DNA of 42,544 bases, taken from Candidatus Agathobaculum merdipullorum. GTDB taxonomy: Bacteria; Bacillota; Clostridia; Oscillospirales; Butyricicoccaceae. The translations under genes and the position numbers were made by a program. The stretch lies in NCBI GenBank assembly GCA_019115185.1, contig DXDZ01000026.1, positions 1 to 42,544 on the forward strand, in the 5' to 3' direction. Below are positions 1 to 42,544 of this stretch, piece by piece. The notes below the pieces were generated by a model. The model had not been told where the DNA came from. It made no database searches and was given only the letters and a program-made list of their open reading frames with translations. The first letter of the stretch is position 1. Every line of letters begins with the position of its first letter.

Positions 1-971
<971 letters not shown>

Positions 972-991
972 TCAGAAAGGGGCTTCCCCCA

Positions 992-1285
992 GTGAATTAT
1001 ATCCAGTCTTTTTTTGTAAAGCCCGCAGCCAATGAAGTCATCGAAACCAAAGTTTCACTGTCCGCCGACCAACGTCCCGCACTGCTTGGCACAGTATCCG
1101 GCACGGACGGCAAAGCCGCTGCCGGCGCACTCGTTACGATCTATTGTGCCGACGCGCCTGAAACGCCAGTGGGCGCACTGTACACCGATGAGCAGGGCCA
1201 GTTCGCTTTCGGGCCGCTTGAACCCGGACGACTGTACCATGTCAAGGTGTTTCGCCGCTCGGACAATATTCGTGCGCTCGAGTAG
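992..1285 (+). CDS. Small carboxypeptidase-regulatory-like (beta-sandwich) protein
   Basis: 97-aa protein of unknown role. I chose GTG 992 because AGAAAGGGG (974-982) sits about 9 bases upstream; the open frame runs further 5' but without a better site. From about residue 30 it reads as one CarboxypepD_reg/Cna-B-like fold: GTVSGTDGKAAAGALVTIY, then TDEQGQFAFGPLEPGRLYHVKVFR, the usual G-V-T ... T-D-x-x-G-x-F-x-F-x-x-L pattern. There is no signal peptide or membrane segment, which is odd because such folds are mostly extracellular modules. Its stop (1283-1285) faces the stop of the SLH protein (1289-1291) across 3 bases with no terminator hairpin between. The fold is inferred from pattern; function unknown. 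Confidence 0.72.
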   Translation: MNYIQSFFVKPAANEVIETKVSLSADQRPALLGTVSGTDGKAAAGALVTIYCADAPETPVGALYTDEQGQFAFGPLEPGRLYHVKVFRRSDNIRALE

Positions 1286-1288
1286 CAA

Positions 1289-3064
1289 TCATGCCACACC
1301 GCTGCCGATGCCCAGTGCATCCAAACGCGTCTGCTCAACCTCGATGGCATCCTCGCCCCACATATAGAAGATATCGTCAGTCGCGTCAGTCACAGTGACC
1401 TTGCCGCCATCCAAAATGCAGGTAAAACGTCCCATCCTGCGCGGCTCGGTCGGCTTGAGCGTGGTAAATTGCACACGACCGTCTGCCAGCAGGTTCACCT
1501 GATCCAACAGCAGACTTTCCTCCGGCAACACGGGCAGCAACTGCTCAGTTGTGCCATCCGGCAGGATACGCATCAGCGTGTCGCCTGTGCGCATCATGAC
1601 TGCGCTTTCTGAGTAAGCCACAAAACGGCTGCGGTCGTGCGTGACGATCACATAGCTGTCATCTGCCGGGTTGTGCGTATAGTCATAAGTCGGCAAGTCT
1701 GTGATTTGCGTCAGGATGCCATCCTGCTCCTGATACAATCCAGCGCTTCCCCAAAGGTATACATCGTTATATGTTTTCAGAGAAGGCGCAAACGCCATGC
1801 GCGCATCATCCTCCGGCGTCGGATAGGTCAAATTGTTATTCGGCACGGTGATGGAATCAATTGGCTGACCATCCGCCGTCCATGTGCAGATTGCCGTCCG
1901 CTCGGTCGTGACCGACTCGGTCACCAGCACACCGTTCGACCGTTCCATAAACACCTGCCCGTAAATATCCATTTGCCGGGCACCGTCCTCGGTCAATAGC
2001 CACCCTTGTGTCTGACCCAGCAAAAGCTGTCCATCCGTCCACGGCCGGAGTTGCCATTTGCCTTCCAATGTGATATCAGTCAACTGTACCGCGTTGTCCT
2101 TTATCTCCAAAACCGTCATCTTGTCTGGTTGGTTTTCCGGCCGTACACTAATATAGAAATAATCTGTACTTCCAACCCGGCACAAGTCGTAATAATTCGC
2201 ATCGCTGCCACAGGTATCTATCGGGACGAGCCGCATCGGCTCCATTTCGATCCGGCATAGTGTTTTTCCCTCATCGTATCCGCCAACCACCGCATAAACC
2301 GGCGGCTCATCATCGTTCAGCGTGCATAGACTAACATGCGCACCTGTTTTTACCGATTCCACCGTGACACCCGCCGTCATATAACATATCTCGGAATCAG
2401 CGTCCTCGCCAGAACACAGATAGTCAAACGGCAGCACATTTTGCGCCGCGTTTTTTAGCTGTGCCACAGTGAATACGCTCTTGTCAATCAACACTTGTGC
2501 AACTGATTTTTCTTGCTCATTGCCGCCCTTTTGATAGTTCTCACGGAGCAGCCGAACAGATAGCGAAACCGCGTCACCCCGGACAAAGCCCGTCGCATCA
2601 CACCGCTCTTCCTCGTTTTCTCCAGATCGGAGCAACCAGGAATAATAATCGTAGTCTGTCGAAGCGCGCGCCAGAAACGTGCAGTACTGTCCACAGGTAA
2701 CATTCTTTGCTGCACCGTACTGAGTTTCCGCAATACCCTTTGTCAACCCATTTTGGTACAGCCAGCCGACATATTGGTCCGCCCACTGCGGCACATCGGT
2801 GAATGGGTGTTCCCACTCCCCTGCCAGCGCGGTTTCTTCGGCACCGAGAAACCGCGTGAGCATTGCGGCCGCCTCGGCGCGTGTCATGGGCTTTTCAAGT
2901 GCAAAGCCTTTGTCCGTTCCGCGGAACAGGCCAAGATCGCACAACATCTGCGCCTGCGCCTCGGTGTCTCCCGGATAGCCGTTGTCAATCGTGCCGACGT
3001 TCGCCGCCCCGGCAGCGAACGTCAGCATCATGCAAACAAAACAAACAGAAACCAGCTTTTTCAT
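1289..3064 (-). CDS. Secreted SLH-domain protein with propeller-like C-terminal region
   Basis: 591-aa exported protein, probably held on the cell wall by its S-layer homology region. ATG 3064 is supported by GAAAGGGG upstream and begins a clear signal peptide (MKKLVSVCFVCMMLTFAAGA). SLH-like repeats follow at about residues 30-150: PMTRAEAAAMLTRFLG, then FTDVPQWADQYVGWLYQNGLTKG. Residues from about 200 to the end consist of short beta-strand repeats (many W, Y, G turns such as WLLTEDGARQMDIYGQVF), resembling bacterial DUF5050-type propeller proteins; I cannot assign a ligand. It lies 64 bases downstream of thrS in the same direction, with no terminator seen between them, so read-through is possible. 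A second SLH protein lies at 5225-6943. Confidence 0.82.
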   Translation of the reverse strand: MKKLVSVCFVCMMLTFAAGAANVGTIDNGYPGDTEAQAQMLCDLGLFRGTDKGFALEKPMTRAEAAAMLTRFLGAEETALAGEWEHPFTDVPQWADQYVGWLYQNGLTKGIAETQYGAAKNVTCGQYCTFLARASTDYDYYSWLLRSGENEEERCDATGFVRGDAVSLSVRLLRENYQKGGNEQEKSVAQVLIDKSVFTVAQLKNAAQNVLPFDYLCSGEDADSEICYMTAGVTVESVKTGAHVSLCTLNDDEPPVYAVVGGYDEGKTLCRIEMEPMRLVPIDTCGSDANYYDLCRVGSTDYFYISVRPENQPDKMTVLEIKDNAVQLTDITLEGKWQLRPWTDGQLLLGQTQGWLLTEDGARQMDIYGQVFMERSNGVLVTESVTTERTAICTWTADGQPIDSITVPNNNLTYPTPEDDARMAFAPSLKTYNDVYLWGSAGLYQEQDGILTQITDLPTYDYTHNPADDSYVIVTHDRSRFVAYSESAVMMRTGDTLMRILPDGTTEQLLPVLPEESLLLDQVNLLADGRVQFTTLKPTEPRRMGRFTCILDGGKVTVTDATDDIFYMWGEDAIEVEQTRLDALGIGSGVA

Positions 3065-3128
3065 ATACCAAGATCCCCTTTCGGTATATCGACAGGTAAA
3101 CGGCTGCGTCTGCAATGGTAAATAAACC

Positions 3129-4883
3129 TTATCTCAGTTTTTCTTTCACTTCATAGGTCAGCTTCTCAATGAACTCGGACAACTCCATCGGCGTGGTCTC
3201 GCCGGTCTTGCGCTCACGCACAGAAATAATGCCCTTTTCCTCGTCCTTGTCACCGATGACAACCATATACGGCACCTTATGCACCTGTGCTTCGCGGATC
3301 TTATAGCCGATTTTCTCGTTGCGGTCATCCATGGTGACGCGGAAACCGGCCGCAGTCAACTGATTGACAACCTCCTGCGAGCACGGAATGTTGCGGTCGG
3401 TCATCGGCATGACGCGCACCTGCTCCGGTGCGAGCCAGGTCGGGAACGCACCGGCAAAGTGCTCGGTGATGACGCCGATGAAGCGCTCGATCGAACCCAG
3501 TACAACGCGGTGAATCATGATCGGACGATGCTTCTCGCCATCCGCACCGATGTACTCGAGTTCAAAACGCTCCGGCAGCTGGGAATCCAGCTGGATCGTG
3601 CCGCACTGCCAAGTACGGCCGAGCGAATCGGCCAGATGGAAGTCCAGCTTCGGGCCATAGAATGCACCGTCGCCCTCATTGATCGTGAAGGGCTTGCCCA
3701 GCTCGGTGATCGCTTCCTTCAGGATGTCCTGATTGTGCTCCCACTGCTCAACCGTGCCGATGTGGTCCTCCGGCATGGTAGACAGTTCGATCGTATAGGT
3801 CAGGCCAAAGACCGAGTACACTTCGTCAAACAGCTTGACGACGTTCTTGATCTCATCCTTCATCTGATCGGGCGTCATGAAGATATGCGCATCGTCCTGC
3901 GTGAAGCAGCGCACACGGAACAGGCCGTGCAATGCGCCAGACAGCTCATGGCGATGCACCAGACCCAGCTCACCAACACGCAGCGGCAGCTCACGATAGG
4001 AGTGCGGCTGAGACTTGTAAACCAGCATGCCGCCCGGGCAGTTCATCGGCTTGATGGCAAAATCCTCATCGTCGATCACCGTGGTGTACATATTCTGCTT
4101 GTAGTGATCCCAGTGACCGGAACGCTCCCACAGCTTACGGCTGAGGATAACCGGGGTGGAAACCTCAACGTAACCATAGCGCTTATGCACCTCACGCCAG
4201 TAGTCAATCAGTGTGTTCTTGAGCGTCATGCCGTTGGGCAGGAAGAACGGGAAGCCCGGGCCTTCCTCGGTCAGCATGAACAGGCCAAGCTCCTTGCCAA
4301 GGCGGCGATGATCGCGCTTTTTGGCCTCTTCCAGCATGTTCAGGTATGCGTCCAGCTCATCCTTCTTCGGGAAAGCCGTGCCGTAAATACGCTGGAGCAT
4401 CTTGTTTTTGCTGTCGCCGCGCCAGTATGCGCCGGTGACGTTCATCAGCTTGAGGCCATTGCCCTTGACGCGGCCGGTCGAATCCAGATGCGGGCCGGCA
4501 CACAGATCGGTAAACTCACCCTGCTTGTAGAACGAAATGGTTGCGTCCTCCGGCAGATCGTCAATCAGCTGCACCTTGTACGGCTCGTCCTTTTCCTCCA
4601 TCAGCTTGCGGGCTTCCGCACGCGGCAGCTCAAAGCGCTCAAGCGGCAGCTTTTCTTTGCAGATCTTCTTCATCTCAGCTTCGAGCGCATCCAGATTCTC
4701 CTGCGTGAAAGAGAACGGTGCGTCAAAATCATAATAGAAGCCGTTTTCAATCGACGGACCGATTGCGAGCTTCACTTCCGGATACAGGCGCTTGACCGCC
4801 TGCGCAAGAATATGCGATACCGTGTGACGATAGGTGTCGCGGTATTCCGGGTTTTCAAACGTGTACTTGTTGTCTTCGGACAT
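3129..4883 (-). CDS. thrS: Threonyl-tRNA synthetase lacking the TGS domain
   Basis: Charges tRNA-Thr. 584 aa, about 60 shorter than the E. coli type, because it starts directly in the editing domain: HTVSH (His20, His24) and CAGPH (Cys128, His132) form the N2 editing/metal site, and the usual N-terminal TGS domain is absent. The class II core follows, with zinc-ligand regions KPMNCPGGM, CFTQDDAHIF and PIMIHRVVLGSIERF, and a C-terminal anticodon-binding domain (APEQVRVMPMTDRN onward). ATG 4881-4883 is preceded by AGGAGG. An in-frame extension upstream crosses the leader terminator and has no support. Expression is controlled by a T-box (4919-5180). Confidence 0.97.
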   Translation of the reverse strand: MSEDNKYTFENPEYRDTYRHTVSHILAQAVKRLYPEVKLAIGPSIENGFYYDFDAPFSFTQENLDALEAEMKKICKEKLPLERFELPRAEARKLMEEKDEPYKVQLIDDLPEDATISFYKQGEFTDLCAGPHLDSTGRVKGNGLKLMNVTGAYWRGDSKNKMLQRIYGTAFPKKDELDAYLNMLEEAKKRDHRRLGKELGLFMLTEEGPGFPFFLPNGMTLKNTLIDYWREVHKRYGYVEVSTPVILSRKLWERSGHWDHYKQNMYTTVIDDEDFAIKPMNCPGGMLVYKSQPHSYRELPLRVGELGLVHRHELSGALHGLFRVRCFTQDDAHIFMTPDQMKDEIKNVVKLFDEVYSVFGLTYTIELSTMPEDHIGTVEQWEHNQDILKEAITELGKPFTINEGDGAFYGPKLDFHLADSLGRTWQCGTIQLDSQLPERFELEYIGADGEKHRPIMIHRVVLGSIERFIGVITEHFAGAFPTWLAPEQVRVMPMTDRNIPCSQEVVNQLTAAGFRVTMDDRNEKIGYKIREAQVHKVPYMVVIGDKDEEKGIISVRERKTGETTPMELSEFIEKLTYEVKEKLR

Positions 4884-4918
4884 AATGGTGTTCCTCCTTT
4901 TGTTTTTGCGGGGAGAAC

Positions 4919-4956
4919 AAAAAAGCCCACCCCCGACATTCAATCAGGGGTGAGCT
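4919..4956 (-). terminator. T-box-controlled intrinsic terminator of thrS leader
   Basis: Hairpin pairing AGCTCACCCCTGA with TCGGGGGTGGGCT on the minus strand, followed by a U run. It overlaps the 3' side of the T-box antiterminator and ends about 35 bases before the thrS start. Confidence 0.88.
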
Positions 4957-5180
4957 TATACTAAACCCACGGTTCCACCCTGCTTGCAAGCCCATTTGGG
5001 GCTTACCGCTCTGGAGTCCGTAACGTGGACAAAGCGCCGCGGCATACTGTGTTTTTCCGCCGCAGAGCTCAGGAATCGGTGCCGCTTTGCCCACACCTGC
5101 GAACGCTCCCAGCCACGTCGTCCGCTCTCTTACAGGTGCTTTGGGGTATCTGCGGGATTTCCTTCATCGCCTTTTGCAAT
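4919..5180 (-). promoter_or_regulatory. T-box leader (tRNA-Thr sensing) upstream of thrS
   Basis: On the minus strand the leader has an AGAGAG motif near 5125-5130 in stem I and a specifier region reading GCACCGATTCCTGAGC, putting an ACC (Thr) codon at 5078-5080. It ends with the T-box core AGGGTGGAACCG (4969-4981), immediately followed by the terminator. The ACC specifier agrees with the downstream gene. Established mechanism: uncharged tRNA-Thr stabilises the antiterminator. Stem I limits are approximate. Confidence 0.9.
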
Positions 5181-5191
5181 AATATATGCTT

Positions 5192-5220
5192 ATACTATAC
5201 CCCAAAGCCGTATTTGTCAA
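5192..5220 (-). promoter_or_regulatory. thrS promoter
   Basis: TTGACA (5215-5220), a 17-base spacer and TAGTAT (5192-5197) on the minus strand. The -35 begins 4 bases after the stop codon of the serpin gene, leaving no room for a terminator, so serpin transcripts may run into the T-box leader. Confidence 0.8.
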
Positions 5221-5224
5221 CCGT

Positions 5225-6943
5225 TTATTCCGCATTTTCATACCGCCCGACAAAGAACAGCTCCCCATTGTTGTTGTCGCGGATGACAAACCAGAATGGG
5301 CTGTCCGCAGCAAATTCCCGCACCAGTTCCGGTCGGTCAGGCATCGCGGCTCCTGCACCATCCATCGCAGCGGTGACCGCTGCGGCCTCGGTACCCTTTT
5401 CATCCACCGCAATGTAAGTCTTTTGCAGCACGGTATCAAGGAAAAACTGTCCGCCCGGCAGGCCGGTCGGATCAAGCATTGCGGTTAAGTCGGCTTTTTC
5501 GTGGTCATAGGCAGTCTTAATGCCCATTGCCTGCAAAGCATCGTCCAGCGCTGCGCCATATTCCACCTTGAATTTTGGAACAGAAACATTCACATCGCCG
5601 TAAACAAATTCCGCGCTATCCAACAGGTTTTGTACGTCTATTGTATCATCCGCCTTGATCAGATACATGCTCAGATCCGCATCAATAAAGCGTTCAAACC
5701 CATCTCCATCCACATTGTCAACCGCATAGTTGCGATAATCCATCTTGAGCGCCTCGACGCCCGGCGTCGAATAGTAGCCGAAGCCATTTGTCTGGTGCAT
5801 CATATCGACTGTGCCGGTCGTGCCGTCCGCATCTGTAAAATCGGCTTTATCGGTTTGGTCCTCAGGAAACTCATTTTCCCATGCGGCCTTGAAATACACT
5901 GCGTTAATCAACGCAGTGACAAACTCGCGGTTATCCTCGGTCAGGATGGTTGGGATTTTGCCATTGGTCTTTTCATTCGCCCATGCGTTCACGCGCTCGA
6001 CCGAATCCGCATTTGTGACCTCTTCGACTGTCGCATGATAGCTTTCATCCATTGTTTTCACAAAGTTCGGCAGGAATGCACCCTTATCGTCGAACCAACT
6101 TTGGTTCAGCCAAACCGAGTTCGAAATCTGCATCGTCATGATGCGCTCCAGTCCAGAATAAAACGCATTCTGCTCTTGCGTAATCTGATTGAAAAGCTCC
6201 AGATCGTCAATCCGCAAAGCGTCCAGCAGTTCCGCTTGCGTTTCTCCCTTTGCGCCGTTTGCCAGCATCGCAAGGCACAGCCGTGCAGAATACGGTGAAA
6301 GGGTCCAGTTGCCTTCTTTCGGGGCTGCTGCACGAACGAATGCGTCAGCGAACGTGCCCGCTTCTTCCGGTGTCCAGTAGGCGCTTGCGGTCACAGCATT
6401 CGCGTTTTCAATCCACTGCGCCGCCTCTTCACCCGAGACCAAGTCGTTCGGCCGGAAATCCATCGCATCCTGCGTGTAGATTACACCATACATCCAACAC
6501 CGCATGACACTGTCCTGCGCCCACGGAGCAATATTTTCCATAGAGGGCGAACCCGTGCCACAGCCCGCGGGCAAAGCGGTATAGCGATAATCCAGATACC
6601 GGTCCAAAAATGCAGCGGCTTGCTGCCGTGTGATGGGGTCGTCTAACCGCAGCATGGCGCGCTCCTCCCCTGCGTCGTCACCGTTCAAGATCCACTTGGC
6701 AAACGCCCACTTGATGCCGTCGGATGCTTGCGTACCGTCCGCAAAATAATCCTCCATGTCGATCCAAGAGCTGCCTGTCACATCCTCACCCGAGGCGGAC
6801 GCAAGCTGCTCCAAAAACCAGCCGCGTGTCGCGGTTTTGGGTGCTGGGTTCATCATCGCCCGATCGGGTTCCTGCGCCGCCCCGGCACAAACTGGCAGCA
6901 GCAGACACAAACTGAGCACCATTGCTAAAATCCGTCGTTTCAC
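5225..6943 (-). CDS. Secreted SLH-serpin fusion (serine protease inhibitor)
   Basis: 572 aa. GTG 6941-6943 follows AAGGAGGG and encodes a signal peptide (MKRRILAMVLSLCLLLPVCAGA). Residues about 35-180 are SLH-like (DDPITRQQAAAFLDRYLD; IAPWAQDSVMRCWMYGVIY). Residues about 195-572 form a full-length serpin: LSPYSARLCLAMLANGAKG, ALINAVYFKAAW, and C-terminal SPFWFVIRDNNNGELFFVGRY. The hinge GTEAAAVTA (517-525) keeps the small residues that inhibitory serpins need for loop insertion. Standard spacing puts P1-P1' at Gly531-Ala532, with Ala/Gly/Met around it, suggesting an elastase-like target. Domain identity is seen; surface anchoring and target are inferred. Gut clostridia are known to make secreted serpins against host or microbial proteases. 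Confidence 0.92.
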   Translation of the reverse strand: MKRRILAMVLSLCLLLPVCAGAAQEPDRAMMNPAPKTATRGWFLEQLASASGEDVTGSSWIDMEDYFADGTQASDGIKWAFAKWILNGDDAGEERAMLRLDDPITRQQAAAFLDRYLDYRYTALPAGCGTGSPSMENIAPWAQDSVMRCWMYGVIYTQDAMDFRPNDLVSGEEAAQWIENANAVTASAYWTPEEAGTFADAFVRAAAPKEGNWTLSPYSARLCLAMLANGAKGETQAELLDALRIDDLELFNQITQEQNAFYSGLERIMTMQISNSVWLNQSWFDDKGAFLPNFVKTMDESYHATVEEVTNADSVERVNAWANEKTNGKIPTILTEDNREFVTALINAVYFKAAWENEFPEDQTDKADFTDADGTTGTVDMMHQTNGFGYYSTPGVEALKMDYRNYAVDNVDGDGFERFIDADLSMYLIKADDTIDVQNLLDSAEFVYGDVNVSVPKFKVEYGAALDDALQAMGIKTAYDHEKADLTAMLDPTGLPGGQFFLDTVLQKTYIAVDEKGTEAAAVTAAMDGAGAAMPDRPELVREFAADSPFWFVIRDNNNGELFFVGRYENAE

Positions 6944-7011
6944 AGTAATCCCTCCTTTTCTATTGTGTTTGGTTAGACGTTCCGCTTTGGAAACTGTTCC
7001 CTTCCAAAAGC

Positions 7012-7040
7012 AAAAAGCTCCCCGTGTTGGGGAGCTTTTT
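7012..7040 (-). terminator. Terminator after the YcxB-like gene
   Basis: Perfect 12-bp hairpin (AAAAAGCTCCCC, loop GTGTT on plus, GGGGAGCTTTTT) with A/T tails on both sides. It begins at the stop codon of the gene ending at 7040 and separates it from the serpin gene. Confidence 0.9.
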
Positions 7041-7576
7041 CAGCACTTGAGCGCTTCGTCCTTGATATTCACCGTAATCCGGTCATAGAATTCCTTTTTC
7101 TGCGTCTCATCGGCAAACGCAGAAAACGGCACGATAATGGCAGAAAACTCATCTACAAAAATATAATAATGTTTGTCATCCGACGCTGTACGCTGCACCG
7201 CCTCATACTGATATGTGGTGTCCTCATTTTCCCCGGCAAGTTCAAACGAATCATCCCGCAGCGTCAGGGTTTTCGGACCGCAAAGCTGTTTGTTGCGTGC
7301 ATTGCGCAAAATCCGCTCGGTGTTCTTAACCACTTTGCGTTTCATATACCACGGCGTACCAAAAAAACAAACCGCTGCAAGAACCAGATACACCAGTACG
7401 CTCCAAACGCTCAGACCTTTCACCCAGTACATCAAGGCCGTGCCGCCCAAAATCACGATCACCGCTGTCGCAATGCGCGTCATCAAAATGCTGCGCTGTA
7501 CCACTGCGTTGTTCACATAATAATTCAAATTAAAATCAATATAATCTTGCTGTGTAATGTCGTAATGCAGTTCCAT
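7040..7576 (-). CDS. YcxB-like membrane protein
   Basis: 178 aa, starting at ATG 7576 after AAGGAG. Two transmembrane helices lie near residues 32-75 (ATAVIVILGGTALMYWV; VLVYLVLAAVCFFGTPWYM). A soluble C-terminal domain follows with the pattern of YcxB-like proteins: LTLRDDSFELAGENEDTTYQYEAV, then YYIFVDEFSAIIVPFSAF near the end. Members of this family are mostly uncharacterised small inner-membrane proteins. It stands alone: a terminator follows, and 134 non-coding bases separate it from the MATE gene. The family call rests on the arrangement of two TM segments plus the YIFxDxxSAxIVP motif; no function can be given. Confidence 0.75.
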   Translation of the reverse strand: MELHYDITQQDYIDFNLNYYVNNAVVQRSILMTRIATAVIVILGGTALMYWVKGLSVWSVLVYLVLAAVCFFGTPWYMKRKVVKNTERILRNARNKQLCGPKTLTLRDDSFELAGENEDTTYQYEAVQRTASDDKHYYIFVDEFSAIIVPFSAFADETQKKEFYDRITVNIKDEALKC

Positions 7577-7710
7577 GAATCGTTCTCCTTTTGGCGGTTT
7601 TGCCGCTTACGCAGACATTATACCGAAAAGATGCTGCAAAAGCAAGGTATTCGCCTATGTTTTTCCTTCAGATGCCATAGTCTGCGCCAATGCAGCCATA
7701 TTGCTGCCTG

Positions 7711-9072
7711 TTATGCCGCATCCCGCTTTAATTCCGGCATAACCGTGATGCGCATTGTGATATAGCACAACAATCCACCGATCAGATTGGAAATTGGCTC
7801 GGCAATGAATACGCCGTTGACACCCAATCCACCCACATACGGCAGCCACAGCGTCAAAGGCACCACGATTACAGCCTTGCGCAATAAAGAAAAAAAGATC
7901 GCCAAGCGCGGTTTATTGAGCGATTTAAAAACGCACTGTCCGGAAAACTGAAACGCCATCATCACGAAACCGAAAAAGTAGATATAAAGCGCGGGAACCG
8001 CCAGTGCAAGCAATTCCGGTTCATGATTGAATATTTTAATAAAAAACATGGGAAACGCGGATATCAGCCCCCAGATCAGCAGCGTGTACCCAAAGGCAAG
8101 CTGCGTCATAAACCGTATGGCAGCGCGCACCCGCGCAAATGCATGTGCGCCATAATTATAGCTTATGACAGGGGACGCACCGTCTGAAATGGCCATAACC
8201 GGCGTCTGCGCAATTTGGCGCACAGAATTGATGACCGTCATAACACTGATATAAATATCTCCGCCAAACTGACGCAGCGTCGCATTGCATGCCACCTGCA
8301 CCAGACAGTCCGTAAATGACATAACAAAGCTGGCCGTTCCCAAAAGCGCAATTTTACGAATACATACAAAATCCGGCCGAAACCCGCGAAAGTGCATGGT
8401 CAGTTCTGCCTTTCGCCCGGTCAAAAAGCGCAGCACCCAGATAGCCGATAAGAATTGGGATATAATTGTGGCAATGGCTGCACCGCGCACTCCCATATCC
8501 AGCGCAAAAATAAAGATCGGGTCCAGCACAATATTTGCCACAGCGCCAAGCAATACTGTCAGCATACCGATGCGTGCAAAACCTTGGCTGTTGATATAAG
8601 GATTCAGCCCGAGCGACGTCATGACAAAAACCGTTCCCAACAGATAGATAATCATATAGGACGCGGCATAGGGATACGTTGCATCACTTGCACCAAACAG
8701 ATACAGAATCGGCTTATGCAAACCAATCCCCAAAACCGTCAGCACGATTCCAGTCGCAAGCAGCATAAAATAGGCGTTCGTCATGACCTTGCGCGCTCCG
8801 CTCTCGTCCTTTTGCCCGCGCGCAATAGAACACAGCGGAGCGCCGCCCAATCCGAACAAATTCGCAAAAGCCGTCACCAAAGTAATCACCGGAAAACAAA
8901 GGCCCAATCCCGCCAGTGCGATCGTTCCCTCCCCCGGTATTTTTCCGATATAAATTCGATCTACAATGTTGTACAGCAGATTCAGTGCCTGCGCCACCAG
9001 CATCGGCGCCGCCACCGCAAGCGTACTTCTGCGCACACTGCCTTTGGAAAAATCAATTTGTTGAACGCTCAA
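7711..9072 (-). CDS. MATE-family multidrug/cation antiporter
   Basis: 453-aa polytopic protein, 12 predicted TM helices, of the NorM/DinF-like MATE family, which exports drugs or metabolites in exchange for Na+ or H+. The N-terminal stretch FSKGSVRRSTLAVAAPMLVAQ and DRIYIGKIPGEGTIALAGLG is typical. I chose TTG 9070-9072, which follows GGGGGG at a 6-base spacing and places the start just before that signature; the frame extends to a TTG at 9153 but without a ribosome site there. It lies 87 bases after argF in the same direction with no hairpin seen between, so it may be a tail gene of the arginine operon, though nothing shows a functional link. Substrate unknown. Confidence 0.9.
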   Translation of the reverse strand: MSVQQIDFSKGSVRRSTLAVAAPMLVAQALNLLYNIVDRIYIGKIPGEGTIALAGLGLCFPVITLVTAFANLFGLGGAPLCSIARGQKDESGARKVMTNAYFMLLATGIVLTVLGIGLHKPILYLFGASDATYPYAASYMIIYLLGTVFVMTSLGLNPYINSQGFARIGMLTVLLGAVANIVLDPIFIFALDMGVRGAAIATIISQFLSAIWVLRFLTGRKAELTMHFRGFRPDFVCIRKIALLGTASFVMSFTDCLVQVACNATLRQFGGDIYISVMTVINSVRQIAQTPVMAISDGASPVISYNYGAHAFARVRAAIRFMTQLAFGYTLLIWGLISAFPMFFIKIFNHEPELLALAVPALYIYFFGFVMMAFQFSGQCVFKSLNKPRLAIFFSLLRKAVIVVPLTLWLPYVGGLGVNGVFIAEPISNLIGGLLCYITMRITVMPELKRDAA

Positions 9073-9159
9073 TCTGTTCCCCCCATTGCGAACCTGACTT
9101 GACAGAAACAAGGGATGAGCGCACCGCCCCTCCCTCGTCTGCTTTTTTAGCAACGATAT

Positions 9160-10074
9160 TTATGCGTCCTGATTGCCCATCAGCGTGACCATAACCGCCT
9201 TCTGTGCATGCAGACGATTTTCTGCTTCTTCAAAAATCTCATCTGCATGCGCTTCAAACACCTTGGTGGTGATCTCCTGCTCACGATAAGCCGGCAAGCA
9301 GTGCTGCACCATGCAGCCGGGCTTGGCAGCGGCAAGCAGCTCATCATTGACCTGATAGCCCTTAAACGCCTTCATGCGGACTTCCTTTTCCGCTTCCATA
9401 CCCATGGAAGCCCAAGTGTCGGTGATTACCACATCCGCATTCTCCGCCGCCTTCATCGGATCATCCGTGATAAAGAAATCCGGATTTCCTTCGGCAAACG
9501 CCATCACCTCAGCGTGCGGCCGATAGCCTTCCGGCGTTGCAATCGACACCTTCATGCCGGTCTTGAGGCCGCCCACGATCAGCGAATTTGCCATGTTATT
9601 GCCGTCGCCGATATAGCACATCTTGATGCCCTCGAGCACCGCGAACTTCTCACGAATGGTCATCAGGTCCGCCAGCACCTGACACGGATGGCAGAAATCG
9701 GTTAGGCCGTTAATGACCGGAATCGAACCGTAATTTGCCAGATCCTCGACTTCCTTCTGCTCATAAGTGCGAATCATGATGCCGTCCAGATAGCGGCTGA
9801 GCACACGCGCGGTATCCTGAACCGGCTCGCCGCGACCGATCTGCAAATCACGATTGGAAAGAAACAGCGCCTGCCCGCCCAGCTGGTACATGCCGGTCTC
9901 AAACGAAACGCGCGTGCGGGTCGAGGACTTCTGGAAGATCATGCCGAGGCTCTTGCCCTCCAGATGACGATGCGAAATATTATGCTTCTTTTCATATTTC
10001 AGCTGGTCTGCCAAATCCAACAGACCGATGATCTCCTCGGTCGAACAGTCCAGCAGCTTGAGCAAATGCTTCAA
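9160..10074 (-). CDS. argF: Ornithine carbamoyltransferase
   Basis: Makes citrulline from ornithine and carbamoyl phosphate, the sixth step of arginine synthesis. 304 aa, usual length. Carbamoyl-phosphate motif SSTRTR (about 49-54), HPCQ near 131, FITDDPMKAAENADVVITDTW, and the ornithine-site motif HCLPA near the C-terminus are all present. The start is TTG 10072-10074, directly abutting the argD stop (TGA-TTG) and preceded by GAGGTG, so translation is probably coupled to argD. An anabolic rather than catabolic role is inferred from its position in a complete biosynthetic operon; no arcA or arcC is present. Confidence 0.96.
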   Translation of the reverse strand: MKHLLKLLDCSTEEIIGLLDLADQLKYEKKHNISHRHLEGKSLGMIFQKSSTRTRVSFETGMYQLGGQALFLSNRDLQIGRGEPVQDTARVLSRYLDGIMIRTYEQKEVEDLANYGSIPVINGLTDFCHPCQVLADLMTIREKFAVLEGIKMCYIGDGNNMANSLIVGGLKTGMKVSIATPEGYRPHAEVMAFAEGNPDFFITDDPMKAAENADVVITDTWASMGMEAEKEVRMKAFKGYQVNDELLAAAKPGCMVQHCLPAYREQEITTKVFEAHADEIFEEAENRLHAQKAVMVTLMGNQDA

Positions 10075-11256
10075 TCAAAACACCTCTTTCATAATATTGA
10101 GCGCTTCGTCCATCTCTTCCTTGGAGATGGTCAGCGGCGGCAGCAGACGAACGGCATTTTTGCCCGCCGTAATCGCCAGCACGCCCTTTTCAATCAGTTT
10201 ATTGGCAAAGGCGGTATGCTTTCCTTCATCTACAATAATACCCAGCATCAGACCCATGCCGCGCACTCCATGGATATTGGGAGAACCGAGTGACAAAATC
10301 CCGTTTTTCAGATATTCGCCTTTCTCGCGCACCTGAGTAAGGAACTGTCCGTCCCCAACCGTATCCAGCACGGCATTGGCCGCAGCGCATACAATCGGTG
10401 TGCCGCCAAAAGTGGTCGCATGCGTCCCCGGCGTCAAAACATTCGAGCAGCTTTCCGCCGCAAGCACCGCACCGATGGGCATACCGCCGCCCAGTCCCTT
10501 GGCCATGGTCACCACATCCGGTCGGATGCCATACTGCTGGAAGCAGAACAGGCTGCCCGTGCGGCCGATGCCAGTTTGTACCTCGTCAATAATCAGCAGC
10601 AGGTCTTTTTCACGGCAAAGCGCCTCAACCTGTTTGACAAAATCCGGATCGAGCGGCAGCACGCCGCCCTCACCCTGCACCAGCTCCATCATCACTGCGC
10701 AGGTCATGTCGTCCACCTTTTTCCGGACAGAATCAAAGTCGTTTGCTACCGCGTAATCAAAGCCTTCGGTAAACGGGAAAAAGTAGTTATGGAATCGATC
10801 CTGACCGGTCGCTTTGAGCGTTGTCACAGTGCGTCCGTGGAACGAATTGATGAGCGTTACAATCTTATAACGGCCCTCGCCGTATTTATCATACGAATAC
10901 TTGCGCGCCAGTTTGATCGCGCCTTCATTCGCCTCCGCACCCGAGTTAGCAAAGAATACTTTGCCATTCAAATGCGTCTTTTCCACCAGTTTTTTGGCCA
11001 CCTGCACCATCGGTTCCGTGGTAAACAGGTTAGAAACATGCATCAGCTTGTGCGCCTGCGCGGTGATCGCGTCAATAATCTTCGGGTTGTTGTATCCCAT
11101 GCAATTAACGCCGATACCAGAGGCAAGGTCAATATATTTCTTGCCTTCCACATCCCATACGGTCGCGCCCTCGCCATGGTCGAGCGCAATCGGGAAACGA
11201 CCGTAGGTATTCATCACATATTGATTTTCCTCGGCCTTAAGTTCTTGATATGTCAT
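10075..11256 (-). CDS. argD: Acetylornithine aminotransferase
   Basis: PLP enzyme converting N-acetylglutamate semialdehyde and glutamate to N-acetylornithine and 2-oxoglutarate. 393 aa, full length. Motifs: phosphate loop NSGAEANEGAIKLARKY (104-120), SFHGRT, IIDEVQTGIGRTG with Asp224, and the PLP lysine in MAKGLGGG (Lys253). It starts at ATG 11256, 16 bases after argB, behind only a weak purine-rich site. It may also serve in lysine synthesis as some ArgD enzymes do; that is family knowledge, not shown here. Confidence 0.96.
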   Translation of the reverse strand: MTYQELKAEENQYVMNTYGRFPIALDHGEGATVWDVEGKKYIDLASGIGVNCMGYNNPKIIDAITAQAHKLMHVSNLFTTEPMVQVAKKLVEKTHLNGKVFFANSGAEANEGAIKLARKYSYDKYGEGRYKIVTLINSFHGRTVTTLKATGQDRFHNYFFPFTEGFDYAVANDFDSVRKKVDDMTCAVMMELVQGEGGVLPLDPDFVKQVEALCREKDLLLIIDEVQTGIGRTGSLFCFQQYGIRPDVVTMAKGLGGGMPIGAVLAAESCSNVLTPGTHATTFGGTPIVCAAANAVLDTVGDGQFLTQVREKGEYLKNGILSLGSPNIHGVRGMGLMLGIIVDEGKHTAFANKLIEKGVLAITAGKNAVRLLPPLTISKEEMDEALNIMKEVF

Positions 11257-11272
11257 TTATTTCGCTTCTTTC

Positions 11273-12145
11273 TCACTGGAACATCGTGCCAACGCCCACT
11301 TTGGACAGCAATTCAATCAAAATCGAATGCTTGACACGACCGTCCTGAATATTCGCCTGATCGACGCCCTTGCGGACCGCTTCCACGCAGCAGTCCACCT
11401 TGGGGATCATGCCGCCCTTGATGACGCCGTCACGCATCAGCTTGGGTACTTCGGAAACCTTGAGGTTGGTCAACAAGGTCGATTCATCGTCCGGATCGAG
11501 CATCAAGCCGCGCACATCGGTCAGCAGAATCAGCTTTTTGGCTCCCAGCGCAACCGCGAGTTTGCAAGCTGCGGTATCCGCATTGATATTGTAATTGGTC
11601 TCATCATCAATGCCCTGTGCTACCGTCGAAACAACCGGGATATAGCCTTGCTCGAGCACATCGATAACCGGCGCAGGGTTCACATCCACGATGTCCCCTA
11701 CATAACCGTAATCCGTGCCGGTGCGGTCGGTCAGGCGCTTAGCCTGAAACATACCACCGTCCATGCCGCCCAGACCGATGCCGCGACCACCCGCTTTTTC
11801 AAGCAGCGTAACGAGATCCTTGTTTACCTTGCCGCACAGCACCATCTGCACAATGTCCATCGTCTCCCGGTCGGTATAGCGCAAACCGTTGACAAACCGG
11901 GATTCCTTACCGATTTTTTTGAGCATTTCGGAAATTTCCGGTCCGCCGCCGTGTACTACGACAACCTTGACGCCGACCAGATTGAGCAACACAAGGTCAT
12001 GGATGACCGCGTCCTTGAGTTCCTCGTTAATCATAGCGTTACCGCCGTACTTGACCACAACGGTTTGACCATAATATTTCTGAATATATGGCAGCGCTTC
12101 GACCAGAATTTTGGCTTTCAGCTCTGCATCAAGTTGTGTGTCCAT
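11273..12145 (-). CDS. argB: Acetylglutamate kinase
   Basis: Phosphorylates N-acetylglutamate, the second step of arginine synthesis and the usual point of arginine feedback. 290 aa. Amino-acid kinase motifs KYGGNAM (about 33-39), VVVHGGGPEI (about 61-70), NINADTAA and GGMIPKVDCC are present. An N-terminal extension before KYGGNA (residues 1-30, with ALPYIQKYYGQTVVVKY) matches the arginine-sensitive hexameric NAGK class, so feedback inhibition is likely (inference). ATG 12145 follows AGAGGCAAC. It lies between argJ (30-base gap) and argD (16-base gap). Confidence 0.96.
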   Translation of the reverse strand: MDTQLDAELKAKILVEALPYIQKYYGQTVVVKYGGNAMINEELKDAVIHDLVLLNLVGVKVVVVHGGGPEISEMLKKIGKESRFVNGLRYTDRETMDIVQMVLCGKVNKDLVTLLEKAGGRGIGLGGMDGGMFQAKRLTDRTGTDYGYVGDIVDVNPAPVIDVLEQGYIPVVSTVAQGIDDETNYNINADTAACKLAVALGAKKLILLTDVRGLMLDPDDESTLLTNLKVSEVPKLMRDGVIKGGMIPKVDCCVEAVRKGVDQANIQDGRVKHSILIELLSKVGVGTMFQ

Positions 12146-12175
12146 GTTGCCTCTTCCCTTTATTCTGTAAATTGA

Positions 12176-13384
12176 TCAGGTGCGGTAATCGCCGTTGATC
12201 TTGACATAGTCATACGTCAGGTCGCAGCCCCACGCAGTCGCGGCTTCCTCGCCTTCATTGACGTTAACCTCGATCACAACTTCATTTTCACACAGGATCT
12301 TTTTAGCGGTATCCTCGTCAAAATCGACTGCCTCGCCCTTTTCGCAAACCGTGATGCTGCCTGCGGCAGAAGAAAACGCAACCGTGACATATTCCGGCCG
12401 GAACGGCGCCTTGGAATATCCCATCGCACACAGCACACGGCCCCAGTTAGCGTCCGCACCAAACATCGCAGCTTTCACCAGATTCGAGCCGACAATCGCC
12501 TTGGCCAGACGCTCTGCCGCCTCTTCCGAACGCGAACCGCTCACCGTACAGGTGACCAGCTTGGTCGCGCCCTCGCCATCAGCGGCAATCTGACGCGCCA
12601 GACGAGTATTGACTTCATTCAGCGCCTTGCAAAACGCCTGATAGTCCTCATCCTGCCAGTCGATCAGTTCATTGCCCGCCTTGCCGTTTGCCAGCACAAC
12701 GCACATGTCGTTGGTCGAGGTATCGCCGTCCACCGTGACGCGGTTATAGGTCTTGCGCACATTCTCCTGCAACGCTTCCGTCAGCATTTCATGCGTGATG
12801 GCGCAGTCGGTTGTAATAAAGGCCAGCATGGTGCCCATGTTCGGGTGGATCATACCGCTGCCCTTGCAGATGCCGCCGATGCGGCAGGTCTTGCCGCCGA
12901 TGGTAAACTCGACCGCTGCGGTCTTGGTGCGTGTATCGGTTGTCATGATGGCAAAATTGGCCTTTTCCGAGCCGTTTTCCTCCAGCTGGATCTCCGGCAG
13001 ATGCTCCTCGATGCGCTCTACCGGCAGACGCTGACCAATCACGCCGGTGGACGCAACGACAATGTCCTCCTCGTCCACGCCGAGCAGCTTGGATGCCGCC
13101 TTCGTCATACGGCGGGCGTTCTCCATGCCGTCCGGTGCGCAGGCATTGGCATTTCCCGAATTGGCGATGATTGCACGTGCCACGCCGTTTTCCAGATGCT
13201 CCATGGTAACATAAACCGGCGCCGCCTTGACGCGGTTCATGGTATAGGTCGCCGCCGCGGTGCATTCGCACGCGCTGAAGATAATTGCAGTATCGTCATT
13301 CGTGCGGCTTTCCTTAATGCCGCAGCGAATGCTGCCCGCAGTAAAACCCTGTGCGGCGCACACGCCGCCTTCGATAATTTTCAT
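12176..13384 (-). CDS. argJ: Glutamate N-acetyltransferase (ornithine acetyltransferase)
   Basis: Transfers acetyl from N-acetylornithine to glutamate, recycling it; bifunctional members also use acetyl-CoA. 402 aa. The autoproteolysis region is GGICKGSGMIHPNMGTMLAF (171-190), with Thr185 as the new N-terminal nucleophile. The residue before it is Gly184 where many ArgJ have Ala, a mild variant. ATG 13384 follows AAGGAG; a 4-codon ATG frame overlaps the spacing but is ignored. Its presence explains the absence of argA and argE here. Which acetyl donors it accepts cannot be told from sequence. Confidence 0.95.
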   Translation of the reverse strand: MKIIEGGVCAAQGFTAGSIRCGIKESRTNDDTAIIFSACECTAAATYTMNRVKAAPVYVTMEHLENGVARAIIANSGNANACAPDGMENARRMTKAASKLLGVDEEDIVVASTGVIGQRLPVERIEEHLPEIQLEENGSEKANFAIMTTDTRTKTAAVEFTIGGKTCRIGGICKGSGMIHPNMGTMLAFITTDCAITHEMLTEALQENVRKTYNRVTVDGDTSTNDMCVVLANGKAGNELIDWQDEDYQAFCKALNEVNTRLARQIAADGEGATKLVTCTVSGSRSEEAAERLAKAIVGSNLVKAAMFGADANWGRVLCAMGYSKAPFRPEYVTVAFSSAAGSITVCEKGEAVDFDEDTAKKILCENEVVIEVNVNEGEEAATAWGCDLTYDYVKINGDYRT

Positions 13385-13423
13385 CGTTTCATTTCTCCTT
13401 TACGCACAGCGTAGTCAGGATTT

Positions 13424-14344
13424 TTACAGTGTCAGCCCGGTTGTTTCGTCAAGTCCGAGCATAATATTCATATTTTGCACCGCCGCGCCCGACGCGCCCT
13501 TGCCAAGATTGTCGAACAATGCGGTGACGATGGTCTGCTCCTCGTGCCCACACACGATCAGCCGCAGGCTGTCGTGCCCGGCAAGCGTATTGGCATAGAT
13601 CACCGGCTCATCACCGCCAAGCGGCGCAACCGTGACCAGCTTCTGCCCTTTATAATGTTCCAATAGCGCCTCGTGAACCCGTTCGGCATCCAGACCGGGC
13701 AGCATGACTGTTGTCGCCATGCCCTTATAGAAATCGCCCACCACCGGCACAAACACCGGCGGCTGCATCAGTCCGCAGACATATTCCATCTCAGGCAGAT
13801 GCTTGTGGCGCAGGTTCAAGCCGTAGATGCGTTCGGAATCATGTTTCGGATCGCGGTTTGCGTTCTCATACTCGGCAATCATCTTTTTGCCGCCGCCAGA
13901 ATAGCCGGTCAGCGACGAACAGGTGAACGCAAAATCCGCCGGCACCACATCGCGTGCCACAAGCGGATACACCGATGAAATAAATCCGCTCGCGTGACAG
14001 CCGGGATTGGCCACCCGCTTGGAATCCGCAATCGCCATACGGTGCGCCTTGGAAAGCTCGGCAAACCCATAATCCCAGTCGGGATTGGTGCGATGCGCAG
14101 TCGAAGCGTCAATGACACGGGTATTCTCATTTTCGATCAACGAAACGGCTTCCTTTGCCGCAGCATCCGGCAGGCACAAGAACACAATATCTGCCGCATT
14201 CAAAAACTTGCGGCGCTCCTCGGTGTCCTTGCGTTTGTCCTCGTCGATTAGCAGCAAATCAATATCATCCCGACCGGAAAGCCGATCATAAATCTGCAAA
14301 CCGGTCGTGTCTTCTTTGCCGTCAATATATACCTTAGGCTTCAT
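13424..14344 (-). CDS. argC: N-acetyl-gamma-glutamyl-phosphate reductase, short (type 2) form
   Basis: NADPH-dependent reduction of N-acetylglutamyl phosphate, third step of the pathway. 306 aa, matching the short type 2 AGPR rather than the roughly 345-aa type 1. The catalytic cysteine is Cys116 in ANPGCHASG. The dinucleotide-binding start is atypical: VYIDGKEDTTGLQIYDRL replaces the GxTGYxG loop of type 1, as expected for type 2. The ATG lies inside argH (11-base overlap), so translation is coupled. Confidence 0.94.
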   Translation of the reverse strand: MKPKVYIDGKEDTTGLQIYDRLSGRDDIDLLLIDEDKRKDTEERRKFLNAADIVFLCLPDAAAKEAVSLIENENTRVIDASTAHRTNPDWDYGFAELSKAHRMAIADSKRVANPGCHASGFISSVYPLVARDVVPADFAFTCSSLTGYSGGGKKMIAEYENANRDPKHDSERIYGLNLRHKHLPEMEYVCGLMQPPVFVPVVGDFYKGMATTVMLPGLDAERVHEALLEHYKGQKLVTVAPLGGDEPVIYANTLAGHDSLRLIVCGHEEQTIVTALFDNLGKGASGAAVQNMNIMLGLDETTGLTL

Positions 14345-15728
14345 CGCCCTCTACCTCCGCGATGAAGTTTTCGATCTTGTCGATCTGGCGGGTAACTTCC
14401 TGCGGCGCAGGACCGCCGATCACCTTTCTGCCGGCGACACAGGTGCGCAGATCGAGCGCATCATAAATATCGTCACCGAACTTATCCGAAATCGCGGCAA
14501 AGTCGCGCATCGTCATTGTTTCGAGCGTCTCATCTGCCTTGATACACTGGTTGACCAGACGGCCGACCGTCTTGTAAGCATCGCGGAACGGCATGCCCTT
14601 CTTGGTCAGGTAATCCGCGCAGTCAGTTGCATTGATAAAGCCACCGGACGCCGCCTTGCGCATGTTATCACGACGCAGCGACATGGTGGAGAACATAGGT
14701 GTGAACACCTCAAGGCACTGCTTGACCGTGTCGATTGCACCAAACACCGCTTCCTTGTCCTCCTGCATATCCTTGTTATACGCAAGCGGCAGGCCCTTGA
14801 GTACGGTCAGCATCGTGGTCAGCGCACCGTATACGCGGCCGGTCTTGCCACGAATCAATTCGCACACATCCGGGTTCTTCTTCTGCGGCATGATAGACGA
14901 ACCGGTGGAATAAGCGTCGTCCAGCTCAACAAACTTAAACTCCCACGAGCACCACGAGATGATTTCCTCACTCAGACGCGACAGGTGCATCATCAGGATG
15001 GACAGCGCCGAAAGCAGCTCCACGCAGTAGTCGCGGTCGGAAACACCATCGAGTGAGTTATCAGTCAGGCGAGCAAAACCAAGCTGCTGACGGACAAACT
15101 CACGGTCGATCGGATATGTAGTCGAAGCCAGCGCACCCGAGCCGAGCGGCATTTCATCCATACGCTCGAGGCAATCCTGCAAACGGCCGATGTCACGCTT
15201 GAGCATGTTGGCGTAAGCCATCATGTAATGTGCAAACGTAGTCGGCTGTGCACGCTGCAAATGCGTATAACCCGGCATAACCGTATCCAGATTTTCACGG
15301 CTCTTTTTGCACAATGCCTTCATAAAGGTGCAGATCATAGAGATGATTTCTTGAATCTCGGTCTTGACATACATGCGCATGTCGAGCGCAACCTGATCGT
15401 TTCTCGAACGACCGGTGTGCAGACGCTTACCGGTATCGCCGATGCGCTCGGTCAGCAGCTGCTCAATGTTCATGTGGATATCCTCGTAATCGAGCGAGAA
15501 CTCCACCTTACCATCCTCGATATCCTTTAAAATGCCTTTGAGACCTTCGACAATCTTTTCTGCTTCATGCTCTTCGATGATGCCCTGCTTGCCCAACATG
15601 GTCGCATGCGCAATCGAGCCAGTGATATCTTCTTTATATAAGCGGCAGTCAAACAGGATGGACGAGTTAAAATCGTTTACCACCAGATCGGTTTCTTTCT
15701 GAAACCTTCCTGCCCATAATTTTGCCAT
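14334..15728 (-). CDS. argH: Argininosuccinate lyase
   Basis: Splits argininosuccinate into arginine and fumarate, the last step. 464 aa, usual length. Superfamily signature GSSIMPQKKNPDVCE near residue 275-290 (the flexible catalytic loop), N-terminal KLWAGRF, HTGRSRNDQ, and TYPIDREFV are all present. ATG 15728 follows GAGGTAACG. It overlaps argC by 11 bases at its 3' end and is separated from argG by 67 bases that carry a palindromic repeat. Confidence 0.97.
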   Translation of the reverse strand: MAKLWAGRFQKETDLVVNDFNSSILFDCRLYKEDITGSIAHATMLGKQGIIEEHEAEKIVEGLKGILKDIEDGKVEFSLDYEDIHMNIEQLLTERIGDTGKRLHTGRSRNDQVALDMRMYVKTEIQEIISMICTFMKALCKKSRENLDTVMPGYTHLQRAQPTTFAHYMMAYANMLKRDIGRLQDCLERMDEMPLGSGALASTTYPIDREFVRQQLGFARLTDNSLDGVSDRDYCVELLSALSILMMHLSRLSEEIISWCSWEFKFVELDDAYSTGSSIMPQKKNPDVCELIRGKTGRVYGALTTMLTVLKGLPLAYNKDMQEDKEAVFGAIDTVKQCLEVFTPMFSTMSLRRDNMRKAASGGFINATDCADYLTKKGMPFRDAYKTVGRLVNQCIKADETLETMTMRDFAAISDKFGDDIYDALDLRTCVAGRKVIGGPAPQEVTRQIDKIENFIAEVEGDEA

Positions 15729-15751
15729 AATGCGTTACCTCACAAAACACC

Positions 15752-15785
15752 CGTAGGGCGGCACGTTCGGACATGCCGCCCTACG
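15752..15785. repeat. REP-like palindrome between argG and argH
   Basis: Perfect 12-bp inverted repeat, CGTAGGGCGGCA ... TGCCGCCCTACG, with a 10-base loop. There is no U run after it in the argG-argH direction, so it is more like an intergenic REP/MITE-type palindrome than a terminator. It may stabilise the argG mRNA end or set relative expression within the operon (inference). Confidence 0.7.
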
Positions 15786-15795
15786 ATTATTTAAT

Positions 15796-17049
15796 TTACT
15801 TTTCTACCGACGGGAAGTGCTTGCCGGTCTTCTGATACAGAATCTGGTCGTTCAGCGCACGCACCTTGAGCGGCAGACCGAACAGATTGATGAAGCCTGC
15901 GGAATCTGCCTGATCGTAGCAATCATCCTCGTTAAACGTTGCCATATCCTCGGAGTACAGGCTGTACGGCGAGGTGACAGATGCCGGGATGATATTGCCC
16001 TTATACAGCTTGAGCTTAACATCGCCGGTGACGGTCTCCTGCGTAGAGTCAACGAAAGCGGACAGCGCCTTGCGCAGCGGAGTGTACCACTGGCCGTTAT
16101 AAACCAGTTCACCAAACTTCATGGCAACCTGTGCCTTGTAGTGTGCAGTCTCCTTGTCGAGCGTGATCTCCTCGAGCTTCTGATGCGCTGCATACAGCAC
16201 CGCACCGCCCGGAGTCTCGTACACGCCGCGGCTCTTCATGCCGACCAGACGATTCTCTACGATATCCAGAATGCCGACGCCATTTTCACCGCCGAGCTTA
16301 TTGAGCTTTTCAATGATGGCAACCGAGTCCATTTTCTCACCGTCCACCGCAGTCGGTACGCCCTGCTCAAAATGGATGGTAACATAGGTCGGCTTATCCG
16401 GTGCCTGCTCCGGCGATACGCCCAACTCAAGGAAGCCCGGGCGATTGATCGGCGCCTCATTGGAGGGCAGCTCAAGGTCGAGGCCCTCATGGCTCAGGTG
16501 CCACAGGTTCTTATCCTTGGAATAGTTGGTTTCCTTATTGATCTTGAGCGGGATGTTATGTGCTTCCGCATAAGCGATTTCCTTCTCACGGCTGTTGAGC
16601 TCCCAGAAACGCCACGGCGCGATAATATCCATCTGCGGTGCAAATGCATGAATCGCCAGCTCGAAACGCACCTGATCGTTGCCCTTGCCCGTGCAGCCGT
16701 GGCAAATGGCGTCTGCACCTTCCTTGAGCGCGATCTCAACGATGCGCTTTGCGATGATCGGACGCGCAAAAGAAGTACCCAGCAGATACTGCTCATAGGT
16801 TGCACCGGCCTTCATGGTCGGGATAATATAGTCATCAACGAATTCCTTCGTCAGATCTTCAATGTACAGCTTGGACGCGCCGGTCTTGAGTGCCTTCTCT
16901 TCCAGACCTTCCAGCTCGCCCGCCTGACCGACGTTGCCGGAAACCGCAATTACTTCGCAGCCATAATGCTCCTTGAGCCACGGAATGAGCACCGAAGTAT
17001 CCAAACCGCCAGAGTACGCCAGAACAACTTTATTATATTTCTTTTCCAT
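15796..17049 (-). CDS. argG: Argininosuccinate synthase
   Basis: Joins citrulline and aspartate using ATP. 417 aa. PP-loop motif [13 protein letters not shown] (9-21), [13 protein letters not shown], and C-terminal [14 protein letters not shown] 17049 follows GGAGG at good spacing. It is the first gene of the operon and the one nearest the promoter (17090-17118) and ARG box (17143-17160). The order GHCJBDF on one strand gives the whole route from glutamate to arginine except carbamoyl-phosphate synthesis, which must be encoded elsewhere. Confidence 0.97.
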
Positions 17050-17089
17050 TTCGACTTACCTCCGAACCTGTCATTTTTTCGACTGTTTT

Positions 17090-17118
17090 ATTATACTCCC
17101 TATCCCATCGTTTGGCAA
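17090..17118 (-). promoter_or_regulatory. Arginine operon promoter
   Basis: TTGCCA (17113-17118), a 17-base spacer and TATAAT (17090-17095) on the minus strand, about 40 bases before the argG start. Confidence 0.85.
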
Positions 17119-17142
17119 GAAAAATTTATAAATATTTTATAT

Positions 17143-17160
17143 TATGCATAATTATTCATT
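17143..17160. promoter_or_regulatory. Predicted ARG box (ArgR/AhrC operator)
   Basis: Minus strand reads AATGAATAATTATGCATA, against the ARG-box consensus WNTGAATWWWWATTCANW with one mismatch (T to G). A weaker AT-rich half-match follows at 17123-17140. It sits just upstream of the argG -35 element and between two divergent promoters, so arginine could also affect pncB. No argR gene lies in this window. Confidence 0.75.
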
Positions 17161-17187
17161 TTGTGTATTCTGCGATTAAAGAAATAC

Positions 17188-17216
17188 TTGCACTTTTTCT
17201 AAAAACGTACTATGAT
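17188..17216 (+). promoter_or_regulatory. pncB promoter
   Basis: TTGCAC (17188-17193), 17 bases, TATGAT (17211-17216). The predicted start of transcription leaves a leader of about 75 bases with no obvious hairpin. Confidence 0.75.
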
Positions 17217-17298
17217 ATCTATAAATGTACTGTGTCAAGACAGATACAAAGAATGAATAAAAGCGCACGGCATACGTGCGCAAAGGGGCGTTTTCGCA

Positions 17299-18741
17299 AT
17301 GACAGACAAGAATTTGACCATGTTGACCGACTTTTATGAATTTACCATGGCACATGGCTATTTTGAAAAAGGAATCGCGGATCGCCGCGCATATTTTGAC
17401 ATGTTTTTCCGTCGCGTCCCGGATGGTGGCGGCTATGCCATCATGGCTGGCGTTGAGCAGCTGATCGACTATTTCAAAAATCTGCATTTTACTGAAGAAG
17501 ATATCAAATACCTGCGCGGACGCGGCTGCTTTTCCGAAGCATTCCTCCACTATCTCAGACATTTTAAGTTCCAGTGTGACGTTTGGGCGGTACCGGAAGG
17601 TACGCCGGTATTCCCCGGCGAGCCACTGGTCACCGTTGCGGGACCGATGATTCAGGCACAGTTCGTGGAAACCATGGTCCTGCTCACCATCAACCATCAA
17701 ACCCTGATTGCTACCAAGGCGAACCGCATTACCCGCGCAGCAGAAGGCCGCACGGTTTTGGAATTCGGTTCACGCCGCGCGCAAGGCTATGACGGCGCCA
17801 TCTATGGTGCACGCGCAGCGTATATCGGCGGCTGCCAGGGTACAGCCTGTGTGCTGGCTGATCGGGATTTCAAAATCCCTGCCGGCGGCACCATGGCGCA
17901 TTCTTGGGTGCAGATGTTCGACAGCGAATATGAAGCATTCAAAGCCTATTCGGATATCTACCCGGATAACTGCGTTTTTCTGGTGGATACTTACAACGTC
18001 CTCAAATCCGGCGTCCCGAACGCACTGCGGGTTGCCCGCGAAATGGTTGAGGAAAAAGGTATCCGTCCGCGCGGCATCCGTCTGGACTCGGGTGATATCG
18101 CTTATCTTTCCATTGAAGCGCGCAAAATGCTCGATGAAGCCGGTTTCCCAGATATGCAGATCATGGCCTCCAACTCGCTGGACGAGTATCTGGTGCGCGA
18201 TTTGCTGATGCAGGGTGCCCGTGTAGACTCCTTCGGCATTGGCGAGCGCCTGATTACCTCCAAATCCGAACCGGTATTCGGCGGCGTCTATAAACTCGCC
18301 GCAGTTGAAAATGCTGAGGGCGAAATCATCCCCAAGATCAAGGTTTCGGAAAACGTGGAAAAAATCACCACGCCGCACTTCAAACAGGTCTATCGCCTGT
18401 TTGATAATCAAACCGGCAAGGCATTGGGCGATGTGCTGACAGTTCATGATGAGGTCATCGACAGTTCCCAGCCTTACACCCTCTTCCATCCCATCCATAC
18501 TTGGAAGAAAAGAGTTGTGACGGATTATACCGTCCGTCCGCTTCGCGTACAGTTTTTCAAAGCAGGACGCTGTGTATATACCAATCCGGACATCAAAGCC
18601 ATCCGCGAATATTGTCTTTCTGAAGTCGATACACTTTGGGAGCAGATCAAACGTTTTGAAAACCCGCAGACTTATTTTGTGGATTTGTCTCAAAAGCTGT
18701 GGGATTGCAAACACGAACTGCTGGAAACCTGCCGCATCTGA
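17299..18741 (+). CDS. pncB: Nicotinate phosphoribosyltransferase
   Basis: Converts nicotinate and PRPP to nicotinate mononucleotide in NAD salvage. 480 aa, the longer bacterial type. N-terminal LTDFYEFTMAHGYFEKG, the central LEFGSRRAQGYDGAIYGARAA and GTMAHSWVQMF (containing the His of the phosphorylated-enzyme region), then RLDSGDIAYLS and FGIGERLITSKSEPVFGGVYKLAA, are diagnostic. ATG 17299 follows AAAGGGGCG. It stands alone between a sigma-A promoter and a strong terminator, divergent from the arginine operon. Confidence 0.96.
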   Translation: MTDKNLTMLTDFYEFTMAHGYFEKGIADRRAYFDMFFRRVPDGGGYAIMAGVEQLIDYFKNLHFTEEDIKYLRGRGCFSEAFLHYLRHFKFQCDVWAVPEGTPVFPGEPLVTVAGPMIQAQFVETMVLLTINHQTLIATKANRITRAAEGRTVLEFGSRRAQGYDGAIYGARAAYIGGCQGTACVLADRDFKIPAGGTMAHSWVQMFDSEYEAFKAYSDIYPDNCVFLVDTYNVLKSGVPNALRVAREMVEEKGIRPRGIRLDSGDIAYLSIEARKMLDEAGFPDMQIMASNSLDEYLVRDLLMQGARVDSFGIGERLITSKSEPVFGGVYKLAAVENAEGEIIPKIKVSENVEKITTPHFKQVYRLFDNQTGKALGDVLTVHDEVIDSSQPYTLFHPIHTWKKRVVTDYTVRPLRVQFFKAGRCVYTNPDIKAIREYCLSEVDTLWEQIKRFENPQTYFVDLSQKLWDCKHELLETCRI

Positions 18742-18750
18742 TCCAAAACA

Positions 18751-18786
18751 AAAAATGCGTCCGAGTATCATCTCGGACGCATTTTT
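18751..18786. terminator. Bidirectional terminator after pncB and the COG2426 gene
   Basis: Perfect 15-bp stem (AAAAATGCGTCCGAG / CTCGGACGCATTTTT) with a 6-base loop and T runs on both strands, placed between two convergent genes. Confidence 0.92.
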
Positions 18787-18792
18787 TTAACA

Positions 18793-19284
18793 TTAAAACA
18801 AATTCACCACACCGATCACGCTGTGGGAAGCAATCAACATAATGATGCCCGCCGTGACGACACCCGCCAGAATTGACAGCAGCGCCTTGGTTTTCGGCAT
18901 CTTCAAAATGGTGGCGATAAGTGCCCCCGACCATGCGCCGGTACCCGGCAGCGGGATTGCCACAAAAAGGAACAAACCGATGCGCGCATATTTCGTGACC
19001 TGATCGGTTTTGGAAAGCAATTTCTGCTTATATGCAGTCGCAAACTTGGTCAGCGGCGGCAGCGTGCAAACCCAATCCAGAATTTTTTCACCAAAGAAGA
19101 GCAAAAACGGAATCGGAATCATATTTCCTAAAATAGCCAACGGAATCAATGTAGCCTCCGGCATACCCGCCATAACGCCCAGCGGTACCGCACCGCGCAG
19201 CTCCACCAGCGGCACCATAGAAATAATGACAACCGCAAGCTCACGCCCCGCGCCGAGCAGCCAGTTGAATAAATCGGTAAACAT
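18793..19284 (-). CDS. Small multidrug export-like membrane protein (COG2426)
   Basis: 163 aa with about 4-5 transmembrane helices. Matches the Sm_multidrug_ex/COG2426 family: VVIISMVPLVELRGAVPLGVMAG near residues 18-40, GNMIPIPFLLFFG, and FVAIPLPGTGAWSGALIA. The paired E-R-G-A-P and P-L-P-G-T-G-A motifs resemble the two re-entrant loops of DedA-like transporters. I chose ATG 19284, which follows GGAGG; an upstream in-frame extension has no ribosome site and would overlap the promoter. Substrate unknown; the family name is historical. Divergent from padR, with back-to-back promoters. Confidence 0.85.
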   Translation of the reverse strand: MFTDLFNWLLGAGRELAVVIISMVPLVELRGAVPLGVMAGMPEATLIPLAILGNMIPIPFLLFFGEKILDWVCTLPPLTKFATAYKQKLLSKTDQVTKYARIGLFLFVAIPLPGTGAWSGALIATILKMPKTKALLSILAGVVTAGIIMLIASHSVIGVVNLF

Positions 19285-19321
19285 CGTTTTTTCATCCTCC
19301 AAAATGAGCAGATACTTAATT

Positions 19322-19350
19322 ATAATACAGGAAATATCTTGATAAAGCAA
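19322..19350 (-). promoter_or_regulatory. Promoter of the COG2426 gene
   Basis: TTGCTT (19345-19350), 17 bases, TATTAT (19322-19327) on the minus strand. A TATAAT also lies 3 bases further down. Confidence 0.65.
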
Positions 19351-19371
19351 GGGGTTTTCGCAATAAATTGT

Positions 19372-19400
19372 TTGACACATACCTCCTGCCGGGATATACT
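19372..19400 (+). promoter_or_regulatory. padR promoter with possible operator
   Basis: TTGACA (19372-19377), 17 bases, TATACT (19395-19400). A short palindrome TCGATCATCGA (19410-19420) lies just downstream near the expected transcription start and could be an autoregulatory PadR operator (inference). Confidence 0.78.
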
Positions 19401-19439
19401 ATGAATACATCGATCATCGAGGTATCGGGAGGAATTTTT

Positions 19440-19790
19440 ATGCCGCGCAAAAAAATCGATCCTGCCTTTCCGGGGAGCAACACACTGCTTGTCCTCGCCC
19501 TTCTCGAAGATGAGGACAAATATGGCTATCAGATCATTCGGGAACTCGAATGCCGCTCCGACCAGACCTTTTCCATGAAAGAAGGCACGCTCTACCCTAT
19601 CCTCCATGGTTTGGAAGAACGCGGCGAAGTACGATCATATGAGCGCGCATCCGAAGCCGGACGCCGCCGACGGTATTATCAGCTCACCCGTCAAGGCGTC
19701 AAAACGCTTGCACGCTGCCGCCGCGAATGGGAATCCTTCTGCAAGCAATTCGGCAAGGTAGTCGGAGGTGAAGCATGTGTCCTCGGATGA
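19440..19790 (+). CDS. PadR-family transcriptional regulator
   Basis: 116 aa. ATG 19440 follows GGGAGG; codons further upstream lie in the promoter leader. The winged-helix PadR signature is clear: LLVLALLEDEDKYGYQIIRELE, then FSMKEGTLYPILHGLEERGEVRSYER and GRRRRYYQLTRQG. Its stop codon overlaps the next gene by 14 bases. PadR proteins paired with small membrane partners carrying a DUF1700/HAAS-like region are common in clostridia and often control envelope-stress or exporter genes; here no transporter follows on the same strand, so the target is unclear. Likely autoregulated. Confidence 0.93.
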   Translation: MPRKKIDPAFPGSNTLLVLALLEDEDKYGYQIIRELECRSDQTFSMKEGTLYPILHGLEERGEVRSYERASEAGRRRRYYQLTRQGVKTLARCRREWESFCKQFGKVVGGEACVLG

Positions 19791-20100
19791 ACGAATTGCC
19801 CGCTATCTCAATCAGGTATGCCGCCACCTGTTCTGGCCCCCCTATCGTGCACGTGTGCGGCGCGAATTAACCGATCATATTCTATCCCGCGTAGAATATC
19901 TGGAAAACGACCGCGGTGATACGCACGAGCAGGCTGTCACCACTGCGCTTTTGGGGATGGGTGATCCGGATGATCTGGGAGAAAAACTGCGCTATGCACG
20001 CTTTCCAATCAGCTATCTTTTTTGTCTGCTGCTGACTTTTCTAGTCTGGGCCGCAATCGCCGGCTGTTTGGCATATCTTTTATCCTATTTTCTTTTTTAA
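19777..20100 (+). CDS. Small membrane protein, PadR partner (HAAS/DUF1700-like)
   Basis: 107 aa. GTG 19777 is preferred because GGAGG (19764-19768) lies 8 bases upstream; another GTG at 19768 is part of the ribosome site itself. The N-terminal helical region (ERIARYLNQVCRHLFWPPYRARVRRELTDHI, then HEQAVTTALLGMGDPDDLGEKLR) has the pattern of HAAS/DUF1700 domains, including the MGDP-LG-L motif. One transmembrane helix closes the protein (SYLFCLLLTFLVWAAIAGCLAYLLSYFLF). Shorter than usual DUF1700 proteins, which have more TM helices. Probably transmits a membrane signal to PadR (inference). Confidence 0.82.
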   Translation: MSSDERIARYLNQVCRHLFWPPYRARVRRELTDHILSRVEYLENDRGDTHEQAVTTALLGMGDPDDLGEKLRYARFPISYLFCLLLTFLVWAAIAGCLAYLLSYFLF

Positions 20101-20138
20101 AAGCGTTCTGCAAAAAACCTGTTTTGCGGAACGCTTTT
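20099..20138. terminator. Bidirectional terminator
   Basis: 17-bp stem with one G-U pair (AAAAGCGTTCTGCAAAA / TTTTGCGGAACGCTTTT) between convergent genes; it overlaps both stop codons. Confidence 0.9.
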
Positions 20139-20595
20139 ATATTTTCTGCTCCCGAAACAGCATCCACAACCGAAATGCTGTCTGCACCGCACACGCTACC
20201 AGAATGATGCCAAAGGAAATGGCACCTGCCTCACGAACAAACATGCCACCATATTGCGCAAAAGCCTCCACATCCCCCTGCACCAATGCAAGTGTAGTAT
20301 AGTACAAATCGCCGCCCGGAATCAGGGGGACGAGCATAGGAACCAACAGCGTGATAACCGGCGTTTTCATCAGGCGCGCCAAAATTTCCGCCAGAACCGC
20401 TGTTGCCAATGCCGCGACGAAAAACGCGATCACTCGATCATGGTAAATCCCTATCCCGACCAGATAAAAAATCCAGTTGGCAGCGCCGCCCAGCGTGATC
20501 GCCAGCAGACGCCCGCCGGACATATGAAACAGCAAACCGAATCCCAACGCACCGATCGTTGCCATCATCACCTGCAAGATCATTTGAGCGTTCAT
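20137..20595 (-). CDS. Threonine/serine exporter, small (ThrE_2/YjjB) subunit
   Basis: 152 aa with about 5 TM helices. YjjB-like features: GALGFGLLFHMSGGRLLAITLGGA, then the conserved VPMLVPLIPGGDLYYTTLALVQGD and C-terminal FGIILVACAVQ. ATG 20595 follows GGAGG and overlaps the upstream gene by ATGA, so the two are coupled. In corynebacteria both halves are one ThrE polypeptide; here they are split, as in many Firmicutes. Export of threonine or serine is family knowledge; E. coli YjjP/YjjB homologues export succinate, so the true substrate is open. Confidence 0.9.
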   Translation of the reverse strand: MNAQMILQVMMATIGALGFGLLFHMSGGRLLAITLGGAANWIFYLVGIGIYHDRVIAFFVAALATAVLAEILARLMKTPVITLLVPMLVPLIPGGDLYYTTLALVQGDVEAFAQYGGMFVREAGAISFGIILVACAVQTAFRLWMLFREQKI

Positions 20596-21353
20596 ATTGC
20601 GCCTCCAAACTGCATGAGCACCAACGCACAACCGGCTGCAATGGCAATTGCGCGAAGCAGCGCCTCACAAGCCCCCAGCAGACCGCTGATCGTGTCGCCC
20701 ACAATCATATCGCGCAGCGAAGTCACCAGCGCGATGCCCGGAATCAGCAGCATGATATTGCCGATGATAATATAATCCAACCCTTGGCCCAATCCGACTT
20801 TGACCGTTACCAGTGCCGCAAGGCACATAACAGCTGCACTGATTACCGTCAGTACGATCGGCTGCAAGCTGATCCGCGCCCCGATACGTCCCACCGCATA
20901 CAGCACCATACTGCACAGCATCGCGGCAATGCCATCCCGCCAAGAGCCGCCAAAAAATACCGCAAACGAGCTTGCAATCAACAAATACGCAACAGGCAGT
21001 CTCCATTTTGCACCATCCGGCATGCTGCGGATTTGCTCGATTCGCATGCGAAGCGCATCCAGCGGCAGCGCGTTTTGACATACCGTTCTGGATAATGCAT
21101 TGACTGCTTCGATCCGGCGCATATCGGTCTCCCGCCTGAGGATGCGACGGGTCTGCGTGAACACATCCCCCTCTGCCGTCTGCGCAGTCACCACCATGCT
21201 GGCTGTGATCGTCAGCACATCGGTACGGACGAAACCATACGCATGCGCCATGCGGCGGATGGTATCCTCTACACGAGCCACTTCCGCCCCCGCAGTCAAC
21301 AGCAGTTCCCCTGCATCCAGTATTGCAAATAAGATTTGCTCCTGCTGCTGCAT
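20592..21353 (-). CDS. Threonine/serine exporter, large (ThrE/YjjP) subunit
   Basis: 253 aa. The N-terminal cytoplasmic part has the signature LLLTAGAEVARVEDTIRRMAHAYG, which continues into the YjjP-type amidase-like region (VFTQTRRILRRETDMRRIEAVN), followed by five TM helices. I chose ATG 21353, 9 bases after GGAAGGG; a GTG at 21374 lacks a ribosome site. It lies 47 bases after the cardiolipin synthase gene in the same direction with no hairpin between, so a cls-yjjP-yjjB transcript is likely. Confidence 0.9.
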   Translation of the reverse strand: MQQQEQILFAILDAGELLLTAGAEVARVEDTIRRMAHAYGFVRTDVLTITASMVVTAQTAEGDVFTQTRRILRRETDMRRIEAVNALSRTVCQNALPLDALRMRIEQIRSMPDGAKWRLPVAYLLIASSFAVFFGGSWRDGIAAMLCSMVLYAVGRIGARISLQPIVLTVISAAVMCLAALVTVKVGLGQGLDYIIIGNIMLLIPGIALVTSLRDMIVGDTISGLLGACEALLRAIAIAAGCALVLMQFGGAI

Positions 21354-21400
21354 CGATTCCATCCCTTCCGACACTTACTCAGGTCGTAACCGCATTCCTC

Positions 21401-22927
21401 TTATAATAAAGGCGCAAACAGACGCAATACGCTCGCCGCAATCGACCGCAGCCAGCGAATCTTGTGCAGCCATTCATCCGTAATCTGGCGGCTGACATTG
21501 ATTGTTTCCAAAATATCCTGTTTGACAGCGCCCACCACCGAGCTATTGTAAAAACAGGTGGCGCATTCAAAATGCAGGAAAAACGAACGAAAATCCATGT
21601 TGATCGTACCGACTACCGCCGTTACATCGTCTGACACGATACTCTTCGCGTGCAGAAACCCAGGACGGTATTCATAAATCTTCACCCCGGCACGATGCAG
21701 CTGCTGATAATACGAGCGGGTAATCATATAAACCAGCTTTTTATCCGGAATGCCCGGCGTCAGAATGCGCACATCCACACCAGATTGCGCCGCAATGGTC
21801 AGTGCCGTAATCATTTCGTTATCCAGCACCAAATAAGGCGTTGTGATATAGACATAGTCGCGCGCATTATGGATGATTTGCAGATAAATGGATTCGCCGA
21901 TATTCAAATCATCCAGCGGAGAATCCGCAAAAGACTGGACATATCCATCCGGCGGCAGCTTCGCCGTCGGCAGATAAGCGTCCAGCGGCGGAACGGTCTC
22001 CCCTGTCACATACTCCCACATTTGCAGGAAAAGCGAGGTCATGTTTGCCGTTCCTTCACCGCGCAACATGATGCCGGTATCCTTCCAGTGTCCAAAGCGT
22101 ACCTTCTTATTGATATATTCATCCGCCAAGTTGATGCCGCCCATATAGCCGACATTACCGTCAATAATCATCATTTTGCGATGATTGCGATAATTCAAAT
22201 AAGTGTTGAGCGTTGGGATGAATCGGTTAAATCGAACCGCACGAATGCCGAGCGAAATCAGATACCGGTCATAATGCTGGGGCAGCGTAGCGATCGAACC
22301 AACATCATCATAGATCACGCGAACATCCACGCCCTCCCGCACCTTTTGCTTGAGGATGTCAAGGATGGTATTCCACATAATGCCTTCTTCAATGATAAAA
22401 TACTCAAAAAAGATAAACTTATGCGCCCGCTTGAGTTCTTCACACATGGAAGCAAACATTTCTTCCCCTACGCGAAAATAATGTGCCTCGGTATTGGTCC
22501 ATGCGGGCATACCATCCAGCGAGGCAATATAGCGTGCACGGGATGCATGACGCGGATATCGCTGCGCCAGCTCTTCCGTAGCCGGTGTGCGCATATAATC
22601 CTTAAAATCCGGCGGATTCGGCTCATATTTATGCTGTGTACGCGCGCGATTGAGCGGCGTATTTCCCCAGAGCAGATAGAACAATCCACCAAATAGCGGC
22701 AGAAGCAATATGACAATGATCCATGTAATTTTATAGGTCGGATTATCATATTTTCGCACGAGCCAGATCACAATAATAACGCTCAGCACGGTTAATACAT
22801 GCGGCATCCAGCTGGAGGTCTCACTCAGCCATCCCAGTCCATACATTACAATCAGAAGCTGCAGCGCCAGCAAAAAACCGCCTACAACCCGACGGTCGCC
22901 CAACAGACGACCAACCAGTCTGCGCAT
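21401..22927 (-). CDS. cls: Cardiolipin synthase (phospholipase D family)
   Basis: Joins two phosphatidylglycerol molecules to make cardiolipin at the membrane. 508 aa. Two N-terminal TM helices (about 16-33 and 40-57), a nuclease-like hairpin segment (ITWIIVILLLPLFGGLFYLLWG), then two HKD catalytic motifs: His249-Lys251-Asp256 (HRKMMIID) and His426-Lys428-Asp433 (HAKSIVSD). Both are complete. ATG 22927 follows AGGAG; the frame runs further upstream but through the promoter. Divergent from the M24 peptidase gene. Confidence 0.95.
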   Translation of the reverse strand: MRRLVGRLLGDRRVVGGFLLALQLLIVMYGLGWLSETSSWMPHVLTVLSVIIVIWLVRKYDNPTYKITWIIVILLLPLFGGLFYLLWGNTPLNRARTQHKYEPNPPDFKDYMRTPATEELAQRYPRHASRARYIASLDGMPAWTNTEAHYFRVGEEMFASMCEELKRAHKFIFFEYFIIEEGIMWNTILDILKQKVREGVDVRVIYDDVGSIATLPQHYDRYLISLGIRAVRFNRFIPTLNTYLNYRNHRKMMIIDGNVGYMGGINLADEYINKKVRFGHWKDTGIMLRGEGTANMTSLFLQMWEYVTGETVPPLDAYLPTAKLPPDGYVQSFADSPLDDLNIGESIYLQIIHNARDYVYITTPYLVLDNEMITALTIAAQSGVDVRILTPGIPDKKLVYMITRSYYQQLHRAGVKIYEYRPGFLHAKSIVSDDVTAVVGTINMDFRSFFLHFECATCFYNSSVVGAVKQDILETINVSRQITDEWLHKIRWLRSIAASVLRLFAPLL

Positions 22928-22964
22928 AACCCGACTCCTTTCATCAAAAACTTTCACAGATATC

Positions 22965-22993
22965 ATGATAGCGCACCAATTTGCAAAAGTCAA
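22965..22993 (-). promoter_or_regulatory. cls promoter
   Basis: TTGACT (22988-22993), 17 bases, TATCAT (22965-22970) on the minus strand. Confidence 0.75.
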
Positions 22994-23003
22994 TCCACAT
23001 ACA

Positions 23004-23032
23004 TTGCCCTCAGTCCAAATCTGTGTTAAGAT
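23004..23032 (+). promoter_or_regulatory. Promoter of the M24 peptidase-degV unit
   Basis: TTGCCC (23004-23009), 17 bases, TAAGAT (23027-23032); back to back with the cls promoter, with the two -35 boxes only 10 bases apart. Confidence 0.7.
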
Positions 23033-23076
23033 AAAATATACAAATTTCAAATTCTTTACCGGAGAGGACGATAGCA

Positions 23077-24273
23077 ATGCCCCATACCCCTGTTCCTGCC
23101 GATGAACTGTCGGCTCGTCTTGACCGCTTACGCCATACTATGACGCAGCGCGATCCCGCATGGTCCATGATGATTTTGGATAACAAAATTGATCTTTATT
23201 ATTTCACCGGTACGATGCAGGAGGGCGCGCTTGTCATCACCCCTGATACAGCCTCTTTGTTCGTGCGTCGCTCCTATGACTGCGCACGACAGGAATCCCT
23301 GTTTGATGATATCCGCCCGCTCGGCAGCTTCCGCGGCATTGCGGAAGCCTTTCCGAAGATACCGGAAACCGTTTATGTGGCATCGCGCACCATGACGCTG
23401 CAAAAGCTGGCCATGCTGAATAAATATCTCCCTTTTACGCCAAAATCGGCAGACAATGTGCTTGCCGAGCTGCGCACTGTAAAAAGCGAATACGAACTTG
23501 ACTGCATGCGCCAGTCCGGTCGTCTGCATCAGCAAGTCATCGAAGAGATTGCTCCTGCTCTGCTACGCCCCGGCGTCAGCGAGGCGCGCCTTTGCAGTGA
23601 AGTCTGCACTGCGATGCTCGACCGCGGTGCCATGGGCATCTCCCGCTTCAACCAGCCCGCAGCCGAGGATGTGCTGGGTGTTGCCAGCTTCAGCGAAAAC
23701 AGTCTGTGCGCCGCAGCGCTCGACAGTCCTTCCGGCACGGTGGGCACCTGCATCGCCATGAAGTCCATCGGCTCTTCCGAGCGTCGTTTGCACGAAGGCG
23801 ATGTGGTATTGCTGGATATCCCTTGCGGTATGCATGGCTATCATACCGACAAAAGCATCACTTTTTATTATGGAGAGCTCAATCGCCATCCACAAGGCGA
23901 CCTGATTCGTGCAGCACGGGAACAATGCGTTTTTCTGGAAAATGAAGTCGCAGCCATGATGAAGCCGGGTGCAGTTCCGGCAGAAATCTATGAAAAGCTG
24001 CTCGCTTGTGTTGATCCCGCTTTCCGCACCGGCTTTATGAACGCCTGCAAATTTATCGGTCACTCAATCGGCCTGACGATGGATGAAACCCCTGTTTTGG
24101 CCAAGGGCTTCACCGCACCGCTCGCAGCCGGTATGACGCTTGCTGTTGAGCCAAAAATCGCGCTGGACGGCATCGGTCTGATTGGCTGTGAAAACACCTA
24201 TGAAATTATGTCGCAAGGCCCTGCACGTTCCCTGACGGGTGCGTGCGATACCGCTTTTGAAATCATCGGCTAA
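23077..24273 (+). CDS. M24-family metallopeptidase (Xaa-Pro peptidase-like)
   Basis: 398-aa cytoplasmic protein with an N-terminal creatinase-type domain (about 1-140) and a C-terminal pita-bread domain. The five metal ligands are present: Asp247 and Asp258 (DIPCGMHGYHTD), His329 (GHSIGL), Glu358 (AVEPK) and Glu372 (GCEN). The second histidine of the usual HExP motif is replaced by Asp336 (MDETP), so substrate handling may differ from standard prolidases. ATG 23077 follows GGAGAGG. It is 28 bases ahead of degV and probably cotranscribed. Proline-specific activity is inferred from family only. Confidence 0.9.
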   Translation: MPHTPVPADELSARLDRLRHTMTQRDPAWSMMILDNKIDLYYFTGTMQEGALVITPDTASLFVRRSYDCARQESLFDDIRPLGSFRGIAEAFPKIPETVYVASRTMTLQKLAMLNKYLPFTPKSADNVLAELRTVKSEYELDCMRQSGRLHQQVIEEIAPALLRPGVSEARLCSEVCTAMLDRGAMGISRFNQPAAEDVLGVASFSENSLCAAALDSPSGTVGTCIAMKSIGSSERRLHEGDVVLLDIPCGMHGYHTDKSITFYYGELNRHPQGDLIRAAREQCVFLENEVAAMMKPGAVPAEIYEKLLACVDPAFRTGFMNACKFIGHSIGLTMDETPVLAKGFTAPLAAGMTLAVEPKIALDGIGLIGCENTYEIMSQGPARSLTGACDTAFEIIG

Positions 24274-24301
24274 ATTTATGCCGCCCGAAAGGAGTATGCC
24301 C

Positions 24302-25171
24302 ATGTATCCGTTCACGCTTGTCACCGATTCCACCATTGACGAAACCGCCGCTTACTTTTCCCAGAATGACATCAAATGTGTACCGCTCTCCTTTACCATT
24401 GACAACCGCACCATCGAGGAAGATTGTGGACAAACGGTTTCTTTCCATCAGTTTTACGATTTGCTGCGGCAGGGCAAGCAATCAAGCACCTCACAAGCAA
24501 AGCTCGATACCTTCCTGACCGTTTTCCGCGAAGCATTGGATGCTGGGCAGGATGTGCTGTATATCGGTTTTTCATCCGGCCTGTCCGGCACGTTCCAAGC
24601 AGGTTGTATGGCGCGCGACGAGCTGGCTCCTCTCTATCCAGATCGAAAAATCTTCTGCGTGGACTCGCTCTCTGCCACCGGCGGCGAATACCTGCTGGTA
24701 GACAAAGCACGTGAAATGCGCGACAGCGGCTGCACCGCGGAAATAACAGCCACCGCTATCGAGCAAATGCGCCTGCATGTCATTCATCTGGTTACCGTGG
24801 ACGATTTGGGACACCTGCACCGCGGTGGACGCCTGAGCAAAACCTCTGCCGTTGTCGGAAGTCTGCTGGGCATTAAGCCGCTGATCTGGGTGGATAACGA
24901 GGGCAAGCTCAACGTATGCGGTAAAGTGCGCGGACGGCAGAAAGCCCTCCTGTATCTTGCCGATCGGACCGTTCGAGAAATGTCCGACAAACAGCAAACC
25001 GTCCGCATTTGTCACGGCGACTGCCCGGAGGATTCGCAAAAGCTGGCGGAACTGCTGAAACAGCGCGGCGTGCAATCGGATATTCGTTATATCGGCACGG
25101 TGATTGGTTCGCATACCGGCCCCGGCGTGCTGACAACTTTCTTTTTCGGCGACGACCGCAAGCCGGAATAA
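24302..25171 (+). CDS. DegV-family fatty-acid-binding protein
   Basis: 289 aa. DegV proteins bind fatty acids and, as FakB, present them to the FakA kinase for acyl-phosphate formation. Signature segments: LVTDSTIDETAAYF (N-terminus), STSQAKLDTF, IGFSSGLSGTFQ, VDSLSATGGE, LGHLHRGGRLSKTSAVVGSLLGIKP and GSHTGPG near the end. ATG 24302 lies 7 bases after AAGGAG; an ATG 6 bases earlier is too close. No fakA neighbour is present, so a FakB role here is inference. Confidence 0.95.
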   Translation: MYPFTLVTDSTIDETAAYFSQNDIKCVPLSFTIDNRTIEEDCGQTVSFHQFYDLLRQGKQSSTSQAKLDTFLTVFREALDAGQDVLYIGFSSGLSGTFQAGCMARDELAPLYPDRKIFCVDSLSATGGEYLLVDKAREMRDSGCTAEITATAIEQMRLHVIHLVTVDDLGHLHRGGRLSKTSAVVGSLLGIKPLIWVDNEGKLNVCGKVRGRQKALLYLADRTVREMSDKQQTVRICHGDCPEDSQKLAELLKQRGVQSDIRYIGTVIGSHTGPGVLTTFFFGDDRKPE

Positions 25172-25207
25172 CGTTTTCGTATCACCAATTTCATTCGCTA
25201 TATTCTC

Positions 25208-25240
25208 ACGGCCGGCAGGTTTCATCTGTCGGCCGTTTGT
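25208..25240 (+). terminator. Terminator after degV
   Basis: GC-rich hairpin (ACGGCCG.. / ..CGGCCGT) with a TTTGTTTT tail, 37 bases past the degV stop. Confidence 0.8.
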
Positions 25241-25263
25241 TTTAAAATCTACTTGCGTAATAT

Positions 25264-25320
25264 AAAAATGCTCCCTTTCTGTGAAACAGCAAAAGCTGTC
25301 ACCACACAGGGAGCATTTTT
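25264..25320. terminator. Terminator of the thiamine operon
   Basis: 13-bp perfect outer stem (AAAAATGCTCCCT / AGGGAGCATTTTT) enclosing a second small hairpin (ACAGC..GCTGT), with T-rich ends on both strands; it lies 43 bases past the thiY stop. Confidence 0.85.
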
Positions 25321-25363
25321 AATTAAACTATCTTTTCCGCATCCGATTCAGATGCAACGATCA

Positions 25364-26386
25364 TCAAAAATCAATGGTCGCCATGACTTCGGAGACATCC
25401 GGTTTCGTCGAGATCAAGCCTTCATCATACATCCAGTCGATGTTCTCCTGCCAGCAGGCTTCACTCTGGCTGAGGAAAGGTGCATCCGCCGTTTCCATCA
25501 GCGGCAGCAACGTCTGGCAAGACTGCTTTTCTACATCCGGGTCAAGCGGGAAGTTGGATTCATCCTGATTGTCGAGCAGCACCTGCAGAACTGTATCGGT
25601 ATCGTTTTTGAAGTCCTCAAAACCCTTCTGGCAGGCGCGCAGGAAACCAGCCAGCACCTCCGGCTCGTTTGCAATCATGTCATCGTTTGCCAGGAAGATG
25701 CCTTCGTAATACTGCGGCACACCGTAGTCATCCGGGAAGAAGTAGTTGACTTCAAAACCTTCCTTCTCCATCTGCGGCACCTCGTGATTGACCAGGCAGC
25801 CGATCGTTGCATCGACGTTGCCTGTCACCATTGAGCTCATCAGGTCAAAACCAACGTCCACCATCTTTACGCTCGACGGGTCCTGTCCGCTTTTCTGCAT
25901 GATGCTGCGGATCAGCGCCTCGGACAGCTCGGTGCCCGCATAGCCGACCGTCTTTCCGACCAGATCAGCAGGCTCGGTGATATTCTTGTCCTTGAGCGAA
26001 AGCACAATATTGAGCGGCGCCTGCACGACTGCGGCGATCGATTTGACCGGCACATTCTGTTCAACACGCGCCTGAATAACGTCCTGCTGATAATACAGGC
26101 CGATGTCCGCCTTGCCGGCAGCGACCATGCTCATCGCGTCATTCACGCCTGCGGGCGGCTGGATGTTGACCGTCAAACCTTCCTCGGCAAAATAACCGGC
26201 CTGCTCCGCCTGATACAGAAACGCATGCAGCGCATTAGGATACCAGTCGAGTACGACGGTCAGCTCACGCAGATCGCCCTTCTGATCCCCTGTGTTTGCC
26301 TCGTTATTTCCAGCCGTCTGGCTGCCCGCGCAGCCGCTCAGCAGCAGCGCGCATGCTGCCAACGCAGCAAAAATTCTCTTTTTCAT
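25364..26386 (-). CDS. thiY: Thiamine-pyrimidine ABC transporter, substrate-binding lipoprotein
   Basis: 340 aa. Signal peptide with lipobox LSGC (Cys19), so it is membrane-anchored. NMT1/THI5-like fold: VVLDWYPNALHAFLYQAEQAGYFAEEGL (about 45-72), then GKADIGLYYQQD and GYAGTE. This pattern matches ThiY proteins that bind formylaminopyrimidine/HMP precursors. It is the last gene of the operon, after thiX (31-base gap), and is followed by a terminator. The ligand is inferred from operon context; the family also includes nitrate, taurine and riboflavin-precursor binders. Confidence 0.92.
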   Translation of the reverse strand: MKKRIFAALAACALLLSGCAGSQTAGNNEANTGDQKGDLRELTVVLDWYPNALHAFLYQAEQAGYFAEEGLTVNIQPPAGVNDAMSMVAAGKADIGLYYQQDVIQARVEQNVPVKSIAAVVQAPLNIVLSLKDKNITEPADLVGKTVGYAGTELSEALIRSIMQKSGQDPSSVKMVDVGFDLMSSMVTGNVDATIGCLVNHEVPQMEKEGFEVNYFFPDDYGVPQYYEGIFLANDDMIANEPEVLAGFLRACQKGFEDFKNDTDTVLQVLLDNQDESNFPLDPDVEKQSCQTLLPLMETADAPFLSQSEACWQENIDWMYDEGLISTKPDVSEVMATIDF

Positions 26387-26417
26387 TTATGTTCCGTTCC
26401 TTTCTGTTGTACCTCTG

Positions 26418-27167
26418 TTATAAACTGCCGCGCCAAGTGACGACCTTTTTCTCAATCCACGACACGATGGCGACCGCCACCATGGCCACAACACTCAGCA
26501 GCACGATGGGGGCAAATACGCCCGCACCGTCCAGCTGGGTCATCATACGACGGCTGAAATAGCCCAGACCGGCCTGCGCACCCAGCCACTCGCCGATCGC
26601 CGCGCCGATGATGGACAGTGGAATCGCCATTTTGATGGCCGAGAAAAAGTACGGCAGCGCAGCGGGCATCTTGAGCTTGAGGAAAATATCTCGCTTGCCC
26701 GCGCCAAATGTCTTGAGCATATCAATCATGTCCGTGCTGGCCGAGCGAAATCCGTCAAACACGGTGATTGCAATTGGGAAGAAAGTAATCAGTACAGTGA
26801 CCAGCACCTTGCTCCAGATCGTGTAGCCAAACCACAGCACAAAAAGCGGTGCCAGCGCGGTCGTCGGGATAGTCTGAGACGCGACGATCAGCGGATAAAG
26901 CATTTTCTCCGCAATCGGACTGGCGTCCATCCAAACGGCGAGCAATAGCCCCAGCACGATCGAAATGGCAAGACCGATGCCTGTGCACAGCAGCGTTGCA
27001 GGCAAATGTGCGGTCAGCAGTGGGCCGCGCAGCTCCCACATACGCACCAGAATCTGCGTCGGCGACGGCAGAATGTAAGCCGCATCCATGCCCATTGCGC
27101 CCGCCTGCCACAGGACAAGCAGCGCAAACAAAAACAGCAGTGCGGGCAGATTGGCGTTTTTCCTCAT
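26418..27167 (-). CDS. thiX: Thiamine-pyrimidine ABC transporter, permease
   Basis: 249 aa, about 6 TM helices. The binding-protein-dependent permease EAA loop is recognisable as TFGAGKRDIFLKLKMPAALP near residue 160-180, the contact point for the ATPase. N-terminal pattern LPSPTQILVRMWE and SQTIPTTALAPLFVLWFG are typical of the NitT/TauT/ThiX class. ATG 27167 overlaps the thiZ stop (ATGA), so the two are translationally coupled. Confidence 0.93.
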   Translation of the reverse strand: MRKNANLPALLFLFALLVLWQAGAMGMDAAYILPSPTQILVRMWELRGPLLTAHLPATLLCTGIGLAISIVLGLLLAVWMDASPIAEKMLYPLIVASQTIPTTALAPLFVLWFGYTIWSKVLVTVLITFFPIAITVFDGFRSASTDMIDMLKTFGAGKRDIFLKLKMPAALPYFFSAIKMAIPLSIIGAAIGEWLGAQAGLGYFSRRMMTQLDGAGVFAPIVLLSVVAMVAVAIVSWIEKKVVTWRGSL

Positions 27168-27919
27168 GCCGACACCTCCCGCCGCAGCAGGTCGATCAGC
27201 TGCTCCCGCAGCGCGAGCATTTTCGGTTCAGTCAGGCACGCGCGTGTACGCGGATAAGTCGCCGGCACTTCAAACGACACCAGACGGCGGATCGGCGTTT
27301 CTTCTACCACCAGCACGCGGCTGGACAGAAAAATCGCCTCTTCTACGTCATGCGTGATGAACAGCACAGTCTTGTGATCGCTCTCCCACTGGTCCAGCAG
27401 CCACTCCTGCATATTGATACGCGTGAGAAAATCCAGCGCGGAAAACGGCTCGTCCAGCAGCAGCAAATCCGAGCCGGTCAGCAGCGTGCGCGCAAAAGCC
27501 GCGCGCTGCCGCATACCGCCGGAAAGCTCATCTGGACGCTTATCACCCCAGCCGGACAGACCGACATGAGCCAGTGTCTCGTCGGCGCGCTGTGCCATCT
27601 CCGCACGGCTGATGCCGCCGCAAATCTCCATGGGCAGGCACAGGTTGTCCCGCACGCTGCGCCACGGAAACAGCAGGTCGCGCTGCGGCATGTAGCCGCA
27701 GTAGCCGCGCCGCCCATCGATCTTCTCTCCGCCGACCAGAATCTCGCCAGACTTTTTGGACAACAGTTGATTGGTCAGGCGAAAGATCGTGGACTTGCCG
27801 CAGCCCGATGGGCCGATGACCGACACGAACTCTCCCGGAGCGATGTGAAACGACAGGCCATCGATAATATTGAAATCCTCGCTGTCATATTGGAAGACGA
27901 CGTTTTGAAACTCGAGCAT
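27164..27919 (-). CDS. thiZ: Thiamine-pyrimidine ABC transporter, ATPase
   Basis: 251 aa. Walker A GPSGCGKST (36-44), a Q-loop at YMPQRDLLFPWRSV, signature LSGGMRQR, Walker B LLLLDEPFSALD and H-loop FITHDVEEAI are all intact. I chose ATG 27919 (MLEFQNVVFQY), 4 bases after the tenA stop, with GAGG/AAGG purines in the tenA end; the frame extends upstream inside tenA without a better site. It is coupled to thiX downstream. Confidence 0.94.
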   Translation of the reverse strand: MLEFQNVVFQYDSEDFNIIDGLSFHIAPGEFVSVIGPSGCGKSTIFRLTNQLLSKKSGEILVGGEKIDGRRGYCGYMPQRDLLFPWRSVRDNLCLPMEICGGISRAEMAQRADETLAHVGLSGWGDKRPDELSGGMRQRAAFARTLLTGSDLLLLDEPFSALDFLTRINMQEWLLDQWESDHKTVLFITHDVEEAIFLSSRVLVVEETPIRRLVSFEVPATYPRTRACLTEPKMLALREQLIDLLRREVSA

Positions 27920-27923
27920 TGCC

Positions 27924-28595
27924 TTACATAGCCTCGTTCCACGCCATATCCCAGAACATCGCTTCATAGCGCGAGCAATCGACAAAAATATCGGTCAGGC
28001 GCTGGAGCTTCGTTTCGGTGTAATCCGCGCTCAGACGCTCCATCAGCGCGATCAGGCGCTGGTTTTCCGCGGCATAGTCTTCGCTGGCGTAGCCGCGTAC
28101 CCATTCGCCGTAGAAATCATGATTTTCGGCATTCGGATAATTTTTGACGATCCACTTTGCGATGTACTCATAGCTGATCGCACACGACAGCACGGCCGCT
28201 AAGATTTCGGCCGGGCCTTCCTCAGCCGCGACCGCACGCATATAAGCGGTATAGGACTGGTTGCTCAACGAAGGCTTGACGGACTCCGCCTGCGCCTCAG
28301 TGATGCCCAGCCGCGCCATGTAGCCGCGATGGATCTCCATTTCGCCGTTTAAAATGCTGGCCACATAGGATGCGTAAAGGCGCATAACCTCAGGCTCGCG
28401 GGACTTGACCACGCCCTGCGCAAATACTTTTGCGTAATCGAACAGGTACAAATAGTCCTGCAACAGATAGAAACGGAATTTGTTTACAGCAAGGCTGCCG
28501 TCTGCAATGCCCCGGACAAAGGGATGGGTCAGATAACCCGCCCAGATTTCCCGGGACGCATCAAGCAGTCTTTCGGTTGTTTGGTTGTTTTTCAA
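27924..28595 (-). CDS. tenA: Aminopyrimidine aminohydrolase / thiaminase II (TenA family)
   Basis: 223 aa. TenA converts aminomethylpyrimidine, a thiamine breakdown product, to HMP, feeding ThiD. The family residues are visible: Asp47 in LLQDYLYLFDYA, the catalytic cysteine Cys138 in LSCAISYEYIAKWI, and the C-terminal EAMFWDMAW. The start is TTG 28595, 7 bases after GGGGG; no ATG is available near the expected N-terminus. It sits next to ThiZXY, which in the known salvage route brings in formylaminopyrimidine, so the context supports the salvage role rather than thiamine destruction. Confidence 0.93.
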   Translation of the reverse strand: MKNNQTTERLLDASREIWAGYLTHPFVRGIADGSLAVNKFRFYLLQDYLYLFDYAKVFAQGVVKSREPEVMRLYASYVASILNGEMEIHRGYMARLGITEAQAESVKPSLSNQSYTAYMRAVAAEEGPAEILAAVLSCAISYEYIAKWIVKNYPNAENHDFYGEWVRGYASEDYAAENQRLIALMERLSADYTETKLQRLTDIFVDCSRYEAMFWDMAWNEAM

Positions 28596-28663
28596 GGTGG
28601 TACCCCCAATGAATGACTTAGACTGACGGCAGTTTGCCGGCAGCACTTGTTGTGATTTTTTAC

Positions 28664-29491
28664 TTAAATCAGTTGAATTTGATGTACGTTTGCCAAATCA
28701 TCGGCAGTCAGCAAGCTGACCGCGTCGATCAGGCGTGTGCGAAAGGAAGCGGTGCCCTCCATCTCTTTACGCACACGTACCTGCGCTTGTTCTCCGCAAT
28801 GATTCATCACCTCCGCCGCCGCAACAGCAGCCTCAAAAAGTTTATTTGGATTCGCGCCGCAATACAATGCGGTCAGCGACGTGAGCATGCAGCCGGCACC
28901 GGTAATCCGGCCCATCAGCTCACTGCCGCCCCGCAGCACCGCGGTGCGTTGTCCATCGGTTATCAGGTCGATCACGCCGGTCAGCATGACGACCACGCCG
29001 GTCTGGCGGCTGAACTGACGCAGCCACGCCGCAGATTCGGCAAGGTTTTGCTCGGTCACACGGTCGAGCGCATCTACCTCCACGCCTGCGGCGTTCTCCT
29101 GTCCGGCCGCAAGCGCACGGATCTCCGAGGCATTGCCGCGAATGACATTCACCAGCCCCTCGGCCAGTAACCGGCCGCACATTTCGCTGCGCAGACGGCT
29201 TGCCCCGGCGGCAACCGGGTCGAGTACGACCGGATGCCCCAGCCGCTTAGACGCGCGCGCCGCCAGCAGCATAGCTTCCTGCGCACGCAACGCGCCCATA
29301 TTGAGCGCCAGCGCATCCGCGTGCGATGTAATTTCCTCGACTTCGCGCTCATCCTGCGCCATGATGGCCGTGCCGCCGGCCGCAAGGATGATATTCGCGC
29401 AATCGTTGATGGTTACGTTATTGGTGATCGAATGCACCATTGGTCGGACCGACTGGGTATGCGATACGATCTGTTTCAGGCTTTCCGTCAC
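28664..29491 (-). CDS. thiM: Hydroxyethylthiazole kinase
   Basis: Phosphorylates the thiazole alcohol for coupling to HMP-PP. 275 aa. N-terminal VHSITNNVTINDCANIILAAGG (about 19-40), LDPVAAGAS, VIRGNASEI and the active-site GRITGAGCMLTSL are diagnostic. The start is GTG 29489-29491, overlapping the thiW stop (GTGA) and preceded by GAGGGGGC. It pairs naturally with the ThiW thiazole importer immediately upstream. Confidence 0.95.
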   Translation of the reverse strand: MTESLKQIVSHTQSVRPMVHSITNNVTINDCANIILAAGGTAIMAQDEREVEEITSHADALALNMGALRAQEAMLLAARASKRLGHPVVLDPVAAGASRLRSEMCGRLLAEGLVNVIRGNASEIRALAAGQENAAGVEVDALDRVTEQNLAESAAWLRQFSRQTGVVVMLTGVIDLITDGQRTAVLRGGSELMGRITGAGCMLTSLTALYCGANPNKLFEAAVAAAEVMNHCGEQAQVRVRKEMEGTASFRTRLIDAVSLLTADDLANVHQIQLI

Positions 29492-29997
29492 CGCAGTGCC
29501 CCCTCGAGCTGACCAAACACCTGTGTGCGTTTAAACGCTGCCAGCACAAAAACTGAAATTGCAGCGCCAACCGCGGTCGAAACCAGAAAAGAAGGCACAA
29601 AGGTGAAAAGCGCCGCGGCCGAGTTGTTCATCAGCACTGCCGCGATCGGATAGGACGCGATACCGCCCAGAATGCCCGTGCCGAACACCTCTCCGATATA
29701 CGCAACCGGCAGCTTGGGCCACAGCTTATAGAGCAGGCCGCACAGCAGCGCGCCGATCATCGAGCCGGGGAACGCCAGCAGACTGCCCAGCCCCAGCAGA
29801 TTACGGATAAGCGAGGCGGCAAACGCCATGCCGACCGCATACCACGGACCGAGCAGCACCGCGCCCAGCACATTGACCATGTGCTGCACGGGTGAGCACT
29901 TCGCGCCCAGCACCGGGATAGAAAATAAGCTGCCGACGACCGCCACTGCCACCAAGAGTCCCGCAATCGTCAGTTTACGAATGGATTTTGTCTTCAT
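29488..29997 (-). CDS. thiW: ThiW, thiazole-specific ECF transporter S component
   Basis: 169-aa membrane protein with about 5-6 helices. Matches ThiW: LTIAGLLVAVAVVGSLFSIPVLGAKCSPVQHMVNVLGAVLLGPW, then LLGLGSLLAFPGSMIGALL and the conserved GEVFGTGILGGI. ThiW provides substrate specificity for hydroxyethylthiazole uptake and depends on EcfA/EcfT proteins, which are not in this window. ATG 29997 lies just after the thiD stop. Thiazole specificity is established for the family and supported here by adjacent thiM and the TPP riboswitch. Confidence 0.93.
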   Translation of the reverse strand: MKTKSIRKLTIAGLLVAVAVVGSLFSIPVLGAKCSPVQHMVNVLGAVLLGPWYAVGMAFAASLIRNLLGLGSLLAFPGSMIGALLCGLLYKLWPKLPVAYIGEVFGTGILGGIASYPIAAVLMNNSAAALFTFVPSFLVSTAVGAAISVFVLAAFKRTQVFGQLEGALR

Positions 29998-30003
29998 TTA
30001 TGC

Positions 30004-30795
30004 TCACTCCTCCGGGAAAATACGGCAAAAATGATTCAGCGGGCCACAGCCCTTGCCAAGGCCCGGCGCATGACGGATGGCATCCGTTACATAGGACTTG
30101 GCACGCTCCACTGCCTCTGGGATGGAATACCCAAGCGCCAGATTGGACGCAATCGCTGAGGATAACGTGCAGCCTGTCCCGTGGGTGTTAGTGGTGTCCA
30201 GCTGCGCGATCTCATAGCGGTGAAAATCCGTACCGTCATACAGCACATCCACCGCGCCCGCCATATTTTTGCCGCCTTTGACCAACACATTGCGGCAGCC
30301 CTTGGCATGGATGCGGCGCGCCGCCTCTTCCATATCCGCAGGTGTTTTGATTTGCATATCCGCAATGTACTGTGCTTCCGGGATATTGGGTGTCAGAATA
30401 TCCGCAAACGGCAGTACATATTCAATCAGCGTACCAACTGACGCGGGGTCCATCAGCGCGTCGCCGTTTTTTGCGAACATCACCGGGTCAATGACGATAT
30501 GCTGCGGCTTGTACTGCGCGAGCTTTCCCGCAACCGCCTTCATGCACGCAGGCGAGGACAGCATACCGATCTTAACCGCATCAGGCACGATGTCCTCAAA
30601 CACCGCGTCGATCTGCTCCTCGATCATCTTGGGGCTGATATCCTGAATGTCGATCACGCGGGCCGTGTTCTCCGCCACGACCGACACGATCACGCTCATA
30701 CCGAACACACCATGCGCTGCCATCGTTTTCAAATCCGCCTGCACACCTGCACCGCCAGAGCAGTCCGAGCCTGCAATAGTAAGTACTTTCTTCAT
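30004..30795 (-). CDS. thiD: Hydroxymethylpyrimidine/phosphomethylpyrimidine kinase
   Basis: Makes HMP-PP in two phosphorylations. 263 aa. N-terminal [44 protein letters not shown] and C-terminal [17 protein letters not shown] are the ribokinase-fold ThiD signatures, and the anion-hole GTGC is intact. ATG 30795 follows AGGAGG. First gene after the riboswitch. Thiamine-phosphate synthase (thiE) and the de novo genes thiC/thiG are not here. Confidence 0.96.
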
Positions 30796-30823
30796 TCCCA
30801 GTTCCTCCTATCTTTTCTATATG

Positions 30824-30855
30824 AAAAAAAGGACATCCCGATCAGGATGTCCTTT
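30824..30855 (-). terminator. Riboswitch-controlled terminator of the thi leader
   Basis: Minus-strand AAAGGACATCC..GGGATGTCC hairpin followed by seven Us, between the TPP aptamer and thiD; the expression platform. Confidence 0.9.
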
Positions 30856-30901
30856 CGCGTCCGAAAATGCCCGCACCTATGTGCGGTTCCAGCTTGTTCC
30901 A

Positions 30902-30984
30902 GCATCCCTACGTTGGCATTATCCAAATCAGGTAAGGTCGAGGTCGAAACCTCCTCTCAGCCTCCAACGGAAGCTCCCTTGCTA
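30902..30984 (-). promoter_or_regulatory. TPP riboswitch (THI box)
   Basis: Minus strand carries the hallmarks in order: GGGAGC, GGCTGAGAGG, TTACCTGATTTGGATAATGC and CAACGTAGGGA. Spacing is normal, with a short P3 arm (GGTTTCGACC). A small extra hairpin (30869-30886, CCGCAC/GTGCGG) lies between aptamer and terminator. Binding of thiamine pyrophosphate should favour the terminator and switch off the salvage operon. Confidence 0.96.
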
Positions 30985-30991
30985 GTATATT

Positions 30992-31020
30992 AAGTTAGCA
31001 CTTGTTGGAACATTTGTCAA
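30992..31020 (-). promoter_or_regulatory. Thiamine operon promoter
   Basis: TTGACA (31015-31020), 17 bases, TAACTT (30992-30997). The -35 overlaps the stop codon of the CMD-cupin gene, so the two units abut with no terminator. Confidence 0.72.
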
Positions 31021-31784
31021 GAGCCCTGTCCGCACGCCGCGGCATAGGATATATCGTCCACTGCTTCCAGCCATTCATTGCTGCCGTTTTCTCCCGGCAC
31101 CTCTACTGCCAAATGCGAGAACCAGCTATCCGGCGCAGCACCGTGCCAGTGCTTGACACCCACCGGAATGTTAACCGTATCGCCCGGATGCAGCTCAATG
31201 GCAGGCTTGCCCCATTCCTGATAATAGCCCTTTCCGGCTACGCATACAAGAATCTGTCCACCACCCTGATCTGCGTGATGGATATGCCAGTTGTTGCGGC
31301 ATCCCGGCTCAAAGGTGACGTTAAAAATCCCGACCTGTTCGGTCGAAACTGGCGCAAGATAGCTCTGGCCAATGAAATACTGTGCAAAAGCATCGTTCGG
31401 CTGACCGATTGGGAACACCATCTCGTTCTGGTGCGCCGCTTTGCCGTCTGCATTTTGTTCTTCTTCCGCCCAGACCTCTTTTGCCATGCGGAACGCCGCC
31501 CATGCTTTGGGCCAGCCCGCGTAAAACGCCGCGTGCGTCAAGATCTCCGCGATTTCAGTGCGGGTGATGCCGTTCTGCTTGGCCGTGGTCAGATGATATT
31601 GGAACGAGGAATCCACCAGTCCCTGCGCCATCAGGCACACCACTGTCACCAGTGAGCGGTCGCGGAGCGAGAGCTTATCCTCCCGGTTCCACACCTGTCC
31701 GAACAATACATCGTCATTGAGCTCCGCAAATTTCGGGGCAAAATCACCCAACGAATCCCGTCCTGCCGTTTGCTTCACTGCCAT
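31017..31784 (-). CDS. Carboxymuconolactone decarboxylase-like/cupin fusion protein
   Basis: 255 aa in two domains. Residues about 15-105 are CMD/AhpD-like (LSLRDRSLVTVVCLMAQG, then GITRTEIAEILTHAAFYAGWPKAWAAF). Only one cysteine (VVC) is seen where AhpD has CxxC, so peroxidase activity like AhpD is unlikely. Residues about 135-240 form a cupin: WHIHHADQGGGQILVCVAGKGYYQEWG and PGDTVNIPVGVKHWHGA supply the His/His/Gln/His metal site. ATG 31784 follows AAAGGAAG. It follows the flavin reductase gene by 21 bases on the same strand, and both face the LysR gene. Function unproven; a redox or electrophile-detoxifying role is inferred. Confidence 0.88.
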   Translation of the reverse strand: MAVKQTAGRDSLGDFAPKFAELNDDVLFGQVWNREDKLSLRDRSLVTVVCLMAQGLVDSSFQYHLTTAKQNGITRTEIAEILTHAAFYAGWPKAWAAFRMAKEVWAEEEQNADGKAAHQNEMVFPIGQPNDAFAQYFIGQSYLAPVSTEQVGIFNVTFEPGCRNNWHIHHADQGGGQILVCVAGKGYYQEWGKPAIELHPGDTVNIPVGVKHWHGAAPDSWFSHLAVEVPGENGSNEWLEAVDDISYAAACGQGS

Positions 31785-31805
31785 TATGATACGCTTCCTT
31801 TCCTG

Positions 31806-32345
31806 TCAAATCCTGCTGCCCATCTCAAACGCCGTTTGCAGTGCCGGATGGCCCTCAATCTCTCCTGCATCCGTCACGCCGCCGGCAAACACACTGCCTG
31901 CCAGACGGGCTTTTTCAAAACAGCTGATCCAACCTTGTAAGCCATGCACCGCGCCTTCCGGTGTTTCCGGGTCGTCCTCCGCCGCCGCGGTCAGCAAATA
32001 AACATCCCGGAAAGCATACTCCGATGGAAACAGCGGATTAGCCCGATCCAGCATGGTTTTCATCTGGCCGCTCATCCCGTAATAATAGATCGGTGTCGCA
32101 AACACCAGCACATCCGCCGCACCCATCTGCTGCGCAATGATGTCCGCGTCATCGTGAATGACACAGTGCATGGTCTGCTGACAGGTCAGACAGCCCCGGC
32201 AAAAGCCGGTGTTTTTTTCACACAGGTAGACTGTTTCTACCTGATGTCCCGCCTGCGCCGCACCTTTGGCGAATGCTTCAGCCAGACGGTTGGAATTTCC
32301 GTTCCGCCGCGGGCTGGATGCCACAATCAAAACTTTTTTGCTCAC
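31806..32345 (-). CDS. NAD(P)H-dependent FMN reductase (flavodoxin-like)
   Basis: 179 aa. FMN_red/flavodoxin-fold signature VLIVASSPRRNGNSNRLAEAF at the N-terminus, then FATPIYYYGMSGQMKTMLDR around the flavin site. A cysteine cluster CRGCLTCQQTMHC lies near residue 50-60, as in the C-x-x-C group that reduces quinones or other electrophiles. I chose GTG 32345 because GGAGGG sits 9 bases before it; an ATG 9 bases earlier is almost on top of that site. First gene of a two-gene unit with the CMD-cupin gene, under the palindrome at 32490-32518. Confidence 0.9.
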   Translation of the reverse strand: MSKKVLIVASSPRRNGNSNRLAEAFAKGAAQAGHQVETVYLCEKNTGFCRGCLTCQQTMHCVIHDDADIIAQQMGAADVLVFATPIYYYGMSGQMKTMLDRANPLFPSEYAFRDVYLLTAAAEDDPETPEGAVHGLQGWISCFEKARLAGSVFAGGVTDAGEIEGHPALQTAFEMGSRI

Positions 32346-32444
32346 TTTTTTCATCCCTCCATCGCACGCCTGCCGTCCCGCTTGTCTTTCGTGGACTCAG
32401 GCATGAAGCGATTGATCGCATGATTGCTCGCTTTCTTTCTTTTT

Positions 32445-32473
32445 ATTATAGGAACAAAGTCCTCCAATAGCAA
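32445..32473 (-). promoter_or_regulatory. Promoter of the flavin reductase/CMD-cupin unit
   Basis: TTGCTA (32468-32473), 17 bases, TATAAT (32445-32450) on the minus strand. The predicted start of transcription is near 32438, putting the LysR palindrome centre at about -66, the usual activator position. Confidence 0.8.
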
Positions 32474-32489
32474 ATACTTATCTTTTTCC

Positions 32490-32518
32490 ATATTACATGC
32501 TTGACAAGCATGTAATAT
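32490..32518. promoter_or_regulatory. Perfect palindromic operator for the divergent LysR regulator
   Basis: Two 14-base arms, ATATTACATGCTTG and CAAGCATGTAATAT, around a single A (32504). It overlaps the -35 of the lysR promoter and sits about 66 bases upstream of the opposite start of transcription. This is the classic layout for a LysR protein that represses itself and activates its neighbour. Confidence 0.85.
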
Positions 32519-32529
32519 ATCGGTACACT
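32501..32529 (+). promoter_or_regulatory. lysR promoter
   Basis: TTGACA (32501-32506), 17 bases, TACACT (32524-32529). The -35 lies in the middle of the palindrome, predicting autorepression. Confidence 0.75.
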
Positions 32530-32575
32530 GTTTGCATCGATTCCCTGTGTATCTCATCAGAAAGCGAGGCGGAAC

Positions 32576-33460
32576 ATGGAATTTCGAGTTTTGGAATATT
32601 TTTTGGCTGTCACGCAAGAGCAAAGCATCTCGGCCGCTGCCGAATCTTTAAATCTGACACAGCCCACGATTTCACGACAGCTCAAAGATCTGGAGGACGA
32701 ACTGGGCAAGCAGCTTCTGGTGCGCGGTAAGCGAAACCACAAAATCGGACTGACGGAAGAAGGCCGCCTTTTTCGTAAACGTGCGCAGGAAATTGTCGAG
32801 CTGGTGCAAAAGACTCAAAACGAAATCCGGCAGTCCGGCCATGGCATGGCCGGCGACATCTTCATCGGCGCCGGTGAAACCGATTCGCTGCGTGTGATTG
32901 CGCAAGTAGCACATCAGATTCAGATGGATTACCCGGATGTGCATTTTCATATTGTCAGCGGCGATGGGCAGGACCTCATCGACCGGTTGGACAAAGGACT
33001 TTTTGACTTTGGCTTGCTGCTCGGCACAACCGACTCCTCCAAATATGAACAATTGGCGCTGCCCATGCTGGACCACTGGGGTGTTTTGATGCGCAAAGAC
33101 GCCCCCCTTGCACAAAAAGACAGCATCGCACCACAGGACCTGTGGGACAAGCCGCTGATCCTGTCCCGTCAAATGATTCATTTTCCCAACTTCCTGCAAT
33201 GGATACAAAAACCCTTGTCGGAACTGCAAATCAGCGCAACTTACAATTTGGCATACAATGCATCGTTAATGGCGGACGAAAAAACGGGGTATGTATTGAC
33301 GCTTGATAAGCTCATTAACACCAGCGGCGATAGCAGCCTATGTTTTCGTCCGCTCCATCCGGACATCACCTTGGGTATGTCTCTGGTCTGGAAACGATAT
33401 GCGGCCTTATCCAAAGCGGCCGAATATTTTCTAACGCAGCTCCGAGAGGCTATCTCCTGA
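32576..33460 (+). CDS. LysR-family transcriptional regulator
   Basis: 294 aa, normal length. N-terminal helix-turn-helix (FRVLEYFLAVTQEQSISAAAESLNLTQPTISRQLKDLEDELGKQLLVR, about 3-50) and a periplasmic-binding-type effector domain from about 90 (GDIFIGAGETDSLRVIAQVA). ATG 32576 follows GAGGCGG. Divergent from the flavin reductase/CMD-cupin pair, with the palindrome between. In clostridia LysR genes of this arrangement often sense reactive electrophiles or quinones; the effector here is unknown. Confidence 0.94.
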   Translation: MEFRVLEYFLAVTQEQSISAAAESLNLTQPTISRQLKDLEDELGKQLLVRGKRNHKIGLTEEGRLFRKRAQEIVELVQKTQNEIRQSGHGMAGDIFIGAGETDSLRVIAQVAHQIQMDYPDVHFHIVSGDGQDLIDRLDKGLFDFGLLLGTTDSSKYEQLALPMLDHWGVLMRKDAPLAQKDSIAPQDLWDKPLILSRQMIHFPNFLQWIQKPLSELQISATYNLAYNASLMADEKTGYVLTLDKLINTSGDSSLCFRPLHPDITLGMSLVWKRYAALSKAAEYFLTQLREAIS

Positions 33461-33480
33461 ATCTGCTCACGCCCAATACG

Positions 33481-33512
33481 AAAAAAACCGTCTCCCATCG
33501 GAGACGTTTTTT
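33481..33512. terminator. Bidirectional terminator between lysR and the cyclophilin gene
   Basis: GTCTCC/GGAGAC-centred hairpin with A and T runs on both sides (AAAAAAACCGTCTCC / GGAGACGTTTTTT), between convergent genes. Confidence 0.9.
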
Positions 33513-33522
33513 CTGTATGCTG

Positions 33523-34179
33523 TTAATCGGTGATGGTAATGCTTTCGATCACCGGCTGGTTCTCCGGCAGCACCGTACCGTTGCTATCCTCCACCGGCGT
33601 ATTCTCACAAATCTTGTCAACGATATCCATGCCATCGGTCACATAGCCGAAGCAGGCATACTGCCCGTCCAGATAGGTGCTGTCCTGATGAACAATAAAG
33701 AACTGTGAAGAGGCGCTGTCCATATCCTGCGCACGCGCCATCGAGATCGCGCCGCGCGTATGTGACAGATCGTTCTCCACGCCGTTTTCGGCAAACTCGC
33801 CCTTGATTGTCTGGTCGGAGCCGCCCGTACCGTCGCCGTTCGGGTCGCCGCCCTGCATCATAAAGCCGTTGATGATCCGGTGAAAGGTCAAGCCGTCATA
33901 AAAACCGCTTTCTGCCAGATCCATAAAATTCTGCACTGTGATTGGCGCAGCATCGCCGTCCAGCTCAACCTTGATCGTGCCCATATCCTTGATTGTGATT
34001 TCAGCGTGATGCATGCCGATCCCTTCTGTTGCAGCCTGTGCAGCGTCCGTCTGCTCATTCTGCTGGTCAATGACCGTGCCCTCCGCGTCTGCCGTGTCCT
34101 GCGTCGTGTTCTTGCCGCCGCAGCCGCCAAGCAGCAGCGCGGCCACCAAGCATAAACTCAGTGCGATACGTTTTTTCAT
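33523..34179 (-). CDS. Cyclophilin-type peptidyl-prolyl isomerase, lipoprotein
   Basis: 218 aa. Signal peptide with lipobox LGGC (Cys20), an acidic/Gln-rich linker (about 21-52), then a compact cyclophilin domain: FMDLAESGFYDGLTFHRIINGFMMQGGDPNGDG, GAISMARAQDMDSASSQFFIV and YACFGYVTDGMDIVD. The catalytic FHRII, QGGD and SQFFI segments are intact. It probably assists folding of exported proteins outside the membrane. It starts 5 bases after treR on the same strand (GGAGT site), so it is likely cotranscribed with the regulator, though no functional link to trehalose is evident. Confidence 0.94.
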   Translation of the reverse strand: MKKRIALSLCLVAALLLGGCGGKNTTQDTADAEGTVIDQQNEQTDAAQAATEGIGMHHAEITIKDMGTIKVELDGDAAPITVQNFMDLAESGFYDGLTFHRIINGFMMQGGDPNGDGTGGSDQTIKGEFAENGVENDLSHTRGAISMARAQDMDSASSQFFIVHQDSTYLDGQYACFGYVTDGMDIVDKICENTPVEDSNGTVLPENQPVIESITITD

Positions 34180-34184
34180 GTGGT

Positions 34185-34955
34185 TTACTCCTTTTCATCG
34201 ATCGTTCCGCCCAGTTTGGTACGGGGCTGCGCCGACGAGCGCCGCACCGCATTATCCTGAAAGCGGAAAAAGTTGGGGTGATGGCGCGACTGCGTGTATT
34301 CAAACATCACACCATCGCTATTATAAGTCTGGCTGCTTACAACCGCAAGGCAATTGCAATCTCCCATATCCAGATATTGCAGATCGAGCAGCGTTGCTTT
34401 TTCTACCGTCACCACGCGCTTGCTGTTGATGATCGAGATGTGCAATTCATTCTCCAGATAGCGGTAGATCGAGCCTTCGGCAATTTGCCGTGTCAGCCCC
34501 TGTGCCACATCCTGCCGAAAATAGCTGTGATTCAAAATCAGCGGACGGGTATTGAGGTAATGCAGACGCTGGATGTAAAACAGCGGTGTCCCCTCCGCAA
34601 AGCCGGTCTTTTCCGCAAGCTGCGCATCCGCCGTAACCGATGAAAAAAGCAGTACCTTGCTTGCGCCGCGCTGCTGATTTCGCGCCGCGGATTCACTGAA
34701 TGTCTCAATCGTACCCAGCGTGAATGTCGTCTGCTTGCTTGGCTGAAAAATATTGCGCATGCCCTTGCCCTGCATGGTCTGCACATACCCTTCCCGCACC
34801 AGTTCGCTCACAGCGCGGCGCAGCGTGTTGCGCGAGCACCCTAACTCTTCAATCAGCATGTGTTCGCTCGGCAGCATTTCCTGCGGCGGATATGTACCGG
34901 ATTCAATTTTCTCTTTCAAAATCAGATACAATTGTTCATATTTTGCCTTCGGCAT
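34185..34955 (-). CDS. treR: GntR/UTRA-family regulator, trehalose operon repressor
   Basis: 256 aa. N-terminal winged helix (KYEQLYLILKEKIESGTYPPQEMLPSEHMLIEELGCSRNTLRRAVSELVREGYV, about 4-57) and a C-terminal UTRA effector domain. The pattern GMRNIFQP near residue 68 and YNSDGVMFEYTQSRHHPNFFRFQ near the end match TreR proteins that sense trehalose-6-phosphate. ATG 34955 follows AGAGAGGTG; the open frame upstream passes through the promoter. Divergent from the PTS-phosphotrehalase genes it should control, with a palindromic operator before them. Confidence 0.93.
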   Translation of the reverse strand: MPKAKYEQLYLILKEKIESGTYPPQEMLPSEHMLIEELGCSRNTLRRAVSELVREGYVQTMQGKGMRNIFQPSKQTTFTLGTIETFSESAARNQQRGASKVLLFSSVTADAQLAEKTGFAEGTPLFYIQRLHYLNTRPLILNHSYFRQDVAQGLTRQIAEGSIYRYLENELHISIINSKRVVTVEKATLLDLQYLDMGDCNCLAVVSSQTYNSDGVMFEYTQSRHHPNFFRFQDNAVRRSSAQPRTKLGGTIDEKE

Positions 34956-35255
34956 GATACACCTCTCTGTAACACAACCTGATTGGATTATTATATCACA
35001 CACGCTGTACTTATAAAACCATCTGACCCAAAATTTCATAATTCTGCGTATTCATGGGTATATCTCAGCTTTTTGCACGAATTCAGCAATATTTTACCGT
35101 CATTTTATCCATTTCACTTTGCATACCTCCCAAAATCTTTTTAAATTTTTTGTTAAAGAATCGACTTTTTTTCCGTTGCATAAAGCGGTATCCTATCCTC
35201 AAGAAACAAACTTGTTTAAACAAGTTGGGAAAATAAAAATACAGGAGGAAGATTC
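34956..35255. promoter_or_regulatory. treR-treP divergent regulatory region
   Basis: 300 bases with no gene. An extended -10 for treR (TG-A-TATAAT, at 34990-34995 on the minus strand) lacks a good -35. For treP the best candidate is TTGCAT (35119-35124), 17 bases, TAAATT (35142-35147), leaving a long AT-rich leader before the operator and start. I see no clear catabolite (cre) site. Confidence 0.6.
35209..35226. promoter_or_regulatory. Predicted TreR operator
   Basis: 18-base perfect palindrome AACTTGTTTAAACAAGTT, 29 bases before the treP start. Symmetry and position fit a GntR-family operator that blocks transcription of the PTS gene. Confidence 0.8.
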
Positions 35256-37205
35256 ATGGGAAAATACCAGCAAGACGTCCAGACACTGCTTGACAAAATC
35301 GGTGGAAAGGTGAACATTCAGGCGGTTTCACACTGCATGACACGCATGCGTTTCGTGCTTGTCGATCCGAAAAAAGCGGATGAAAAGGAAATCGAAAAGA
35401 TCCCCAGCGTGAAAGGCACGTTTACACAGGCCGGTCAGTATCAGGTCATCATTGGCAATGATGTCGCCAACTTCTATCAAGAATTCACCAAGTTCGCGGG
35501 TATCGAAGGTGTGAGCAAGGACGCGGTCAAGAGTGCAGCCAAGACCAACCAGAATCCCTTGCAGCGCATCATGGGTGCGCTGGGCGAAATCTTTGCACCG
35601 ATCATCCCGGCGCTCATCTGCGGCGGTCTTGTGCTGGGCTTCCGCAATATCATCGGTGAAGTGGACCTGCTGAATGGCCGAACCCAGTCGCTGGCCGATG
35701 TGTCCCAGTTCTGGGCAGGCATGTACAGCTTCCTGTGGCTGATTGGTGAAGCAATCTTCCACTTCCTGCCTGTCGGCATCACCTGGTCGATCACCAAGAA
35801 GATGGGCACGACCCAGATCCTCGGCATCGTGCTCGGCCTGACACTGATCTCCCCGCAGCTGCTCAACGGCTTCTCGGTTGCCACCACCCCTGCCAGCGAA
35901 ATCCCGGTTTGGGACTTCGGCTTCGCGCAGGTGCAGATGATCGGCTATCAGGGACAAGTCGTTGCTGCGATTATGGCAGGCTTTGTGCTGGTCTACTTAG
36001 AGAAATTCTTTAAAAAGATCTGTCCCGAGGTCGTCAGTATGGTCGTTGTGCCGTTCTGTGCACTGGTTCCTGCCGTGCTGATCGCGCATACGGTTGTCGG
36101 CCCGATCGGCTGGAAGATCGGCGACTTTATCGCAAATATCGTCAACATGGGTCTGGCCTCCAACTTCAAGCTGGTCTTTGCCGCACTCTTCGGCTTGTTC
36201 TACGCGCCGATCGTCATGACCGGCCTGCATCATATGACCAACGCCATCGACTCACAGCTGGTCAACACCTACGGCGGCACCAACCTCTGGCCGATGATTG
36301 CGCTGTCCAACATTGCGCAGGGCTCGGCTGTGCTGGCCATGTCCTTCCTGCAAAAGCGCAATGAGCGCGCACAGCAGGTCAACATCCCGGCGTGCATCTC
36401 CTGCTATCTGGGTGTTACCGAACCGGCGCTGTTCGGTGTCAACCTCAAATACGGTTTCCCGCTCGTCTGCGGCATGATCGGCTCTGCCTGCGGTGCGGTT
36501 ATTTCGATCGGCACAGGCGTCACCGCTATTAGCATCGGCGTCGGCGGCTTGCCGGGCATCCTGTCCATTTTCCCGGAATACTGGCTCAACTTCCTGCTGG
36601 CGATGGCCGCTGCCATCATTGTACCGTTTGTTCTGACCTACATTGTCGGCAGCCGCAAGCTGTCCCGCGAGGACCGCGTGCTTGAACCTTCTCCTTCTGT
36701 TGTTGAAACTGCTGCACCGACTGCCGTGGAAGCTCCGGCTGCTTCTTCTCCGATTGTACTCAAAGCAATCTGCGACGGCTGCACCCTGCCGCTCAGTGAA
36801 GTGCCGGATGATGTATTCTCCAAGGGCATCATGGGTGAAGGTCTGGCCTTTGAACCGACAGGCGACACGATCTACGCCCCAGCAGATGCCAAAGTATCGG
36901 TTGTCATGGAGGACAGCCGCCACGCCTGCGGCTTGCAGCTTGCCGACGGCACCGAGCTGCTCATCCATATCGGTGTGGACACAGTGGACATGAAGGGCGA
37001 CGGCTTTACCCTGTTCGTCCACGAGGGCGATATGGTCAAGGCAGGTGACAAGCTCATCACCTTCTCCCCCGACAAAATCGCAGCCGCCGGCCATCCCAAG
37101 ACCACCGCATTCATCGTGACCGAACCGGCCGGCCATACCAATATGACGTTCCATACAGGCATCGAAGCCAAGCATGGCGAGACGATTGCAGCTGAGCTTG
37201 CCTGA
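35256..37205 (+). CDS. treP: PTS trehalose transporter, fused EIIB-EIIC-EIIA
   Basis: 649-aa membrane protein that takes up trehalose as trehalose-6-phosphate. EIIB is at about 1-85 with the phospho-accepting Cys27 (SHCMTRMRF). EIIC spans about 105-470 with roughly 10 TM segments and the typical GVTEPALFGVNLKYGFP. An Ala/Pro-rich linker (about 480-500) leads to a Glc-type EIIA domain with His556 (RHACGL) and the active His571 (LLIHIGVDTV). ATG 35256 follows AGGAGG. Many trehalose EII proteins lack EIIA and borrow it; here it is fused and looks complete. Sugar specificity rests on treR and treC next door. Confidence 0.94.
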   Translation: MGKYQQDVQTLLDKIGGKVNIQAVSHCMTRMRFVLVDPKKADEKEIEKIPSVKGTFTQAGQYQVIIGNDVANFYQEFTKFAGIEGVSKDAVKSAAKTNQNPLQRIMGALGEIFAPIIPALICGGLVLGFRNIIGEVDLLNGRTQSLADVSQFWAGMYSFLWLIGEAIFHFLPVGITWSITKKMGTTQILGIVLGLTLISPQLLNGFSVATTPASEIPVWDFGFAQVQMIGYQGQVVAAIMAGFVLVYLEKFFKKICPEVVSMVVVPFCALVPAVLIAHTVVGPIGWKIGDFIANIVNMGLASNFKLVFAALFGLFYAPIVMTGLHHMTNAIDSQLVNTYGGTNLWPMIALSNIAQGSAVLAMSFLQKRNERAQQVNIPACISCYLGVTEPALFGVNLKYGFPLVCGMIGSACGAVISIGTGVTAISIGVGGLPGILSIFPEYWLNFLLAMAAAIIVPFVLTYIVGSRKLSREDRVLEPSPSVVETAAPTAVEAPAASSPIVLKAICDGCTLPLSEVPDDVFSKGIMGEGLAFEPTGDTIYAPADAKVSVVMEDSRHACGLQLADGTELLIHIGVDTVDMKGDGFTLFVHEGDMVKAGDKLITFSPDKIAAAGHPKTTAFIVTEPAGHTNMTFHTGIEAKHGETIAAELA

Positions 37206-37222
37206 GAAGGAGGAAAACTGTG

Positions 37223-38878
37223 ATGTTTGATTTTCGCAAAAGTGTTGTTTACCAGTGCTACTTTAAGTCCTTTTTCGACTCGGATGGCGACGGTGTAGGC
37301 GATCTGGGCGGTGTGACCGCGAAGCTCGACTATCTCCAGACGCTGGGCGTGGATTATATCTGGCTCAATCCGTTCTTTCCTTCCCCGCAGCGCGATAACG
37401 GCTATGATGTAGCCGACTACTGCGCAGTCGATCCACGCTTCGGCACAATGGCAGACTTTGAAACGCTGTCTCAGGAAGCGGCAAAGCGCGGCATCCGGCT
37501 GATGCTCGATATGGTGTTCAACCACACCTCCACCGAGCACGAATGGTTCCGCAAGGCCATGGCGGGCGACAAAGAATACGAAGATTTCTATATTTGGCGT
37601 GAAGGCAGCGCGGACGGCACGCCTCCCAACAACTGGGAAAGCAAGTTTGGCGGCAGTGCGTGGCAGTATGTGCTCGAAAAGGGCAAATGGTATCTGCACC
37701 TGTTCGACCCAACGCAGGCTGACCTCAATTGGGAAAACCCCCGCGTGCGCAAAGAACTGCAAAACGTCATCCGTTTCTGGATGGATAAGGGCGTCAAGGG
37801 CTTCCGCTTTGACGTAGTCAACCTCATCAGTAAAGGCTCGTATGAGTCCGACAATCAGGGTGACGGTCGCCGCTTTTACACCGATGGCCCGCGCGTACAC
37901 GAATTCCTGCATGAACTCAGCGCCACAACTTTCGGCACGGATGCTGAAATCATCACGGTCGGTGAAATGTCCAGCACCAGCATGGAAAACTGCTATCGCT
38001 ACGCGGGCGCAGACACGGGCGAGCTGAGCATGGTGTTCTCATTCCATCACCTCAAGGTGGACTTTGTCGGCAATGAAAAGTGGGTGCTGGTGCCGTTCGA
38101 CTTCGGCAAGCTCAAGAATATTCTGTTCTCGTGGCAGACCGGCATGAGCGACCATAATGCGTGGAACGCGGTGTTCTGGTGCAACCACGACCAGCCGCGT
38201 GTCGTTTCCCGCTTCGGTGACGAGGGCGAATACTGGGCACAGTCTGCCAAGATGCTGGGCACGGTCGTACACTGTCTGCGCGGTACGCCGTATGTCTATC
38301 AAGGCGAAGAGATTGGCATGACCAATGCAGGTTTTACCTCTCTTGAGCAGTACCGCGACGTGGAAAGCCTCAACCATTATCATATTCTGCGCGCGCGCGG
38401 ACTGCACGAGGACAGCGTTTACGACATTCTGCGCGTCCATTCGCGCGACAATGCGCGCACGCCTATGCAGTGGGACGCAAGCACGCACGGCGGCTTCACC
38501 ACCGCTAAGCCGTGGCTGAGTGTCAACCCCAATCATACGCGCATCAACGCCGCTGCACAGGTGGGCGACCCTGACTCGGTATTCTCCCACTACCGCAAGC
38601 TGATTGCACTGCGCAAGCAGTACGATGTAATCGCCTACGGCGATTTTGCCCCACTGGATGAAATGCATCCGTCCGTGTTGGCCTATACCCGCCAGCTGGA
38701 CGGCGAACAGTTGGTGGTCGTGAACAACTTCTACCGCACCGAAGCAGACTGGACGTGCCCAATCAACCTTGACGGCTTCACCTGCCTGCTGTCCAACTAT
38801 CCGGACGCAGCTGTACAGACCAAGCTGCACCTGCGCCCATATGAGTCGCTGGTGCTGTACCGCGCAGCGAAACAATAA
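37223..38878 (+). CDS. treC: Trehalose-6-phosphate hydrolase
   Basis: 551-aa cytoplasmic GH13 enzyme (called TreA in Bacillus) splitting trehalose-6-phosphate into glucose and glucose-6-phosphate. The (beta/alpha)8 barrel motifs are intact: DMVFNH (96-101), GFRFDVV with nucleophile Asp197, VGEMSS with acid/base Glu248 and NHDQPR with Asp323. N-terminal VVYQCYFKSFFDSDGDGVGDLGG is the calcium-binding-type start. I prefer ATG 37223, 9 bases after AAGGAGG, over the GTG three bases earlier. It is 17 bases after treP. Confidence 0.95.
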   Translation: MFDFRKSVVYQCYFKSFFDSDGDGVGDLGGVTAKLDYLQTLGVDYIWLNPFFPSPQRDNGYDVADYCAVDPRFGTMADFETLSQEAAKRGIRLMLDMVFNHTSTEHEWFRKAMAGDKEYEDFYIWREGSADGTPPNNWESKFGGSAWQYVLEKGKWYLHLFDPTQADLNWENPRVRKELQNVIRFWMDKGVKGFRFDVVNLISKGSYESDNQGDGRRFYTDGPRVHEFLHELSATTFGTDAEIITVGEMSSTSMENCYRYAGADTGELSMVFSFHHLKVDFVGNEKWVLVPFDFGKLKNILFSWQTGMSDHNAWNAVFWCNHDQPRVVSRFGDEGEYWAQSAKMLGTVVHCLRGTPYVYQGEEIGMTNAGFTSLEQYRDVESLNHYHILRARGLHEDSVYDILRVHSRDNARTPMQWDASTHGGFTTAKPWLSVNPNHTRINAAAQVGDPDSVFSHYRKLIALRKQYDVIAYGDFAPLDEMHPSVLAYTRQLDGEQLVVVNNFYRTEADWTCPINLDGFTCLLSNYPDAAVQTKLHLRPYESLVLYRAAKQ

Positions 38879-38891
38879 CCTGATATCAAAC

Positions 38892-38926
38892 CAAAAGCAG
38901 CAGCGCCCCACAGCCTGCTGCTTTTG
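38892..38926 (+). terminator. Terminator after treC
   Basis: 12-bp perfect stem (CAAAAGCAGCAG / CTGCTGCTTTTG) followed by ATTTTA, 14 bases past the stop. Confidence 0.85.
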
Positions 38927-38999
38927 ATTTTACCAATATACCCAAACGCATCGGACGATTTGGGGTGCAAATATCAGAGTATATAATTTCAAAAAAAGC

Positions 39000-39028
39000 T
39001 TGTTTTTTTATTGCCAGCATGATATAAT
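39000..39028 (+). promoter_or_regulatory. tRNA-Ser promoter
   Basis: TTGTTT (39000-39005), 17 bases, TATAAT (39023-39028), a perfect -10; the tRNA begins 33 bases further on. Confidence 0.75.
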
Positions 39029-39060
39029 AACAAAGCACTGTGTAGAGCAGGCAGAAATAT

Positions 39061-39149
39061 GCAGCGGTATCGAAGTGGTCATAACGGGGCTGACTCGAAA
39101 TCAGTTTGCCGGCAACGGCACGTGGGTTCGAATCCCACCCGCTGCGCCA
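39061..39149 (+). tRNA. tRNA-Ser (anticodon CGA)
   Basis: 89 bases with encoded CCA (39147-39149). Acceptor stem GCAGCGG/CCGCTGC pairs fully, anticodon loop CTCGAAA gives CGA (reads UCG), there is a long variable arm (TTGCCGGCAACGGCAC region) as expected for a class II serine tRNA, and the T arm GTGGGTTCGAATCCCAC is perfect. Single-gene unit with its own promoter and terminator. Confidence 0.97.
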
Positions 39150-39152
39150 AAG

Positions 39153-39182
39153 AAAAACAGCAACCTCATGGTTGCTGTTTTT
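39153..39182. terminator. Terminator after tRNA-Ser
   Basis: 13-bp perfect stem (AAAAACAGCAACC / GGTTGCTGTTTTT) with loop TCAT and T runs on both strands; also serves recD2, which converges from the other side. Confidence 0.9.
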
Positions 39183-39218
39183 TTATTTATCTTCTGAATG
39201 CAACACAACGGCACCGAC

Positions 39219-41459
39219 TCACTCGGCGGATGCTTCCTCGCGCAAACGCGCCTTCAATGCGCTGTATCTCCGCCCTTTCTGATTGTTTCCAACCATATAG
39301 GCCACTACATCCTGACTGCCCACGATCACCAACAGTTGTTTTGCCCGGGTAATCGCGGTATACAGAATATTCCGCGTCAGCAAACGACGCGGCAACGCAT
39401 CGGACAACGCCAACACAACCGCATCAAATTCGCTGCCCTGCGATTTGTGAACGGTCACCGCATAGGCCAGCTCCAATTCGCCCAGCATATCATATGTATA
39501 GGTCGCAATGCGATCATCAAAACGAATCACCATACATTCCTGACGCGGAAAGATCTGCAAAATCTCTCCTACGTCACCGTTGAAGATACCCGTGCCCTGC
39601 TCGTCATTCTCCCGCTTTTCCCAGATGATATCATAATTGTTACGCACCTGCATCACCCGGTCACCCTCGCGGAAGATCCAGTCCCCAAAGCGTTTTTCCA
39701 GCTTGTCCTCCGCCGGAGGGTTAAGTGCCTCCTGCAGCCGTCGATTGAGCGCAATGGTGCCGCTCCCCTGCCGTCTGGCCGGCGAGAGCACCTGAATCTG
39801 CGAGGGCAGCAACCCATAATGGTTTGGCAGGCGCACCGCACAAAGCTGCGCCACGGTCTCGATCACCGCTGCCGGATCAGCACGTTTTAAGAAGAAAAAA
39901 TCTCCGTCTGCGCCAGATGGTACTGGCATATGGCCTTCATTGACTGCGTGGGCGTTCATCACAATATCCGACTGCTGTGCCTGCCGGAAAATATCGGTCA
40001 GCTGAATGGTCGGCACACGATGGGAACCGATGATATCCCGCAGAAAATTACCCGGCCCCACCGGGGGGAGCTGATCGGCATCCCCAACCAGAACCAAGCG
40101 AGCACCATGCGGCAGCGCCTCAATCAGCGCCTGCATCAGCGTGATATCCACCATGGAAACCTCGTCCAGAATAACCGCATCACACTCCAAGGGATTGGTC
40201 AGATTTCGCGCGAATGCCGTACGGCCTCCCACGCCAAAGCCCGCTTCCAACAAGCGGTGAATGGTCTTGGCCTCCATTCCGGTGAGGTCCGACAGCCGTT
40301 TTGCTGCGCGTCCGGTCGGAGCCGCCAGCAACGTATTCAAACCCAATGCCTCAAACACCTGCAAAATGCCGCGAACGGTTGTCGTCTTGCCGGTGCCGGG
40401 ACCGCCTGTCAGAATGACCAATCCATTACGCGCTGCCATCGTGATCGCCTGTTTCTGCTTTTCCGAATACGGCACCTCGCTATCCAGCACCAACGCTTTG
40501 AGCAACTCATCTACATCGAAATCATACTGGTAATTGCGCTCCGCCATGCTGCCGAGCATTTCAGCCAGATATGCTTCCGCATCGTGCAGATCGCGCAGAT
40601 ATACCGCATCCCGTCCGGCGATATGTTCACAAACCAGCCGTCCACGCTCGCGCAATCGCTCAATTGCAGCAAGCGCACGCGCTTCATCAAATAACACATC
40701 GTCGTCCGAAAGAAGCGAGCAGACGGCTGCCGTCAGCTTTTCCACCGGAATAAACGTATGTCCGTTATCCAGATTGAAAACTAGCGTGTATAAAACGCCC
40801 GCATCCGCGCGCTCATCCGACAGCAGCGAAAGCCCCAGCTCCATCGCCAGCCCATCCGCCAGCTTGAAGTCCACGTCATAATACGGATCACACAGCAGAT
40901 ACGGATTTTCGCACAGCGCATCAATCGCACTGTCCCGCAAGCGCTTATACAGAAGCGGCGTCAGGGAAACCGGCAGGCGGTGCTCCGCCAAAAAATCCAT
41001 CAGCAGACGCATCTCATTCTGCTCAGTGAATTGCTTGCCGATCTCCCTCGCCTTTTTCTCTGTGATGCCGCGAATTGCAGTCAACCGTTCCGGCTCATAG
41101 GCCAGCACATCAAAGGTATCCTCTCCGAACTTTTCCGCGATGCGAGAAGCCAGCCGCGGCCCGATGCCGCGAATCAAGCCGGAGCCCAAATATTCGGCAA
41201 TACCCCGCACCGAGGATGGCAAACGGCGCTCAAACGCTTCGGTTGCAAACTGTTCACCATAAGATGGATGCGTCACCCATGTGCCGGTCAGGATAACCTG
41301 TTCCCCTAAGCCGATATTCGGGAAAGTACCGGTTGCTGTTACCTCTGCGCCATCATCCGAACTTAATCGCAATACTGCATATCCGTTTTCCTCATTGTAA
41401 AAAACAATTTGCTCCACTGTGCCGCGAATCAGCACATACTCTTTCTCGTCCAAGCTCAA
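39219..41459 (-). CDS. recD2: RecD2-type ATP-dependent DNA helicase
   Basis: 746 aa, the RecD2 subgroup found without RecBC. An N-terminal OB-like region (RGTVEQIVFYNEENGYAVLRL), helix-hairpin-helix repeats (SGLIRGIGPRLASRIAEKFG; LTAIRGITEKKAREIG) and then the superfamily 1B helicase core: Walker A LTGGPGTGKTTT, motif Ia AAPTGRAAKRL, motif II LDEVSMVD, VGDADQLPPVGPG, and motif VI VTHKSQGSEFD ... YTAITRAKQLL. It unwinds DNA 5'-3' in repair or fork restart (family knowledge). The start is TTG 41457-41459 behind AGAGGAAC; no ATG lies near the expected N-terminus. It follows the 99-aa membrane gene by 19 bases. Confidence 0.95.
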   Translation of the reverse strand: MSLDEKEYVLIRGTVEQIVFYNEENGYAVLRLSSDDGAEVTATGTFPNIGLGEQVILTGTWVTHPSYGEQFATEAFERRLPSSVRGIAEYLGSGLIRGIGPRLASRIAEKFGEDTFDVLAYEPERLTAIRGITEKKAREIGKQFTEQNEMRLLMDFLAEHRLPVSLTPLLYKRLRDSAIDALCENPYLLCDPYYDVDFKLADGLAMELGLSLLSDERADAGVLYTLVFNLDNGHTFIPVEKLTAAVCSLLSDDDVLFDEARALAAIERLRERGRLVCEHIAGRDAVYLRDLHDAEAYLAEMLGSMAERNYQYDFDVDELLKALVLDSEVPYSEKQKQAITMAARNGLVILTGGPGTGKTTTVRGILQVFEALGLNTLLAAPTGRAAKRLSDLTGMEAKTIHRLLEAGFGVGGRTAFARNLTNPLECDAVILDEVSMVDITLMQALIEALPHGARLVLVGDADQLPPVGPGNFLRDIIGSHRVPTIQLTDIFRQAQQSDIVMNAHAVNEGHMPVPSGADGDFFFLKRADPAAVIETVAQLCAVRLPNHYGLLPSQIQVLSPARRQGSGTIALNRRLQEALNPPAEDKLEKRFGDWIFREGDRVMQVRNNYDIIWEKRENDEQGTGIFNGDVGEILQIFPRQECMVIRFDDRIATYTYDMLGELELAYAVTVHKSQGSEFDAVVLALSDALPRRLLTRNILYTAITRAKQLLVIVGSQDVVAYMVGNNQKGRRYSALKARLREEASAE

Positions 41460-41478
41460 CCGTTCCTCTTTCTATCTA

Positions 41479-41778
41479 TCATTCCAAATACATAATATCC
41501 TGTCTGGATGCCAAATGCTTTGCAATATTATCCTCACCACCACAGCCGATCTCGACAAACGTGATGGACAACCCCGGAAGATATTGCTTACGCACACGCA
41601 AAGCAATCCGAATCAGTTGTTCACTGGCGGCATCATTGCCATCGCCGTACAATGTCAGTTCTGCCGAACCATGCATGCGTAGCAATCGTGCAACACTCAA
41701 TTCATAAACCACATGCAAAAACGTATACATTCCTATGGCTGCAAAGATTGCAAGTACCGCTTCCCAAAAAACAGACAT
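41479..41778 (-). CDS. Small conserved-looking membrane protein, unknown
   Basis: 99 aa. ATG 41778 has a strong AGGAGGGG site. One N-terminal TM helix (about 4-26, FWEAVLAIFAAIGMYTFLHVVYEL) precedes a soluble alpha/beta region: AELTLYGDGNDAASEQLIRIALRVRKQYLPGLSITFVEIG. I do not recognise the domain. Codon and residue use look coding, and it lies 19 bases ahead of recD2 on the same strand, so it is probably in that operon; a membrane partner for DNA repair would be surprising and remains speculation. Confidence 0.75.
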   Translation of the reverse strand: MSVFWEAVLAIFAAIGMYTFLHVVYELSVARLLRMHGSAELTLYGDGNDAASEQLIRIALRVRKQYLPGLSITFVEIGCGGEDNIAKHLASRQDIMYLE

Positions 41779-41840
41779 GAGTCTCCCCTCCTGTTTTCAG
41801 GCTATGCGGCAAGCAATCTGCGGGTTCCATTACTCGATTT

Positions 41841-41869
41841 ATTGTAACACAAGACGAAATAAATGTAAA
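41841..41869 (-). promoter_or_regulatory. Promoter of the 99-aa gene-recD2 unit
   Basis: TTTACA (41864-41869), 17 bases, TACAAT (41841-41846) on the minus strand. It begins 5 bases after the long hairpin at 41874-41926. Confidence 0.7.
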
Positions 41870-41873
41870 ATCC

Positions 41874-41926
41874 AAACCTGATAGCAAAGCTGCCGGAATC
41901 CGTCCGGCAGCTTTGCTATCAGGTTT
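41874..41926. repeat. 24-bp perfect inverted repeat (long hairpin)
   Basis: Arms 41874-41897 and 41903-41926 are exact reverse complements around a 5-base loop (ATCCG). There is no proper U run after it on either strand, though the position between a candidate ORF and the next promoter suggests a transcription boundary. The stop codon of the doubtful ORF lies in the hairpin's right arm. Confidence 0.85.
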
Positions 41927-42152
41927 CGTGATTGGTGCACCATTCGGTCAAATCTTCACTGTTTGTTCCTCGCATGGGATGTGCGTACCCACATCCGCGC
42001 CCATTTGGTGGCAATGCAACCCCTTCGGGGACACCGTCCGACGCTTCTGCTTCACACTTTCGTGACGATGCCCCAGGTGTACTGTACGACAACCACTCAA
42101 ATTGCTTCTGCGCCGCTTCCATCTGATATTGTTTGATTTTATCCTGTTTAAT
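41919..42152 (-). CDS. Doubtful small ORF after tuf, possible ATT start
   Basis: An excellent AAGGAGG (42161-42167) on the minus strand has no usable ATG/GTG/TTG at the right distance: the ATG one base away stops after three codons. An ATT at 42150-42152, spaced about 8 bases, opens a 77-codon frame (IKQDKIKQYQMEAAQKQFEWL...), starting with a helical, Gln/Lys-rich stretch and ending in a Gly/Cys-rich tail. ATT starts are rare (infC). The first in-frame ATG (42122) has no ribosome site. The tail may overlap an RNA hairpin (41977-41996, GGATGTG/CACATCC). Not recognised; may be non-coding. Confidence 0.3.
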   Translation of the reverse strand: MKQDKIKQYQMEAAQKQFEWLSYSTPGASSRKCEAEASDGVPEGVALPPNGRGCGYAHPMRGTNSEDLTEWCTNHET

Positions 42153-42206
42153 AGCGCATCCCTCCTTGTCGGTATTTTTCCGCACGAAATGCGCAGTTAA
42201 ACAGGA

Positions 42207-42237
42207 AAAAGCTCCCATGCAGAGCATGGGAGCTTTT
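42207..42237 (-). terminator. tuf terminator
   Basis: 14-bp perfect stem (AAAAGCTCCCATGC / GCATGGGAGCTTTT) with a 3-base loop, 11 bases past the tuf stop, with a U-rich end on the minus strand. Confidence 0.92.
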
Positions 42238-42248
42238 GAAAGCAGCGA

Positions 42249-42544
42249 TTAGTCAGCGTTAATCTTGGTAACAACGCCGGAACCTACGGTGCGGCCACCC
42301 TCACGGATAGCGAAACGCAGGCCTTCCTCGATAGCGATCGGGGTGATCAGCTCAACGTCCATCTCAACGTTGTCGCCCGGCATGCACATCTCAGTGCCTT
42401 CCGGCAGAGTGATAACGCCAGTAACGTCGGTGGTACGGAAGTAGAACTGGGGACGGTAGTTGTTGAAGAACGGGGTGTGACGGCCGCCCTCTTCCTTCTT
42501 CAGAACGTAAACCTGGCCATGGAACTTGGTGTGCGGGTGAATGG
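42249..42544 (-). CDS. tuf: Elongation factor Tu, C-terminal part (cut by window edge)
   Basis: Delivers aminoacyl-tRNA to the ribosome. The last 98 residues are visible: [39 protein letters not shown] (domain 3), [14 protein letters not shown], and [23 protein letters not shown] ending at KINAD. Stop TAA is 42249-42251. The residue pattern is the textbook EF-Tu end, so identity is certain; the start and upstream neighbours (usually fusA and rpsG/rpsL) lie beyond base 42544. Confidence 0.98.

Follow-up and report, generated by a model that had tools for sequence, protein, structure and literature searches.

The window, a 42,544-nucleotide stretch of a Candidatus Agathobaculum merdipullorum contig, carries a gene for a serpin with an N-terminal SLH-like module, and this serpin belongs to a widespread serpin clade with such modules, which we did not find described in the literature searched. 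Comparison with related genomes confirmed that the gene is real, conserved and correctly read in outline by an earlier sequence-only reading, whose interpretation as a whole was partly supported. On balance, we favor the view that the product is an inhibitory-type serpin, tethered to the wall by its SLH-like module, that probably shields the envelope from small-P1 serine proteases.

A conserved, optional serpin gene at a fixed site beside thrS

The SLH-serpin gene begins with a GTG codon seven bases 3' of an AGGAGG motif and runs for 572 codons (Table 1); the sequence-only reading had placed it at the right coordinates without naming the strand. The proposed signal peptide proved signal-peptide-like when residues 1-22 were read directly: the segment ends in AGA, and a lone Cys near its end varies among aligned congeners. 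The claim of a full-length serpin held up in Pfam, where residues 199-570 cover positions 7-369 of the 370-position Serpin model (PF00079) at 244.6 bits against a cut-off of 27. The best PDB matches for the protein were 4ga7 (leukocyte elastase inhibitor) and 5ncs (listed as Serpin), with 5nct and 5ncw (listed as miropin) near the top of the match list. Because the frame, domain order, hinge and loop are kept in 14 full-length congeners, the window's included, the SLH-serpin is not a product of chance.

Table 1. Features of the SLH-serpin locus and of a second wall-module protein of the same genome
Feature	Position	Strand	Basis
YcxB-like protein, upstream neighbor	7040..7576	minus	Domain scan; synteny
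Terminator-like hairpin (7-bp stem and T tail) in the YcxB-like/serpin gap	7012..7035	minus	Read directly; the pattern scan does not list it
SLH-serpin gene	5225..6943	minus	GTG start, 572 aa; orthologues found
Signal-peptide-like residues 1-22 (MKRRILAMVLSLCLLLPVCAGA)	6878..6943	minus	Read directly
SLH-like region, residues 36-190	6374..6838	minus	Pfam SLH at 136-175; alignment to relatives with clear repeats
Serpin domain, residues 199-570	5234..6349	minus	Pfam PF00079, E 2.5e-72
Reactive center loop, residues 515-549; hinge EKGTEAAAVT	5297..5401	minus	Loop alignment
Predicted P1-P1', Gly531-Ala532	5348-5353	minus	Spacing rule
Promoter-like TTGACA-17-TAGTAT for thrS	5220-5192	minus	Pattern scan
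thrS T-box leader, immediately 3' of the serpin gene	4943..5176	minus	Rfam RF00230, 73 bits (below the gathering score of 93), E 3.9e-16
thrS, conserved downstream neighbor	3129..4943	minus	Name based on sequence and synteny
Second SLH protein, 608 aa, downstream of thrS	1289..3115	minus	Pfam SLH, 32.2 bits
SLH-trypsin-like protein	G000:C48 514-2250 (L207 514-2253)		Pfam Trypsin_2 and SLH

Along the minus strand, the gene order is argB, argD, argF, MATE, YcxB-like, serpin, T-box leader, thrS and another SLH protein. An Rfam scan at the gathering threshold found nothing. The serpin gene looks like a single-gene unit, since a terminator-like hairpin precedes it and thrS is served by a T-box and a promoter-like site of its own.

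Named relatives of the window comprise Agathobaculum, uncultured Agathobaculum and two records named only Eubacteriales, and Agathobaculum desmolans ATCC 43058 carries an orthologue. The serpin was detected in 15 of 25 genomes of the Agathobaculum-like genus, in 14 as a full-length gene and in one as two contig-edge pieces; in all 14 full-length loci a thrS frame lies no more than 1.5 kb downstream. Three genomes (loci L172, L173 and L174), of which two (G004 and G005) are closely alike, show a clean absence, with about 325 bases between the YcxB-like gene and thrS. In G019, whose thrS is about 98% identical, the contig extends 900 bases beyond thrS on the upstream side, and no serpin lies there; in G002 none was found in the 7.3 kb examined upstream of thrS. 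Given the 14 full-length loci with the gene beside thrS and the clean absences at that site elsewhere, the serpin is an optional gene at a fixed site. Its function is dispensable, as no serpin was found in 10 of the 25 genomes, five of them at least 96% complete.

A divergent SLH-like region in a host equipped for SLH anchoring

The SLH-like repeats proposed from the sequence stood in part. One of them, at residues 136-175, passes the Pfam cut-off (PF00395, 25.1 bits against 20.8) and is the sole repeat to do so; the remainder emerged from alignment to relatives, and the first is a half repeat. The alignment places a partial repeat 1 (TRG, Arg40) and a repeat 2 (ITRQ, Arg106) before repeat 3 (136-175), which has VSGE where TRxE is expected, and it suggests two and a half divergent SLH repeats in the window protein. 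Set against five SLH-serpins from outside the genus, the region corresponds to the second half of repeat 1 followed by repeats 2 and 3; those relatives align over a fuller repeat 1, of which the genus lacks the N-terminal half. Since the window protein falls short of three complete SLH repeats, we describe it as working like an SLH-anchored protein and do not class it as one.

Arg40 in repeat 1 and Arg106 in repeat 2, the TR arginines, do not vary across the alignment of the 14 congeners; nor do Gly88, Trp141 and a Cys pair. Repeat 3 has no such arginine; it carries Ser or Thr without Arg, and the same holds in four of the five aligned relatives. The Cys pair, C128/C149 (6497-6562, minus strand), flanks the third SLH-like repeat in all 14 congeners and in none of the five aligned SLH-serpins from outside the genus, and a C128-C149 disulfide is possible to judge from this pattern.

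Profile searches recovered the region unevenly. At E values up to 1, a Pfam SLH match was obtained in 10 of the 14 congeners and none in the other four. A profile built from the genome's own SLH repeats scored 5.8 and 5.5 bits on the SLH-like region of the window protein, and two congeners (L003 and L054) had no match over 3 bits. Searched by itself against the PDB, the SLH-like region of the window protein hit no SLH structure; its top matches, cytochrome oxidase chains at E 0.02, were noise. The N terminus of a relative, L186, matched two solved SLH structures, that of Sap at E 2.2e-11 and that of SpaA at E 2.4e-4.

One congener bears on how the module evolves. Compared with the L002 orthologue (5728-7404), the serpin body of the window protein is 97% identical and residues 23-195 only 43%, and the L002 N terminus matches the SLH-like version of L048 at 85%. 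The module therefore differs as a unit and matches the version of a third congener, for which reason it appears to have been swapped between congeners by recombination rather than lost.

The host has machinery for SLH anchoring. Its genome encodes CsaB (TIGR03609, 218.5 bits against an NCBIfam cut-off of 213.1) and contains 46 SLH matches. The CsaB sequence is fused to an N-terminal glycosyltransferase part (L099 1273-3642, minus strand). In the portions of the sources available to us, SLH proteins accompany CsaB (PMC6801904), and the pyruvylated sugar in SpaA-type anchoring makes its contacts with a Trp, a Gly and the arginine of TRAE (PMC10628300). Wall binding is the weaker half of our finding. 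It is plausible in that Arg40 and Arg106 are kept, a relative matches Sap and SpaA, and the host has CsaB and an SLH repertoire; with repeat 1 truncated and repeat 3 devoid of the TR arginine, binding may also be weak or lost.

A conserved inhibitory hinge and a small predicted P1

The hinge at residues 517-525 (GTEAAAVTA), read earlier as an inhibitory pattern, bore up well, being conserved in the 14 congeners. Positions P17-P9 (EKGTEAAAV, with Val at P9) fit the inhibitory consensus ExGTEAAAA as given in the accessible text of PMC8233489, and residues 515-524 are identical in all 14 congeners bar one Thr518Ala. With pN/pS values of 0.026 for the hinge (515-525), 0.234 for the serpin body, 0.378 for the SLH-like region and 0.499 for P6-P2, all of which are comparative only because pS is near saturation (0.57-0.72), the hinge is the most conserved stretch measured.

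Counting from P15 at Gly517 led us to the same predicted Gly531-Ala532 bond as the sequence-only reading, by the spacing rule. P1 is Gly in 14/14 congeners, including, by loop alignment, the two whose loop pattern was left unresolved; P1' is Ala or Ser in 14/14, and P2' is Ala in 13/14. Alanines at 525, 526, 530, 532 and 533 could serve as alternative cleavage residues. Beyond the bond, Pro535, Arg537, Pro538, Leu540 and Arg542 are invariant in the genus, with variable sites between them. The genus loop, which may have narrowed to G-[AS]-[AG]-x-P-x-R-P-x-L-x-R, could be fitted to one dedicated protease partner. The loop is also long: the distance from G to PF is 32 in the 12 resolved congeners, whereas the commonest length is 28 among 63 other serpins and 22 class SLH-serpins, and the five order SLH-serpins have 29-30.

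Small residues at the predicted P1 recur outside the genus, so that the earlier claim of a small-residue bond applies more widely than it had been made. In 27 resolved SLH-serpins, from which L195 and L202 were left out for want of Gly at P15, P1 is Thr (10), Ser (9), Ala (4), Asn (2), Gly (1) or Met (1), and hence small (S/T/A/G) at 24 of the 27 predicted sites. The five SLH-serpins found later have S, G, S, S and G. Among the 63 other resolved serpins, P1 is G, A, S or T in 33 and Glu in 24, a contrast with the SLH-serpins that is only descriptive because the rows share ancestry. The loop pattern likewise failed to resolve two of the 24 class SLH-serpins, along with 12 other frames, several of which were fragments. 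As far as predicted sites go, a small P1 is common to the SLH clade, though not special to it. Two further patterns were noted: L202 and L195 have Asp or Glu at the P15 hinge position instead of Gly, which may alter inhibition, and the Glu predicted at P1 in 24 of the 63 other resolved serpins could reflect a protease target that prefers Glu.

The SLH-serpins sampled fall in one clade across the class

Serpins are common in the order, being present in 184 of 394 genomes. We drew an order sample of 40 stretches from the family and order searches, picked mostly for long reading frames and not an even sample, and it yielded five SLH-serpins outside the genus (L088, L110, L113, L115 and L117); four were scanned and Pfam-confirmed. 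At the class level, an SLH-serpin profile matched 116 of 391 genomes at E 1e-60, and 24 of the 29 best class loci, the window's aside, carry SLH repeats. A further 20 stretches with 22 serpin frames added five, among them a weak case, L258, with a single repeat at 13.6 bits. In total, 34 SLH-serpins were found outside the genus and, with the 14 full-length congeners, 48 overall. They fall into 15 family-level groups of the class (f1, f3, f15, f19, f27, f30, f36, f42, f43, f44, f53, f55, f69, f76 and f101), and the earlier suggestion that SLH anchoring of a serpin is unusual thus found no support. We also saw serpins fused to a dockerin (L121 and L122) and to a bacterial Ig-like domain (L107). 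Since the class rows were drawn with the clade profile and other class serpins are under-sampled, other SLH fusions could exist.

The serpin domain of the window falls within a clade holding all SLH-serpins sampled. Seven fragments or duplicates were removed before the first serpin tree, and L121, on a long branch, before the quick tree of 116 serpin domains. In that tree a single group of 48 rows, at SH-aLRT 100, takes in all 43 SLH-serpins known at the time, and the SLH label changes at least three times. A more careful tree of 70 rows, which left out L116, L122, L121, L066, L042, L067, every second non-clade row and 10 of the 14 congeners, supported the SLH-serpin group at 100/99, with 38 rows inside and 32 outside. 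When 22 rows were added, the smallest clade holding the group comprised 58 rows and included all five new SLH-serpins; in ten of its rows, L250 on its long branch among them, no SLH repeat was detected. The support value read for this larger clade after re-rooting may belong to an adjacent branch and is disregarded here. As these trees are drawn, the SLH module is kept across one serpin clade with few changes. The genus forms one branch in the trees (support 100). A sister relationship of the genus to L088/L110, supported at 97 in the quick tree, appeared in only 18% of the careful-tree bootstraps, and we do not adopt it. Among up to 30 SLH-serpin loci, with flanks mostly of about 1.5 kb, no protein group recurred as a neighbor in more than three.

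Discussion

The observed architecture, the conservation of hinge and loop, the CsaB gene and SLH repertoire of the host, and membership in one clade are best explained by a wall-tethered inhibitor. According to this explanation, the serpin would be exported and held at the wall by its N-terminal SLH-like module, bound to a wall polymer that is pyruvylated. The exposed loop would be attacked near Gly531 by a serine protease whose S1 pocket is small; as the acyl-enzyme pulled the loop into sheet A, the protease would become trapped at the cell surface. Such a serpin would most likely protect the envelope, and the other proteins anchored to the wall, against external serine proteases with an elastase-like preference, of host or community origin.

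A small P1 with Ser or Ala at P1' fits the preference of elastase-like enzymes, and the loop residues make a small-P1 serine protease the likely target. Ser, Thr or Ala at P1, as in the wider clade, also accords with an elastase-like specificity, but the invariant Gly of the genus is a poor P1 for neutrophil elastase, and Gly is unfavorable at P1 for most proteases. The organism is presumably a gut dweller, judging by its genus name. Elastase may be one candidate among the small-P1 targets, and it remains a guess because the cut sites of the siropins departed from the spacing rule. The siropins of Eubacterium siraeum (PMC5127057) are the nearest tested gut serpins in the literature consulted and resemble the window serpin in their inhibitory loop. 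Neutrophil elastase and proteinase 3 are inhibited by them and cut them at P3-P2 and P6-P5, in the predicted numbering. These cuts fall at Val residues, in contrast to the bond predicted for the window serpin; pancreatic elastase, trypsin, chymotrypsin and subtilisin were not inhibited, and the text makes no mention of an anchor, the cell surface or a signal peptide.

Other known systems share parts of the arrangement. In the cellulosomal dockerin serpins (C. thermocellum PinA, R. flavefaciens Doc-Serpin and C. clariflavum Clocl_3968), as the available parts of the sources describe them, a fused module likewise places the serpin on a surface complex, with a proposed role in protection from proteolysis; docking there is by a dockerin where the window protein has an SLH-like module, and PinA is reported to act against subtilisin-like proteases. 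The reactive bond of miropin is Thr-Ser, small residues as in the window serpin, although its source, Tannerella forsythia, is a Gram-negative oral organism, unlike our host. Miropin chains (5nct and 5ncw) were among the best PDB matches of the window protein, and the matched chains have no SLH module. With the SLH-anchored proteins Sap and SpaA, the window protein shares SLH-like repeats, two of them with TR motifs, in a genome that encodes CsaB; it differs in carrying a serpin as cargo and in its divergent repeats, the first of them truncated.

At the level of titles and abstracts in a mostly open-access literature, we found no description of an SLH-serpin, and neither a serpin superfamily paper nor a gut serpin review mentions the S-layer. 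Serpin passages in papers that the searches turned up dealt with dockerin serpins or did no more than name serpins; domain databases may well list the architecture already. Two human faecal records named Bacteriophage sp. (MT835777.1 11154-12401 and MT835510.1 32668-33687) encode serpin-like proteins of 24-28% identity, which are either phage-borne or on misassigned contigs.

Three other explanations deserve weighing. The serpins of the genus might be freely secreted, with an N-terminal region that is a degenerate SLH remnant and does not bind the wall. The single weak Pfam repeat, the half-missing repeat 1 and the repeat 3 without Arg would accord with this, as would the higher pN/pS of the SLH-like region than of the serpin body and four related serpins of family f76 that lack any SLH; we nevertheless consider it rather unlikely, as Arg40, Arg106, Gly88, Trp141 and the Cys pair are invariant in the 14 congeners and the module was apparently exchanged, not lost. 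That the protein does not inhibit proteases, or acts only as a substrate for them, and is retained for some other role, is improbable in our judgment: a Gly at P1, the long loop and the Gln that replaces His just before the hinge in the window protein and several congeners could be read in this way, but the hinge both fits the inhibitory consensus and is more conserved than any other stretch measured.

Alternatively, the target might sit on the same surface. The genome encodes a 579-aa protein with SLH (59.3 bits) and Trypsin_2 (77.5 bits) matches and triad-like motifs (GH, AD and GNSGG), which would stand on the same wall and so forms a rival candidate target; the serpin would then restrain a protease of its own surface and limit collateral cleavage. 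All 15 serpin carriers in the genus match this protein, and no subtilase (PF00082) that could serve as an own target was found in the host genome, which is 90% complete. However, every one of the 25 genus genomes has a match to the protein (in 24 through the protease domain, in G016 up to a contig edge before that domain), including the 10 without a detected serpin, so that the protein does not need the serpin; moreover, the two genes are found on separate contigs, C48 and C86. We know of no serpin that inhibits HtrA-like proteases. Taken together, we regard restraint of this protease as unlikely, and continue to favor a wall-tethered inhibitor of outside proteases.

The role of prokaryotic serpins is described as enigmatic in the available part of PMC8233489, and a clade of serpins with a wall module and a conserved small-residue loop provides a concrete class for testing envelope protection. 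Such testing is practical because a named culture-collection strain, A. desmolans ATCC 43058, has an orthologue. If the target were neutrophil elastase or proteinase 3, the window serpin would be a surface-bound counterpart of the siropins. More tentatively, the clade may be an old, class-wide one of wall-tethered serpins spanning at least 15 family-level groups, in which the reactive bond was kept small (mostly Ser/Thr/Ala/Gly before Ser/Ala). If so, its members would have a shared surface target or protease class, and the walls of many Clostridia-like bacteria would carry a standing layer of suicide inhibitors.
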